From Propionibacterium acidifaciens DSM 21887 (lineage in GTDB: Bacteria; Actinomycetota; Actinomycetes; Propionibacteriales; Propionibacteriaceae), in assembly GCF_000426605.1 (NCBI RefSeq), contig NZ_AUFR01000005.1, positions 1-64,000 on the forward strand: a stretch of 64,000 bases of DNA, written 5' to 3'. The notes under the pieces were generated by a model. It had not been told where the DNA came from. It ran no database searches and saw nothing but the letters and a program-made list of their open reading frames with translations. The translations under genes and the position numbers were made by a program. Positions 1-64,000 of this stretch are shown here, one piece after another; the first letter of the stretch is position 1; the number at the start of each line of letters is the position of its first letter.

Positions 1-137
1 TCGGCCTGGGTGCGGTTACGTCGGTGATAGACGAGGGTGAGTCTGATTTCCTGTTCGGTGGTCAGCGCCCGGGGCCTGCCTGTTCTCTGCGGGGGACGAG
101 GGTGGGTCTCGATGAGGATCGTGCACAAGGCTGCCAT
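1..137 (-). mobile_element. IS transposase, N-terminal fragment (cut by window edge)
   Basis: Reading from the ATG at 137 towards position 1, 45 codons stay open to the window edge. The product contains TGRPRALTTEQEIRLTLVYH, followed by a run like NRTQA. This looks like the helix-turn-helix start of IS5/IS1182-type DDE transposases, where LTLVYLRxNLTQAELA is typical. The DDE catalytic part lies outside the window. A TATCAT hexamer upstream (about 162-167, minus strand) could be its -10 box, within an element end marked by inverted repeats. Family assignment rests on a short stretch, so it is moderate; intactness cannot be judged. Confidence 0.55.
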
Positions 138-171
138 TGCGGCCGCGGAGAAACCTGTTGTATGATACACG

Positions 172-239
172 TGAGGACCTGTTTTGAGATTTTCGGCCTT
201 CGGCCATTGGTTGCTTTATTGTCTCAGGGCAGGTCCTCA
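172..239. repeat. Inverted repeat at probable IS end
   Basis: TGAGGACCTG at 172-181 is exactly inverted as CAGGTCCTCA at 230-239. The match continues imperfectly inwards (TGAGGACCTG, three variable bases, TGAGA in both arms). It lies just outside the transposase start, so it probably marks the element's terminal repeat or a palindromic insertion boundary. The region from 240 to metF holds no gene that I can see. Confidence 0.4.
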
Positions 240-355
240 TTGTCTGTTCCGACACGCCCGGGAGCGGGAATCACCGAAGATTCAAATCAGGAGTTTTGCA
301 TAACCCTCCACGAGCCCACCCCCAAGGAACAACCCTCAGGGACCACCCAGGGACC

Positions 356-1294
356 TCACCAAGAAACCCCCGCCAACCGCCCAAGAATCTCGAGGGTGGC
401 GACCGAGCGGTTCTGGGTGAAGAACTGGATGCCGGGCGCCCCACCGGCGAGCAGCTCACGGGCCAGTTCGGCGCAGAGGGCCGTGCCGACACCACGCACC
501 GCGGCGCGGTCGTCCCCGACGGCCCGCAGCCGGGCGACCATCTCGTCGGGCAGCGGAGCGCCCGACAGCTCGGCGAACCTGTCGATCTGGCCGATGGCGA
601 TGACCGGCATCATGCCGGCGATGACGGGCAGCCCGCAGCCGGCGTCGCGCAGCCGATCGACGAGCCGTCGGTAGGCGCCGGGGCGGAAGAACAGCTGGGT
701 GATGGCGAACTCGGCGCCGGCCGTCTGCTTGTCGCGCAGCACCTGCACGTCCCGCTCGGCGGTCGAACCCGGGTGCACGTCGGGGAAGGCGCCGACGCCG
801 ACGCAGAACTCGCCGCGGCTCTTGACGAGCTCCACCAGCTCGGTGGCGTTGGCCAGACCCTGCGGGTGCCGCTCCCACGGCACGAGCGGGCCGCCGGGCA
901 TGTCGCCGCGGATCGCGAGGACGTGGCGCACGCCCATCTCGCCGTAGCCGTCGATGACGGCCTTCAGCTCGTCGACGCTCTGGCCGGTGCAGGTCAGGTG
1001 ACCCATGACGCGCAGCCGCGTGCTGGCGAGGATGTCGCGCACGGCGTCGAGGGTGCGCTCGCGGCTGGAGCCGTTGGCGCCGTAGGTGACCGAGACGAAG
1101 TCGGGGTGCAGCGCCTCGAGCTGCTCGATGGACCGGTGCAGCACCGCTGCGCCCTCGTCGTCGCGGGGCGGGAAGAACTCCGCGCTGATGGTCGGCCGGT
1201 CGGCTCGGGCGAGCAACTGCGCGATGGTCTCATCGGGCCGGGAGTCCAGGCGGTCCTGCGGCGCCACTGCGGTGGGACGGTACTCGTGCTGCAC
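356..1294 (-). CDS. metF: 5,10-methylenetetrahydrofolate reductase
   Basis: This flavoenzyme reduces 5,10-methylene-THF to 5-methyl-THF in the cytoplasm, supplying the methyl group for methionine synthesis. The 312-residue product has the usual bacterial length. It shows the active-site start SAEFFPPRDDEG (about 37-48), VTYGANGSSRERT and the RGDMPGG loop of the TIM barrel. The start is GTG at 1294. No Shine-Dalgarno is visible, but TACGCT (1302-1307, minus) ends 7 nt before the GTG, which fits a leaderless mRNA. It diverges from the polyprenyl synthetase gene. The same neighbourhood (MTHFR, IdsA2, PknL) is known from mycobacteria. Confidence 0.93.
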   Translation of the reverse strand: MQHEYRPTAVAPQDRLDSRPDETIAQLLARADRPTISAEFFPPRDDEGAAVLHRSIEQLEALHPDFVSVTYGANGSSRERTLDAVRDILASTRLRVMGHLTCTGQSVDELKAVIDGYGEMGVRHVLAIRGDMPGGPLVPWERHPQGLANATELVELVKSRGEFCVGVGAFPDVHPGSTAERDVQVLRDKQTAGAEFAITQLFFRPGAYRRLVDRLRDAGCGLPVIAGMMPVIAIGQIDRFAELSGAPLPDEMVARLRAVGDDRAAVRGVGTALCAELARELLAGGAPGIQFFTQNRSVATLEILGRLAGVSW

Positions 1295-1301
1295 GGTTCA
1301 C

Positions 1302-1325
1302 AGCGTACCGGGCATCCACTAGGCT
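1302..1325. promoter_or_regulatory. Divergent leaderless promoters, metF / polyprenyl synthetase
   Basis: Within 38 bp between the two start codons, TACGCT (1302-1307, minus) lies 7 nt from the metF GTG. TAGGCT (1320-1325, plus) lies 7 nt from the synthetase GTG. Neither gene has a Shine-Dalgarno. Each hexamer is spaced as a -10 box whose transcript would begin at or near the start codon. No good -35 match is visible. Confidence 0.45.
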
Positions 1326-1332
1326 GCTGGGC

Positions 1333-2412
1333 GTGTCCGCCGCCATGTTCAGCCCCGACGACCCGGCCGGCCCGGCCTTCCGCGCCGCCATCGGTGCGCG
1401 CCTGGGCGACTTCCTCGACGACGCCTGCGCGCGTCTGGACGCGATCTCACCGGCGCTCGCCCCGCTCGGCGAGCTGGCCCTCGCCTTCACCGCCGGCGGC
1501 AAGCGGCTGCGTCCGGCCTTCTGCTACTGGGGCCATGCCGCCGTCGCCGGCCAGCCCGACGATCCGGCCCCGCTCCTCGACGCCGCCGCGAGCTTCGATC
1601 TGCTGCACGTCGCGGCCCTCGTGCACGACGACGTGATCGACGCCTCGGACACCCGCCGGGGGCAGGCCTCGGCCCACCGCCAGCTCGAGGCCCGGCACGT
1701 CGACCGGTCGGGGGCCGGCGACCCGGCCGCCTTCGGGCGCGCCGGGGCGATCCTCCTCGGCGACCTGCTGACCGCCTGGTCCGATGAGCTCGTCGGCCGC
1801 TCGGGCCTGCCGCCCGCGGTGCTGGCCCGGGCGCACACCGTGCTCGACGAGGTCCGCACCGAGGTCAACGCGGGGCAGTTCCTCGACATGGCGGCGGAGG
1901 CCGGGCTGGCCGGCGGAGACGACCCGGTCGCGGTCGCCGAGCGCGTCGTCGAGTTCAAGACCGCCCGGTACACCGTCATCCGTCCCCTGCAGTACGGTGC
2001 CGCCCTGGCCGGGGCCGACCCGGCGACGCTCGAGGGCCTCGCGCGACTCGGCTCGCCGCTGGGCCGGGCCTTCCAGCTCCGGGACGATCTGCTCGGCGTC
2101 TTCGGCGACGAGGCCCGCACGGGCAAACCGGCAGGCGACGACCTGCGCGAGGGCAAGCGCACCGTGCTCGTCGCAGAGGCCCTGGCCGTCGAGCCGCGGA
2201 TCCTCGACTTCCTCGGGCGGCCGCTGAGCGCCCCGGAGCTGGAACGGGCCCGGGCCCTGCTCGTCGACTGCGGCGCCCTCGCCCGCGTCGAGGAGCGCAT
2301 CGGCGCCGACGGCGAGCGCGCCCGAGCGGCCCTGTCCCGGCTCGACGTCACCACCGAGGGGCGCACCGCGCTGGGCGCCCTCATCGAGGTCTGCCTCGTC
2401 CGCGAGTCCTGA
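1333..2412 (+). CDS. Polyprenyl diphosphate synthase (IdsA-like)
   Basis: A trans-isoprenyl diphosphate synthase that extends allylic diphosphates with isopentenyl diphosphate, giving precursors for polyprenols, quinones or carotenoids. It has 359 residues. It has the GGKRLRP substrate motif, the first aspartate-rich motif LVHDDVIDASDTRRG and the second, FQLRDDLLGVFGDEARTGKP. Chain length cannot be set from sequence alone. The start is GTG at 1333; an ATG at 1345 is the alternative, but the TAGGCT hexamer 7 nt before the GTG favours 1333 and a leaderless mRNA. Its position next to metF and the PASTA kinase matches the mycobacterial idsA2-pknL locus, although mptA and Rv2175c-type genes are missing between them here. 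Confidence 0.9.
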   Translation: MSAAMFSPDDPAGPAFRAAIGARLGDFLDDACARLDAISPALAPLGELALAFTAGGKRLRPAFCYWGHAAVAGQPDDPAPLLDAAASFDLLHVAALVHDDVIDASDTRRGQASAHRQLEARHVDRSGAGDPAAFGRAGAILLGDLLTAWSDELVGRSGLPPAVLARAHTVLDEVRTEVNAGQFLDMAAEAGLAGGDDPVAVAERVVEFKTARYTVIRPLQYGAALAGADPATLEGLARLGSPLGRAFQLRDDLLGVFGDEARTGKPAGDDLREGKRTVLVAEALAVEPRILDFLGRPLSAPELERARALLVDCGALARVEERIGADGERARAALSRLDVTTEGRTALGALIEVCLVRES

Positions 2413-2528
2413 GCCCGTCGCCGGGCCCTCGCATCGGCCTGGCGTCGGACCCCGGCGCCCCCGCGGAGCACGGGTCATTCCCGGGACCGCCCCCTGCCGG
2501 CCCTCCCCCGGACGATGAGTTGCTTTTC

Positions 2529-2557
2529 AACGAAACAGCGTCGGCAGGTGTTTCGTT
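2529..2557. promoter_or_regulatory. Inverted repeat upstream of pknL promoter
   Basis: AACGAAACA (2529-2537) is perfectly inverted as TGTTTCGTT (2549-2557) around an 11-bp spacer. It lies in an AT-richer patch just upstream of the presumed -35 of pknL, as an operator or activator site would. Confidence 0.4.
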
Positions 2558-2586
2558 CGACCTCGCCCATCTCGACGCCCTACACT
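2556..2586 (+). promoter_or_regulatory. Candidate pknL promoter
   Basis: TACACT at 2581-2586 resembles a -10 box, the same sequence as in the str operon promoter. The -35 is weak (TTCGAC, spaced 19). Transcription from about 2593 would leave a leader of roughly 45 nt containing GGAG 8 nt before the GTG start. Confidence 0.4.
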
Positions 2587-2638
2587 GGCTCACAGGCTTG
2601 CACGGCCTTCCTTCCCCGACCGTGTTTGGAGCAACACC

Positions 2639-4873
2639 GTGACCAGAAATGGCACTGTTGACCCTCTGGTGGGTCATGTGCTGGACGACCGCTACGAGAT
2701 CCTGCAGAAGCTGGCTCGTGGCGGCATGGCCACGGTGTACCGCGCCCAGGATCTGAGGCTCGGCCGCATCGTCGCGGTGAAGGTCATGCACGACGACCTC
2801 GACGAGTCCCAGGACACCGACTTCGCCCGCAAGTTCGACCGCGAGGCTCGGGCGGCGGCCGCCCTGACCGACTCGCACGTCGTCGGCGTCTTCGACCAGG
2901 GCATCGACCACGGCCGCCCGTACATCGTCATGGAGTTCGTCGAGGGCTGCACACTGCGCAATCTCATCACGCGCGAGGCGCCGTTCGACCCCGAGCGCGC
3001 CCTCAGCCTCATCGAGCCCGTCGCGGCCGCCCTGGCGGCGGCCCACGAGTCCGGTCTGGTGCACCGCGACGTCAAGCCCGAGAACGTCCTCATCGGGGAC
3101 AAGGGCCAGATCAAGGTGGGCGACTTCGGCTTGGCGCGCGCCGCCAGCGCCAAGACGATCACCGTCGCCAAGGGCAACGTCATCGGCACGGTCAGCTACC
3201 TCCCGCCCGAGATCGTCGCCCAGACGCACGCGGACGCCCGCTCCGACATCTACTCGACCGGCATCGTCCTCTACGAGCTGCTGACCGGCGAGAAGCCCTA
3301 CACGGGCGAGAACCTCCAGGTCGCCTACGCGCACGTCCACCGGTCGGTGCCCGCGCCGTCCCGGACGCTGCGCCGCAACGGCCACGCCCCGGTGCCCGAC
3401 TATGTGGACGCCCTCGTCGCCGCGTGCACGCGCCGCGATCCCGACCGCCGTCCGGCCGACGGCCACGAGCTGCTCTCCCGGGTGCGGCGCGCCCGCGCCG
3501 CCGCAGCGGCCGGCGTGACGCACGACGAATCGCTGGCCATGGTCATGTACCCGCCCGGCTGGCGCGAGGGCCGCCACTGGTCCGCCGGGAGCGCCGGCCG
3601 CGAGCACGCCGACACCGAGCCGATCCGCCTCGCCTCGAGGGCGGAGCGTCGCGAGTACGTCGGAGCCTCGAGCGTCTCGGGGCCGGTGCCCTCGCGCGCC
3701 CGCGGCACCGGTCCGTCCCGGTCGGGCCCGACGAGCCCCCGGGTGCACCCGAACCGGGTGCGCGGCCGGCAGCGCCCCGGGGAGGCGGCACGGCCCCCCT
3801 CCGGCGGCTGGCGGCCGGTCGGGGCCCCGACGCGCCCCGCCGCGCCGGTCAGCCCGGTGGACTACCGCGACCACCTCTCGCAGACCGGCTCGCACCAGCT
3901 GCCCCGCAACCCGCAGCCCCACGGCCCCCTGCCCCGCAGCCAGCGCACACCGCTGTTCCCCGAGATCGTCAACGACCCGGTGCACCGGCGCCGACGCGGC
4001 CTCGTCGCAACGCTGCTCGTCCTCGTCCTCGCCGCCGTCATCGGCGTGAGCTCCTGGTGGTTCGCCGCCGGCCGCTTCACCGAGACCCCGGCCATGGCGG
4101 GCATGAGCCAGGCCGACGCGATCGGCGCCGCCCAGCAGGCCGATCTCACGGTCAACGTCGAGCAGCAGTACAGCGACGACGTGGCAGCCGGCGTCGTCAT
4201 CTCGACCGACCCGACGGCCGGGACGAGGGTCGAGCGCAGAGCGCAGATCGACACCGTCGTCTCGGCGGGGCCGCAGACCTACGCGATGCCGAACGTCGTG
4301 GGCCTGTCCCAGGACGCCGCCTCGAGTGCGCTCGTCGGCGCCCACCTGGCCGTCGGTTCGGTGACCGGGGAGTACTCCGACACCGTCGACAGCGGCAGGG
4401 TCGTCTCGGCCGGCGCCGAGGCGGGCTCCCAGGTCGTCCACGACACGGCCGTCGACCTGGTCGTCTCGATGGGTCCTGCGCCCGTCGCGGTGACCGACTG
4501 CACGGGACGGTCCGCCGCGGACGCCCGGAGCACGCTGGAGGCGGCCGGCTTCACCGTGACGACCGAGGAGAAGCCCTCGGCGGACGTCGAGGCGGGCAAG
4601 GTCATCTCGCAGGACCCGGCCTCCGGGCAGCTGCAGGCCGGCAGCGAGATCCACCTGGTCGTCTCGAGCGGCGCCGAGCAGGTCGCGGTTCCGGACGTGC
4701 GCGCCCGCACGACCGCCGACGCACGCTCGACCCTCGAGGCGGCCGGCTTCACCGTCGAGCAGAAGTACGTGGACGAGAGCGCCTCGACCCACCTCGACCG
4801 GGTGCAGCGGACCGACCCGGTGCGCGGCACGAGGCTGGCCAAGGGCTCCACCGTGACGATCTACGTCATCTGA
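2639..4873 (+). CDS. pknL: PASTA-domain Ser/Thr protein kinase, PknL type
   Basis: A membrane-spanning Hanks-type kinase whose outer PASTA repeats are expected to sense peptidoglycan. It has 744 residues. The kinase domain (about 19-285) is complete: ARGGMATVY glycine loop, K48 in VAVKV, HRDVKPEN with catalytic D144, DFG at 162-164 and a GTxxYLPPE activation end. A proline- and arginine-rich linker follows, then one membrane segment (about 457-477). Four PASTA repeats occupy roughly 480-545, 549-610, 617-678 and 683-744. The GTG start at 2639 has GGAG 8 nt upstream. The name rests on the metF-idsA-pknL neighbourhood; the corynebacterial PknL also carries PASTA repeats. Confidence 0.9.
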   Translation: MTRNGTVDPLVGHVLDDRYEILQKLARGGMATVYRAQDLRLGRIVAVKVMHDDLDESQDTDFARKFDREARAAAALTDSHVVGVFDQGIDHGRPYIVMEFVEGCTLRNLITREAPFDPERALSLIEPVAAALAAAHESGLVHRDVKPENVLIGDKGQIKVGDFGLARAASAKTITVAKGNVIGTVSYLPPEIVAQTHADARSDIYSTGIVLYELLTGEKPYTGENLQVAYAHVHRSVPAPSRTLRRNGHAPVPDYVDALVAACTRRDPDRRPADGHELLSRVRRARAAAAAGVTHDESLAMVMYPPGWREGRHWSAGSAGREHADTEPIRLASRAERREYVGASSVSGPVPSRARGTGPSRSGPTSPRVHPNRVRGRQRPGEAARPPSGGWRPVGAPTRPAAPVSPVDYRDHLSQTGSHQLPRNPQPHGPLPRSQRTPLFPEIVNDPVHRRRRGLVATLLVLVLAAVIGVSSWWFAAGRFTETPAMAGMSQADAIGAAQQADLTVNVEQQYSDDVAAGVVISTDPTAGTRVERRAQIDTVVSAGPQTYAMPNVVGLSQDAASSALVGAHLAVGSVTGEYSDTVDSGRVVSAGAEAGSQVVHDTAVDLVVSMGPAPVAVTDCTGRSAADARSTLEAAGFTVTTEEKPSADVEAGKVISQDPASGQLQAGSEIHLVVSSGAEQVAVPDVRARTTADARSTLEAAGFTVEQKYVDESASTHLDRVQRTDPVRGTRLAKGSTVTIYVI

Positions 4874-4887
4874 GCCCCGTCCCGGAT

Positions 4888-4909
4888 CCCGCGGCCAGGC
4901 GGCCGCGGG
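4888..4909. terminator. Bidirectional terminator between pknL and pseudokinase
   Basis: CCCGCGGCC (4888-4896) pairs with GGCCGCGGG (4901-4909) across a 4-nt loop, in the short gap between two convergent genes. There is no T run, as is common in high-GC actinobacteria. Confidence 0.5.
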
Positions 4910-4939
4910 TCGCGCAGTCCCGCCCCGGGCCGGCCCCGG

Positions 4940-5989
4940 TCAGAGCAGCAGGCGAGCCCCCACCACCACCGCGGCGACGAGCGCGCACGCCAGCACGACG
5001 AGCAGCGCCCGCCGGCCCCTCCGGCCGCCGACGACCGCCGGCTCGCCGGACGAGGGGACCGCCGGGACGTCCCCCGCGGGCTCCGGGTCCCGGATGACGC
5101 GGACCATGTGCTCGCTCACGCGTGCCGGCAGAGGCCCGCCGACGCCCCAGTCGGGCGGCAGGTCCGGGGTGAGGTCCTCGACGACGAAGGGCGCGGCGAA
5201 GCGCACCGCGGGGCCCTCCTGGGCGTTGAGGGCGGCCCGCACGGCGGCGAGCTCGGCGCGGGCAGCCGACGCGCTGGGGGTCCGGGACGCGGCCGTGGCC
5301 AGCAGGTGCGAGAGGAAATCGCCGACCGGCGTGCCGCGGTGACGGGCCGGCACCTCGGCCCCTCCACGGGCCACGGCCCCGGCCGAGGGGCGACGCCCCG
5401 TGAGCATCTGGACCAGCAGGGCTCCCACCGAGTAGAGGTCCTGCACCGGCTCCGGGGCGGCGCCGGAGAAGGCCTCGAGCGACATGTACCCGGGGACGCC
5501 GACCACCGGGCCGACCCCGCGGGCGCTCCCGGGGGCCGCAGCCTCCGCCACCCCGCCGAGACCGCCGAGGAGCACATGGGGGCGCCGGCCCGCGCGCAGC
5601 ACGACGACGCGGTCGCCGAGGGCGCGGTGGACGAGCCCGACGCCGTGCAGCACGCCGAGGGCCGCCAGCACCTGGTCCGTGATCTCCAGGGCGTTGTCGA
5701 CGTCGATCGGCTCGTGGTCCGCCATCCGGTCGGCGAGCAGTTGGCCGGGGACGAGGGGGCCGACGACGAGCGCCGTGCCGTGGTCGGTGCAGCAGCCGAC
5801 GGGAACCGCCAGATGGGCACCGGCGCGGGGGATCCGGCCGAGCAGCTCGGCCAGGTCCTCGGAGGCGTCCTCGATGAGCCGACCGACCCGGTAGACGCGG
5901 TCGCGGGCGTCCCAGACCCGGTTCAGCGGTGCCGGCGGCCCGGCGAGGGCATCGACCAGTTCGTAGCGTTCAGCGAAGACATCACCCAT
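4940..5989 (-). CDS. Membrane-anchored pseudokinase
   Basis: A 349-residue protein-kinase-like protein ending in a single membrane segment (last ~22 residues, rich in L, V and A, after an RRGRR stop-transfer patch). The fold is recognisable: FAERYELVDALAG at the start, VGLVHRALGDRVVVL where the catalytic loop belongs, VPGYMSLEAFSG for the activation segment end, and DLYSVGALLVQMLTGRRP. The catalytic features are missing: no VAIK lysine, HRD has become HRA (121-123), and DFG is replaced by LGG. It is therefore probably a catalytically dead signalling partner, perhaps of the convergent PknL. The ATG at 5989 is chosen because the kinase fold begins there; an ATG at 6004 is possible. The longer in-frame extension upstream runs through repeats and is unlikely to be coding. 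Confidence 0.75.
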   Translation of the reverse strand: MGDVFAERYELVDALAGPPAPLNRVWDARDRVYRVGRLIEDASEDLAELLGRIPRAGAHLAVPVGCCTDHGTALVVGPLVPGQLLADRMADHEPIDVDNALEITDQVLAALGVLHGVGLVHRALGDRVVVLRAGRRPHVLLGGLGGVAEAAAPGSARGVGPVVGVPGYMSLEAFSGAAPEPVQDLYSVGALLVQMLTGRRPSAGAVARGGAEVPARHRGTPVGDFLSHLLATAASRTPSASAARAELAAVRAALNAQEGPAVRFAAPFVVEDLTPDLPPDWGVGGPLPARVSEHMVRVIRDPEPAGDVPAVPSSGEPAVVGGRRGRRALLVVLACALVAAVVVGARLLL

Positions 5990-6139
5990 GGTGCCGACAA
6001 GCATGCCACCAACGGGCCCGCCACGGGCATCGTGACCGCCCACGGGTGGCGCGCACGAGGGGTCGCCGGTGGGCCGGACGGGTGCACGGCGACGTCCCGG
6101 CCCCCCGCGCGCCGGCCCGGAATGGACCCCATTCCGCAC

Positions 6140-6284
6140 ACGCGCGAGGGGCGCCGTGCCGTCATTTCTGACGGCGGATCCCGCACGAGCGAGGGGCGGC
6201 CGTACCATTACGTGGTGTACTGTCCGCCCCCTGCCGTACCCCGCGCACGCGCGAGGGGCGGCCCCCTCCGGGGCCGCCCCTCGC
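6140..6284. repeat. Three copies of a terminator-arm repeat upstream of pseudokinase
   Basis: The 308-bp gap 5990-6297 holds three near-copies of GCACGCGCGAGGGGCGGC, around 6140, 6182 and 6244. The last is the left arm of the rplO terminator. Between copies two and three, GTACC and GGTGTAC form a further small inverted repeat (about 6203-6221). The copies probably descend from one hairpin; a protein-binding role for the pseudokinase promoter is possible. Confidence 0.45.
6251..6284 (-). terminator. Terminator of the S10-spc ribosomal operon
   Basis: A perfect 15-bp stem (GCGAGGGGCGGCCCC, 6251-6265, with its inverse at 6270-6284) around the loop CTCC lies 13 nt beyond the rplO stop codon. It closes the ribosomal block before the pseudokinase gene. 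Confidence 0.8.
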
Positions 6285-6297
6285 GACGGGACCGTTC

Positions 6298-6741
6298 TCA
6301 ACGCTCGGTGACGCTGCCTCCGGCCCTCTCGATCTTCTCCTTGGCGGAGGCGCTGAACCGGTCGGCGGTGATGTCGAGCCTGACGCTCAGTTCGCCGTCC
6401 CCCAGCACCTTGACCGGCCTGCCGCCGCGGACGAGTCCCGCGGCGACGAGGTCCTCGACGCCGACGGCACCGCCGTCCGGGAAGTGCTCGGCGATCCGGG
6501 CCACGTTCACGGGCTGGTACTCCACCCGGAACGGATTCTGGAAGCCGCGCAGCTTCGGCATGCGCATGTGCATCGGCATCTGACCGCCCTCGAAGCTCTC
6601 GGGCACGTTCTTGCGCGCGCCCGTGCCCTTGGTACCACGGCCGGCCGTCTTGCCGCCCTTGCCGGCCTCGCCCCGGCCGACACGCTTCCTGGGGCGGTTC
6701 GCACCGGGTGCGGGGCGCAGGTGGTGGACCTTGATCGCCAT
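6298..6741 (-). CDS. rplO: 50S ribosomal protein L15
   Basis: L15 binds 23S rRNA late in large-subunit assembly. The product starts [13 protein letters not shown] and has the glycine-rich [18 protein letters not shown] segment and a C-terminal L15 core (about 147 residues, normal). A GTG at 6747 overlaps the rpmD stop (GTGA), but GAGGTGA lies 8 nt before the ATG at 6741 and only 2 nt before the GTG, so the ATG is preferred. It is the last gene of the operon here; secY, which normally follows, is absent. Confidence 0.95.
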
Positions 6742-6743
6742 GC

Positions 6744-6926
6744 TCACTTCACCTCTTCCACGGTGACCAGGTGGCGCGCAGCGCGGATCATACCGCGGAT
6801 CTCCGGCCGATCGGGCTGCGTGACGGTGTCACCAATTCGCTTCAGACCGAGGGCCCGCACGCTCGCCCTGATGGCGGGCTTCTGGGCCACGGTCGACTTG
6901 ATCTGCGTGATCCTCAGGTCTGCCAT
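6744..6926 (-). CDS. rpmD: 50S ribosomal protein L30
   Basis: A 60-residue L30 with the typical bacterial start [16 protein letters not shown] and [10 protein letters not shown] followed by a [10 protein letters not shown] end. Its ATG shares one base with the rpsE stop (TGATG), so the two are translationally coupled. It lies between rpsE and rplO in standard spc order. Confidence 0.96.
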
Positions 6927-7540
6927 CAGGCCGACACCTCCGCTTCCTGACGGGCGCGCAGCAGGGCGGCCGGGGCGATGTCCTCGACCGACTTGCCGCG
7001 GCGCTTAGCGATCTGCTCGGGCTCCTCGAGCATCTGGAGGGCCTCGACAGTGGCGTGGACCACGTTGATGGCGTTCGGCGAGCCGAGAGACTTGGCCAGC
7101 ACGTCGTGCACGCCGGCGCATTCGAGGACCGCGCGGGCCGAACCACCGGCGATGACGCCGGTGCCCGGGGATGCCGGACGCAGCATGACGACGCCGGCCG
7201 CCTTCTCGCCCTGCACGGGGTGCGGGATGGTGCGCTGGATCAGCGGCACCCTGAAGAAGTGCTTCTTGGCCTCCTCGACGCCCTTGGCGATCGCCGCGGG
7301 CACCTCCTTGGCCTTGCCGTAGCCGACGCCCACGGTGCCCTCGCCGTCGCCCACCACGACGAGCGCGGTGAAGCTGAAGCGGCGGCCGCCCTGGACGACC
7401 TTGGACACGCGGTTGATGGCGACGACGCGCTCCAAGTACTCGTCCTTGCGCTCGTTCTGCTTGTCGCGGCTCCGACGGTCGTCACGGCCGCGACGGTCAC
7501 CGCTCTGGCGGCTGTTGGCGCCGCGCTGGGATGTGTTCAT
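6926..7540 (-). CDS. rpsE: 30S ribosomal protein S5
   Basis: S5 belongs to the small-subunit decoding and fidelity region. It has 204 residues. The N-terminal tail is rich in R, D and S (about 1-35). Then come the double-stranded RNA-binding domain ([20 protein letters not shown]) and the C-terminal domain with [19 protein letters not shown]. The start is ATG at 7540, where the S5 sequence begins (MNTSQRGAN); upstream in-frame codons belong to rplR in another frame. Confidence 0.96.
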
Positions 7541-7560
7541 CGCTTTTCCTAATCCTTCCG

Positions 7561-7950
7561 TCAGAGACTCAGACCGGCCTTGCGGGCGCCGTCGGCGACC
7601 GCGGCGACGCGACCGTGGTACTGGTTGCCGGCGCGATCGAAGACGACCTGCTCGATCCCGGCGTCCTTGGCGCGCCGGCCGACGAGCTCGCCGACCCTCG
7701 CGGCCTTGGCCTTCTTGTCGCCGTCGAGGGCGCGCACGTCCTTCTCCATGGTGGAGGCCGAGACGAGCGTGACGCCGGCGACGTCGTCGATGACCTGCGC
7801 CACCATGTGGCGGGCGCTGCGGGTGACGACCAGGCGCGGGCGCTCCGGGTAGCCGAAGATCTTCTTGCGGCCGCGCTTCTGACGACGCAGCCGGGCGGAC
7901 CTGCGGGCGGCGAGGTGCTTCTGATGATTGATGTTGACCGCCATGATCAC
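7561..7950 (-). CDS. rplR: 50S ribosomal protein L18
   Basis: L18 helps bring 5S rRNA into the large subunit. The product shows [20 protein letters not shown] and a C-terminal [20 protein letters not shown], typical of the family. Two starts compete. GTG at 7950 overlaps the rplF stop (GTGA) and has GGAAGG 7 nt upstream; ATG at 7944 is 6 nt further in. The GTG has the better Shine-Dalgarno spacing and is kept (129 residues). Confidence 0.94.
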
Positions 7951-8489
7951 TTACCAGCCTTCCCGACCTTGCGGCGGATGTGCTCGCCGGCGTACCGGAC
8001 ACCCTTGCCCTTGTAGGGCTCGGGCTTGCGGATCTTGCGGATGTTCGCCGCAACCTCGCCGACGACCTGCTTGTCGATGCCGTGCACCTTGAAGCTCGTC
8101 TGCGTGATGACCTCGAAGGTGATGCCCTCGGGGGCGTCGACGATCACCGGGTGCGAGAAGCCGAGCGCGAACTCGAGCTGCGCGGGGCCCTTGGCGACGA
8201 CGCGGTAGCCGACGCCGACGACCTCGAGGTGCTTCTCGTAGCCCTCGGTGACGCCGACCACCATGTTGTTCACCAGGGTGCGGCTCAGCCCGTGCAGCGA
8301 CTTGCTCGTGCGCTCGTCGTCGGGACGCTCGACGACCAGCTGGCCCTCGTCGTTCCGGGAGATGGTGATGGGCTCCGGGATGGTCCGCGAGAGCTCGCCC
8401 TTCGGGCCCTTCACGGTCACGTCCTGGCCCTCGAGGGTCACCTCGACGCCGGACGGGACTGCGATGGGGAGCCTGCCAATTCGTGACAT
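7947..8489 (-). CDS. rplF: 50S ribosomal protein L6
   Basis: L6 binds helix 97 of 23S rRNA near the factor-binding site. It has 180 residues with the start [16 protein letters not shown], the repeat domain with [10 protein letters not shown] and the C-terminal [18 protein letters not shown] signature. The ATG at 8489 has AAGGAG 9 nt upstream; upstream in-frame codons overlap rpsH and are not L6-like. Confidence 0.96.
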
Positions 8490-8518
8490 TTCTCTATCTC
8501 CTTGCCTGTCTCGTCCGC

Positions 8519-8926
8519 TCACCAGACGTAGGCGAGCACTTCGCCGCCCACGGACCTGCGGTGGGCCTGCCTGTCGGTCATCAGGCCCTGGGAGGTCGAG
8601 ATGATCGCGATGCCCATGCCGCCCAGTACCTTGGGCAGCTGGTTGGACTTCGCGTAGACGCGCAGACCCGGCTTGCTGATGCGGCGCAGGCCGGCGATGG
8701 AGCGCTTGCGGTCGTCGCCGTACTTGAGCCTGAGGGTGAGCGTCCTGCCCACCTCGCCGGCCTGGGGCTCGACCACCGAGAAGTCGGCGATGTAGCCCTC
8801 CTGCTTCAGGATCGTCGCGATGCCCACCTTGATCTTGGAGCTGGGCATGCTCGTCTCGTCGTGATACGCCTGATTGGCGTTGCGCAGACGCGTGAGCATG
8901 TCTGCGATCGGGTCAGTCATGGTCAT
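8519..8926 (-). CDS. rpsH: 30S ribosomal protein S8
   Basis: S8 is a primary binder of 16S rRNA helix 21. It has 135 residues: [17 protein letters not shown] at the start and [20 protein letters not shown] plus GGEVLAYVW at the end, all diagnostic. Of two ATGs (8926, 8920), the first has AGAGG at about 10 nt and is preferred. Confidence 0.96.
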
Positions 8927-9073
8927 GGCTTGTCAGCCTCTTTCTCACCACGGTTTCCGGGCGACGCCCGGACCTGTCGTGTTCGAGTTCTGGTCCGTCC
9001 GCCCCGGCCGGTTCGCCGGGCCGGGCGGAGAGCGGCTCGCGCCGCCGTGGGGTCATCGGGTGGACGCGCGCGC

Positions 9074-9259
9074 TCACCAGGACGACTTGGTCACGCCCGG
9101 CAGGTCGCCCGCGTGGGCGAGCTCGCGCAGGCAGATGCGGCACAGGCCGAACTTGCGGTAGACGGCCTTCGGGCGGCCGCAGCGCTGGCACCTGGTGTAG
9201 GCGCGCACGGCGAACTTGGGCTTGCGCGCCTGCTTCACCTTGAGAGCGGTCTTGGCCAT
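9074..9259 (-). CDS. rpsZ: 30S ribosomal protein S14, zinc-binding short form
   Basis: A 61-residue S14 of the C+ type. It carries a zinc-ribbon pair CQRCG and CRIC (CxxC twice) between KFAVRAYTR and [17 protein letters not shown]. It lies between rplE and rpsH as expected. The long in-frame upstream extension reads through rplE in the wrong frame and is not coding. The roughly 150-nt gap to rpsH contains only GC-rich spacer. Confidence 0.95.
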
Positions 9260-9264
9260 GGCTG

Positions 9265-9924
9265 TCACTTCTTCCTGCGACCGCGCTGCGGGCCGCTCTT
9301 CTTCTTGGTCTTGGGATCGTCGACCGCCTTGAACGGGAAGCCGAGGGCCTTGAGCAGGGCCCTGCCCTCCTCGTCGGTCCGGGCGGTCGTGACGAAGGTG
9401 ATGTCCATGCCGCGGACCCGGTCGATCTTGTCCTGGTCGATCTCGTGGAACATGACCTGCTCGGTCAGGCCGAAGGTGTAGTTGCCGTTGCCGTCGAACT
9501 GGTTGCCGTTGAGCCCGCGGAAGTCGCGGATGCGGGGCAGGGCCAGGGTGAGCAGCCGGTCGGCGAACTCCCACATGCGGTCGCCGCGCAGGGTGACGTA
9601 GGCGCCGATCGCCTGGCCCTCGCGCAGGTGGAACTGGGCGATCGACTTGCGGGCCCTGACGACCATGGGCTTCTGGCCGGTGATGGCCGTGAGGTCCTTG
9701 ATCGCCCCGTCGAGCACCTTCGAGTCGTGCGCGGCCTCGCCGACGCCCATGTTCACGACGATCTTCGTGAGACCGGGGACGAGCATCGGGTTGGTGTACG
9801 AGAACTGCTCCTGGAGCCGCCCGCGGATCTCGTCGAGGTAGCGGGCCTTGAGACGCGGGGTCTGCGGCGCGGCGGCCCGGGCCGCGTCCGCGACCTTGAG
9901 GGTGTTGTCGGTGTTGCGGGCCAT
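9265..9924 (-). CDS. rplE: 50S ribosomal protein L5
   Basis: L5 binds 5S rRNA and contacts the P-site tRNA. The motifs [27 protein letters not shown] and [16 protein letters not shown] are present. At 219 residues it is longer than the usual 180-190; a lysine- and arginine-rich tail ([15 protein letters not shown]) and an N-terminal addition explain this. The start ATG shares a base with the rplX stop (TGATG). Confidence 0.96.
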
Positions 9925-10298
9925 CAGATCTCCTCCCCCGTCCTGCGGGCGATGCGGACACCGCGGGTGCCCTCGTACTCGGAGCCGTCGGGACGGCGCT
10001 TGGTCACGGTCACCCGCTTGGAGCCGATCCGGGTCACGACGTCCTCGCCGCCGTCCTTGACGAGCAACTGGACGTTGGAGACGTGGATCGGGGCCTCCCG
10101 CGAGATGATCCCGCCCTTGACCTGCCGACCGGTGTTGGGGTCGCCGGTGTCGCGCTGGTGGCGCTTGACGACGTTGACGCCCTGGACCGTCACGCGGTCG
10201 TCCTCGGGGAAGACGGCGATGATCTCGCCGACCACGCCCTTGTCCTTGCCGGCGATGACCTTGACGCGGTCGCCCTTCTTCAGCTTCATCTTCGCCAT
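9924..10298 (-). CDS. rplX: 50S ribosomal protein L24
   Basis: L24 starts large-subunit assembly. It has 124 residues with the KOW motif [20 protein letters not shown] at the start, [11 protein letters not shown] and [16 protein letters not shown]. The ATG at 10298 has GAGGTG 8 nt upstream and follows rplN by 2 nt. Confidence 0.96.
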
Positions 10299-10300
10299 CC

Positions 10301-10672
10301 TCAGATCACCTCGGGAGCCAGCGAGACGATACGCATGAAGCGCCTGTCACGCAGTTCGCGGGCCACCGGCCCGAAGATACGGGTGCCGCGGGGTTCGCTC
10401 GTGCTGCCGCCCAGGACGACGGCCGCGTTCTCGTCGAACTTGATGTAGGAGCCATCGGCCCGGCGGTGCGGCTTGACGGTGCGCACGACGACGGCCTTGA
10501 CGACCTCGCCCTTCTTCACGTTGCCACCGGGGATGGCGTCCTTGACGGTGCACACGATGGTGTCGCCGAGCCCGGCGTAGCGACGCTTCGAGCCGCCGAG
10601 AACACGGATGCACAAGAGCTCCTTGGCACCCGTGTTGTCAGCGACCCTCAGTCGCGTCTCCTGCTGGATCAT
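10301..10672 (-). CDS. rplN: 50S ribosomal protein L14
   Basis: L14 forms part of the intersubunit bridge B8. Its 123 residues follow the family closely: [20 protein letters not shown], then [14 protein letters not shown] and [19 protein letters not shown]. It opens the second half of the block after the only sizeable internal gap (10673-10798). Confidence 0.97.
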
Positions 10673-10760
10673 TTCTTCTCCTCCGTCCGACCGGTTCCCC
10701 GGGGCTGCCCGAGGCCTCGCCGGACTCGTAGTTGACCTCTGGATTCTGCCAGAGGGAGCA

Positions 10761-10788
10761 GCGGCGCCGCCGACGCGGACGGCGCCGC
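10761..10788 (-). promoter_or_regulatory. Hairpin between rpsQ and rplN
   Basis: GCGGCGCC (10761-10768) is inverted as GGCGCCGC (10781-10788) in the 126-nt gap that separates the S10 and spc halves. It may be an attenuator or RNA-processing site. I see no convincing -35/-10 pair in the gap. Confidence 0.35.
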
Positions 10789-10798
10789 CGGGTCTCGG

Positions 10799-11077
10799 TT
10801 ACTTGGCCTTCTCGACGATGGCGACCAGGCGCCAGCGCTTGGCGGCGGACAGCGGGCGCGTCTCCATGATGCGCACGCGGTCGCCCATGCCGGCCTCGTT
10901 GTTCTCGTCGTGGGCCTTGAAGCGGACGGTCTTGGTCATGACCTTGCCGTACAGCGGGTGCTTCACCCGGTCCTCGACGGCGACGACGATCGTCTTGTCC
11001 ATCTTGTCGGACACGACCAGACCCTCGCGGACCTTGCGCGTGTTGCGCCTGGTGGCGCTCTGTGCCGACTCGCTCAT
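10799..11077 (-). CDS. rpsQ: 30S ribosomal protein S17
   Basis: S17 is a primary 16S rRNA binder with an OB fold. It has 92 residues. The motifs are [39 protein letters not shown] and [20 protein letters not shown]. The start overlaps the rpmC stop by four bases (ATGA), coupling the two genes. Confidence 0.97.
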
Positions 11078-11322
11078 GCCTCGACCTCTCCTTCACGGTC
11101 CGGATCGTCGACGATGCCGAGGTTGCGCTCCTGCAGCACCGTGTAGATGCGGGCGATGTCCTTGCGAACCTCGCGCAGCCGCGCGGTGTTCTCGAGCTGG
11201 CCCGTGGCGGCCTGGAAGCGCAGCGCGAACAGCTCCTCCTTCAGCTCCACGACCCTGGCGTTGAGATCGGCGCGGGACAGCTCGCGCAGCTCGGCTGCGG
11301 TGGCCCTCTGGTTCTTCGCCAT
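11074..11322 (-). CDS. rpmC: 50S ribosomal protein L29
   Basis: L29 lies at the peptide exit tunnel near the SRP and trigger factor site. Its ~82 residues have [20 protein letters not shown] and a second helix with [20 protein letters not shown] at 11322 is chosen because AGGTGAG lies about 8 nt upstream; the in-frame codon at 11334 would overlap rplP without a Shine-Dalgarno. Confidence 0.95.
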
Positions 11323-11323
11323 G

Positions 11324-11743
11324 TCAGTTCTCACCTGCTTCGCGCTTGATGATGCGTGCCTTGAAGGGCAGCTTGTGGATGGCCAGGCGCAGCGCCTCGG
11401 AGGCGACCTCCTCGGACACGCCGGCCAGCTCGAAGAGCACGCGGCCCGGCTTGACGTTGACGACCCAGAACTCGGGCGTGCCCTTGCCGGAGCCCATGCG
11501 GGATTCGGCGGGGTGCTTGGTCAGCGGACGGTCGGGATAGACGTCGATCCAGACCTTCCCGCCGCGCTTGATGTAGCGGGTCATGGCGATACGGGCGGCC
11601 TCGATCTGGCGGTTCGTCAGGTAGCCCGGCTCGAGGGCCTGGATGCCGAACTCGCCGAAGGCCAGCTGCGTCCCGCCCTTGGCCATGCCTCGGCGCTTCG
11701 GGTGGTGCTGCTTGCGGTACTTGACGCGCTTGGGAATCAACAT
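11324..11743 (-). CDS. rplP: 50S ribosomal protein L16
   Basis: L16 helps shape the A-site tRNA path. It has 139 residues beginning [19 protein letters not shown] and containing [40 protein letters not shown] and a typical end. It follows rpsC by 5 nt. Upstream in-frame codons belong to rpsC in a different frame. Confidence 0.97.
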
Positions 11744-11748
11744 GGGTC

Positions 11749-12564
11749 TCAGGCTCCTGCGTTCTGGATTTCGGGCGCCTCTGCCGGGGCGTTGGGAGCG
11801 GCGCTGCGCGGGGCCTGCTCGCGGGCGGCGTCGGCGCGACGACGACCGGAGCGCTCGCCGCGGCCCGGACGACGGTTGCTGCGCTGACGGCCCGGGGCCG
11901 CCTGACGGGCGGCCTTCTGGGCCGCGCGCTCGGCGCGGGTGCCGGTGACGTCGCCCTTGTAGATCCACACCTTGACGCCGATGCGCCCGTAGGTGGTGCG
12001 GGCCTCGTAGAAGCCGTAGTCGATGTCGGCGCGCAGGGTGTGCAGCGGCACGCGGCCCTCGCGGTAGCCCTCGGAGCGGCTCATCTCGGCGCCGCCGAGA
12101 CGGCCGGAGCACTTGATGCGGATGCCCTGGGCGCCCATCCGGACGGCGGTCTGCTGGGCCTTGCGCATCGCGCGGCGGAAGGCGACGCGGGCGCCGAGCT
12201 GCTCGGCGATGCCCTGGGCCACGAGCTGGGCGTCGATCTCGGGGCTCTTGACCTCGAGGATGTTCAGCTGGATCTGCTTGCCCGTGAGCTTCTCGAGCTC
12301 GCTGCGCACGCGCTCCGCCTCGGCGCCGTTGCGGCCGATGACGATGCCCGGACGCGCGGCGTAGAGGAAGATCGTGAGGCGCTCGGAGCGGCGCTCGATC
12401 TCCACCGAGGAGACCCCGGCGCGCTCGAGGTTCTTGGTGAGCCAGGAGCGCACCGCGTCGTCCTCGCCCACGAGCTCGGCGTACTGCTTCTCGGCGTACC
12501 AGCGCGACGTGTGGTCGGTGGTCACGCCCAGGCGGAAGCCGTTCGGGTTGATCTTCTGTCCCAT
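11749..12564 (-). CDS. rpsC: 30S ribosomal protein S3
   Basis: S3 lines the mRNA entry channel. It has 271 residues: [15 protein letters not shown], the KH-domain loop [16 protein letters not shown], and the C-terminal domain [17 protein letters not shown] plus [11 protein letters not shown] basic, alanine-rich tail (about 225-271) is typical of actinobacterial S3. Confidence 0.97.
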
Positions 12565-12566
12565 GC

Positions 12567-12974
12567 TCAGGCTCCCTTCCTGGCAGCCGAGCGGGGCTCG
12601 ACGACCGCGGTGATGTGGCTGGCGCGCTTGAGGATCCGGCTGGCCGAGCCCTTGGCGCGGGGGCGGATGCGGCGCATCGTGACGCCCTCGTCCACGAAGA
12701 TCTGGCTGACGTAGAGGTCGTCGACGCGCAGGCCCTCGGCCGACTCGGCGTTGGCGACCGCGCTCTGGATCACCTTGCGGACCGGCTCGGCGGCGGCCTG
12801 CGGGGCGAAGCGGAGGGTGGCGATGGCCTGGGCGGCGTCCATCCCGCGCACCGTGTCGACGACACGGCGCACCTTGCGGGGGCTCATCCGGACGTGACGC
12901 GCAATGGCGTACGAGCCAGGACGATCCCCGAGCAGGGCAAGACGACGGCTGGGCCGTTCGTTGGTGTTGCTCAT
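12567..12974 (-). CDS. rplV: 50S ribosomal protein L22
   Basis: L22 extends a loop into the peptide exit tunnel. The product has [40 protein letters not shown] and a C-terminal [16 protein letters not shown]. Two ATGs are in frame: AAGGA lies 9 nt before 12974 but touches 12983, so 12974 is the likely start (135 residues). Confidence 0.95.
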
Positions 12975-13000
12975 CGAATTCATTCCTTCTGGTCCGCGCC

Positions 13001-13282
13001 TCAGCGCCGGCGGGCCTTCTTGTCGTCCTTCACATGGCCGCGGAAAGTGCGCGTGGGCGCGAACTCACCGAGCTTGTGACCGATCATCGACTCGGTGATG
13101 AACACCGGGACGTGCTTGCGACCGTCGTGCACGGCGATGGTGTGGCCGAGCATGTCCGGGGTGACCATCGAGCGGCGCGACCAGGTCTTGATGACGTTCT
13201 TCGTGCCGCTCTCGTTCTGCAGGTCGATCTTCTTCTGCAGGTGCTCGTCTACGAACGGGCCCTTCTTCAAGCTGCGAGGCAT
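13001..13282 (-). CDS. rpsS: 30S ribosomal protein S19
   Basis: S19 lies in the 30S head and bridges to the 50S subunit. Its 93 residues are close to the family consensus: [39 protein letters not shown] and [18 protein letters not shown]. Confidence 0.97.
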
Positions 13283-13301
13283 ATCTCTACTGGCTCCTGA
13301 A

Positions 13302-14138
13302 TCAGCGCTTCTTGCCGGACTTGCGGCGACGGACGATCAGCTTGCTGCTGGCCTTGTTCCTGTTGCGGGTGCGGCCCTCGGGCTTGCCCCACGGGCTCAC
13401 CGGGTGACGGCCGCCGGAGGTGCGGCCCTCGCCACCGCCGTGGGGGTGGTCGATCGGGTTCATCACGACGCCGCGCACGGTCGGTCGGACGCCGCGCCAG
13501 CGGTTGCGGCCGGCCTTGCCCCAGCTGATGTTGGCGTACTCGGCGTTGCCGACCGCGCCGATGGTGGCGCGGCAGCGGACGTCGACCATGCGCATCTCGC
13601 CCGAGGGCATGCGCAGGGTGGCGTACTTGCCCTCGCGGGCGACCAGCTGGATCACGGCGCCGGCGCTGCGGCCGAGCTTGGCGCCGCCGCCGGGGCGCAG
13701 CTCCACGGCGTGCACCTGGGTGCCGACCGGGATGTTGCGCAGCGGCAGATTGTTGCCGGGCTTGATGTCGGCGTCGGGGCCGGAGACCACCGTCGCGCCC
13801 TGGGACAGGCCCAGCGGGGCGATGATGTAGCGCTTCTCGCCGTCCGCGTAGTGGAGCAGCGCGATGCGGGCGGTGCGGCCCGGATCGTACTCGAGGTGGG
13901 CGACCCGGGCCGGCACGCCGTCCTTGTCGTAGCGCTTGAAGTCCACCAGGCGGTAGGCCTGCTTGTGCCCGCCTCCGATGTGGCGGGTGGTGATGCGGCC
14001 GGAGTTGTTGCGACCGCCTGTCTTCGGCTTCGGGACGACCAGCGACTTCTCCGGCCTCGAGCGTGTCAGTTCACTGAAGTCGGACACGCTGGAGCCGCGA
14101 CGGCCCGGCGTGGTGGGCCTGTACTTGCGAATGGCCAT
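13302..14138 (-). CDS. rplB: 50S ribosomal protein L2
   Basis: L2 supports the peptidyl transferase centre and subunit joining. It has 278 residues. It contains the RNA-binding motif [18 protein letters not shown], the conserved [20 protein letters not shown] loop with its functional histidine, and a basic C-terminal tail. The standard S10 position between rplW and rpsS is kept. Confidence 0.97.
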
Positions 14139-14175
14139 GAGGTTCTTCGTTCCTTGTCTGCGCGTCGGCTCCCGG

Positions 14176-14487
14176 TCACTCGGCCGGAGCGTTCCCGAAA
14201 ATGTCGATGTGGTCGTCGGCCGCCAGGGTCACGAGGGCGCGCTTGGTGTCGGCGGTGCGGCCGATGCCGTGACGCGTGCGACGCCTCTTGCCGGCCCTGT
14301 TCAGGGTGTTGACCGACAGGACCCGGACCCCGAAGATGGCCTCGACGGCCTGACGGATCTCGATCTTGTTGGCCTTGGGGCTGACCTCGAAGGTGTAGGT
14401 GTTCTGGTCGATCAGACCGTAGGTCTTCTCGCTCACCACGGGGGCGAGGATGACGTCGTGCGGATCGTGGATCTTGAAGTCGCTCAC
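14176..14487 (-). CDS. rplW: 50S ribosomal protein L23
   Basis: L23 is the main docking site for trigger factor and SRP at the exit tunnel. It has 103 residues with [20 protein letters not shown] and [20 protein letters not shown], and an end rich in acidic residues. Its start overlaps the rplD stop by four bases. Confidence 0.96.
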
Positions 14488-15182
14488 TTGGCGTCCTCCT
14501 CGAGCTCGGCCTCACCGCTGGCGGAGACGGCCTTGACGGACTTGCCCTTGGCGGGGCCGGCGATGAAGGCCTCGAGGGCCGACCTGCTGAACACCACGGC
14601 ATCGGCGACGAGCACGTCGTAGGCGTTCAGCTGGTCCCAGGACAGGACGTGGACGCCGACGAGGTTGCGCAGCGAGAGCCGGCTGGTCTCCTCGGAGCGC
14701 TCGAGCACGGCGAGGACACGGTCGTGGTCGCCGAGGGTGGCGAGCAGGGCGGCGGCGGTCCTCGTGCTGGGCCGCTCGCCGGAGGCGAAGGAGTCCACCA
14801 CGTGGAGCCGGCCCTCGCGGGCCCGGTCGGAGAGGGCCCCGCGCAGGGCGGCGGCGATCATCTTCTTGGGCGTGCGCTGCGCGTAGCTGCGCGGCACCGG
14901 GCCGTGGGCGATGCCGCCGCCGGTCCACTGGGGGGCGCGGGTTGAGCCCTGGCGGGCACGGCCGGTGCCCTTCTGGCGCCACGGCTTCCGGCCGCCGCCG
15001 GAGACCCGCGAACGGGTCCTCGTGGCGTGGGTGCCCTGGCGGGCCGCCGCGAGCTGGGCGGTGACGACCTGGTGCATCAGCGCGATGTTGGCCTGGACGT
15101 CGAAGAGCTCGCCGGGCAGCTCGACGGAGCCGGACCGCTCGCCCTTGACGTCGACGACGTCGACGGTGCTGTTCTCGTTCAC
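14484..15182 (-). CDS. rplD: 50S ribosomal protein L4
   Basis: L4 reaches into the exit tunnel; in enterobacteria it also feeds back on its operon, which is not shown here. It has 232 residues. It carries [40 protein letters not shown] and [20 protein letters not shown]. The start overlaps the rplC stop (four bases). Confidence 0.97.
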
Positions 15183-15838
15183 TTGGCATCACCCTTCTTG
15201 GCGGCGCTGCGCACGACGACGAGACCGCCCCTGTTGCCGGGGACGGCGCCGCGCACGAGGATCAGGCCCTTGTCGGCGTCGACGGAGACGACCGAGAGGT
15301 TCTGGACGGTCTTGCGCTCGTTGCCCATGCGACCGGCCATGCGCAGGCCCTTGAAGACGTGACCCGGGGTCGAGCAGGCGCCGATGCCGCCGGGCGAGCG
15401 GTGCTTGCGGTGGACGCCGTGGCTGGCGCGCAGGCCGCGGAAGCCGTGCCGCTTGACGACGCCGGCGGTGCCCTTGCCCTTGGTCACGCCGGTGACGTCG
15501 ACGACGTCGTCGGCGGCGAAGGTGTCGGCGCCGAGCTCCTGGCCCGGCGTGTACTCGGTGGCGTCGCCGGTCCGGATCTCCGCGAGGTAGCGGCGCGGGG
15601 TCGCGCCGGCGGCGGCGAACTGGCCGGCGTCCGGCCTGTTGACCGACGCGGCCCTGATGGTGCCGTAGCCGAGCTGGACGGCGGAGTAGCCGTCCTTGTC
15701 AGGCGTGCGGACCCGCGTGACGACGCAGGGGCCGGCCTGGATGACGGTGACCGGCACGAGCCGGTTGTTCTCGTCCCACAACTGGGTCATGCCGAGCTTG
15801 GTGCCCAGCACGCCCCTGACTTTGCGATCGGTAGTCAT
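15179..15838 (-). CDS. rplC: 50S ribosomal protein L3
   Basis: L3 helps set the peptidyl transferase centre. It has 219 residues with [33 protein letters not shown] and a [13 protein letters not shown] end. ATG at 15838 is used, with GAGG about 10 nt upstream; a GTG at 15853 would overlap rpsJ without need. Confidence 0.96.
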
Positions 15839-15849
15839 GTTCTGCGGCC

Positions 15850-16161
15850 TCACGGAAGCTTGATTTCAATGTCAACGCCGGCGGGAAGATCGAGGCGCAT
15901 GAGCGAGTCGACGGTCTTCGGAGTCGGGTCGAGGATGTCGATGAGCCGCTTGTGGGTGCGCATCTCGAAATGCTCGCGGCTGTCCTTGTACTTGTGGGGC
16001 GAACGAATGACGCACCACACGTTCTTCTCGGTCGGCAACGGCACTGGGCCGGCGACCTTGGCACCCGTACGGGTGACGGTGTCGACGATCTTGCGCGCCG
16101 ACGAGTCGATGACCTCGTGGTCATAGGCACGGAGCCTGATGCGGATCTTCTGTCCCGCCAC
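15850..16161 (-). CDS. rpsJ: 30S ribosomal protein S10 / NusE
   Basis: S10 works in the 30S head and, as NusE, in transcription-translation coupling with NusG. It has 103 residues: [20 protein letters not shown], then [19 protein letters not shown] and [13 protein letters not shown]. The start is GTG at 16161, with AGAGGA 7 nt upstream. It is the first gene of the S10 block. Confidence 0.96.
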
Positions 16162-16561
16162 GGTTGTTCCTCTTCTCGTCCCTGCTGGGCCGGTGCGACC
16201 GGCCTGGCCTGGTTGTGACCGGGGCGGAGATGCCTCGAGAACTCGCCGCTCTCGCCACTGTCCACCCTTGTCAATGTCGTGTCGCCTGGCACCCGGGGTC
16301 GGGCGTGTCGGCCGGCATTTTTTGAGCGCACGCCGCGCGTGCGCCCTCTGCGGCCGGACAGGGGCCCGCGGACCCGCCGCTCGTCCGGGCTCCCCCGCCG
16401 CGGGAGGCCGCGGGCCGAGGGCCCGGACGCGCCCGTACTGCGGGGAGCAACTTGTCCATCGTTCCATGGATCGCCCGCTCAGGCAAGTCGCCGGCGCCGC
16501 GGACCGTCCGCCGGGGCGGCCCGGCGGCCGCTGACGTCCGCGGATCGGCACGGGCCCGCGG
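16162..16561 (-). promoter_or_regulatory. Leader and promoter region of the S10 operon
   Basis: This 400-bp stretch has no credible gene. It should contain the S10 promoter reading leftwards. A perfect TTGACA lies at 16269-16274 (minus), but no matching -10 follows at 16-19 bp. The TACANT hexamer found in front of rpsL, rpoB and rplJ is absent. Around 16365-16420 it is very GC-rich with small inverted repeats. Confidence 0.35.
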
Positions 16562-18025
16562 TCACAGCCGTCCGCGCAGCCCCTCGATGCGGGCCAGCGT
16601 GGCGGCGCGCCCGAGGATCTGGCAGCTCTCGAACAGCGGCGGGCTGACCCTGCGGCCGCTGATGGCCGTGCGGAGCGGCGCGAAGGCGACGCGGGGCTTG
16701 ACGCCCAGCCCGTCGACGAGCCGGGAGCGCAGGGCCGCCTCGATCGAGTCCGCCTCGAAGGGCTCGAGCGGACCGAGGGCCTCGGTGGTGGCGTCGAGGA
16801 TCCCGGCGACGTCGCCCTTGAGTCGATCGAGCGCCGCGTCCTCGACGACGACCGCGTCGTCGGGGACCGTGAGGAAGGCGATCTGGTCCCAGGCGTCCGA
16901 CAGCTTGACCAGGCGCGGCTTGATCATGCCGGCGGCCGCCCGCACGACGCCCTCCCACGCGGGGTCGGGGTGCTCGCCCCACTGCCGGTTCTCGCCGATG
17001 AACTCGACGAGGCGCTCCCCCAGCTCGGCGTCGTCCAGCTCGCGGATGTAGTGGCCGTTGAGCCAGTCGAGCTTCTTCGTGTCGAAGACCGGGCCGACCG
17101 TGTTGACCTTGCCCCAGTCGAAACCGGCGACGAACTGCTCGAAGGTGCTGATCTCCTCGTCCCCGGGCGCCGGCGGGTAGGCCAGCAGCTGGAGGAAGTT
17201 GCGCAGGGCCTCCGGCAGGTAGCCCTGCTCCTTGAACCACATGAGGCGCGCCGCCGGGTTCTTGCGCTTGGAGATCTTGGAGTGGTCGGGGTTGCGCAGC
17301 AGCGGCATGTGCGCGAACTCCGGCAGCCGCCAGCCGAGCCACTGGTGGAGCAGGACGTGCTTGGGCGTGGAGCTGATCCACTCCTCGCCCCGGACGACCG
17401 TCGTGATGCCCATCCCGTGGTCGTCGACGACGACGGCCAGGTGGTAGGTGGGGAAGCCGTCGGCCTTCATGATGACCTGGTCGTCCGGGAACGGCGCCCG
17501 CACCTCGCCGCGGATGAGGTCGTGGAAGGTGGTGGGCGCGTCGTCGGGGACGAGCATGCGCACGGTGGGGTTCTCGGTGAAGCCGGGCAGCTCGGCGCGC
17601 TCGTCCCTCGTCATGCCGTGGCACAGCCGGTCGTAGCGGGTGTCCTCCTTCCGGGCCGCCTTCTCCTCGCGCATCGCGGCCAGCCGCTCGGGGGAGCACC
17701 AGCAGTGGTAGGCGTGCCCGTCGGCGATGAGCCGGTCGACGACCGGCCGGTAGTGGTCCAGCCGCTCGGACTGCCGGTAGGGGGCGCAGGGCCCGCCGAC
17801 GACCGGCGACTCGTCGGGGTGCAGGCCCAGCCAGTCGAGGGTCTCGACGATCTGCTGCTCGGAGCCCGGGACCAGCCGGTTGCGGTCGGTGTCCTCGATG
17901 CGCAGGATGAACCGGCCCCCGGTCCGCACCGCCCAGGCCTTGTCGAAGAGGGCCATGTAGGCGGTGCCGACGTGCGGATCGCCGGTGGGGGACGGGGCAA
18001 CGCGGGTGCGGGCGGGAGTCGTCAT
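16562..18025 (-). CDS. gltX: Glutamyl-tRNA synthetase
   Basis: A class I aminoacyl-tRNA synthetase that charges tRNA-Glu (and often tRNA-Gln before amidation). It has 487 residues, normal for the family. The HIGH-type motif is in [20 protein letters not shown], followed by RIEDTDRNR; the KMSKS loop reads HSKISKRKN. The ATG at 18025 starts the protein directly at the Rossmann fold. There is no Shine-Dalgarno, and TAGACT (18036-18041, minus) ends 10 nt before the ATG, suggesting a very short or absent leader. It diverges from the umuD remnant. Confidence 0.96.
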
Positions 18026-18061
18026 AGTGGCGCCAAGTCTAGTGGTCGCCGCACCAGGGCC

Positions 18062-18081
18062 TATCATCGAACGCACGTACG
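18062..18081 (+). promoter_or_regulatory. LexA (SOS) box and -10 in front of umuD remnant
   Basis: CGAACGCACGTACG (18068-18081) matches the Gram-positive LexA box CGAACnnnnGTTCG at all but one defined base. It lies directly behind a TATCAT -10 hexamer (18062-18067) and ends 2 nt before the presumed GTG. A repressor bound there would block initiation, as expected for an SOS-controlled umuDC operon. Confidence 0.65.
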
Positions 18082-18083
18082 AC

Positions 18084-18505
18084 GTGAGATCCCTGCTGCG
18101 GGTCGCGCAGCAGGCGGAGGCGGCGCCGGTGCCCGCTGGCCGTCGAGGCCGTCGCGGCGGGCTTCCCCTCGCCCGCGCAGGACTACTTGGGACGGCGACG
18201 TCGACCTCACCGAGCACCTGATCCGCAACCGGCCCGCCACGTTCGTCGTGCGGGTCGCCGGGGGCTCGATGGAGGGGGCGGGCATCTTCGACGGCGGCGA
18301 GCTCATCGTGGACCGCTCCCTGGAGCCCGGCGAGGGCGACGTGGTCATCGCGGTCGTCGAGGGCGAGCTGACCGTCGAGCGCCTCCGTCTGGGCCCGGAC
18401 GGCCCCCGGCTGCACCCGGCCAATGACGCCTATCCGGTGCTGCGCCCCCGCGAGCTGACCGTCTGGGGAGTGGTGACGACGTGCCCGCACCACCTGCACC
18501 GCTGA
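18084..18505 (+). pseudogene. umuD-like S24 peptidase remnant (two frameshifts)
   Basis: UmuD-type proteins are cleaved after DNA damage and partner a Y-family polymerase. Pieces occur in three frames: VRSLLRVAQQAEAAPVP from the GTG at 18084, then LAVEAVAAGFPSPAQDYLG, then GDVDLTEHLIRNRPATFVVR to the stop at 18505. The nucleophile motif GGSMEGAGIFDGGELIVD is intact. The family lysine (usually ...GELTVKRL) reads LTVERL, so the Ser-Lys dyad looks broken as well. The gene cannot make a full-length product from this sequence unless the shifts are assembly errors. It overlaps the umuC remnant. Confidence 0.75.
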
Positions 18506-19044
18506 GGCGCTACGCGCTCGTGGACGTCGACGCGTACTACTCGTGCGAGCGGGTTTCCCACCCCGAGCTGGAGGGCGCCCCGCTGGTGGTGCTGTCCGAC
18601 AACGACGGCTGCGTCATCGCCCGCAGCCGGGAGGCGGCCGGGCTCGGGATCGCGCGGGGCGCGCCGTGGTTCCGGGTCAGGGACGCCGCCGCGCGTGGGC
18701 GTCGTCGCCCGCTCGCCCAACTACGAGCTCCACGGGTCCCTGTTCCACCGGCTCATGGAGCTCCTGCGCACCCTGTCCCCCGTAGTGGAGGCCCACTCGA
18801 TCGACGAGGCCTTCGTCCGGGTGCGGGAGGCCAGCCCGGACGCCCTGGCCGGGGCGGGCCGGCGGATCCGCGCGGGCGGCGCATCGGGGCGCTGCTCGAC
18901 GAGGTCAACGGACAGCTCGGCCGCGGCGCGCTCGGGCTCGGCCTGGCCGGCATGGCCGCCCCGCCGGACCGGCGGATGCGTCGCGGGATGCCCTCCAACC
19001 GGGCCACCATCCGCTGGGACGAGCCGACGCGGGTCCGCGCCTGA
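18481..19044 (+). pseudogene. umuC-like Y-family DNA polymerase remnant
   Basis: Recognisable UmuC pieces lie in different frames. [17 protein letters not shown] (catalytic Asp) and [19 protein letters not shown] come first from the GTG at 18481. Next, [20 protein letters not shown] and [13 protein letters not shown] (catalytic DE) lie in a second frame. Finally [20 protein letters not shown] and a C-terminal [14 protein letters not shown] end occur. About 250 residues of the middle (thumb, little finger) are missing compared with a ~420-residue UmuC. It is therefore frameshifted and internally deleted. Confidence 0.8.
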
Positions 19045-19060
19045 GGGGCGCGGCGGCCTC

Positions 19061-19564
19061 TCACCCGGCGTGGCGCAGGCGCAGCTGGGGGCCCGGGGAG
19101 CGCACCGGCTCGAAGCCGCAGCGCTCCAGGACCGCGAGCGAGGGGCGGTTGCCGGGGTCCACGTCGGCGAGCACGGTCGCGCAGCCGTGGGCGTGCGCCC
19201 ACTCGAGGACGGCCGCCAGCGCCTCGGTCAGGTAGCCCCTGCCCCGGGCGCTCTCCGCGAGGCCGTAGCCGATCTCGGCGGCCCCGCGCAGGTCCGGCGG
19301 GGCGTGGAAGCCGATGTCGCCGACGACCAGGCCGTCGCGGCGCCGCACGATCATGTACATCCCGTAGCCGGGCACCCAGTTGTCGAGCTCGACGGCGGCC
19401 CGGGCCAGGCGGGCGGCGCTGCTCGTGTCTGCGTGCGGGTAGCCGGGCGCGCACGGCAGCGGGCACACCCCCGCGGCGAGCTCCTGGGCCCGGGCCGGGT
19501 CGACGCCGACCAGGTCCAGCCGCCGGGTGCGCAGCGAGATCGGTTGCCAGGGCTGGGCGCTCAT
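19061..19564 (-). CDS. GNAT family N-acetyltransferase (RimJ-like)
   Basis: An acetyl-CoA-dependent acyltransferase of the GNAT fold; the substrate is unknown. It has 167 residues from the ATG at 19564 (a GTG at 19582 is possible). It starts with PISLRTRRLDLVGV, has DGLVVGDIGFHAPPDLRGAA and the acetyl-CoA loop with ARGRGYLTEALAAVLEWA. The C-terminal strand ADVDPGNRPSLAVLERCGFE is typical of RimJ/RimL-like enzymes. It lies alone between the umuC remnant and an oppositely oriented membrane gene. Confidence 0.8.
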   Translation of the reverse strand: MSAQPWQPISLRTRRLDLVGVDPARAQELAAGVCPLPCAPGYPHADTSSAARLARAAVELDNWVPGYGMYMIVRRRDGLVVGDIGFHAPPDLRGAAEIGYGLAESARGRGYLTEALAAVLEWAHAHGCATVLADVDPGNRPSLAVLERCGFEPVRSPGPQLRLRHAG

Positions 19565-19670
19565 GCCCCCATCCTGACGCACCGGGCCTCCCGAGCGGGC
19601 CCCGGGCCGGGACGGCGGCCATGAGGGGACCAGCAGCGGTGACGGGACGGCGGCCGGGGCGTCCGACCCC

Positions 19671-19676
19671 TAGACT
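19671..19676 (+). promoter_or_regulatory. -10 hexamer for leaderless DUF2079 gene
   Basis: TAGACT at 19671-19676 ends 6 nt before the GTG start at 19683. No Shine-Dalgarno lies between, so the transcript would begin at or next to the start codon. Confidence 0.45.
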
Positions 19677-19682
19677 GGGCCG

Positions 19683-21170
19683 GTGAGCATGCCAGCGGAT
19701 CCCGAGCGCAGCGCCCGAGCCGGGCGGGCGCGCACCTGGCCGGACGAGCACTGCACCGCGCTGCTGGCGCTCCTGTGCGCCGCCGCGCTGGCCGCCTATG
19801 TGACCGTCAGCCTGCTGAAGTACGCCCGGCTGGGCGACGGGATGGACCTGACGATCTTCGACCAGGCCATCCGGTCCCTGGCGCACGGCGGGCCCGGGAG
19901 CACGACGATGAAGTCGCCGGGCATGTCGGTCTTCGGAGACCACTGGCACCCGATCATCGCGGCTCTGGTGCCGTTCTACTGGGTGTGGGACGACCCGCGC
20001 GTGCTGCTCGTCGTGCAGGCGCTCTGCGTCGTGTGGGCCGGCTGGGTGCTGGGGCGCCTCGCCCGGCGGCGGGTCGGCGCGGGGCCGGCACTGGCCGTCA
20101 CGGCCGCCTGGCTGTGCGGGATCGGGGTGCAGTCGGCGGTCACCTTCGACTTCCACGAGGTCGCCCTCGGGGCGCCGCTGCTGGCCCACGCGCTGGGCGC
20201 CTTCTGCCGGGGGCGCTGGGGGCGCTTCTGGGCCCTGGCCGCCTCGCTCCTGCTCGTCAAGGAGGACATGTGCTTCCTCGTGGGGGGCCTGGCGATCGCG
20301 CTGCTCGTACGCCGACGGGTCAGGGCCGGCCTGGCCCTGGGGGTCCTCGCCGTGACGTGGACGGCCGTCGCCGTCCTCGTGGTCGTCCCCCGCTTCAACC
20401 CGCACCACGTCTACGCCTACCTCGGCTCACTGGGCACCGTCACGGTCCAGGGCGTCCAGCCGGCCGCCCACCCGGCCTGGTACGGCCCGCTGGCCACCCT
20501 CGGCACCGCCGCCGTCCTGCTCGCCGCGACCGGCTTCGTCGCCGCCCGCTCGGCGCTCGTCTGGGGCTTCATCGGGCCCCTCGCGGTGCGCGCCGCCTCG
20601 AAGAACCCGCAGCACTGGACGGCCGGCTTCCACTACAACCTGCTGCCCATGCTCGTCCTCTGCTTCGCCTTCGTCGACGCCTGGCCCGCCCTCGTGGAGC
20701 GGGCCGTCGCGCTGCGCGCCCGGGGCGCGGTCGGGGCCCGGGCCCGGGCCGTGCGGGTCTGGCGGGCGCTGGCCCTGCCCGTCGTGGTCGCCGTCGCGCT
20801 CGTGTCGGTCCCGACCGGCTCCGTGCTCCACGATCTGGCCGGCAGGCCCTGCGGGGCCGCCTGCGCCGAGCTCGACGAGGCGACCGCGATGATCCCCGAC
20901 GGCTCGTGGGTCGGCGCCGACGTCTACCTGACGAATCACCTGAGCAGGCGCTTCGAGGTGAGCCAGTGGCGGCCCGCCGACGGTTACCTGGACGACCTGG
21001 GCGAACCGGTCGACGCCGCGTGGCTCGTGCTGAACCGCGAGACGACCAGCTACGAGAACGAGTCCACCGGCTGGGTCCAGGCCTTCCTGGACGACCCGGT
21101 CGTGCGCGGGGCGCACTACCGCGTCCGCTGGTCGGGCGAGGCGATCGTCGTCCTGGAGCGCGAGGGCTGA
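19683..21170 (+). CDS. DUF2079 polytopic membrane protein
   Basis: A 495-residue inner-membrane protein with about nine to eleven hydrophobic segments. It resembles DUF2079, a family distantly related to GT-C glycosyltransferases. The family-like stretch LGDGMDLTIFDQAIRSLAHG follows the first membrane helix; SVFGDHWHPIIAALVPFYW and VTFDFHEVALGAPL come later. The C-terminal ~110 residues are soluble and probably extracytoplasmic (STGWVQAFLDD near the end). Function is unknown. The start is GTG at 19683, supported by the leaderless-type -10 hexamer. Confidence 0.8.
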   Translation: MSMPADPERSARAGRARTWPDEHCTALLALLCAAALAAYVTVSLLKYARLGDGMDLTIFDQAIRSLAHGGPGSTTMKSPGMSVFGDHWHPIIAALVPFYWVWDDPRVLLVVQALCVVWAGWVLGRLARRRVGAGPALAVTAAWLCGIGVQSAVTFDFHEVALGAPLLAHALGAFCRGRWGRFWALAASLLLVKEDMCFLVGGLAIALLVRRRVRAGLALGVLAVTWTAVAVLVVVPRFNPHHVYAYLGSLGTVTVQGVQPAAHPAWYGPLATLGTAAVLLAATGFVAARSALVWGFIGPLAVRAASKNPQHWTAGFHYNLLPMLVLCFAFVDAWPALVERAVALRARGAVGARARAVRVWRALALPVVVAVALVSVPTGSVLHDLAGRPCGAACAELDEATAMIPDGSWVGADVYLTNHLSRRFEVSQWRPADGYLDDLGEPVDAAWLVLNRETTSYENESTGWVQAFLDDPVVRGAHYRVRWSGEAIVVLEREG

Positions 21171-21192
21171 GCGGGGCCGGCCCGGACGATGC

Positions 21193-21852
21193 TCAGACGA
21201 TGTAGCGGACGAGGACCATCGCCGCCAGCACGACAAGGAAGGCGATCGTGATGATCCAGTCGTTGCCGCTGGCGACGAACCAGCGCAGGCGCACGGTACC
21301 CGGCAGGACGTGGTCGCGCACGTTCATGCGCGTCAGCCCCGCCCAGACCAGTGTCGTGGTGAGCGTGATGAGCAGGCACCACGGGCACAGCGCGTGGATG
21401 ACGAAGTAGGACTGCGTGAACAGCCACAGGGCGAACAGCAGCGCCACCGTGTAGAGCGTCTCGACGCAGCGCATGTACCAGCGGGGGAACCGGATCCCGG
21501 CGACGACGGCCACCGAGATGGTGAGCACGATGCCCTCGAAGAGGATGCCGAGGAAGGCGTTGGGGAAGCCGAGCAGGGTGGCCTGCCAGGTCTTGGCGAC
21601 GGTGGTGCAGCTGATGTGCGAGGTGATGTCGCAGGCCAGGTCGAGCCCGGGGTCGCCGGCCAGCTCCCAGGCCTCGATCGACAGCTTGAACGAGACGAAC
21701 AGGCCCACCAGGCCGGAGACGATCATCTCGGTGGCGGTGCGGGCGCGCCAGCGCTGCGGGGCGGGGCCGGTCAGCTCCGGGTCGGGGTCCGCGGCCCCGG
21801 ACGTCTCGAGTTCTGCGTCCTCGACCGTTCCGGACTCGAGGTCTGCTGCCAC
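21193..21852 (-). CDS. Vitamin K epoxide reductase (VKOR) family protein
   Basis: Bacterial VKOR reoxidises a DsbA-like enzyme and passes electrons to quinones, driving disulfide formation in exported proteins. In Actinomyces a VKOR is known to serve MdbA in pilus folding. It has 219 residues with four to five membrane segments. The loop cysteines C74 and C82 lie in DLACDITSHISC and the redox pair is C156-C159 (CPWC). The start is GTG at 21852 with AGGAG 5 nt upstream. The DsbA partner is not in this window. Confidence 0.88.
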   Translation of the reverse strand: MAADLESGTVEDAELETSGAADPDPELTGPAPQRWRARTATEMIVSGLVGLFVSFKLSIEAWELAGDPGLDLACDITSHISCTTVAKTWQATLLGFPNAFLGILFEGIVLTISVAVVAGIRFPRWYMRCVETLYTVALLFALWLFTQSYFVIHALCPWCLLITLTTTLVWAGLTRMNVRDHVLPGTVRLRWFVASGNDWIITIAFLVVLAAMVLVRYIV

Positions 21853-21982
21853 GACGACTCCTCGTGCATCTTCTCGGCTTCAGGGGGTGGGACGCCCGCC
21901 GGGCGCCCCGTCGAGCATACCCGTGCCGGTGCCGGAGGGCGGGCGCCGGAGCCTGTGCCCTCCTCACCGGCCCGGGGACGGC

Positions 21983-22016
21983 GGAGGGCCCGTCCCCCTC
22001 GGGGGACGGGCCCTCC
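21983..22016 (-). terminator. Terminator of the str operon (after tuf)
   Basis: A perfect 16-bp stem (21983-21998 with 22001-22016; GGAGGGCCCGTCCCCC and its inverse) lies 21 nt beyond the tuf stop codon, with almost no loop. There is no T tract. Confidence 0.75.
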
Positions 22017-22037
22017 GTCTCGATCAGCGGATCGGAC

Positions 22038-23228
<1,191 letters not shown>

Positions 23229-23387
23229 TGGGGCTCCTTTGTGATGTCGCGTCACGCTGGCTTGCGGGACGCCCGTGTGTTGACTTGCTACGGGTGCTCC
23301 CCGCAGTCCTGATTGTGTCAGTTCCCGGTACCGACCGGCGAACACCGGGCACGACAACGCATGGGCTCGCACCCATGAACTTTTGCA

Positions 23388-23417
23388 ATTTTGGTCCCTC
23401 GCCGCGGCATAGTCAAA
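23388..23417 (-). promoter_or_regulatory. Candidate tuf promoter
   Basis: On the minus strand TTGACT (23412-23417) and CAAAAT (23388-23393) are separated by 18 bp, in the AT-richest part of the fusA-tuf gap. The leader would be about 150 nt. An independent tuf promoter is common in bacteria. Confidence 0.5.
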
Positions 23418-23470
23418 CGCCCGGGCGGGACCGGGCCCGTCCGCCGCGGCGCGGCGCCCGGGCGGGCGGC

Positions 23471-25570
<2,100 letters not shown>

Positions 25571-25662
25571 TGGATCAAACCTCTATTTCTTGGTCTTGAG
25601 TGAAGGATGTGCCCAGAGCAGGGCAGCGCCCCCGCCGCGGTGGACGGGGGCCTGGGCGGCGG

Positions 25663-26133
25663 TCACCAGCGGTAATGGGCGAAGGCCCGGTTGGCCTCGG
25701 CCATGCGGTGGGTGTCCTCGCGCTTCTTGACGGAGGCGCCCAGACCGTTGCTGGCGTCCAGGATCTCGTTCATGAGGCGCTCGGCCATGGTCTTCTCGCG
25801 GCGGTCGCGGGCGAAACCCACGAGCCAGCGCATGGCCAGCGTGTTCGAGCGCGAGGGCTTGACCTCGACGGGCACCTGGTAGGTGGCGCCGCCGACCCGG
25901 CGGGAGCGGACCTCGACGGAGGGCCTGACGTTGTCGAGAGCCTTCTTGAGGGTCTGCACCGGATCGACGCCGGTCTTCTCGCGGGCGCCCTCGAGGGCGG
26001 TGTAGACGATGCGCTGGGCGGTGGTCTTCTTGCCGTCGAGCAGGATCTTGCTCACGAGCTGGGAGACCAGCGGGGAGCTGTACACGGGGTCGATGATGAC
26101 GGGGCGCTTGGGCGTGGGTCCCTTGCGAGGCAT
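25663..26133 (-). CDS. rpsG: 30S ribosomal protein S7
   Basis: S7 starts assembly of the 30S head. It has 156 residues with [40 protein letters not shown] and [19 protein letters not shown]. Its ATG overlaps the rpsL stop by one base (TAATG), so translation is coupled. Confidence 0.97.
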
Positions 26134-26504
26134 TACTTCTCCTTCTTCGCGCCGTAGCGGCTGCGGGCCTGCTTGCGGCCCTTGACGCCCTGGGTGTCGA
26201 GGGCGCCGCGGATGATCTTGTACCGGACGCCAGGCAGGTCCTTCACGCGGCCGCCGCGCACGAGCACCATCGAGTGCTCCTGCAGGTTGTGGCCGATGCC
26301 GGGGATGTAGGCCGTGACCTCGATGCCGGAGCTGAGGCGGACGCGGGCGACCTTCCGCAGGGCCGAGTTCGGCTTCTTCGGGGTGGTCGTGTACACGCGC
26401 GTGCACACGCCGCGACGCTGGGGCGAGCCCTTGAGCGCCGGCGTCTTGGCCTTGTTGACCTTGTCGGTGCGGCCCTTGCGGACCAGCTGCTGAATGGTAG
26501 GCAC
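26133..26504 (-). CDS. rpsL: 30S ribosomal protein S12
   Basis: S12 lies in the decoding centre and affects accuracy and streptomycin response. It has 123 residues from the GTG at 26504 ([14 protein letters not shown]). The loop [17 protein letters not shown] keeps the wild-type lysine at the position linked to streptomycin resistance, as does [20 protein letters not shown] lies 11 nt upstream. In-frame codons further upstream are in the leader and not S12-like. Confidence 0.97.
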
Positions 26505-26714
26505 CTGCTGGTATCTCTTTCGTTGTCGAGGGGGGATTCTCCTGATGGTGCAATTCCCCCAGCGGCCGGACCGCCGCACCCAGCAACCGGTGCGCGTTCG
26601 AAGGACGATGGGTCATTGCCGCACGCGCCCCGCACCCGCCGGGCCGCCTCGCAACGTCTAGGGGCCAGGCCGTGAGCGCACGTGCTTCATCCGGGCAAAC
26701 CGAACCAAGTCGTC

Positions 26715-26743
26715 AGTGTACGTGGCGCAGCGCCAGTTGGCAA
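26715..26743 (-). promoter_or_regulatory. str operon promoter
   Basis: On the minus strand TTGCCA (26738-26743) and TACACT (26715-26720) are separated by exactly 17 bp. The leader to rpsL would be about 205 nt. This explains much of the 364-bp gap between rpsL and apbE; the rest shows no gene. The same architecture appears before rpoB and rplJ. Confidence 0.6.
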
Positions 26744-26868
26744 AAACATGCGGCGCATCCCGCCGGGTCGCGGCGGCGCTTCCGGCCGCCGTCCCGTTCG
26801 CCACCGGCGAGGGCGCCTCGGCAGGAAACCCCGGAGCGGTTCCCCTGCGGGCGGGACGAAACGACGAC

Positions 26869-27789
26869 TCACTGCTCGTCGACCGGCAGCCAGGCCAGTC
26901 CCGGGCTCGTCCGCACCGCCTGGTCGGTGACCGTCAGCTGCTCGACGCCGTCGAGCAGCCCGGCCAGCCGTCCGGCGGGACGCATCATGAGAGCGGTCGC
27001 CGCCACCTCGGCGCGCATGCCGTCGGCGCACACCGCGCTGGCCTGACGCACCCCGCCGGAGGCCGGACGGCCCGTCGCCGGGTCGATGACATGATGCACC
27101 GGCTGACCGTCGACGAGCTCGGGGAGCCGCTGCAGGTGGTCGCCGGAGGTCGCCAGGTCGGCGGTGCCGCGCAGCTCGACCGAGCCGATGATGCCGGCGC
27201 CGCCGGGATCCTCGATCCCGACCCGCCAGGGCCCCTGCGGCCGGTCGCCGGCGGCGGCCACCGACGAGGAGCCCACCGACACGAGGACGGCCTCGGCCCC
27301 GCGGTCGAGGCACAGCTCCCGCACGGCATCGGCGACGAAGCCCTTGGCGATGGCCCCCAGATCGAGCTGCGCGCCGTCGTGCAGGCGGTAGGCGCGCTCG
27401 TCGACCTTCTCGAGGAGCCCCGGCGCGCACCGGGCGCGGGCCTCGTCGACGAGCTCCGGCGCCGGCGGGGCCGGCCGTCGGCCGGCGGCGATGCCCGCCA
27501 ACCAGGCCCGCACGTCCCACAGCCCGACGAGCGCCCCGATGCAGGGGGTGAAGGCCCCGTCGCTCAGCGGGGCCAGCTCACCGGCGGCGTCCAGCACCGC
27601 GGCCGTCGTCGCGTCCACCTCGACGACGGCGCCGTCCGCCCGGTTGAGCGCCGACACGTCGGAATCGGGCTGGAAGCAGGACAGCAGCGCCTCGTCGTGG
27701 ATGAGCAGGCCGGCGGTCTCGGCGACGAGATCGCCCAGGCGCGGCATCACCACGGTCACCTCGACGACGGTCGCCATCGCCGGGAGCAC
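26869..27789 (-). CDS. apbE: FAD:protein FMN transferase (ApbE family), divergent
   Basis: ApbE attaches FMN from FAD covalently to a Thr or Ser of exported flavoproteins. It has 306 residues with SCFQPDSDVSALNRADG, the substrate motif LDLGAIAKGFVADAV (D143, K149) and HHVIDPATGRPASGGV (232-246). Two usual features differ: SVGGN reads SVGSS (171-175), and the Mg-binding DALATAL end reads EVAATAL (E261). No signal peptide is evident, so location is uncertain. It follows the FMN-binding lipoprotein, its obvious substrate, and ends the iron operon. The start is GTG at 27789. Confidence 0.85.
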   Translation of the reverse strand: MLPAMATVVEVTVVMPRLGDLVAETAGLLIHDEALLSCFQPDSDVSALNRADGAVVEVDATTAAVLDAAGELAPLSDGAFTPCIGALVGLWDVRAWLAGIAAGRRPAPPAPELVDEARARCAPGLLEKVDERAYRLHDGAQLDLGAIAKGFVADAVRELCLDRGAEAVLVSVGSSSVAAAGDRPQGPWRVGIEDPGGAGIIGSVELRGTADLATSGDHLQRLPELVDGQPVHHVIDPATGRPASGGVRQASAVCADGMRAEVAATALMMRPAGRLAGLLDGVEQLTVTDQAVRTSPGLAWLPVDEQ

Positions 27790-27850
27790 GAAGCGCAGCG
27801 CCCCCGGGGTGGGGCGGATGCGCGCAACGGCGCCGCGCGGGGCCGCCCGC

Positions 27851-28402
27851 TCAGTAATCCTCGTCCTCCAAGCCGAGGCCGGGCATGGCGACGGTGTCGG
27901 CGCGACCGTCGTCGGCGACGCCCTGCGCCTGATAGACGGCGCGCAGCGAGGCCTGGAGGAACTGGCTGTGCGCCACGGTGGCGCCCGAGACCGTGTCGAC
28001 GGCGGTCGGGTCCTGCACCTCGACGAGCTTGGCGGAGTACTGCTCGTACGAGGCGACAGCGGCCTGGGCGCGCCGGTAGTAGTCCTGGTTGGCTACCTGC
28101 CCGGAGCCGTCCTTGCCGTAGTTCTCGTCCTTGACGGTGCCGTCGGACTCGACCGTCTCGTAGGAGGCCTCGGTGATCCGCCCGCCCGCCACGGTGATCG
28201 TGACAGTGCCCACCGCGCCCTGCTCGTCGGCATTGGACTGGCCGGTGTAGGTGCCGTCGTTCATGGGGATGCTCATGTCGATGAGCTCGTCGTCGCTCTG
28301 ACCGCCCGAGCAGGCGGTGAGCATCATCGCACCGACCGCGCCGAGACCGGCGAGGGCGGCGAAACGGCGGGCGAGGACCCTGCGCTGCTCGTCCACGGTC
28401 AC
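27851..28402 (-). CDS. FMN-binding domain lipoprotein
   Basis: A 183-residue exported lipoprotein. A short basic start and hydrophobic stretch end in a lipobox LTAC with C31 to be lipidated. The rest is an FMN-binding domain whose flavinylation motif DTVSGATVAHSQ (136-147) puts FMN on T142, attached by ApbE. The role is likely one-electron transfer outside the membrane, here within an iron-import operon. The start overlaps the ATPase stop (GTGA at 28402); a second GTG at 28396 has better Shine-Dalgarno spacing (GGGGGGA, 6 nt). Confidence 0.87.
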   Translation of the reverse strand: MTVDEQRRVLARRFAALAGLGAVGAMMLTACSGGQSDDELIDMSIPMNDGTYTGQSNADEQGAVGTVTITVAGGRITEASYETVESDGTVKDENYGKDGSGQVANQDYYRRAQAAVASYEQYSAKLVEVQDPTAVDTVSGATVAHSQFLQASLRAVYQAQGVADDGRADTVAMPGLGLEDEDY

Positions 28403-29136
28403 TCCCCCCGCTCGTCGGTCACGGTGACGTTCGGCTGGGCGGGCTCGGCTCCCCCGTCGTACTCGTGGACCGTCCGGTCGACGATCCGGCCGTGGTCGAG
28501 GCGGACCTCCCGCTGGCCCTTCGAGGCGACCCAGGCGTCGTGGGTGACGACGATGAGCGTCGTCCCGTCGGCGTGCAACCGGCCGAAGATGTCGAGCACG
28601 ATGCGCTCATTCGTCTCGTCCAGGTTGCCGGTGGGCTCGTCGGCGAGGACGATCTTCGGCGAGTTGATGAGGGCCCGGGCGACGCAGACGCGCTGCTGCT
28701 CGCCGCCGGACAGCTGCCGCGGGAGGTGGGTGGCGCGCTCGCCCAGACCCACCCGCTCGAGGTCGGCCATGGCCTCGGCCTCGTCCGGCATCGAGTGGTA
28801 GTACTGGGCGACCATGACGTTCTCGAGGGCCGTCAGATGCGGGATGAGGTGGAACTGTTGGAAGATGAGGCCGATCGTCTCGCGGCGCACCTGGGTGAGG
28901 TCGAAGTCGGAGAACTTCGAGATGTCGCGACCGTCGAGCATGACGGTGCCCTCGGTCGGCTGGTCCATGCAGCCGATGATGTTCATCATCGTCGTCTTGC
29001 CCGAACCGGACGGGCCGACGATCGAGACCCAATCGCCGCGGTCGACGGTGAGGTCGATGTGGTCGAGGGCGTGCAACTCGCCGTAGATCTTCGAGACGTC
29101 GGTGAGCCTCAGCAGCTCGGATGCGGTGTCACTCAT
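28399..29136 (-). CDS. ABC transporter ATP-binding protein (MacB/LolD type)
   Basis: The cytoplasmic ATPase for the two permeases upstream. It has 245 residues: Walker A GPSGSGKTT (41-49), signature QLSGGEQQRVCVARAL and Walker B KIVLADEPTGNLD followed by the H-loop VTHDAW. Such ATPases power mechanotransmission rather than classical import. In the Campylobacter p19-ftr1 cluster an equivalent gene follows two FtsX-like permeases. AGGAG precedes the ATG. Confidence 0.92.
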   Translation of the reverse strand: MSDTASELLRLTDVSKIYGELHALDHIDLTVDRGDWVSIVGPSGSGKTTMMNIIGCMDQPTEGTVMLDGRDISKFSDFDLTQVRRETIGLIFQQFHLIPHLTALENVMVAQYYHSMPDEAEAMADLERVGLGERATHLPRQLSGGEQQRVCVARALINSPKIVLADEPTGNLDETNERIVLDIFGRLHADGTTLIVVTHDAWVASKGQREVRLDHGRIVDRTVHEYDGGAEPAQPNVTVTDERGE

Positions 29137-29145
29137 GTGTTTCTC

Positions 29146-30393
29146 CTATTCCCCGCGCAGCACCGGGGCGGGATCGACGTCGACGGCGCGGCGCACCGGA
29201 ATGAGGCTGGCCAGCGTGGACACGAGGATGGACGCCAGCACCGTGCCGATGAGGATGAGCACGTGGGCCTCGACGGTGCGGTGGAAGACGTTGAACGAGA
29301 TCACCTGGGCCAGGCCGAAGCCGGCCGCCGCCCCGACGACGCCGCCGACGAGGCCGAGGACGACGCCCTCGCCGAGGAACTCCCCGATGATCGAGCGGTC
29401 ATCGGCGCCGAGCGCCTTGCGCAGCCCGATCTCGTTGCGGCGCTCCGTGACGACGGCCATCATCGTCGTCGAGACGCCGATCATGATGAGGGCGAGGACG
29501 ATGATCGAGATGATCACCATGAGCGAGCGCAGCATGCCGAGCACGTCCTCGTCGGACTGGGCCAGTCGCGCGACGGGATCGGCGCTCACCTGGGGGTGGT
29601 CCGCACCGATCCGGTCGGCCAGGGACTGCAGCTCGCCGCCCTCCGCGGTGACCGAGAACTCGGCGACCGTGCAGACCGGGGCGGCGCCGGTCAGCGTGGA
29701 CATGTCGTCCGAGCCCAGGTAGACGAAGCGGTCCTCGTTGCCGCCGGTCTCGAGGATGCCCGAGACCGTCGCCTCGAGCTGCGCCCCCGTGGACGCCTGG
29801 GCCTGGCTCACGTCCTGGTTCGAGATCTCCTTACCGTCGGCGTTCGTCGCACCGGAGCCCGGTGTGCTGCTTCCGCTCGCGCCGGGGGTCGCGCTCTGCT
29901 CGCCGGCGACCAGCATCGACAGCGCGACCTTGTCACCCACCTGGGCGTCGAGGGCCTCGGCGACGTCCTGGCCGACGAGCACCTGGCCGGAACCGGCCGG
30001 CCATGAGCCGTCGACGTACCAGTACGGGTTGAGGCCGTGGACGGCGTCGAGGTCGGCGCCGGCGGCGACGTACGGCAGGTCGTTGACGAGGATCGCCTCG
30101 TAGTCGATGCCGACCGCCCCGACGAGCTCGCCGGAGGGGACCTCGGAGGCGACCTCGTCGACGACGGCGGGGTCGAAGCTGCCCGCACCGCCGGCCGGCG
30201 TGAGGAGCATGTTGGCGCCGGCCGAGCGCATCTCCCGGGCCATCTGGCGGGGCACGTCGACCGAGATCGTGGCCAGCGCCGACAGGGTGGTGGCGCCCAC
30301 CGCGACGGCCAGCATCGCGACGATGACGCGCGAGCGCCGCCGCAGGATCGACGACATCACCATGCGGATGAACAGTCTGCGCTTGGGGTTCAT
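29146..30393 (-). CDS. ABC transporter permease, FtsX/MacB type (second)
   Basis: A 415-residue permease. One N-terminal membrane helix follows RRRSRVIVAML. A long extracytoplasmic MacB periplasmic-core domain (about 45-280) comes next. Three C-terminal helices form the FtsX domain, with RRNEIGLRKALGADDRSII between them. The outer domain contains a Ser/Gly/Thr-rich insert (SGSSTPGSGATNADG). It pairs with the other permease. GGAGGTGA lies 5 nt before the ATG. The transported or coupled substrate is unknown; iron context only. Confidence 0.88.
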   Translation of the reverse strand: MNPKRRLFIRMVMSSILRRRSRVIVAMLAVAVGATTLSALATISVDVPRQMAREMRSAGANMLLTPAGGAGSFDPAVVDEVASEVPSGELVGAVGIDYEAILVNDLPYVAAGADLDAVHGLNPYWYVDGSWPAGSGQVLVGQDVAEALDAQVGDKVALSMLVAGEQSATPGASGSSTPGSGATNADGKEISNQDVSQAQASTGAQLEATVSGILETGGNEDRFVYLGSDDMSTLTGAAPVCTVAEFSVTAEGGELQSLADRIGADHPQVSADPVARLAQSDEDVLGMLRSLMVIISIIVLALIMIGVSTTMMAVVTERRNEIGLRKALGADDRSIIGEFLGEGVVLGLVGGVVGAAAGFGLAQVISFNVFHRTVEAHVLILIGTVLASILVSTLASLIPVRRAVDVDPAPVLRGE

Positions 30394-30397
30394 CGAC

Positions 30398-31690
30398 TCA
30401 CCTCCCGTGGAGCACTTCGGCCGGACGCAGCGCGAGCAGGAAGCGGATCGCCGGGATCGAGCCGGCCAGCACGACGAGCAGGACGAGCGCCGCGACGATG
30501 CCCGCCACCGACGGCAGGATGGAGATGGACGAGCCGAACACGAGGTGTCCGATGAGCTGGGCCAGGGCCGCGCCGGCCCCGAAGCCGACGAGGCCGCCCA
30601 CCAGCCCGACGATGAGGATCTCGGTGAGGATGAGCCGGACCACCGCCGCGTCGCGCGCTCCGAGCGCCTTCATGAGACCGATCTGGCCCGCCCGTTCCAT
30701 GACGTCGGCGGTGACGAGGTTGGCGATGGCGAGCGCGGCGCCGGCCATCGACAGGACCGTGACGAGCACCATGAGCAACTGCGTCTTCTCGAGGATGGTG
30801 CCCTCCGACTCGGAGACCTGCCGCACCGCGCGGGCCGTCGAGCCGGGGATGACCTCCTCGATCTGGTAGGCGATCGAGGAGACGTAGGCCGTGCAGTACC
30901 AGGTCTCGCGCTCGGCGACCGACAGGCTGGCCGGGTTCTTCGCGGCCTTCCTCGCCAGGTCGTTGTCCGGAGTGGTGAGAGCCGAGACCTCGATCTCGCC
31001 GACCGCGCCGGGCCGGCCGATGAGCTGCTGGGTCGTGGCGATGCCGGTGAGGACCTGGTTGTCCTCGTCCTCGCCGGTCGTGACGACGCCCGAGACCGTC
31101 AACTGCACGGTGACGCCGCCGCGGGTGAGCGTGAGGGGGTCGCCCGCGCTGAGCCCGTGCTCCCGGGCGAAGGCGACGCCCACCACCGCCTGGGACGGAT
31201 CGTCGGCGGACGGCCAGGAGCCGTCGATCGTCCACCAGCCGCGCATGTTCACGAGCCCGGTGTCGACCGACTCGCCGTCGGCCAGGTCGAGGTGCCTGGT
31301 GAACCACGTGCCGACGACGGTCACGTCATCGGCGGTGCCGCCGCCCGCGGCCACGTCGGCACTGGTGTCGAGCACCGGGGCGAAGTCGACGATGTTGTAG
31401 GTCCAGAAGATCGTCTTGATCCTCGGCACGTCCTCCTCGGCGAGATAGGACTGCTGGGACTCGTCCGCGTCCCCGACGTCGTAGACGTCCTGGACGACGG
31501 CGGCGTCGCGCGGCCGGACGACGATGTTCGCGCCGTAGGCCTTCAGCTCCTGGTTGATCTTGTCGCCCACGGAGAACATGACCGAGAGCATCGAGGTCGC
31601 GACGGAGGCGCCGAGCGCGACGGTCAGGATGATCATGAGGCGCCTGGAGCGCTGCCCGAGCAGCGCGCTGCGCAGCATGCGGAGAAACAC
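30398..31690 (-). CDS. ABC transporter permease, FtsX/MacB type (first)
   Basis: A 430-residue permease of the same architecture: N-terminal helix (RRLMIILTVALGASVATSM), outer core domain about 45-300 (starting AYGANIVVRPRD), and an FtsX domain with MERAGQIGLMKALGARDAAV between helices. It forms a presumed heterodimer with the next gene, 4 nt away. The start is GTG at 31690 with GAGGTGA upstream. Confidence 0.88.
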   Translation of the reverse strand: MFLRMLRSALLGQRSRRLMIILTVALGASVATSMLSVMFSVGDKINQELKAYGANIVVRPRDAAVVQDVYDVGDADESQQSYLAEEDVPRIKTIFWTYNIVDFAPVLDTSADVAAGGGTADDVTVVGTWFTRHLDLADGESVDTGLVNMRGWWTIDGSWPSADDPSQAVVGVAFAREHGLSAGDPLTLTRGGVTVQLTVSGVVTTGEDEDNQVLTGIATTQQLIGRPGAVGEIEVSALTTPDNDLARKAAKNPASLSVAERETWYCTAYVSSIAYQIEEVIPGSTARAVRQVSESEGTILEKTQLLMVLVTVLSMAGAALAIANLVTADVMERAGQIGLMKALGARDAAVVRLILTEILIVGLVGGLVGFGAGAALAQLIGHLVFGSSISILPSVAGIVAALVLLVVLAGSIPAIRFLLALRPAEVLHGR

Positions 31691-31711
31691 TGTGATTCAC
31701 CTCGTTCCGGC

Positions 31712-33034
31712 TCACGCGAAGATCTTCGCGTTGGCCTCCAGCACCGAGATCGGCACGGTGAGCGTGCCGTTGGCGACGGTGAAGTCGATCGGGATCGGAT
31801 TGCAGCCGCCCTTGAAGCCGATGGTGGCGATGTTCATGGCGACGCCGCAGAGCTTGCAGATGACCTTGCCGTCCTCCTCGTAGTAGCCGGAGGCGCCGCA
31901 GATCTCGCAGGCGTCCAGGCCGACGCCGAAGGATGTCCCGGCCTTCTGGATGACGATGAAGCGCACCGCGGGGCCGGCCGAGGTGGGGTACTCGAAGCGG
32001 TGCAGGTGGGTGTCGCTGATCCGGTCGAGCCCGACCACGACGTTGTCGCCGACGACGTCGAAGGGCTCGGGGGCCGACAGCTCGACCTCACGGGTGGCGT
32101 AGTGCCTGCCGACCGTCATGGCCGTGGCGCTCGCGGCGAGGGTGGCGAGGACGAGGACGGAGCGGCGGCTCATCGAACGGACCCCGGCGGCCCGGAGGCG
32201 GTGCTGGGCGGCCACGTCCGCGTCGGTGCTGGTCCGGCGCGCGGCGATGAGCGCGAAGACCGCTGCGACGGCCGTGACCGCCATGGCGGCGAAGGCGAAG
32301 AGGTTATCGTGGTTGACGAGCCAGGACATCCCCGCGGCGGTCCGGCGGGAGACACGGATGACGCGCAGCGAGTACAGCAGCCGGACGATGAGGAAGAGAT
32401 GGCTCGCGGTGAGCACGACGCCGGAGACCGTGAGGAGGATCGGCGCGAGGAGCGGCCGGCGCGTGCACAGCATCGAGACGCTCGCACCGGCGAGGACGGC
32501 GATGCCGATGCCGATGACGAAGCCCAGGACGTTGAGGAAGGTGGTGCTCGAGAAGACCGTGGAACTGGACGGCACCCAGCTCCAGATCTGGAGGTAGACA
32601 CTCTGGCTGGCGCGGAAGACGACGGCGAGGGCCCAGATGAAGCCCGCGAGAGCGACGACGACGCGCCAGGGCCCCGGGATCGGGTTGTCGACGCCGGCGC
32701 TGGCCAGGGAGTCGCCCCTGGCCCCGCGCAGGAGCCGGAGGGTCCGCCGACCGAGGATCCACACGAGGGCCAGGAGGACCACGAAGAGCGCGACGGTGGG
32801 CTCGAGGGTGGTCAGGGTGAGGTGCTGACGGTCGAAGCGGATGATCGAGAACTGGTGGACGACGATGAGGGCCAGGCCGATCGCCGCACCGGCCAGGGAG
32901 CCCCACACCACCGGGTGCGGGCCCGGGCGAGCCGGGTCCCCACCGGAGGCGAGGCGCACGCCGGGGGACAGGGCGCCGATCGTCAGGGCGACGAGGATGA
33001 GCGAGCCGAGCGAATCGACAAGCTGAGCGAGCAC
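31712..33034 (-). CDS. DUF2318 Fe-S/metal-binding membrane protein
   Basis: A 440-residue protein. The first ~280 residues form about eight membrane helices. The C-terminal ~150 residues are a DUF2318 domain outside the membrane, behind an extra helix that follows SMSRRSVLVL. It has two CxxC pairs (CEICG, CKLC) and GGCNPIPIDF, a likely metal or redox-cofactor site. In Campylobacter the equivalent gene lies between p19 and the FtsX-like permeases of the iron system. The start is GTG at 33034 with AGGAGG 6 nt upstream. Confidence 0.85.
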   Translation of the reverse strand: MLAQLVDSLGSLILVALTIGALSPGVRLASGGDPARPGPHPVVWGSLAGAAIGLALIVVHQFSIIRFDRQHLTLTTLEPTVALFVVLLALVWILGRRTLRLLRGARGDSLASAGVDNPIPGPWRVVVALAGFIWALAVVFRASQSVYLQIWSWVPSSSTVFSSTTFLNVLGFVIGIGIAVLAGASVSMLCTRRPLLAPILLTVSGVVLTASHLFLIVRLLYSLRVIRVSRRTAAGMSWLVNHDNLFAFAAMAVTAVAAVFALIAARRTSTDADVAAQHRLRAAGVRSMSRRSVLVLATLAASATAMTVGRHYATREVELSAPEPFDVVGDNVVVGLDRISDTHLHRFEYPTSAGPAVRFIVIQKAGTSFGVGLDACEICGASGYYEEDGKVICKLCGVAMNIATIGFKGGCNPIPIDFTVANGTLTVPISVLEANAKIFA

Positions 33035-33074
33035 TGTCTGCCTCCTGGTCGGGTCGGGGTGGATGCGCGCAGTC

Positions 33075-33110
33075 GTTCGCCGGGCGTCGGTTCCCCGGCG
33101 CCCGGCGAAC
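33075..33110 (-). promoter_or_regulatory. Intercistronic hairpin after the P19 gene
   Basis: GTTCGCCGGGCG (33075-33086) pairs with CGCCCGGCGAAC (33099-33110) in the 84-nt gap between P19 and DUF2318. It is the largest gap inside the operon. It may partly stop transcription or protect the 5' segment, giving more Ftr1/P19 than downstream parts. Confidence 0.5.
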
Positions 33111-33118
33111 GGTCCGGC

Positions 33119-33748
33119 TCACCACCAGACGGTCTCGGGATCCCAGTGCCAGTCGCTGAAGCTCGCGACGATCGGCTCGGTCCAGAAGCGGCCCTTGACG
33201 CCGGTCTCCTCGTCGGTGTGCAGCATCCAGCCGTTCTCCTCCGGGGAGTGGATGGTGATCTGCAGCGTGTAGTCGCCGGCGGCCAGCTCGGGCAGGTTGA
33301 GGCCGTAGTGCGGGCCGTCCGAGGCGTTCATCGTCATGAAGGTGCCGGACTGCACGCTCTTGCCGGACTGGTCGAGGATGGAGTACTCGACGGTGAGACC
33401 GGGCACGAAGTCGCCGGCGCCGTAGCCGAGGTCGTTGTCCTCGGCGGCCGTGATATCGGCCTCGAGGTGCATGGCGGCGGCGGAGGCGTCGACACCGGTG
33501 GACGGGGTCATCTGGACGGGCTGGAAGTAGACGGCGGAGACCTTGATCGGGCCCGAGAAGACCTCGTCGCCGATGGGCATCTCCTGGAAGCCGGCGTCGC
33601 TGCTGTCGTCGGTGGCGGAGGCCGAGGAGCTGGAGTCGGCGGACGAGCCGGAGCCGGAGGAGCTCGAGCCGGAGGAGCAGGCGGTCATGAAGCCGGCCAG
33701 CGCCAAGGCGGCGAGGAGGCTCCCCGCCTTCTTGAGGGACATGGACAT
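33119..33748 (-). CDS. P19 (FTP/Tp34-family) iron-binding lipoprotein
   Basis: P19 proteins bind Cu and Fe at the cell surface and feed Ftr1 permeases. It has 209 residues with a signal and lipobox GFMTAC, a serine-rich tether (about 25-48), then the immunoglobulin-like P19 domain. The domain has AAMHLEADITAAEDNDLGYG, VPGLTVEYSILDQSG and DGPHYGLNLPELAAGDY, which are family hallmarks. The ATG at 33748 has AGGAG 8 nt upstream; codons further upstream overlap Ftr1 in another frame. It lies 32 nt behind the Ftr1 gene. Confidence 0.9.
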   Translation of the reverse strand: MSMSLKKAGSLLAALALAGFMTACSSGSSSSGSGSSADSSSSASATDDSSDAGFQEMPIGDEVFSGPIKVSAVYFQPVQMTPSTGVDASAAAMHLEADITAAEDNDLGYGAGDFVPGLTVEYSILDQSGKSVQSGTFMTMNASDGPHYGLNLPELAAGDYTLQITIHSPEENGWMLHTDEETGVKGRFWTEPIVASFSDWHWDPETVWW

Positions 33749-33780
33749 GATGTGTCTCCTGTGTTGAGGGATCGGTGGGG

Positions 33781-35454
33781 TTATTCGGTTGTCTCGATCG
33801 CCGCCTGCTCGTTCCGGCCTTCGGATGCGGCGCGACGACGCCTGGCGCGCCGGACCCCGATGACGTCGAGAGCAACGATGATGATGAGAACCACGGCCTG
33901 GGCGGTCAGATTCTCGACCCTGGGGTAGATGCCCACCAGGTCGAATGTGGGGAGCCCGCTGATGGAGGTGGTGGGCAGCATCCCGGCCTCCTGGAGCTCC
34001 TTGATGCCGGAACCGGTGAAGACGACCGCCATGGCGGCCAGGAAGATCGACATCACGAGGAAGAACGGGCGCAGGGGGATGCGCACGCTGAAGAAGCGGA
34101 TGAGGATGTAGACGACGATCAGGCTCGCGCCGCCGACGGCCAGGCCGAGCCACACGAGGTGGGTCTCGTCGCCGGCCATTGCGAGGATGGGCTGGTAGAA
34201 GAGGATCGTCTCGGCGCCCTCGCGCAGCACTGCGAGGAAGGCCATGAAGGCCAGCGAGATGAGCGTGCCGCGCGTGATGGTCTCGGCGGTCTGCCCCTCC
34301 AGGGCGCCCTGCCAGGAGTTGTCGCCGCCCTTGCTGCTCATCCAGTTCGACGCCCAGATGAGCATGGCGACGGCGAAGAGGGCCGTTACGCCCTCGAGCA
34401 GCTCTTGGTTGGCACCCGCCGCGGCCGTGACGAAGTGGAACAGCAGGGCCAGGGCGACCGAGAGCGCCACCGCGAGCCCGACGCCGGCCCACACGACGCG
34501 GGACTGGCGCTTCATGCCGGCCTTGACCATGAAGGCGATGACCGCGACGACGACGAGGATGGCCTCGAGGCCCTCACGCAGGATGACGAGGAAGGCGGAG
34601 ATGAACAGCGTGAAGCCGCCCGATCCCCCGCTGCTCGTGCCGGTGCTCGGGTCGTAGTCGTCGAGGGTGTTGGCGTCCTGGATGAGCATGACCTCCAGAT
34701 CGGCGATGCGCTCGGCCGCCGAGTCGTTGTTCCGGTCGGTCATGTCCTTCTTGATGTTGGCGAACTGCAGCTCGATGGTCGACACGCGGGCCCCGGAGAC
34801 CCGGCTCATCGTGACCTTCTCGAAGCCCGTGGTCTCGTAGTTGCCGTAGTAGGCTTGGTTGACGAGGTCCTTGCCCTGCTCCGGGTCGCCGCCGGCCGAG
34901 GCGTCCCGGCCTTGGTCGAGCAGGCCGATCATCGTCGTGGCGACCTGGCCCCACTTGCCGGGGCTGATCGCCAAGTCGGCGACGTTCTGCGAGGAGCCGT
35001 CGAGGGTCTGGGCGGCGTTCTTGAGGAGCTTCTTGAGCTCGTCGATCTTGCCGTCGACCTTGTCCGCGTTGCTGTCCTTGATCGCCTGGACGAGCAGCGC
35101 GAAGTCCATGTCGGCGTCCTTGACGTCGGCGCCGGACTTGGCGCCGAGGGCCTCCTCGAAACCCGAGCCGACGTAGGTGCTGTAGCGGGCCTCCTTGACC
35201 CGGCTCCTCGCCCCCTCGGCGTCGCCGTCGTGGAAGGCGGTGCCGGCGCCGTCGAGCTGGTCGCTGATCTTCTGGGCCACCGCGGCCCACTGCCCTGCCG
35301 AGGCCGAGGGATCGGCGACGGCTCCCGCCGGCCGGTGGACCGGCAGCAGTATCAGCAGGAGCAGCAGCACGCCGCCGAGAACGAACGGACGGCGCAGGAC
35401 GACGGGTTCGGCCATCACTGCCGACTGTGCGGAACGCACTGGCGAACACCCCAT
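33781..35454 (-). CDS. Ftr1/EfeU-family iron permease with duplicated ectodomain
   Basis: An iron permease in the cytoplasmic membrane. It has 557 residues, about twice the bare permease. After a signal segment (22-44) come two related helical repeats outside the membrane (about 54-152 and 166-265). Each starts G(Q/K)W and contains xYxxYxxxGFE. The seven-helix permease (about 280-540) has the two iron motifs REGLE (293-297) and REGAE (411-415). ATGs at 35454 and 35415 are both possible; neither has a Shine-Dalgarno. A DtxR-like box 53 nt upstream of 35454 suggests iron control. Confidence 0.92.
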   Translation of the reverse strand: MGCSPVRSAQSAVMAEPVVLRRPFVLGGVLLLLLILLPVHRPAGAVADPSASAGQWAAVAQKISDQLDGAGTAFHDGDAEGARSRVKEARYSTYVGSGFEEALGAKSGADVKDADMDFALLVQAIKDSNADKVDGKIDELKKLLKNAAQTLDGSSQNVADLAISPGKWGQVATTMIGLLDQGRDASAGGDPEQGKDLVNQAYYGNYETTGFEKVTMSRVSGARVSTIELQFANIKKDMTDRNNDSAAERIADLEVMLIQDANTLDDYDPSTGTSSGGSGGFTLFISAFLVILREGLEAILVVVAVIAFMVKAGMKRQSRVVWAGVGLAVALSVALALLFHFVTAAAGANQELLEGVTALFAVAMLIWASNWMSSKGGDNSWQGALEGQTAETITRGTLISLAFMAFLAVLREGAETILFYQPILAMAGDETHLVWLGLAVGGASLIVVYILIRFFSVRIPLRPFFLVMSIFLAAMAVVFTGSGIKELQEAGMLPTTSISGLPTFDLVGIYPRVENLTAQAVVLIIIVALDVIGVRRARRRRAASEGRNEQAAIETTE

Positions 35455-35506
35455 TCCCGGGAGGAACCCGATTCGGTCACAGGTTCTTGACAGAACCTTC
35501 GGGAGA

Positions 35507-35525
35507 TCAGCTTAGGCTAAACATT
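35507..35525. promoter_or_regulatory. DtxR/IdeR-like iron box
   Basis: The core TTAGGCTAA (35512-35520) is the exact 9-bp centre of the DtxR/IdeR consensus. Over the full 19 bp, 13 positions agree. It lies just upstream of the Ftr1 gene, first of the iron operon, as an Fe-dependent repressor site should. Confidence 0.6.
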
Positions 35526-35611
35526 TGAGAATTGACCCGTCACTCCCTGCATTATCGCGTCGTTGCTCGTCACAGCGGGGTCGAAGGGTCTCATCTCCGT
35601 GTGACATCTTG

Positions 35612-35668
35612 TCCCGAACCCATCCGGTCGTCCCGAACTCATCCGGTTCTCCCGAACCCGTCCGGGAC
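35612..35668. repeat. Three tandem 19-bp repeats upstream of iron operon
   Basis: TCCCGAACCCATCCGGTCG and two near-copies run head to tail at 35612-35630, 35631-35649 and 35650-35668. The block TCCCGAAC is kept in all and TCCGG follows. They lie in the 509-bp gap between the Ftr1 gene and rpoC, about 90 bp upstream of the iron box. The rest of the gap (35669-35910) is GC-rich and shows no gene. Confidence 0.65.
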
Positions 35669-35910
35669 CCGGAGTTCCGTTTTCCTCCGGTACCGGTCGG
35701 CCCCGCCGGGACGGTCACGGCCGATTCGATTCCGACAGCCCGTCCCAGTCCACGGGCCGGCCCCGCCGGGCGGTCGCGGCGCGTCGCCTCGGCCCGCCCG
35801 TCGCCCGGCCGGCGCCTCCGATGGGCGGGGCCGGTCGCTCGGGGCGTCCGCTCGGGGTGGCCGTCGGAGGGCGCCCCGCGCGGGCAGCCGGCCGCCCCGG
35901 CCCCCGGACG

Positions 35911-35946
35911 CGCCGAGGGCGCCCGCGCATGCGGGCGCCCTCGGCG
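35911..35946 (-). terminator. Terminator of rpoBC
   Basis: A perfect 16-bp stem (CGCCGAGGGCGCCCGC, 35911-35926, with its inverse at 35931-35946) and loop GCAT lies 17 nt beyond the rpoC stop codon. Confidence 0.8.
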
Positions 35947-35963
35947 GGAATCGGAGCGGGGCC

Positions 35964-39854
<3,891 letters not shown>

Positions 39855-39947
39855 GTTGGTTCTCTTTCCCCTGCCTCCGGGGCAGGCGGTCGAAACTGTG
39901 ATCCAGTGGTCGTGGGACGGGCCGGGGCCCGACGCCGGGAGGGGCCG

Positions 39948-43424
<3,477 letters not shown>

Positions 43425-43456
43425 GGTGTGGTCCTTCCAAGAACTCGCAAGGGTTC

Positions 43457-43468
43457 TTTGCATGCAAA
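43457..43468. repeat. Palindrome in rpoB leader
   Basis: TTTGCATGCAAA is a perfect 12-bp palindrome in the rpoB leader, about 33 nt before the TTG. A smaller inverted pair CTTAT/ATAAG lies at about 43494-43507. It could be a protein site or simple RNA stem. Confidence 0.4.
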
Positions 43469-43516
43469 ACGGCCCGCGGCGAGACGGGTCGTCCTTATGG
43501 CGATAAGCAACTACTA

Positions 43517-43545
43517 ACTGTAGACCCTCGCCGCCAGAAGGGCAA
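43517..43545 (-). promoter_or_regulatory. rpoBC promoter
   Basis: On the minus strand TTGCCC (43540-43545) and TACAGT (43517-43522) are spaced 17 bp, giving a leader near 85 nt before the TTG start. The pattern matches those before rpsL and rplJ. Confidence 0.6.
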
Positions 43546-43674
43546 GCTCGCGCCGGGACCCCTCGCGGGGCACTCGCCCGGGGCGGACGCGTCGCGCGTG
43601 GCCGCGGAGCAGGACCACGCCCCCGATGATACGCACGCCCCGGTGCGTCCGGCGGCGGCGCGCCAGGGCACGGA

Positions 43675-44304
43675 TCAGGGTCGGGACTCGTCGGGGTCGA
43701 GGTGGTTGATCCGCTCCAGGCGGATGATGTCGTCGCACAGCCGCCCGGCCAGCGCCGGGTTGTGCGTGATGACGAGCAGCCCGATCCCCCGCTCGCGGAT
43801 GAGCCCGACGAGACGCGACCAGATGAGGGCCTGGGTGATCGGGTCCAGCATCGTCGTCATCTCGTCGGCGACGAGATGACGCAGCCGCGGGTGCAGGGCG
43901 CGGGCGATGCAGAAGCGCTGGAGCTCTCCCCCGCTCAGCTCGCCGGGGAAGCGACCGAGCCAGCCCGGCTCGATGCCGAGCGCCCGACGGGTCCGCTCGT
44001 CGACGGGCCAGCACTCGGTGAGGATGCGCTCCATCCGCCAGCGGGGGTTGACCGCGAGTTCGGGGTTCTGGTTGAGGTACTGCACCCGGCAGGGGCGGTG
44101 CGCCCCGAGCGGGCCGCCGTCGAGCGTCACGGCGCCGCTGTCCGGGCGCTCCCAGCCGGCGAGGATGCGGGCGAGGGTGCTCTTGCCGTGGCCGGACGGG
44201 GCGATGAGGCCGAGCACCCGACCGGGGGCCAGCTCGAGGCTGACGTCGCGCAGGATCGGCGTCCCCCTGCGGTAGGCGAAGCAGATGTTCTCAGCCCTCA
44301 GCAC
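43675..44304 (-). CDS. ABC importer ATPase, NikE/OppF type
   Basis: The second ATPase of the riboswitch-controlled importer. About 209 residues: Walker [10 protein letters not shown], signature [17 protein letters not shown], Walker [13 protein letters not shown] and H-loop ITHNPAL. It is short and lacks the C-terminal extension of OppF, as in NikE. GTG at 44304, with a purine-rich GAGGACGAGGGGG stretch upstream, starts the protein at [11 protein letters not shown]; an ATG at 44340 inside the previous gene is the alternative. Confidence 0.85.
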
Positions 44305-45127
44305 GGTCGGCCCCCTCGTCCTCGGCCGGGCGGGCTCCAACGGCCAGTGACAGGTCGGCGTCGTCGAAGTCGTTCTGCGGCAGGGCCCGCCACAGCCCGG
44401 CGGCGTACCGGCCGTGGTCGTGGTGGTCGGGATCCATGAACTCGACGGCCGGCATCTCGGCGACCCGGCGCCCCCTGTTGAGGATGAGCACCCGGTCGGC
44501 CACGGCGCTGATGAGATCGACGTCGTGGCTGATGACGAGGAGGCAGCGCCCCTCGTCGGCCATCGCGCGGAAGTCGGCGAGCATCCGCTCGGCGAGGTCC
44601 ACGGACAGTCCGGGCGTGGGCTCGTCGGCGATGATCAGCCTGGCGGGGCTGAGCATGGCGGTGGCGAGCAGCACGCGCCGGGCCATGCCGCCGGAGAGCT
44701 GGAAGGGGAACTTGTCGAGGTCGCCGGCCCGCATGCCGAAGCGCTCGGCGATCCCGGCGAGCTCGTCGGGGTCGGGCCGGGCGCCGGTGAACAGCTGCCG
44801 GCGGACCCGCATGAGCGGATCGAGGTGGCCGATCGACTGCGGGATGAGCGCGAACTCGGTGCCCCGCAGCGTCCTCGTGCGCTCGGGCGTGAGCGGCCGC
44901 CCGTCGTAGGTCATCGTCCCGGCGGTCCGGGCGTTGTACGGCAGCAGGCCCATGATGGCGTGGGCCAGGAGCGACTTGCCCGAGCCGGAGGCGCCGACGA
45001 TGCCGAGGATCTGCCCCGCCTCGGCGCGCAGGTCGAGGCCGTCGACGGCCCAGCCGACGGCGCGCCGGAAGAGGGAGCGGTACATCATGAAGCCGACCCG
45101 CAGGCCGTCGATCTCGAGGAGGGGCAT
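44291..45127 (-). CDS. ABC importer ATPase, NikD/OppD type
   Basis: The first ATPase of the importer, about 278 residues. It has Walker A GASGSGKS, PQSIGHLDPLMRV typical of the Opp/Nik class, signature QLSGGMARRVLLATAML, Walker B LIIADEPTPGLSVD and SHDVDL. The ATG at 45127 has AGGAG 6 nt upstream. Its 3' end overlaps the next ATPase by about 14 nt. Confidence 0.88.
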   Translation of the reverse strand: MPLLEIDGLRVGFMMYRSLFRRAVGWAVDGLDLRAEAGQILGIVGASGSGKSLLAHAIMGLLPYNARTAGTMTYDGRPLTPERTRTLRGTEFALIPQSIGHLDPLMRVRRQLFTGARPDPDELAGIAERFGMRAGDLDKFPFQLSGGMARRVLLATAMLSPARLIIADEPTPGLSVDLAERMLADFRAMADEGRCLLVISHDVDLISAVADRVLILNRGRRVAEMPAVEFMDPDHHDHGRYAAGLWRALPQNDFDDADLSLAVGARPAEDEGADRAEG

Positions 45128-45136
45128 CACGAGCTC

Positions 45137-45994
45137 CTAGTTCTGCGCCGCGGCCGGGCTGACGAGGGCCTGCAGGGAGTCGCCGCAGCGGTCGATGACC
45201 AGGACGATGGCCAGCAGCGCCAGGCCGGGCAGGACGCCGAGCCACCAGGCGCCCGTGGACAGATAGCGCATCGACTCCGACAGGATGACGCCGACGGCCG
45301 GCAGCTGGCTGGGGATGCCGAAGCCGAGGAAGGTCAGGCCGGACTCGTGCAGGATCGCGTGCGGGAACATGAGCACCGTGTTCACCAGGGCCTGCGGCAC
45401 GATGTGGGGCAGGAAGTGCGCCCGGGCGATGAACCACCGGCCGCGCCCCATCTGGCGCGAGGCGATGACGTACGGGCTGGTCCGCAGGTGGATCGTCTCG
45501 GCGCGCACGATGCGGGCGAGGGAGACCCAGTGGGTCGCCGCGACGCCGATCATGACGCCGGGGATGCCGCGCCCGACGAGGATCGAGATGAAGATCATGA
45601 AGACGAGGTGGGGCATGCCCTGCACGAGGTCGATGAGCCACAGGACGATCCTGTCGACCCAGCCGCCGCAGACGGCGGCGCCGACCCCCAGCAGCAGGGC
45701 GATGAGCGTGGAGACCAGCGAGGCGAACAGGCCGATGCGGATCGAGATCGACAGGCCCTTGAGCGTGCGCATGAGCATGTCGCGGCCCATCCAGTCGGTG
45801 CCGAACGGGTCGGCGGCCGAGGGGGGCCGGTTGGCCAGGTCGAAGTGGACGGCGTAGGCGCTCTCGGGGATCATGGCGCCGCCGACGCCCAGCCCGATGA
45901 GGAGCAGTGCGGTGAGGACGAGGACGACGGCGGCGGTCCGGCGCCCGTTCCAGCGCTCGGCGACGGCCTCCGAGGAGAGGAGGAGCGCACTCAT
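45137..45994 (-). CDS. ABC importer permease, NikC/OppC type
   Basis: A 285-residue permease with about six membrane helices. It has the DppC/NikC start region ANRPPSAADPFGTDWMGRD and the EAA loop near ETIHLRTSPYVIASRQMGRG. LTFLGFGIPSQLPAVGVIL is typical of the class. Its start overlaps the stop of the partner permease (ATGA). Confidence 0.92.
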   Translation of the reverse strand: MSALLLSSEAVAERWNGRRTAAVVLVLTALLLIGLGVGGAMIPESAYAVHFDLANRPPSAADPFGTDWMGRDMLMRTLKGLSISIRIGLFASLVSTLIALLLGVGAAVCGGWVDRIVLWLIDLVQGMPHLVFMIFISILVGRGIPGVMIGVAATHWVSLARIVRAETIHLRTSPYVIASRQMGRGRWFIARAHFLPHIVPQALVNTVLMFPHAILHESGLTFLGFGIPSQLPAVGVILSESMRYLSTGAWWLGVLPGLALLAIVLVIDRCGDSLQALVSPAAAQN

Positions 45995-47025
45995 GCCCAC
46001 GCCTGCCTGATCCTGGGGTCGATGACGGGGTACAGCAGGTTCGCCACGAGATTGCCGCAGAAGACGATCGTCGCGCTGATGACCGTGATGCCGATGAGCA
46101 GCGGCAGATCGCCCTTCGTGCCGGCCATCGAGGTGAGCGCGCCGAGACCGGCGTAGCTGAAGACCGTCTCGGCGAGCACGGAGCCCCCGATGATCTCGCT
46201 GACGGAGCCGAACTGCAGGGTGACGAACGGCTTGAGGCAGTTGCGCAGGCCGTGGCGCAGCACGAAGCGCCACGGCCCCTCGCCGCGGGCGGTCGCGAAG
46301 AGCGCGTAGTCCGACTCGGACTCCTGGACCAGCCGGGCCCGGGTCTGGAGGGCGATCGAGGAGACCCCCGAGACCGACAGGGTCAGGGCGGGCAGGATCA
46401 TGTGGTGGATCCGCTCCCCCAGGCTCGAGTCGGCCATCGTCACGCCGGCGCCCGTGGACAGGCCGATCGGGAACCAGCCGAGCCGGACGGCGAACAGCAG
46501 GAGCATGAGCAGGCCGAACCAGAAGGTCGGCAGCGCCGCGAAGACGTAGCAGACCGTGCTGATCAGCCGGTCGGGCCAGCGGCTGCGGTTCTTGCCCGCG
46601 ATGACGCCGAGCGCCCCGCCGAACAGGCCCGAGACGACCCAGGCCGTGGTGAGCAGCATGAGCGAGTTGGACAGGCCCTCGGCGATCACCTCGACGACCG
46701 GGCGCTGCAGCATGAGCGAGGTGCCCAGGTCCCCGTGCAGGGCGTTGCCCCACCACAGGACGAACTGCTCGACGGCCGGGCGGTCGAGGCCCCACTTGGC
46801 CGTCAGGGCCGCGTACTGGCTCGGGTCGATGGCGTTCTCGGCACCCAGGTAGGACTCCACCGGATCCATCGGCGAGGCCTTGGCGAGGAAGAAGGTCAGG
46901 GCGCTCACCGCGAGGACCAGCGAGGCGCACTTGAGGACCTGTCCCAGCGCGTGGCGCGCCGGCCCGACGAGGGCTGCGCGGCGACCGGGGGCGGGACCGG
47001 CGGTCCGGGAGGCGGTCGTGCTCAC
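45991..47025 (-). CDS. ABC importer permease, NikB/OppB type
   Basis: A 344-residue permease. After an N-terminal cytoplasmic stretch and helix come the class motifs KWGLDRPAVEQFVLWWGNAL and HGDLGTSLMLQRPVVEVI. The EAA loop contains ESDYALFATARGEGPWRF, and SVLAETVFSYAGLGALT follows. The start is GTG at 47025, overlapping the binding-protein stop (GTGA). Confidence 0.92.
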   Translation of the reverse strand: MSTTASRTAGPAPGRRAALVGPARHALGQVLKCASLVLAVSALTFFLAKASPMDPVESYLGAENAIDPSQYAALTAKWGLDRPAVEQFVLWWGNALHGDLGTSLMLQRPVVEVIAEGLSNSLMLLTTAWVVSGLFGGALGVIAGKNRSRWPDRLISTVCYVFAALPTFWFGLLMLLLFAVRLGWFPIGLSTGAGVTMADSSLGERIHHMILPALTLSVSGVSSIALQTRARLVQESESDYALFATARGEGPWRFVLRHGLRNCLKPFVTLQFGSVSEIIGGSVLAETVFSYAGLGALTSMAGTKGDLPLLIGITVISATIVFCGNLVANLLYPVIDPRIRQAWA

Positions 47026-48704
47026 GCCGAGACGTCCCACGAGCCGAGGTTGTAGATGACCTGGAGGAAGTGGTCGTGCGGGTGCACGCGCTGGGTCCCG
47101 ATGTCGAGGCCGTCTCGCACGAAGTAGTTGTGCGTGATGCAGCAGATCGTCACGTACGGGGTGTCGCCGAGGATCGAGCCGCCGGTCGTGCCGTCCCACA
47201 GCGCCGCGTGCCACTGCTCGCGGGCGGTCCCCTGGTCGGAGGCGGCCAGCGCCTCGTCGAGGTGCCCGTCGACGATCGGGTTGGCGTAGCAGGAGATGTT
47301 CGACCAGCCGCGCGAGTGACCCAACGAGCTGTGGAGCATGGTGTACTCGTGGTAGGGATTGAGCCGGCCGCCGCCGAGGACGACCGCGTTGGAGCGGTTG
47401 TGGTCGACCTGCCAGGTGAAGTCGCCGGACGTCGGTTCGACCTCGATGCCCAGCGGGGCCATCTGCGCCGAGAAGGCCTCGGCGATGGCTTGGCGCCCCG
47501 AGTCGTTCGACGGGTAGAGCAGCTGGAAGGAGGCCCGCTGGCCGCCCTTGGCACGGATGCCGTCCGAGCCGGCCCGCCAGCCCGCGTCCTCGAGGACCCG
47601 CTGGGCGCCGGCCACGTCGCCGTCCACGAGCGAGGCGGTGTCGGCCTTGATGCCCCAGTCGAACGAGTCGAAGATGTCGAAGGCGACGGTGCCGTAGCCC
47701 ATGAGGCTGTCGTTGATCATCTGCTGACGGTCCACGCCCGCCGCCATGGCCCTTCGCAGGGCCGGGTCGCTCGTCGCCGCGTTGCCGACCTGCTGGCCCT
47801 CGACCTCGAACGCGCCGGGGGCCTGGCACGGCAGCGTGATGGCGCGGTAGCCGAAGGTGGGCAGGCTCCTCAGGGTGAAGCCGTTGACCGTCTGGTTCGA
47901 CAGGCTGGGGTAGACGCAGGCCAGGTCGACCTGACCGGACTGGGCCGCGGCGAGGGCGGCGTCGGGCTCCATGAGCAGCAGGGTGGCCTTGGCGAAGACG
48001 GTCTTCGGGCCGTAGTAGGAGTCGTTGCGTTCGAGGATGAGCTGCTGGCCCTGGATGTAGTCGGTCAGCCTCCAGGGCCCCGAGCCGATCGGTTTCGACG
48101 CGAAGGACGCCTCGTCGTAGCTCGCGGCGGGCACGATGCCGAGCGTGGCGGCCGTGTTGAGCAGGGTGGACGAGGGCTTGGCGAGCACCAGCCGGACGGT
48201 CCGGTCGTCGACGGCGACGGCCCGGTCGAAGCCGGGCATGATGACCTTGGCGGCCTCCTTCGCCTTGTTGTAGGTGAAGGCGACGTCCTGGGCGGTCAGG
48301 GCGGTGCCGTCGGAGAAGACGGCGTCGGTGCGCAGGACGAAGGTCCAGGTGAGCGAGTCGTCACTGACGGAGTACTCGGTGGCGAGGTCGTTGACGATCC
48401 GGTTCTGGTCGTCGGCCGCGACGAGGGTGCTGTTGACCGGCAGGACGCCGGTCTCGCCGAAGCCCTTGACGGGATCGAAGGGGGCCTTCACGGTCGAGGG
48501 GTCCATCGCGATGATGACCTCCTGGCGGCTCCTCAGGCGGTCGGGCAGGGCGACGGAGGAGGCGCTGCTCGAGGCGCCGGGGCCGGAGCAGCCGACCAGG
48601 CCCAGGCCGCCCGCCACGGCGACGGCCGTCGCCCCGCCCAGCAGGGCGCGTCGTGAGACCGGGCCGTGGAGACGGCCCCCGGCGGGATGGTGGGTGCTGC
48701 GCAT
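47022..48704 (-). CDS. ABC importer substrate-binding lipoprotein, family 5
   Basis: A 560-residue binding protein of the dipeptide/nickel class (SBP family 5). The signal has SRRALLGG and a lipobox LVGC, so export may use Tat and anchoring is by lipid. Domain hallmarks include SVSDDSLTWTFVLRTDAVFS, DGTALTAQDVAFTYN and a DPALRRAMAAGVDRQQM helix. The ligand cannot be read from sequence. A cobalamin riboswitch in the leader points to cobalt, a corrinoid or a linked nutrient. GAGGAG lies 6 nt before the ATG at 48704. Confidence 0.9.
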   Translation of the reverse strand: MRSTHHPAGGRLHGPVSRRALLGGATAVAVAGGLGLVGCSGPGASSSASSVALPDRLRSRQEVIIAMDPSTVKAPFDPVKGFGETGVLPVNSTLVAADDQNRIVNDLATEYSVSDDSLTWTFVLRTDAVFSDGTALTAQDVAFTYNKAKEAAKVIMPGFDRAVAVDDRTVRLVLAKPSSTLLNTAATLGIVPAASYDEASFASKPIGSGPWRLTDYIQGQQLILERNDSYYGPKTVFAKATLLLMEPDAALAAAQSGQVDLACVYPSLSNQTVNGFTLRSLPTFGYRAITLPCQAPGAFEVEGQQVGNAATSDPALRRAMAAGVDRQQMINDSLMGYGTVAFDIFDSFDWGIKADTASLVDGDVAGAQRVLEDAGWRAGSDGIRAKGGQRASFQLLYPSNDSGRQAIAEAFSAQMAPLGIEVEPTSGDFTWQVDHNRSNAVVLGGGRLNPYHEYTMLHSSLGHSRGWSNISCYANPIVDGHLDEALAASDQGTAREQWHAALWDGTTGGSILGDTPYVTICCITHNYFVRDGLDIGTQRVHPHDHFLQVIYNLGSWDVSA

Positions 48705-48789
48705 GTGATGCTCCTCGGCGGACGTGCCTCCCCGGGGATGCGCGCACGGCAGGACCTGCGAGCCCTCCGCGGGGCACAACGTGAACCGA

Positions 48790-48990
48790 CGGCGAACACC
48801 GCCGGGCCGGCAGGTCTTCGGGCTCATGGGCACTCCGGACCACTCCGGCTTCCTCGACCGCTGCTTCCCGGACCCCCGGCCCAGTGCACTCGATGCGGCC
48901 TCGTTCCCACTGACCGCTGCGGGACAGCTCCGGACTCGCACCGGATTCCCTCTTGCGACGATCCACCGACGCCACACACCGACGACGACG
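48790..48990 (-). ncRNA. Cobalamin riboswitch
   Basis: The minus strand carries the hallmark parts in order. GGGAATCCGGTGCGAGTCCG begins at 48950, followed by GAGCTGTCCCGCAGCGG and CAGTGGG. The B12 box AGCCCGAAGACCTGCC (48809-48824) comes near the 3' end. The element ends about 85 nt before the binding-protein ATG, so with adenosylcobalamin bound the five-gene importer should be turned down. No clear terminator follows, so control of translation is likelier. It accounts for most of the 396-bp gap. Confidence 0.92.
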
Positions 48991-49100
48991 AACCGAACCA
49001 GCGGACGCCACTCTAAGCCACGACCGACCCCGACCCCCAGACCCAGGACGAATGAGAGACTCACCCACCCCGGACAGGACACCACCCGCCGGGACGCCCC

Positions 49101-49736
49101 TCAACGCCTCAACAACTGGACCGGCGCGCACGCCGCGTCACGGTCGGCACCGGCATCGAGATTCGCGTAGTGCTCGTCGCACCAGCCCTGGGCGTCCCCG
49201 CCGGAGCCGAAGCCCTTGGAGACGAGGGTGACGAAGATGAACTGGTCGTCGGTGACCGCCGGACCGTAGGCCGAGCGGCGCACGAGCAGCACCTGGGTGC
49301 CGTCGAAGGCGAAGCGGTCGACGAGCGCCTCGTACTCCGCGAGGACGATCGGCGCCGAGTCGACGGTGGCCTTGCCGCTGGGGCGCGAGGCGGGCTGGTT
49401 CGGCGACAGCACGACATGGCTGCCCACCAGGGCCGCCCACTGGCCCTGCACCGGCTGGATGCTCGCCCAGCCGGCGTCGGCGTGGCTCGACAGCTCGCCG
49501 TAGGCCTGGGTGTCGGTCGACAGCGAGGAGCCGGCCGGCGAGCCGGCCGTGGCGGGGGTCGTGGAGATCGCCCGGGCCGACTCCGAGCCGGCGGTGGCCC
49601 GCTCGTCCCGCGAGGGCCCGGTGCCGAGCGCGAAGAGCACGACGACGAGCGCGAGCGTCAGTCCGATGGTCGACCATCGGATGATCTCGCCGCGGCTGCG
49701 CTCACCCCGCGCCGACCCGCTCCGTGCTGTGTTCAA
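49101..49736 (-). CDS. Hypothetical single-pass membrane protein
   Basis: A 211-residue protein that I do not recognise. One helix near residues 20-40 (IIRWSTIGLTLALVVVLF) is followed by a Ser/Ala/Thr-rich stretch and a small outer domain with DRFAFDGTQVLLVRRSAYGP and two late cysteines (WCDEH, AACAP). The start is TTG at 49736, supported by GGGGAGG 9 nt upstream. It lies between the rplL terminator and the riboswitch importer and reads the same way as both. Confidence 0.6.
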   Translation of the reverse strand: MNTARSGSARGERSRGEIIRWSTIGLTLALVVVLFALGTGPSRDERATAGSESARAISTTPATAGSPAGSSLSTDTQAYGELSSHADAGWASIQPVQGQWAALVGSHVVLSPNQPASRPSGKATVDSAPIVLAEYEALVDRFAFDGTQVLLVRRSAYGPAVTDDQFIFVTLVSKGFGSGGDAQGWCDEHYANLDAGADRDAACAPVQLLRR

Positions 49737-49850
49737 AAGATCGGTCCTCCCCCGCTGCGCCCGACTCCCCGCGGGACGCCTCCACCGTACCGGTTCGCCC
49801 CGTCCGGGAGCCGTTCAGGCCCCGGGCGGAAGGAGCGCACCGGGACGACG

Positions 49851-49882
49851 AACGGGCACCACCCCGCGGGGTGGTGCCCGTT
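49851..49882 (-). terminator. Terminator of rplJL
   Basis: A perfect 15-bp stem (AACGGGCACCACCCC, 49851-49865, inverse at 49868-49882) lies about 55 nt beyond the rplL stop codon. It separates rplJL from the following genes, so rpoB is not co-transcribed with rplL. Confidence 0.75.
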
Positions 49883-49936
49883 GCGGCGCCGTTCCTCAGC
49901 CGACGGGCCGAGCCGTGCGCCTCGCTCCGGAGCGTC

Positions 49937-50335
49937 TCACTTGAAGGAGACGGTGGCGCCGACGGCCTCGAGCTTCTCCTTGGTCTGCTCGGCGGTCTCC
50001 TTGGCAACCTTCTCGAGGAGGACCTTCGGGGCGGCCTCGACGAGATCCTTGGCATCCTTGAGGCCGAGGCTCGTGAGAGTACGGACCTCCTTGATGACCT
50101 GGATCTTCTTGTCGCCGGCGGCCTCGAGGACGACGTCCACCTCGGCATCGCCCTCGTCGGCGGCGGCCTCGCCGTCAGCGGCGGCGACGCCGGCGGCCGG
50201 GGCCGCCGCGACGGCCACGGGGGCGGCGGCCTCGACGTCGAAGGCCTCCTCGAAGGCCTTCACGAAATCGGACAGTTCGATGAGGGTCATGTCCTTGAAC
50301 TGGTCAAGGAGCTCCTCGGTGCTGAGCTTCGCCAT
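49937..50335 (-). CDS. rplL: 50S ribosomal protein L7/L12
   Basis: The stalk protein that recruits translation factors. It has 132 residues: dimerising N-terminal domain ([20 protein letters not shown]), Ala/Pro/Glu-rich hinge and C-terminal domain with [20 protein letters not shown] and [14 protein letters not shown]. It lies just behind rplJ. Confidence 0.98.
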
Positions 50336-50350
50336 GCTGGGCGTCCTTCC

Positions 50351-50998
50351 TTACTCGTTCGATGCAGCGTCAGCCGCGTCTGTGGTGGCCTCGGCAGCAT
50401 CCGCTGCTTCGGGTGCCGAATCATCGGCGGTGGTGCGCTCCTGGTCGGTGGCGGGGGTTCCGGGCCCGCCGATGACGGAGGGGTCCTGGGCCGCCTTCTC
50501 CTGGAGGGCGCCCATGGCGCGGGCGGCCTGCGTGAGCGGGGCGGCGAGCAGGGCGGCCGCCCTGCTCATGGAAGCCTTCATGCCGCCGGCCAGCTTGGCG
50601 AGCAGCACCTCGCGCGATTCGAGATCGGCGAGCTTCCTGACCGTGTCGGCGTCGAGGATCTTGCCGTCCATGACGCCGCCCTTGATGACCAGAAGCGGGT
50701 TGTCCTTTGCGAAGTCGCGCAGACCCCTCGCCACGTTGACGACGTCGCCCGTGATGAAGGCGATGGCCGTCGGGCCGGAGAGCTGGTCGTCGAGTCCCTC
50801 GACACCGGCCTTGGCGGCAGCGAGCTTGGTCAGGGTGTTCTTCGCAACGGCGTAGGCGGCGTCGCCGCCGAGGGACCTGCGCAGAGTCTTCAGGTCCTTG
50901 ACGCTGAGTCCGCGATACTCGGTCAGCACGGCGGCGTTGCTCTCGGCGAACTGCGCGGAGAGTCGCTCGACCGTGGCCGCCTTCTCAGGCCTCGCCAT
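50351..50998 (-). CDS. rplJ: 50S ribosomal protein L10
   Basis: L10 anchors L7/L12 dimers to the ribosome. It has 215 residues: [38 protein letters not shown] and [11 protein letters not shown], typical of the family. The acidic Ala/Asp/Glu-rich C-terminal tail (about 175-215) makes it longer than usual (~170). The ATG at 50998 is preceded by GGGAAGGAGACCC. Confidence 0.96.
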
Positions 50999-51175
50999 TG
51001 GGTCTCCTTCCCACTTCTTGTTCCGGCCGAGGACTCCGGCGGCCCCGGGCATGGGAAAGCCCCGGTGCGCGGGCACTGGGGCATGACACATGGGCGTCGG
51101 ATCAGCACCTGCGCGGGCGCCGCCCCACGAGGGGATGGCATTGTGGAGAACCACCAGCGGTCTTCGGCCCGACAA

Positions 51176-51204
51176 ACTGTACTCTCCGGGCGCGCACGAG
51201 CCAA
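51176..51204 (-). promoter_or_regulatory. rplJL promoter
   Basis: On the minus strand TTGGCT (51199-51204) and TACAGT (51176-51181) are spaced 17 bp. The leader of about 170 nt (50999-51168) contains several GC-rich inverted repeats and is the expected place for L10 autoregulation. Confidence 0.6.
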
Positions 51205-51237
51205 GTCGGGCGGCCCCCGCGGCAGGGCCCGGACGGA

Positions 51238-52257
51238 TCAGCGACCGGTGAGGAGCTCGGCGCGGTCGGCCCGGCCGTCCCCGTCCGCGCGCCGCTCGAT
51301 CGCGCGGCGGTACAGCGTCCCGGCGCGGTAGCTGGAGCGCACCAAGGGCCCGCTCATGACGCCGGCGAAGCCGATCCGCTCGGCCAGCCGTCCGAGACGG
51401 ACGAACTCCTCCGGCCGGACCCAGCGGTCGACGGGGCGCAGCGTCGGGCCGGGGCGCAGGTACTGGGTGATCGTGATGAGCTCGGCGCCGGTGTCGCGGA
51501 TGTCGCACAGCGCCTCCACGACCTCCTCGTCGGTCTCCCCCATGCCGAGGATGAGGTTCGACTTCGTGATGAGACCGGCCTCGTGGGCCTGCTCGAGGAC
51601 CGACAGGGAGCCCTCGTAGCTGAAACCGGGGCGGATCCGCCCGAACAGGCGCGGGACGGTCTCGACGTTGTGGCCGAAGACCTCCGGGCGGGCGTCGAAG
51701 ACCACCGTCAGCTTCGCGGGGTCGGCCGAGAAGTCCTGGGCCAGCATCTCGACGCCGACGCCGGGGTTGAGCTCGTGGATGCGGCGGATCGTCTCGGCGC
51801 ACAGCCAGGCGCCCTCGTCGGGCAGGTCGTCGCGGCAGACGCTCGTGACGGTGGCGTAGCGCAGCCCGAGCCGCTCGACCGATCGGGCCACGCGGAGGGG
51901 CTCGGCGGTGTCGTACCCCCGGGGCCGGGCCGAGGTGATCTGGCAGAAGTCGCAGCGACGGGTGCACCTGTCGCCGCCGATGAGGAAGGTGGCCTCGCGG
52001 TCCTCCCAGCACTCGTGGATGTTCGGGCAGCCCGCCTCCCGACACACGGTGTGCAGATCGCCGTCCACCATGCGACGGCGCACGTCCTGGTAGTCCGGGC
52101 CGGCGCTCAGGCGCGTCCTGAGCCACTCGGGACGGTCCCGCTCGACGGGGGTCCGGGCGTTCCTCGCCTCGATGCGCAGCATCCTGCGTCCGCCGGGCCC
52201 CCTCCCCTCCGGGGTCCTCGCCGCGGACGCGCCCGCGGGAGTCGTCGCGCCGGTCAT
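51238..52257 (-). CDS. lipA: Lipoyl synthase
   Basis: A radical SAM enzyme that inserts two sulfurs into octanoyl groups on lipoyl domains. It has 339 residues. Auxiliary cluster cysteines are C72, C77 and C83 ([13 protein letters not shown]); the radical SAM triad is C98, C102, C105 (CTRRCDFC). The C-terminal RSSY motif is present ([11 protein letters not shown]). Its start overlaps the lipB stop (ATGA). It is unusual to find it between rplA and rplJ. Confidence 0.95.
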
Positions 52258-53093
52258 GAGCGCGCCCCCTCCGGGGTGCGGGGGGACGGCCGGTCGGCCC
52301 TCGGACGGCAGAAGCGCGGGTGGGCGTTCCTGGGGATGTCGGGGCTCATCCGGTAGGGGCGCATGGCCAGCAGCTCGCGCAGCCGGGGTTCGAGGTCGTC
52401 GGCGACCCGCTCCAGGCTCGGGGCGCTCCCGAGCTCGCGACGGATCGAGGTGACATCGGCGTCGGTGATCCCGCAGGGGACGATGGTGTCGAAGCGCTCG
52501 AGGTCCGGCGCGACGTTCAGCGCGAAACCGTGCATGGTCGTCCGGTGGGCGCAGCGCACGCCGATGGCGCAGATCTTGCGCTCGGGGCGCAGGCCGTCGG
52601 AGGGGAGCCACACGCCGGTCCGGCCCGGCACCCGCCCGGTCGCGAGACCGTAGTCGGCCAGCAGCCGGATGACGGCCTCCTCGAGGCGGCGCACGTGGTC
52701 GACGACCCCCACCCCCCGCTGGAGGAAGACGATGGGGTACCCGACGAGTTGCCCCGGCCCGTGCCAGGTGATGTCCCCTCCTCGGTCGACGTCGATGACG
52801 GGCGTGCCGTCGAGGGGACGGTCCTCGTCCTTCGTCCGCCGTCCGGCGGTGTAGACGGACTCGTGCTGGCAGAGGATGACCCTGTCGGGCGCCCGGTGGT
52901 GGCAGACCTCGTCGAGCACCCGGCGCTGGTGCTCCCACCCGGCGCGGTAGTCGTACAGGGCCCCGGGCGCGGCGTCGAGGCAGTGGCGCTCGACCTCGAG
53001 GCCCGCGGGATGGTTGACCCAGTCGGCAGGACGCTCCCCGGCGACGATTCGAGAAGCTCCTGACTTGGGCATTCGCACATTCTGGTCGGTCAT
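52254..53093 (-). CDS. lipB: Octanoyl-[ACP]:protein octanoyltransferase
   Basis: LipB moves octanoate from ACP to lipoyl domains, the step before LipA. It has 279 residues with [28 protein letters not shown], the lysine motif [20 protein letters not shown] and the catalytic cysteine in [13 protein letters not shown]. The C-terminal extension ([17 protein letters not shown]) is longer than usual. The ATG at 53093 has no Shine-Dalgarno, but TATCAT (53102-53107, minus) ends 8 nt upstream, suggesting a leaderless lipBA mRNA. A GTG at 53114 is a weaker alternative. Confidence 0.93.
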
Positions 53094-53172
53094 GCCCGGC
53101 AATGATAGCGCCACGCGCCCCGGCCGGGGGCCGGCCGCCGGGCCATCGCCCCGGGCGCGGGACGCCCCTGAC

Positions 53173-53198
53173 GCGCCGGAGGGCCGGCCCTCCGGCGC
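53173..53198 (-). terminator. Terminator of rplKA
   Basis: A perfect 26-bp palindrome centred on GGGCCGGCCC, with GCGCCGGA and its inverse at the ends, lies about 15 nt beyond the rplA stop codon. It separates rplKA from lipBA. Confidence 0.75.
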
Positions 53199-53212
53199 CG
53201 GTTCGGCCGTGG

Positions 53213-53914
53213 TCAGGACTCGGTGGGACGAGCGGCGAGCGGATCGACCTGGACGCCGGGACCCATCGTCGTGGAGAACGTGATCTTGCGCACGTAGCGG
53301 CCCTTGGCCGTGCTGGGCCGCAGACGGTAGACCTCGTCGGCGGCGGCGCGGTAGTTGGCCAGCAGGGCGTCGCGGTCGAAGCTCGACTTGCCGATGACGA
53401 ACTGCAGGTTGGCGTGCCGGTCGACGCGGAACTCGATCCGTCCGCCCTTGATGTCCGAGACGGCCTTGGCGACGTCCATGGTCACCGTGCCGGTCTTCGG
53501 GTTCGGCATGAGGCCGCGGGGGCCGAGCACGCGGCCGAGCCGACCGACCCTGCCCATGAGATCGGGCGTGGCGACGACGGCGTCGAAGTCGAGGTAGCCG
53601 TCGGCGACCCTGGCGATGAGCTCGTCGGCGCCGACCTCATCGGCTCCGGCGGCGACGGCCTCGTCGGCCCTGGCGCCTTGGGCGAAGACGAGGACCCTCG
53701 CCGTCTTGCCCGTGCCGTTCGGCAGGTTGACCGTTCCGCGCACCATCTGGTCGGCCTTGCGGGGATCGACGCCGAGGCGCATGGAGACCTCGACGGTCTC
53801 GTCGAAGTTGCCGGGCTTGTACTGCTTGATGATCGCCAAGGCCTCCTCGGGGGAGTACTGCTGGTTGTCACCGCGCAGCTGCGCGTCGGCGGTGTAACGC
53901 TTGGAGTGCTTCAT
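53213..53914 (-). CDS. rplA: 50S ribosomal protein L1
   Basis: L1 forms the mobile stalk at the E site and often regulates its own operon. It has 233 residues: [33 protein letters not shown] and [20 protein letters not shown] are diagnostic. [15 protein letters not shown] closes it. It lies 121 nt behind rplK; the gap holds a 14-bp palindrome GCACGGCGCCGTGC (about 53993-54006), a possible control site. Confidence 0.97.
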
Positions 53915-54035
53915 GCTGGTTCCCTTCCGTCAGCCTCGCGGGCTGATCCACCAGTTCCTGGTGAGGGGGCACAACCCCTGCCAGGTCTCTGAGCACGGCG
54001 CCGTGCGCCGTGCGGTTCCGGGATGGTGCCCGGTC

Positions 54036-54464
54036 TCACTCGACGACGACGCCCATGGAGCGGGCGGTGCCCGCGACGATGCCCATGGCGGCCTCGACGT
54101 CGTCGGCGTTGAGGTCGGGCATCTTGGTCTGGGCGATCTCGCGCACCTGGTCGGCGGTGATGGTGCCGACCTTCTCCTTGTCGGGCTTGCCCGAGCCCTT
54201 GTGGATGCCGGCGGCCTTCTTGATGAGCTCGGCGGCCGGCGGGGTCTTCGTGATGAAGGTGAAGGTGCGGTCCTCGTAGATCGTGATCTCCGCGGGGACG
54301 ATGGTTCCGCGCATGGCCTCCGTCTTGGCGTTGTAGGCCTTGACGAACTCCATGATGTTGACGCCGTGCTGGCCGAGGGCGGTGCCGACGGGGGGCGCGG
54401 GGGTTGCGGAACCAGCCTGGATGGCGACCTTGACGATCGCCGCTACCTTCTTCTTGGGAGGCAT
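54036..54464 (-). CDS. rplK: 50S ribosomal protein L11
   Basis: L11 shapes the GTPase centre and is needed for RelA sensing of uncharged tRNA. It has 142 residues: [54 protein letters not shown] and [18 protein letters not shown]. Confidence 0.97.
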
Positions 54465-54572
54465 GTGTCGGGTCCTTCTTCGCTGGTCCCCGGTGCGCGC
54501 TGCGAGGGCTCGCGCATCGGGATGGTTGTCGGGCGCCCTGCCGCCCCGGCCCGCCGCGGGCCGTGCAGGTCC

Positions 54573-55424
54573 TCAGTCCATGACCTTCTGGATCTGCGGG
54601 AAGGTCAAGTCTACCGGGGTCTCCCGACCCAGGATCTCGACATTGGCCTTCAAGCGCTGGTTGTGGGTGTTGATCTCGGTGATCGTCGCATGGACGCCGG
54701 CGAAGGGGCCGTCGACGACCATGACCTGGTCGCCCACCGCGTAGTCGACGACCTCGACCCTGGCCCGGGCACGGCCCGACCGGGACTGGTGCTCGGCGTT
54801 CACCCGGGCGACGACCGCGGGGGTCAGCATGCCCTCCACCTCGGACAGGCTCAGCGGGGTGGGCTCCTGGGCGTTGCCGACGAAACCGGTCACCGACGGG
54901 GTGTGGCGCACCGTACCCCAGCTCTCGTCGGTCATCTCCATGCGCACGAGCACGTAGCCGGGCATGTAGGTGCGGGTGACGTTCTTCTTCTGACCGTTGC
55001 GCATCTCGACCGCGTCCTCGGTGGGGACGACGGTCTCGTAGATGAAGTCCTCCATGTTGAGGGACTTCACGCGGTTGTCGATGTTCTGCTTGACGCGGTT
55101 CTCCATGCCGGAGTACGTGTGCACGACGAACCAGTCGCCGGGCTTGACGACGAGCTCGGCGTGGAGCTCCTCAAGCGCCTTGGCGAGGGCCTCGTCGGTC
55201 TCCGTGTCCTCGGCGGAGGGCTCGGCGGCGGACTCCTCCGCGGCGCGCTCGGCCTCATCCACGGCGTTCAGGTCGATCTGGACGTCGTCCGCGTCGGACG
55301 AGAAGTCCGCGAAGTCGAGGTTGATGCCGGTGTCGGCGCTCTCGGAGGACTCCTCGGCGGGTCCGAGATCGATCCGGATGTCGTCGGCGGGTTCGATGGG
55401 CCCGTCGTCAGGGACTTCAGTCAC
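54573..55424 (-). CDS. nusG: Transcription elongation factor NusG, acidic N-terminal extension
   Basis: NusG binds RNA polymerase and links it with ribosomal S10 or Rho. It has 283 residues. The first ~90 are strongly acidic (PAEESSESADTGINLDFADF), an extension known from actinobacteria. The NGN domain then starts at PGDWFVVHTYSGMENRVKQN, with RTYMPGYVLVRMEM, and a KOW domain has GDQVMVVDGPFAGVHATITE. GTG at 55424 is fixed by AGGAGGAGG 6 nt upstream. Confidence 0.95.
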   Translation of the reverse strand: MTEVPDDGPIEPADDIRIDLGPAEESSESADTGINLDFADFSSDADDVQIDLNAVDEAERAAEESAAEPSAEDTETDEALAKALEELHAELVVKPGDWFVVHTYSGMENRVKQNIDNRVKSLNMEDFIYETVVPTEDAVEMRNGQKKNVTRTYMPGYVLVRMEMTDESWGTVRHTPSVTGFVGNAQEPTPLSLSEVEGMLTPAVVARVNAEHQSRSGRARARVEVVDYAVGDQVMVVDGPFAGVHATITEINTHNQRLKANVEILGRETPVDLTFPQIQKVMD

Positions 55425-55444
55425 GTGTATCCTCCTCCTGGTCC

Positions 55445-55876
55445 TCAGCCGAACAGCTTCAGCAACAGTTTCGCGAAGCCGTAGTCGAGACCCGCGACGA
55501 TGGCCATGATGAGCACGACGAAGACGAGCACGACGATGAAGTACTGACCGACCTCCTGGCCGTTGGGCCAGATGACCTTCTTCAGCTCGCCGACCGACTG
55601 CTTCGCGAAGCTCCACGGGGTGGCGCGCCTGCGCTCGGCCTGCTGCCGGCCCGACCTCTTCCCCGCACCGTCGGCGCGGCGGACCGGGGCCGTCGTGTGC
55701 TTGCGCTTGATGCCCTTCGCGGAGTCCTCGGCGCAGGCCGAACGGCGCGCCGGCCTGCCGGCGCGCGGGATCCGGCGGGGCCCCTTCTCGACGCCGTCCC
55801 GTCGCGGGGCCTTCCCGCCGTCGCCCCGACGCGGGGCGCGCTGCGCGTCACCCGCGTGCATGCTGTCATCGGCCAC
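55445..55876 (-). CDS. secE: Preprotein translocase subunit SecE, basic N-terminal extension
   Basis: SecE clamps the SecY channel. It has 143 residues. The core is at the end: SFAKQSVGELKKVIWPNGQE followed by one membrane helix (about 113-135). The first ~80 residues are an Arg/Lys-rich extension not found in short SecE proteins. The start is uncertain: GTG at 55876 has no clear Shine-Dalgarno, and an ATG at 55861 is possible. The order tRNA-Trp, secE, nusG, rplK, rplA is the classic actinobacterial one. Confidence 0.9.
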   Translation of the reverse strand: MADDSMHAGDAQRAPRRGDGGKAPRRDGVEKGPRRIPRAGRPARRSACAEDSAKGIKRKHTTAPVRRADGAGKRSGRQQAERRRATPWSFAKQSVGELKKVIWPNGQEVGQYFIVVLVFVVLIMAIVAGLDYGFAKLLLKLFG

Positions 55877-55986
55877 GTGCTGCCCCTGTTCGAGTCTTCT
55901 GCGGGAGCACCGACCGGCGCCCCCGGTGGCCCCGGGACGGATCGCGTCCCAGTGCGTCGTTCTGCGGACCGGCCGGCCCGCACGTC

Positions 55987-56026
55987 AAGGGCACGCCCCG
56001 CACGGGCCGCGACGGGACGTGCCCTT
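55987..56026 (-). terminator. Hairpin between tRNA-Trp and secE
   Basis: AAGGGCAC (55987-55994) is inverted as GTGCCCTT (56019-56026), right behind the tRNA. The arms copy the tRNA acceptor stem sequence (AGGGCAC/GTGCCCT). It may stop tRNA transcription or guide 3' processing. Confidence 0.45.
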
Positions 56027-56027
56027 G

Positions 56028-56100
<73 letters not shown>

Positions 56101-56163
56101 TCGGAGCCCAGCGGCACCACGGGGACGACCGCCCCGAGAGCGCACTGCGCCACCAAGAGCTGA

Positions 56164-56207
56164 AGTTTAGCCGCAAAGCCTCCGCAAGCGAAACGCCTCC
56201 GCAAGCG
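56164..56207 (-). promoter_or_regulatory. Candidate tRNA-Trp/secE promoter with direct repeats
   Basis: On the minus strand TAAACT (56164-56169) could be the -10, with a poor -35 TTCGCT (56187-56192) 17 bp away. Two identical copies of GCCTCCGCAAGCG (56178-56190, 56195-56207), 17 bp apart, cover the -35 region. Confidence 0.4.
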
Positions 56208-56293
56208 GAACCGAACGGCGCGCAGGCCATGTCCGCCACCACGGACTGACGTCCGGACGGGGCGACCCGCCCGGGTCGACGTCTCACATCGCA

Positions 56294-56352
56294 GAATCAG
56301 GGGACCCTGAGGATGGAATCAGGGTATCGTCCGTCGTCGCACACAGAATCAG
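56294..56352. repeat. GAATCAG repeats upstream of polysaccharide gene
   Basis: GAATCAGGG occurs at 56294-56302 and 56316-56324 (22 bp apart) and GAATCAG again at 56346-56352; the first copy overlaps the palindrome TCAGGGGACCCTGA (56297-56310). The 709-bp gap 56101-56809 is less GC-rich than its surroundings in 56150-56500. Apart from these and the tRNA promoter it shows no gene. Confidence 0.45.
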
Positions 56353-56809
56353 CACAGGAGCGTTTGACCAGGCCAGAAGACATTTTCACCCAGGCATCCT
56401 GCACGTTTGTGCAATCCTCAACAGTTGACCTCACAGTCGATTCCAAGCCCATTCACAGCTGGGAGCGAACAAAACCCTGAGTGACAAGCACCATCACGGT
56501 CCCAGGCGGGGCCGGCGCTCAGCAGAGGCGTGAAAACCGCTCGCTGGAAGACGATTGAGGACCGCCCCGAGGACTCGGCTCCCCGCACGGGAAGCTGTAG
56601 TCTTCTGCGCGAAGCCGTCTCCGTCCCCCCGTTGCACCCGCAGCTGGAGATCCGACTCATCGACCGGCGGGTCGCCGCGCTCGCGCCGAGAGGCCGTCGA
56701 GGCCCCCGGCACGAGCGCACCTCCCGGCCCGGTTCGGCGCCGGTTTCCGCATGGACACGCAGTACACCCCCTCATCGAAAGCTGGTGATTCCGTCCGCGG
56801 ATACCTGCC

Positions 56810-58348
56810 ATGTCGCTCATCACCAAGGATCACTCACTCGCCGACTTCGACGAAGGGAACCTCGACGAGCTGTTCCCGCGGGCCGGCGCGGGCTCCGGGC
56901 CGGAACCCGCATGGTGCAGCGGCGTCGAGCCGCGCGACCGCGTGCGCAGGCACAACGGCCTGGCCGTGGTGGGCGCCGTCGTCTCCGATTTCATCGCGAT
57001 GGCGATCGCCACCGGTGTCGCCGTCCGCTTCCGCGACTCGCTCACCTGGCTCGGCACCGGAGGCACGACCGGCGCCGCGGCCCTCGTCACGGTGCTCGTC
57101 TGGCTCGTCTGCCTGCGCCAGTGCGGCGCCTACGGCGTGCGGAACTTCGGCATCGACGTCATCGACTACCGCAACGTGCTGCACGGCTCGCTCGTCGCGA
57201 TCGGCCTGACCGGGGCGGGCGTCTTCCTGTTCGACGTGCCCGTCTCGCGCGGCTACTTCCTCCTCACCTACGTCGTCGGCATCCCGGCGCTGCTGCTCGG
57301 CCGCTGGATCGGCCGCCGCCTCCTCTTCGCCCTGCACCGGCACCGGCGCGTCCGGCGCTCGGTCGTCGTGGCCGGGGACGCCGCCCACGTCGCCGACATC
57401 ATCCGCGTCTTCAAACGCGAGCGCTGGCTGGGCTACGACGTCGTCGGCGTGCTGACCCCGAACGTGATGGCCTGCCCGCAGTTCCCGGGCATCCCGGCCG
57501 TGGGCGCCCCGGAGAACGCCCTCGACGTGGCGCGCACCACCGATGTCAGCACGATCGTCTTCGCCGAGGGCTCGTTCCCGCGCTCCCACATGTTCAACCG
57601 CCTGGCCGCGAAACTCGAGGCCGAGAAGGTCGAACTCATCGTCGTCCCGGCGCTGAGCGACATCGCGGCCCAGCGCATGACCATGCGCCCAGTGGCCGGC
57701 ATGCCGCTCATGTACATCGACAAGCCGTCGACGCACAGCTACAACCAGATCACCAAACGCGCCTTCGACATCGTGTGCTCGTCGCTGCTCATCCTCGTCA
57801 GCCTGCCGGTCATCGGAATCACGGCCCTCGCCATCAAGCGCGAGGACGGCGGCCCGATCCTCTTCAAGCAGCAGCGGATCGGCATCGGCGGCCGGCCCTT
57901 CGAGTGCTACAAGGTCCGGTCGATGGTCACCAATGCGGCCGAGATCAAGAAGCAGCTCATCGCGCAGAACCAGAACGAGTCCGACGGGGACGTCCTGTTC
58001 AAGATGAAGGAGGACCCTCGCATCACGAAGGTGGGGCGCTTCATCCGCCGCTTCTCGATCGATGAGCTCCCCCAGTTCTTCAACGTCCTCAAGGGCGACA
58101 TGTCCCTCGTGGGGCCCCGCCCGGCCCTCAAGTCGGAGGTGGACAAGTACGAGCAGCACGTGAGGCGCCGCCTCGACGTCCGGCCCGGCATCACCGGCCT
58201 GTGGCAGGTCTCGGGCCGCTCCGACCTGTCCTGGGAGGACACGGTCCGTCTGGACCTGTACTACGTCGACAACTGGTCCCTCATCCAGGACTTCAGCATC
58301 CTGGTCAAGACCTTCAAGGCGGTGTTCAGCTCCTCCGGCGCCTACTGA
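56810..58348 (+). CDS. Polyisoprenyl-phosphate sugar-1-phosphate transferase
   Basis: Enzymes of this family (WbaP/CpsE/WcaJ) load the first sugar phosphate onto undecaprenyl phosphate to start capsule or exopolysaccharide synthesis. It has 512 residues. About five membrane helices lie in 40-180, a CoA-binding-like central domain follows, and the catalytic bacterial-sugar-transferase domain (about 317-510) comes last. Its motifs are KRAFDIVCSSLLILVSLPVI, FKQQRIGIGGRPFECYKVRS, RFSIDELPQFFNVLKGDMSL and VGPRPALKSEVDKY. No Shine-Dalgarno is evident before the ATG at 56810. Neighbouring glycosyltransferases are absent, so it may serve a distant locus. Confidence 0.93.
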   Translation: MSLITKDHSLADFDEGNLDELFPRAGAGSGPEPAWCSGVEPRDRVRRHNGLAVVGAVVSDFIAMAIATGVAVRFRDSLTWLGTGGTTGAAALVTVLVWLVCLRQCGAYGVRNFGIDVIDYRNVLHGSLVAIGLTGAGVFLFDVPVSRGYFLLTYVVGIPALLLGRWIGRRLLFALHRHRRVRRSVVVAGDAAHVADIIRVFKRERWLGYDVVGVLTPNVMACPQFPGIPAVGAPENALDVARTTDVSTIVFAEGSFPRSHMFNRLAAKLEAEKVELIVVPALSDIAAQRMTMRPVAGMPLMYIDKPSTHSYNQITKRAFDIVCSSLLILVSLPVIGITALAIKREDGGPILFKQQRIGIGGRPFECYKVRSMVTNAAEIKKQLIAQNQNESDGDVLFKMKEDPRITKVGRFIRRFSIDELPQFFNVLKGDMSLVGPRPALKSEVDKYEQHVRRRLDVRPGITGLWQVSGRSDLSWEDTVRLDLYYVDNWSLIQDFSILVKTFKAVFSSSGAY

Positions 58349-58442
58349 GGAGATGCGCCCGGGGCCTCGGGTGCCCGCCGAGAGGCCGGCCCCATCCGCC
58401 TGCGGCGGTCCCGTGGGAGGGGGGCGGCCGGGCCCCTCGCCT

Positions 58443-58468
58443 CGCGCAGCGCATGAGACCGCTGCGCG
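58443..58468 (+). terminator. Terminator after sugar-phosphate transferase
   Basis: CGCGCAGCG (58443-58451) pairs with CGCTGCGCG (58460-58468), followed by TTCGGCCTT. It lies about 95 nt beyond the stop codon of the plus-strand gene. Confidence 0.5.
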
Positions 58469-58506
58469 TTCGGCCTTACTCGCATCCATCCGCCCAGCAG
58501 TCCGGT

Positions 58507-58587
58507 CATCGCGCCGCGGGCGCGCGGGGGCGTACGCCCTCTACCAGCCGGGCCGCATATTCCTGCATCGCGCCGCGGGCGCGCGAG
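58507..58587. repeat. Two 20-bp direct repeats between convergent genes
   Basis: CATCGCGCCGCGGGCGCGCG occurs twice, starting near 58508 and 58568, about 60 bp apart. Each copy is itself nearly palindromic (GCGCC...GGCGC) and could fold into a hairpin terminating murB from the other side. Nothing else is seen in the gap 58349-58673. Confidence 0.5.
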
Positions 58588-58673
58588 AGGGGCGCTGGGA
58601 GGGGATCTGAAGCCCGCCAACCGATCCTTCCGGCGGTGTCGCGGACCGTCGCGCCTCGGGCCGCGCAAGGGGC

Positions 58674-59819
58674 TCAGAGCCGCACGCCCACGAGGTTCGG
58701 CTCGGGCACGAGGCTGACGCCGTAGGCGGCCCGCACACCGTCGCGGATCGTCCTGGCCAGCGCGACGACATCGGCGGCAGTGGCACCGCCGCGGTTCGTC
58801 AGGGCCAGCGTGTGCTTCGTCGAGAGGCGCGCCGGGCCGTCGCCGAAGCCCTTGTGGAAGCCGGCGTGGTCGATGAGCCAGGCGGCCGAGGACTTCACGC
58901 GCCCGTCGGGCTGGACGAAGCGCGGAGCGTCGGCGGGCAGGCGGGCGGCCTGCTCGGCGCTCAGGATCGGGTTGGTGAAGAACGAGCCCGCCGACCAGGT
59001 GTCGTGGTCGTCCGGGTCGAGGACCATGCCCTTGGAGGCCCGCAGGGCAAGCACGGCGCTGCGCACCTGCGCCGACGGGGCGCGTCCGCCCGGTTCGACG
59101 CCGAGGCGGGCGGCGAGCTCGTCGTAGGCGATCGGCATGGACAGATCGCCGAGCAGGAACTGGAAGACGACCTCGAGGACGACGTAGCGCCCGGTCGCCG
59201 AGCCGGGCATCCGGGTCCGCTTGAAGACCGAGTCGCGGTAGGCGAACTCGCAGTCGGCGTTGGCGAAGGTCCGGTAGCCCCTCGTCAGGCGGTCCCAGGT
59301 GCGCACCTGGTAGACGTACCGGCTCACATCGGTGCCGTAGGCGCCGACGTTCTGCACGACGGTCGAGCCGACGAGGCCGGGGATGCCCGACAGGGCCTCG
59401 GGGCCGCGCCACTCGTTCCCGACGGCGCACGAGACGAGGTCGTCCCAGACCTCGCCGGCGGCGACCCGCACGACCGCTCCCCCGCAGGCGGAGACCTCGG
59501 CCCGGACGCCGTGGTTGTCGACGCGCACGACCGTGCCGTCGAAGCCGGCGTCGGTGATGAGGACGTTCGAGCCGCCCGAGAGCACGAGGAGGGGCTCGCC
59601 GGCGTCATCGGCCGCGGTGACGGCGTCGATGAGCCCGCGCTCGGTGCGGGCGACGACGAACCGGGCGGCCGGGCCGCCGATGCGGAAGCTCGTGTGCTCG
59701 CTGAGCAGCGGGGTGTCGGGGACGGGACGGGGTTCGAGGGCGCCGTCGATGCTGTCGAGCCGGCAGTCGTCGCCCGGTTCGACCGGGAACTCGTCGACCT
59801 CCTCCCAGCCGATGCTCAT
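58674..59819 (-). CDS. murB: UDP-N-acetylenolpyruvoylglucosamine reductase
   Basis: MurB makes UDP-N-acetylmuramate for peptidoglycan, using FAD and NADPH. It has 381 residues with TSFRIGGPAARFVVARTERG, VLSGGSNVLITDAGFDGTVV, LSGIPGLVGSTVVQNVGAYG, the RDSVFKR tyrosine-loop region and SAGSFFTNPILSAEQA with its conserved serine. Its start overlaps the preceding MaoC gene by four bases. Placement behind MaoC genes is common in actinobacteria. Confidence 0.96.
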   Translation of the reverse strand: MSIGWEEVDEFPVEPGDDCRLDSIDGALEPRPVPDTPLLSEHTSFRIGGPAARFVVARTERGLIDAVTAADDAGEPLLVLSGGSNVLITDAGFDGTVVRVDNHGVRAEVSACGGAVVRVAAGEVWDDLVSCAVGNEWRGPEALSGIPGLVGSTVVQNVGAYGTDVSRYVYQVRTWDRLTRGYRTFANADCEFAYRDSVFKRTRMPGSATGRYVVLEVVFQFLLGDLSMPIAYDELAARLGVEPGGRAPSAQVRSAVLALRASKGMVLDPDDHDTWSAGSFFTNPILSAEQAARLPADAPRFVQPDGRVKSSAAWLIDHAGFHKGFGDGPARLSTKHTLALTNRGGATAADVVALARTIRDGVRAAYGVSLVPEPNLVGVRL

Positions 59820-60268
59820 GCGGGCTCCTCGAGCCGGACGCGGGCGCGGGCGGCGCCGAGGACCTTGACGGGCCTGCCGTCCTCGGAGTCGGCGGGGACC
59901 CTGGCGTCGATGAGGACGGTGGCGATCCCGTCGTCGATCCCGGTGACCTTCGCTGTGACCCGCACGAGGGTCCCCTCGTCGTCATCGGGCAGCGGGACGG
60001 GGCCGGTGAAGCGCACCGAGTAGCCGACGAGGCGGGCGGGATCGGCGCACCAGTCGGTGACGATGCGCAGGGCAGAGCCCATCGTCCACATGCCGTGGAT
60101 GATGACGCCGTCCAGACCCAGCCCGCGGGCCATCCGATCGCTCCAGTGGATGGGGTTGAAGTCCGTCGACGCGCCGGCGTAGCGCACGGCGGCGGCTCGG
60201 GTGGCGCGCAGGTCGAGCGGGGGCAGCTCGTCGCCGACGGCGACGGCTGCGGGGTCGAATGCGCTCAT
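59816..60268 (-). CDS. MaoC-like hot-dog dehydratase (HadB-like)
   Basis: A 150-residue hot-dog fold hydratase/dehydratase. The catalytic Asp-His pair lies in YAGASTDFNPIHWSDRMARG, followed by GLGLDGVIIHGMWTMGSALR. It overlaps its partner upstream and murB downstream by four bases each. In mycobacteria, HadA/HadB partners at the corresponding locus dehydrate 3-hydroxyacyl-ACP. Without mycolate evidence the substrate here stays open. Confidence 0.85.
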   Translation of the reverse strand: MSAFDPAAVAVGDELPPLDLRATRAAAVRYAGASTDFNPIHWSDRMARGLGLDGVIIHGMWTMGSALRIVTDWCADPARLVGYSVRFTGPVPLPDDDEGTLVRVTAKVTGIDDGIATVLIDARVPADSEDGRPVKVLGAARARVRLEEPA

Positions 60269-60699
60269 GCCGCGTCCTCCTGGCGGGTGTGGATGAGGGT
60301 CGAGACCGCGGTGCAGCAGGGCTCGCCCTCGACGGTGTCGAGTCGGACCGAGAGGGTGATCATGTCGGCCGGGCCGCGGCGGCGCACCGTCGTGATGGTC
60401 GGTGTCGAGACGATGCGGTCGCCGACGCGCAGCGGGCGGACGACCTCGAAGCGCTGGTCGGCGTGGATCGTGCGGTGCAGCGCCAGGCCGAGCTCGGGGT
60501 CGTCGAAGATCGCGCCCCAGGCGCGGGCCGCGATGACGGCCGCGAAGGTCGGCGGCGCGACGACGGAGCCGTCGTCGCCGGTGTAGGCGGGGTTGGTGTC
60601 GCCGAGCGCCGCGACGAACTCGTCGATCTTCGCGCGGCTGACAGTGTAGGGCCGGGAGGGCGGGTAGCTGCGCCCCTCGTGTTCAGTGCCGATGCTCAC
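60265..60699 (-). CDS. MaoC-like N-terminal dehydratase partner (HadA-like)
   Basis: A 144-residue hot-dog protein without the catalytic Asp-His pair. It has YTVSRAKIDEFVAALGDTNP, APPTFAAVIAARAWG and HADQRFEVVRPLRVGDRIVS, as in structural partners of two-part dehydratases. It pairs with the next gene. The start is GTG at 60699; TAGAAT (60706-60711, minus) ends 6 nt upstream with no Shine-Dalgarno, suggesting a leaderless mRNA. Confidence 0.82.
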   Translation of the reverse strand: MSIGTEHEGRSYPPSRPYTVSRAKIDEFVAALGDTNPAYTGDDGSVVAPPTFAAVIAARAWGAIFDDPELGLALHRTIHADQRFEVVRPLRVGDRIVSTPTITTVRRRGPADMITLSVRLDTVEGEPCCTAVSTLIHTRQEDAA

Positions 60700-60928
60700 C
60701 CCTCGATTCTAGGGGGTGGCGCTCCGGCCGGCCCCGTGCTCGTCCCAGGGCCCGGAGCCGGTCGGCCCCTCGGTCGGCGCCTCCGGTTCCGAACCGTCGG
60801 CGGCTCCGGAGTCGGGCGCTGGCTCGGGAGCCGGGCCCGTCGACGACTCGCGCCGACCGTCATCCGCATCCCCGCCCGACGGAGCAGCACCCGACGGGGC
60901 ATCGAGGACACCGGCCCCGGCCGGGGCA

Positions 60929-61450
60929 TCAGCCCCAGGGCCGGCAGCCGGCCCGCCGCTCGTCGGGGGTGAGCAGGAAACCGGTCGCACCACGCCCCAC
61001 CGCCGCATAACGACGCATGTCGACCACATGCAGCACAGGAACAAGCGCGCAGCAGGCCGCCATCATGATGGCAGCGGCCGGAATCACGATGAGGGGTGGC
61101 CTGGCATCGGCGAGGATGCCGACGGCCAGCAGCAACTCGCCCGCGAACCCCACCCAGCAACTCGTGAGCGGCACGATGAGAGCGATGAGGGAGGCCATGA
61201 CCACCAGACGAGCACCGACCAGCGCCACCATCAGCTCACGAGGGGTCGTGTCCATGACACCGAACAGCTCGCGAGGGTCCGTGCCGATGACGCCGAGCAC
61301 CAGCCAGTCGCCGAGAACGGCGACAGCCACGGCCCCGAGACGCACCAGCACGATGCTGCCCGCCCTCGAACACCACAACGCATCAGGGGCATCGAGAACA
61401 GGCGGATGCGCGTCCCGAGCCAGGAACGCCCCGGAAGAAGGGCTCGTCAT
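60929..61450 (-). CDS. Hypothetical membrane protein, probable frameshifted tail
   Basis: A 173-residue protein with about four hydrophobic segments (VRLGAVAVAVLGDWLVLGVI, LMVALVGARLVVMASLIALI, GFAGELLLAVGIL and PPLIVIPAAAIMMAACCAL). I do not recognise the family. The frame ends at 60929. Another frame continues to 60709 with a Pro/Ala/Gly/Glu-rich tail (SGPWDEHGAGRSATP at its end) and stops 9 nt before the MaoC start. A one-base shift near 60930-60965 would join the two into about 245 residues. The ATG is at 61450. Confidence 0.55.
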   Translation of the reverse strand: MTSPSSGAFLARDAHPPVLDAPDALWCSRAGSIVLVRLGAVAVAVLGDWLVLGVIGTDPRELFGVMDTTPRELMVALVGARLVVMASLIALIVPLTSCWVGFAGELLLAVGILADARPPLIVIPAAAIMMAACCALVPVLHVVDMRRYAAVGRGATGFLLTPDERRAGCRPWG

Positions 61451-61589
61451 GCCCCGAACCCTGCAACCGCACCCCGGCCCCCGCAGAAGGAACGACAGGA
61501 CGGGTGACCAGGAATCGGAGCCCCGACAACGACATCGGGACCACCGGGGATGAGTGCCCGGCGGCCCCGACGAGGAGGACCCGTGCCGC

Positions 61590-61760
61590 TCAGCGCGTCT
61601 CGCGGTGCGCGGTGTGCCTGCCGCAGCGCGGGCAGAACTTGCTCAGCTCGAGGCGGTCGGGCGTGTTGCGGCGGTTCTTCTTCGTGATGTAGTTGCGCTC
61701 CTTGCACTCGGTGCAGGCGAGCGTGATCTTGGGACGGACGTCCCCGGACTTCTTGGCCAT
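61590..61760 (-). CDS. rpmG: 50S ribosomal protein L33, zinc-binding form
   Basis: A 56-residue L33 with CTEC and CPRC zinc pairs ([18 protein letters not shown], then [20 protein letters not shown]). The ATG at 61760 has GGAGGA 7 nt upstream. The gene lies behind tRNA-Met and tRNA-Thr, as in many actinobacteria. A region of about 140 bp follows it without a gene. Confidence 0.96.
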
Positions 61761-61875
61761 GATCGAATCCTCCGTCGTCTTGCCGGTGCTCTCAGGAGCA
61801 CGTCGCCGTCTCGTGTCGCCCGAGCGCCTGCCGGCGCCGCACACGACGGCCATAGCGCACGAGGCGCCACGGCCC

Positions 61876-61951
61876 TGGTAGCGGGAGCGGGATTCGAACC
61901 CGCGACACAGCGATTATGAGCCGCTTGCTCTGCCGCCTGAGCTATCCCGCC
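61876..61951 (-). tRNA. tRNA-Met (CAT), elongator type
   Basis: The cloverleaf reads from 61951: acceptor GGCGGGA pairs with TCCCGCT (G1-U72 wobble), D arm AGCTCAGGCGGCAGAGC, anticodon loop CTCATAA, T arm CGGGTTCGAATCCCG, then A73 and an encoded CCA. The first pair and anticodon stem are not of initiator type. Confidence 0.93.
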
Positions 61952-62023
61952 TCCCGCCGGTCCACCGATCGGCGAGCAGCCGCGACACCGACGGATCGCG
62001 CGGTGACGACCCTGCCGCAGCAG

Positions 62024-62096
62024 AGCCCCCATGCGGAATCGAACCGCAGACCTTCTCCTTACCATGGAGACGCTCTACCGTCTGAGCTATAGGGGC
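62024..62096 (-). tRNA. tRNA-Thr (GGT)
   Basis: The cloverleaf reads from 62096: acceptor GCCCCTA pairs with TGGGGGC, D arm AGCTCAGACGGTAGAGC, anticodon stem TCTCC/GGAGA with loop ATGGTAA giving GGT, T arm TGCGGTTCGATTCCGCA, U73. CCA is not encoded. Confidence 0.93.
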
Positions 62097-62227
62097 CAGC
62101 CGAGGTAGAACCATACCGGACGGCGACCCCGGTTCTCAAGTCGCCGCTGAGGGCCGGTGCGGCCCGGCCACGAGCCGGCGGGACCGGAAGGCCCTAGGCT
62201 TGGCGTGATCCCGACCCCGGAGACGAG

Positions 62228-63217
62228 ATGCCCGCACCGCACGACCCGCCCCACAGACACCGCACTCCCGGCCCAAGACTGCTGGGCCTCGTACTCCTCA
62301 CCGCCCTGGCACTCGCCGCCGCAATGATCCGCTGGGCCAATGACCCTGAGATCGCCAATCCCGACTTCATCGCCTGGGCGGTCTCCGGCACCGAGCACCA
62401 TGTGGACGGCTTCACCCTCACCGAACTCGACCTGGAGGGGTGGCTCTCTACGTCATCGGACGAGACGGCTCCGGAAACGACGTGGAGCGCGCTTACACGC
62501 TCCGGGGCCTCTTCGACGACTCCCACAACCGGAGTGCGGACTCCCCCCCCCACCGTCCCCCTGAGAGCCGATGCCGGGCTATACGAGCACCTCGCGGACC
62601 ACCACCGGGCCATCGCAGCCTATTGCAGCCCGCCGCGCACAACAGCCACGAGTACGTGGTCGCGACGAACCGTCCACACCAACTCCTGCTCCACACTTCG
62701 TCGGGGCGGCTGGCTCGACGAGAACGCACTGCCCCCAAGCGTCAACTGGGACCCCATGGAGGATGATCGCATGGAGGATGGTATCGCCGGCACGCTCGAC
62801 GCGATGTTCGCCGCAGCCGCACCCGGCCGACCCGTCACCGGCATCGACTACGAATTCACCACCGCTTACACTCACGATTACGTGATGGGCTGCCGGTTGC
62901 ACCAGGACGGGGACGCCGACACGGAGCTGGCGACGGAGCTCCATCTGAGCTCGGATCTTTCCGAGGACGCCATCTCCTCCTCCCGAAGCTGGACGAAGAG
63001 CCACCCCGGGGGCGACGACGAGAAGAACTCGCTGAGCCGCGACGAACTCGACCCCGTAGCGATCGCGACACTCCTGCACACCGCCATGACCACCAACCCT
63101 CGCTATTACCACCACCAGCTGGACATCGGCTGGGACGATGAATTCGACCAGTTCACGATGCGTGTAGATGCAGATGATGATGCCGCCTACGCGCTCGACG
63201 GGACACCCCTCGGCTGA
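62228..63217 (+). CDS. Hypothetical exported protein, probably frameshifted
   Basis: The open frame gives 329 residues with an N-terminal membrane segment (LLGLVLLTALALAAAMI) and a soluble remainder. I do not recognise it. Two internal parts look more protein-like in another frame. At about 62440-62540 the sequence ALYVIGRDGSGNDVERAYTL replaces a Ser/Thr-rich stretch, and at about 62640-62705 NSHEYVVATNRPHQLLLHTS appears. The outer parts (ATELHLSSDLSEDAISSSRS and the end) fit the main frame. The gene is thus either decayed or carries indel errors, one at a nine-C tract (62543-62551). TAGGCT near 62191 and GGAG before the ATG support its start. Confidence 0.5.
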   Translation: MPAPHDPPHRHRTPGPRLLGLVLLTALALAAAMIRWANDPEIANPDFIAWAVSGTEHHVDGFTLTELDLEGWLSTSSDETAPETTWSALTRSGASSTTPTTGVRTPPPTVPLRADAGLYEHLADHHRAIAAYCSPPRTTATSTWSRRTVHTNSCSTLRRGGWLDENALPPSVNWDPMEDDRMEDGIAGTLDAMFAAAAPGRPVTGIDYEFTTAYTHDYVMGCRLHQDGDADTELATELHLSSDLSEDAISSSRSWTKSHPGGDDEKNSLSRDELDPVAIATLLHTAMTTNPRYYHHQLDIGWDDEFDQFTMRVDADDDAAYALDGTPLG

Positions 63218-63301
63218 CCGCCCGCAGCCGGGCCAGTGGGCCGACGGTCAGCCGGGCCCGGTGCCCTAGGATCATCGCAGAGTCCCCGAGGAAGGAAGCC
63301 C

Positions 63302-63349
63302 ATGAATCCCCATCGCGCTGCCCGGACCGCGCCGGAGTCCCTGTCATGA
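63302..63349 (+). CDS. 15-residue leader ORF overlapping the next gene
   Basis: From the ATG at 63302 a 15-residue peptide (MNPHRAARTAPESLS) is encoded, with the only strong Shine-Dalgarno here (AGGAAGGAAG) upstream. Its TGA overlaps the ATG of the next gene (ATGA at 63346-63349). Translation coupling is likely. A TAGGAT hexamer at about 63268 may be the -10. Confidence 0.45.
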   Translation: MNPHRAARTAPESLS

Positions 63350-64000
63350 GGCGCCGCATCATGGTCGGCGGCATCGGCCTCCTCGCCGCCCTCGTGGTCC
63401 TGCTCGTCGTCCTCGTGGCGGTCATCGTCGCCGCCATCGCCGGGCTCTTCTCACCCGGGACCGCCGAGCCCGCGCCGAGCCCGGCCGATCCGGAGTCCGC
63501 GCAGTACGGCCGGGGCGCCGACCCCGACTTCGTCGGCCAGTCGATCGACCGGGCCCTGGCGGACGCGCCCTCGGCCCGGCTCGTGCGCATCGTCGTGTCC
63601 CACGACGGCGTCGACGTCGTGACCGACGGCGGCGGCCGCGCCACCCACCACTCCTACGCCCCGGACCGTGATCCCCTCACGAGCGAGGAGGACACCGCCG
63701 GGGCCGATCCCGTCGGCCTGGACCGCGGCGGCATCGACCTTCAGCGGCTGCAGTCGATCTGGTCGGACGGGCGCTGCGGCTCGGACGCCCCTCAGGTGCA
63801 GGTGCTGGGAACGGTCGGCGGGACGGCCGCGTACTCCCTCCTGTGCTCCGCGAACCCGGACTCCGCCGACCCCGGCTACGCGCTGGAGGGCACCTGGGTC
63901 GGCGACCAGGAGCTGGCCCTGCCCGACGAGCTCTCGTCGGCCGCCTCGCTCACCGGGGCGGTCAGGGACGTCCTGCCGTCCCTGACCGGGGACGAGCCCC
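63346..64000 (+). CDS. Hypothetical membrane-anchored protein (partial, runs off window)
   Basis: The frame stays open from the ATG at 63346 to the window end (218 residues so far). RRRIM is followed by a very hydrophobic helix (GLLAALVVLLVVLVAVIVAA), then an acidic, Pro/Ser-rich linker and an outer domain. That domain has SQYGRGADPDFV-like sequence near residue 50, ARLVRIVVSHDGVDVVTDGG, and two cysteines (DGRCGSD, LLCSANPD) that could pair. I do not recognise the family. Codon use is typical of the window. Confidence 0.65.
   Translation, partial: MRRRIMVGGIGLLAALVVLLVVLVAVIVAAIAGLFSPGTAEPAPSPADPESAQYGRGADPDFVGQSIDRALADAPSARLVRIVVSHDGVDVVTDGGGRATHHSYAPDRDPLTSEEDTAGADPVGLDRGGIDLQRLQSIWSDGRCGSDAPQVQVLGTVGGTAAYSLLCSANPDSADPGYALEGTWVGDQELALPDELSSAASLTGAVRDVLPSLTGDEP

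Follow-up and report, generated by a model that had tools for sequence, protein, structure and literature searches.

A decayed umuDC operon that keeps its LexA box beside gltX in Propionibacterium acidifaciens

The closest described counterparts of the operator considered here are actinobacterial LexA boxes such as that of dnaE2-2 in Streptomyces venezuelae, which, in the part of the source available (PMC9380542), is bound by LexA in vitro and fits the consensus tCGAAC-N4-GNNCGa. As for the genes under such operators, the available part of PMC6511836 states that no UmuD had so far been reported from Gram-positive bacteria. In contrast to that statement, the UmuD of Propionibacterium australiense (L048:4527-4952) clears the NCBIfam UmuD cut-off (147.5 vs 110), and some actinobacterial plasmid records among the matches listed show umuD beside umuC. 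The literature matches listed include no account of umuDC decay in Propionibacterium. The locus described here, in P. acidifaciens, is very probably such a case: a pair of decayed umuDC (DNA polymerase V) pseudogenes that would encode no functional polymerase and most likely have no selected role.

The remnant and its intact counterpart

The stretch of DNA analysed (the window, 64,000 nucleotides) is contig 4 of the P. acidifaciens draft genome (G000; 3.04 Mb in 85 contigs). The nearest named relative by gltX is P. australiense (G002; 85% protein identity), whose nucleotide identity to P. freudenreichii and P. acidifaciens is 73.56–84.11% (PMC6256612). In P. australiense umuDC is whole and lies beside gltX, from which it diverges (L048:3256-4952, minus strand); UmuD (142 aa) and UmuC (431 aa) are each encoded in a single frame, and the two genes overlap. 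UmuD there has both the catalytic Ser and the catalytic Lys, and UmuC carries IMS, IMS_C and DUF4113 and spans the whole NCBIfam model, yet scores below its cut-off (343.7 vs 431). The same place in the window holds a umuD-umuC remnant (18062-19044, plus strand), divergent from an intact gltX for glutamyl-tRNA synthetase (16562-18025, minus strand; tRNA-synt_1c E 1.3e-89 and Anticodon_2; 85% identity to P. australiense) and convergent with a GNAT acetyltransferase gene (19061-19582, minus strand; Acetyltransf_3 E 6.4e-23). The place beside gltX, the overlap of umuD with umuC and the LexA-box variant are common to both species, whereas the P. australiense operon is intact, with an ATG in the box and Ser and Lys in place, and the window copy is broken.

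The remnant consists of matching pieces in changing frames, 84% identical in DNA to the P. australiense operon, so that an intact orthologue occupies the position of the decayed pair that the preliminary description had recognised, and the comparison with relatives proposed there finds the whole operon. A UmuD-like piece matches Peptidase_S24 (E 3.9e-17), the UmuC head matches IMS in two frames (E 2.6e-10 and, below the Pfam cut-off, 2.7e-4) and the UmuC tail matches DUF4113 (E 2.3e-7); pieces also match the NCBIfam UmuD and UmuC models with scores under the curated cut-offs. Relative to P. australiense, the umuD remnant (18075-18505) has two frame changes (at about 18128-18133 and 18186-18191). 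The umuC remnant (18481-19044) runs as a head to about 18684, a second piece to 18873 and a tail at 18880-19041; its head has a 3-nt loss, and a frame change falls at about 18685-18697. The middle of umuC is gone: 727 nt of the P. australiense gene, a length that is no multiple of three, are absent between two copies of CCGCGC (microhomology), a single copy of which remains at the junction (18868-18873). The missing segment amounts to UmuC codons 131-374 and takes in IMS_C (259-364 in P. australiense UmuC), leaving IMS pieces and DUF4113 as the matched regions of the window UmuC. Two umuD frameshifts, one umuC frameshift and the lost middle had been noted before, and all are seen in the alignment. 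That lesion list was incomplete, as were its surroundings: ACG (18075-18077, within the LexA box) takes the place of the P. australiense start ATG, a Glu codon (18377-18379) stands where P. australiense UmuD has its catalytic Lys, and the patchy occurrence of umuDC in the family was missing. The Lys column, which we take to be residue 97 of E. coli UmuD, was placed through the E. coli UmuD chains 8gmt_B (Ala there) and 1umu_A (Lys); of the Ser/Lys pair the window copy retains Ser only. Neither a full UmuD nor a full UmuC reading frame is present in the window.

Past the deletion the UmuC tail is back in the frame of the head, so that a single open frame of 187 codons (18481-19044) spans the two. 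Were this frame a live gene, it would encode a short protein joining the two UmuC ends. The frame is open and both ends match UmuC models; moreover, the available parts of PMC6511836 and PMC12926913 place a RecA-like motif in the DUF4113 zone and describe binding of UmuD' by the UmuC tail. The middle of this open frame nevertheless does not follow the UmuC reading frame, DNA of this G+C commonly contains long frames by chance, and 5 of the 13 UmuC changes specific to the window fall in the tail, and we regard such a protein as extremely unlikely. A search of the window against Rfam at gathering scores yielded four matches and none near the remnant, where no described RNA element was thus found; one of the four regions elsewhere, at 48792-48985 on the minus strand, is a cobalamin riboswitch (80.7 bits).

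Decay or sequencing error

A decayed operon in a single assembly may also be an intact operon with sequencing or assembly errors. The frame changes are short, two of them look like a single base added to a short run, and the assembly is an 85-contig draft. Errors of this kind, however, leave unexplained the altered start codon, the replacement of Lys by Glu, the 727-nt deletion with its microhomology and an excess of missense changes in UmuC, and long neighbouring genes keep one frame; the missense changes, the lost start codon and the deletion together lead us to reject this explanation, which we hold to be very unlikely.

The missense excess was measured as departures at alignment columns where 60% or more of the other family homologues (up to 13 for UmuC, up to 12 for UmuD) agree. 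Over 87 UmuC columns, 13 departures are specific to the window, 2 to P. australiense and 9 are common to both (binomial p 0.0037); at the 29 invariant UmuC columns the counts are 4 and 0. UmuD shows no window excess (2 window-only, 2 P. australiense-only and 4 shared departures in 43 columns). Pooled, the two proteins give 15 window-only against 4 P. australiense-only departures (p 0.0096), a signal of relaxed constraint on the window branch that comes from UmuC, since UmuD alone gives 2 vs 2. The intact neighbour gltX, taken as the control gene for constraint, is balanced when compared with 13 other loci (11 window-only, 10 P. australiense-only and 44 shared departures in 363 columns).

The dN/dS of the remnant is 0.46 (0.33-0.63) vs 0.29 (0.21-0.40) for gltX; the ranges overlap, and the remnant lies above gltX in 97.6% of bootstraps. 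Taking gltX as a measure of the former constraint, the neutral share of the two-branch path is 24% (95% range 0-49%), and the loss therefore postdates the species split but is perhaps not young. The description of the loss as recent thus stands insofar as it places the event after the split from P. australiense, but the dN/dS values allow the period of decay to fill much of the branch.

As a control for sequencing error, frame integrity was compared with P. australiense over 55 ORF pairs (17,083 codons), which align in single frames. In 6 of these pairs a mechanically called ORF shows, at its N-terminal end, a second match in another frame. One row (16565-18499) crosses the umuD frame changes antisense without showing them: its indels add up to three, and such a comparison can therefore overlook compensated indels. 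The control, which covers one assembly of P. acidifaciens, is accordingly supportive rather than strict.

The LexA box and the gltX promoter

The box TCGAACGCACGTACGA (18067-18082) has no mismatch to the consensus given for S. venezuelae in the available part of PMC9380542, and its P. australiense counterpart TCGAACTCATGTACGA likewise has none at the specified positions. Scored as a 14-mer (18068-18081) against CGAACN4GTTCG it has one mismatch, in agreement with the 13/14 fit reported earlier; the mismatch vanishes under the S. venezuelae consensus, as given in that part of the source. The window box shares with the dnaE2-2 box both the fit to this consensus and the half-site variant GTAC; it differs in that binding was measured for the S. 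venezuelae box, whereas the window box is predicted from its sequence and lies over a pseudogene. Places with at most one mismatch to the 14-mer are common (151 genome-wide, 51 in the control). Exact 16-mers are fewer, with 36 (14 + 22) in 3.04 Mb against 5 (1 + 4) for the reversed-pattern control, so that about 0.0005 would be expected within some 40 bp of the umuD start site. The box looks genuine, and LexA can probably still bind it. The consensus fit falls in a promoter, represented here by a -10-like hexamer only (TATCAT, 18062-18067, plus strand; TATTAT in P. australiense). The earlier statement that the promoter is kept holds for TATCAT, but a consensus scan of 17900-19150 gave no two-hexamer sigma-70 promoter and no -35 hexamer for umuD or gltX. 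In P. australiense the umuD ATG sits within the box, 7 nt past the -10-like hexamer, and the umuD message is therefore probably leaderless and its block by LexA direct.

Across 13 family UmuD genes, the closest 14-mer in the gene start and the 150 bp or so upstream has 0 or 1 mismatch in 7 genes, 2 mismatches in 2, 3 in 2 and 4 in 2 (G073 and G109). At L127 and L173 the probable start codon of umuD lies within the box, and at L172 and L177 the box comes straight after it; at these four loci LexA would be positioned on the start of a leaderless umuD message. Elsewhere in the P. acidifaciens genome, two exact consensus boxes stand 27 bp apart (G000:C15:43317-43359; L208 and L209), one of them with the GTACG half-site of the window box. 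One neighbouring open frame, compared with Pfam and NCBIfam, gave no family match; the pair possibly marks an unknown SOS gene.

On the other side of the box, a -10-like hexamer for gltX (TAGACT, 18036-18041, minus strand), predicted by reading the sequence, is of the TAGNNT type that precedes many gltX genes among the matches listed. It lies 26 bp from the box, the distance previously reported, and 20 bp separate it from the umuD hexamer; the box is upstream of the gltX -35 zone and not on it. This proximity admits a reading in which gltX now makes use of the dead umuD promoter and its LexA box. Since the umuD promoter region extends across the gltX -10, RNA polymerase could occupy only one of the two promoters, and cleavage of LexA after DNA damage would open the umuD promoter as a decoy and lower gltX. 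The short distances, the full consensus fit of the box and the presence in the genome of LexA and RecA, each gene preceded by a box, speak for it. Against it, intact P. australiense shows the same arrangement, with 25 bp between box and hexamer, and the near-equality of the two distances means that decay did not bring the box to gltX. Nor does the position of the box, upstream of the -35 zone and with no -35 hexamer from the scan for either promoter, favour control of gltX. The persistence of the box proves nothing, because all ten core bases would survive by chance at 84.4% identity with a probability of 0.844^10 = 0.18; on this ground we reject its retention as a mark of selection. Where the DNA around it is 84% identical in any case, the good preservation of an operator over a pseudogene does not count as evidence that it functions. 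We therefore set aside the new effect of the operator on gltX raised in the preliminary description: that the promoter and box now serve gltX is distinctly unlikely, and that a dead umuD promoter with a live LexA box is kept as a decoy, damage bringing RNA polymerase across the gltX promoter and lowering gltX, is if anything a shade less likely still. If true, the decoy reading would tie translation to the SOS response through glutamyl-tRNA synthetase.

A LexA box that pre-existed at gltX throughout the family was also considered and rejected. The sample comprised 67 named gltX loci, 60 with at least 2.2 kb upstream, and 65 usable 150-bp upstream regions (2 were too short). The best 14-mer has one mismatch in only 2 of the 65 (the P. 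australiense locus L048 itself and L097), 2 mismatches in 6, 3 in 19 and 4 in 38. Among the 67 loci umuDC stands beside gltX in P. australiense only, and the arrangement is therefore restricted, in this sample, to these two species.

To return to the pair as decayed umuDC pseudogenes, the ancestor shared with P. australiense would have carried umuDC whole and under LexA control next to gltX; the patchy distribution suggests that the operon had probably arrived by horizontal transfer. On the branch leading to the window the start codon was lost, three frames were broken, 727 nt dropped out between two short repeats, and missense changes arose at positions that are invariant in the other homologues. 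The LexA box would be a passive leftover, probably still bindable by LexA but, as far as can be shown, idle.

umuDC and SOS mutagenesis in the family

A UmuC match (E 7.1e-62 or better) occurs in 15 of 197 Propionibacteriaceae genomes, and umuDC in at least 17 when the window remnant and a tail piece in P. cyclohexanicum (G001) are added, a lower bound that may leave out short pieces. UmuC is near full length in a single frame in 11 genomes. It is broken in G000, G001, G003, G073 (a frame change near the end) and G203 (head missing), and in G198 the gene ends at a contig end. Within Propionibacterium, the G001 tail piece (59 codons, L129:2152-2328) and the G003 piece (L179:2311-3048) resemble the window copy in being broken, but they lie at other genome positions and retain only a tail piece and only the C-terminal half, respectively. 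Over 739 nt the G003 piece shares 88.6% DNA identity with the nearly whole umuC of G073 (L166:3588-4823), from another genus, and its history is therefore separate from that of the window copy. This identity across genera reads as recent exchange of umuDC. The G073 contig carries integrase-like and ParA-like frames, and the G001 piece lies near a transposase-like frame (all named by eye). The best 25 plasmid records among those listed, from a search that covered 5000 records, are all actinobacterial, at 46-50% identity. The simplest reading of umuDC in the family would be acquisition followed by repeated loss.

The family UmuD homologues vary in their catalytic residues: 8 of 13 are without the catalytic Ser, Lys or both (L169, L171, L172, L173, L174, L175, L176 and L177), and the UmuC beside them keeps Asp and Asp-Glu (L169 and L172-L176; L171 and L177 left out). 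HumD of phage P1 is UmuD'-like and needs no cleavage. Three homologues, L174, L175 and L176, may start 13-15 residues before PSPAQDY, vs 30 in P. australiense, and are possibly UmuD'-like proteins that would do without cleavage; none of the three clears the UmuD or the HumD cut-off.

Finally, the P. acidifaciens genome retains the regulators of the SOS response, LexA (TIGR00498) and RecA; recA is preceded by an exact 14-mer box and lexA by one with a single mismatch. A second DnaE is absent from the genome search, which gave one DnaE only; DnaE2 should match the same model as DnaE, and DnaE2 is therefore taken to be absent. The genome search with PF00817 returned only DinB (488 aa) and the remnant, and hence no ImuB, and the stretch of about 1.8 kb upstream of dinB contains no 14-mer box with up to 2 mismatches. 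Loss of SOS mutagenesis in P. acidifaciens appears plausible on these grounds, and the earlier claim to that effect probably holds. umuDC is sporadic in Propionibacteriaceae and has been broken several times; what was lost, given this patchiness, is an accessory gene pair and not a core function, and the remnant represents an ordinary loss of an accessory module. With umuDC intact in P. australiense and dead in P. acidifaciens, the two species offer a clean before-and-after pair for the loss of inducible mutagenesis.
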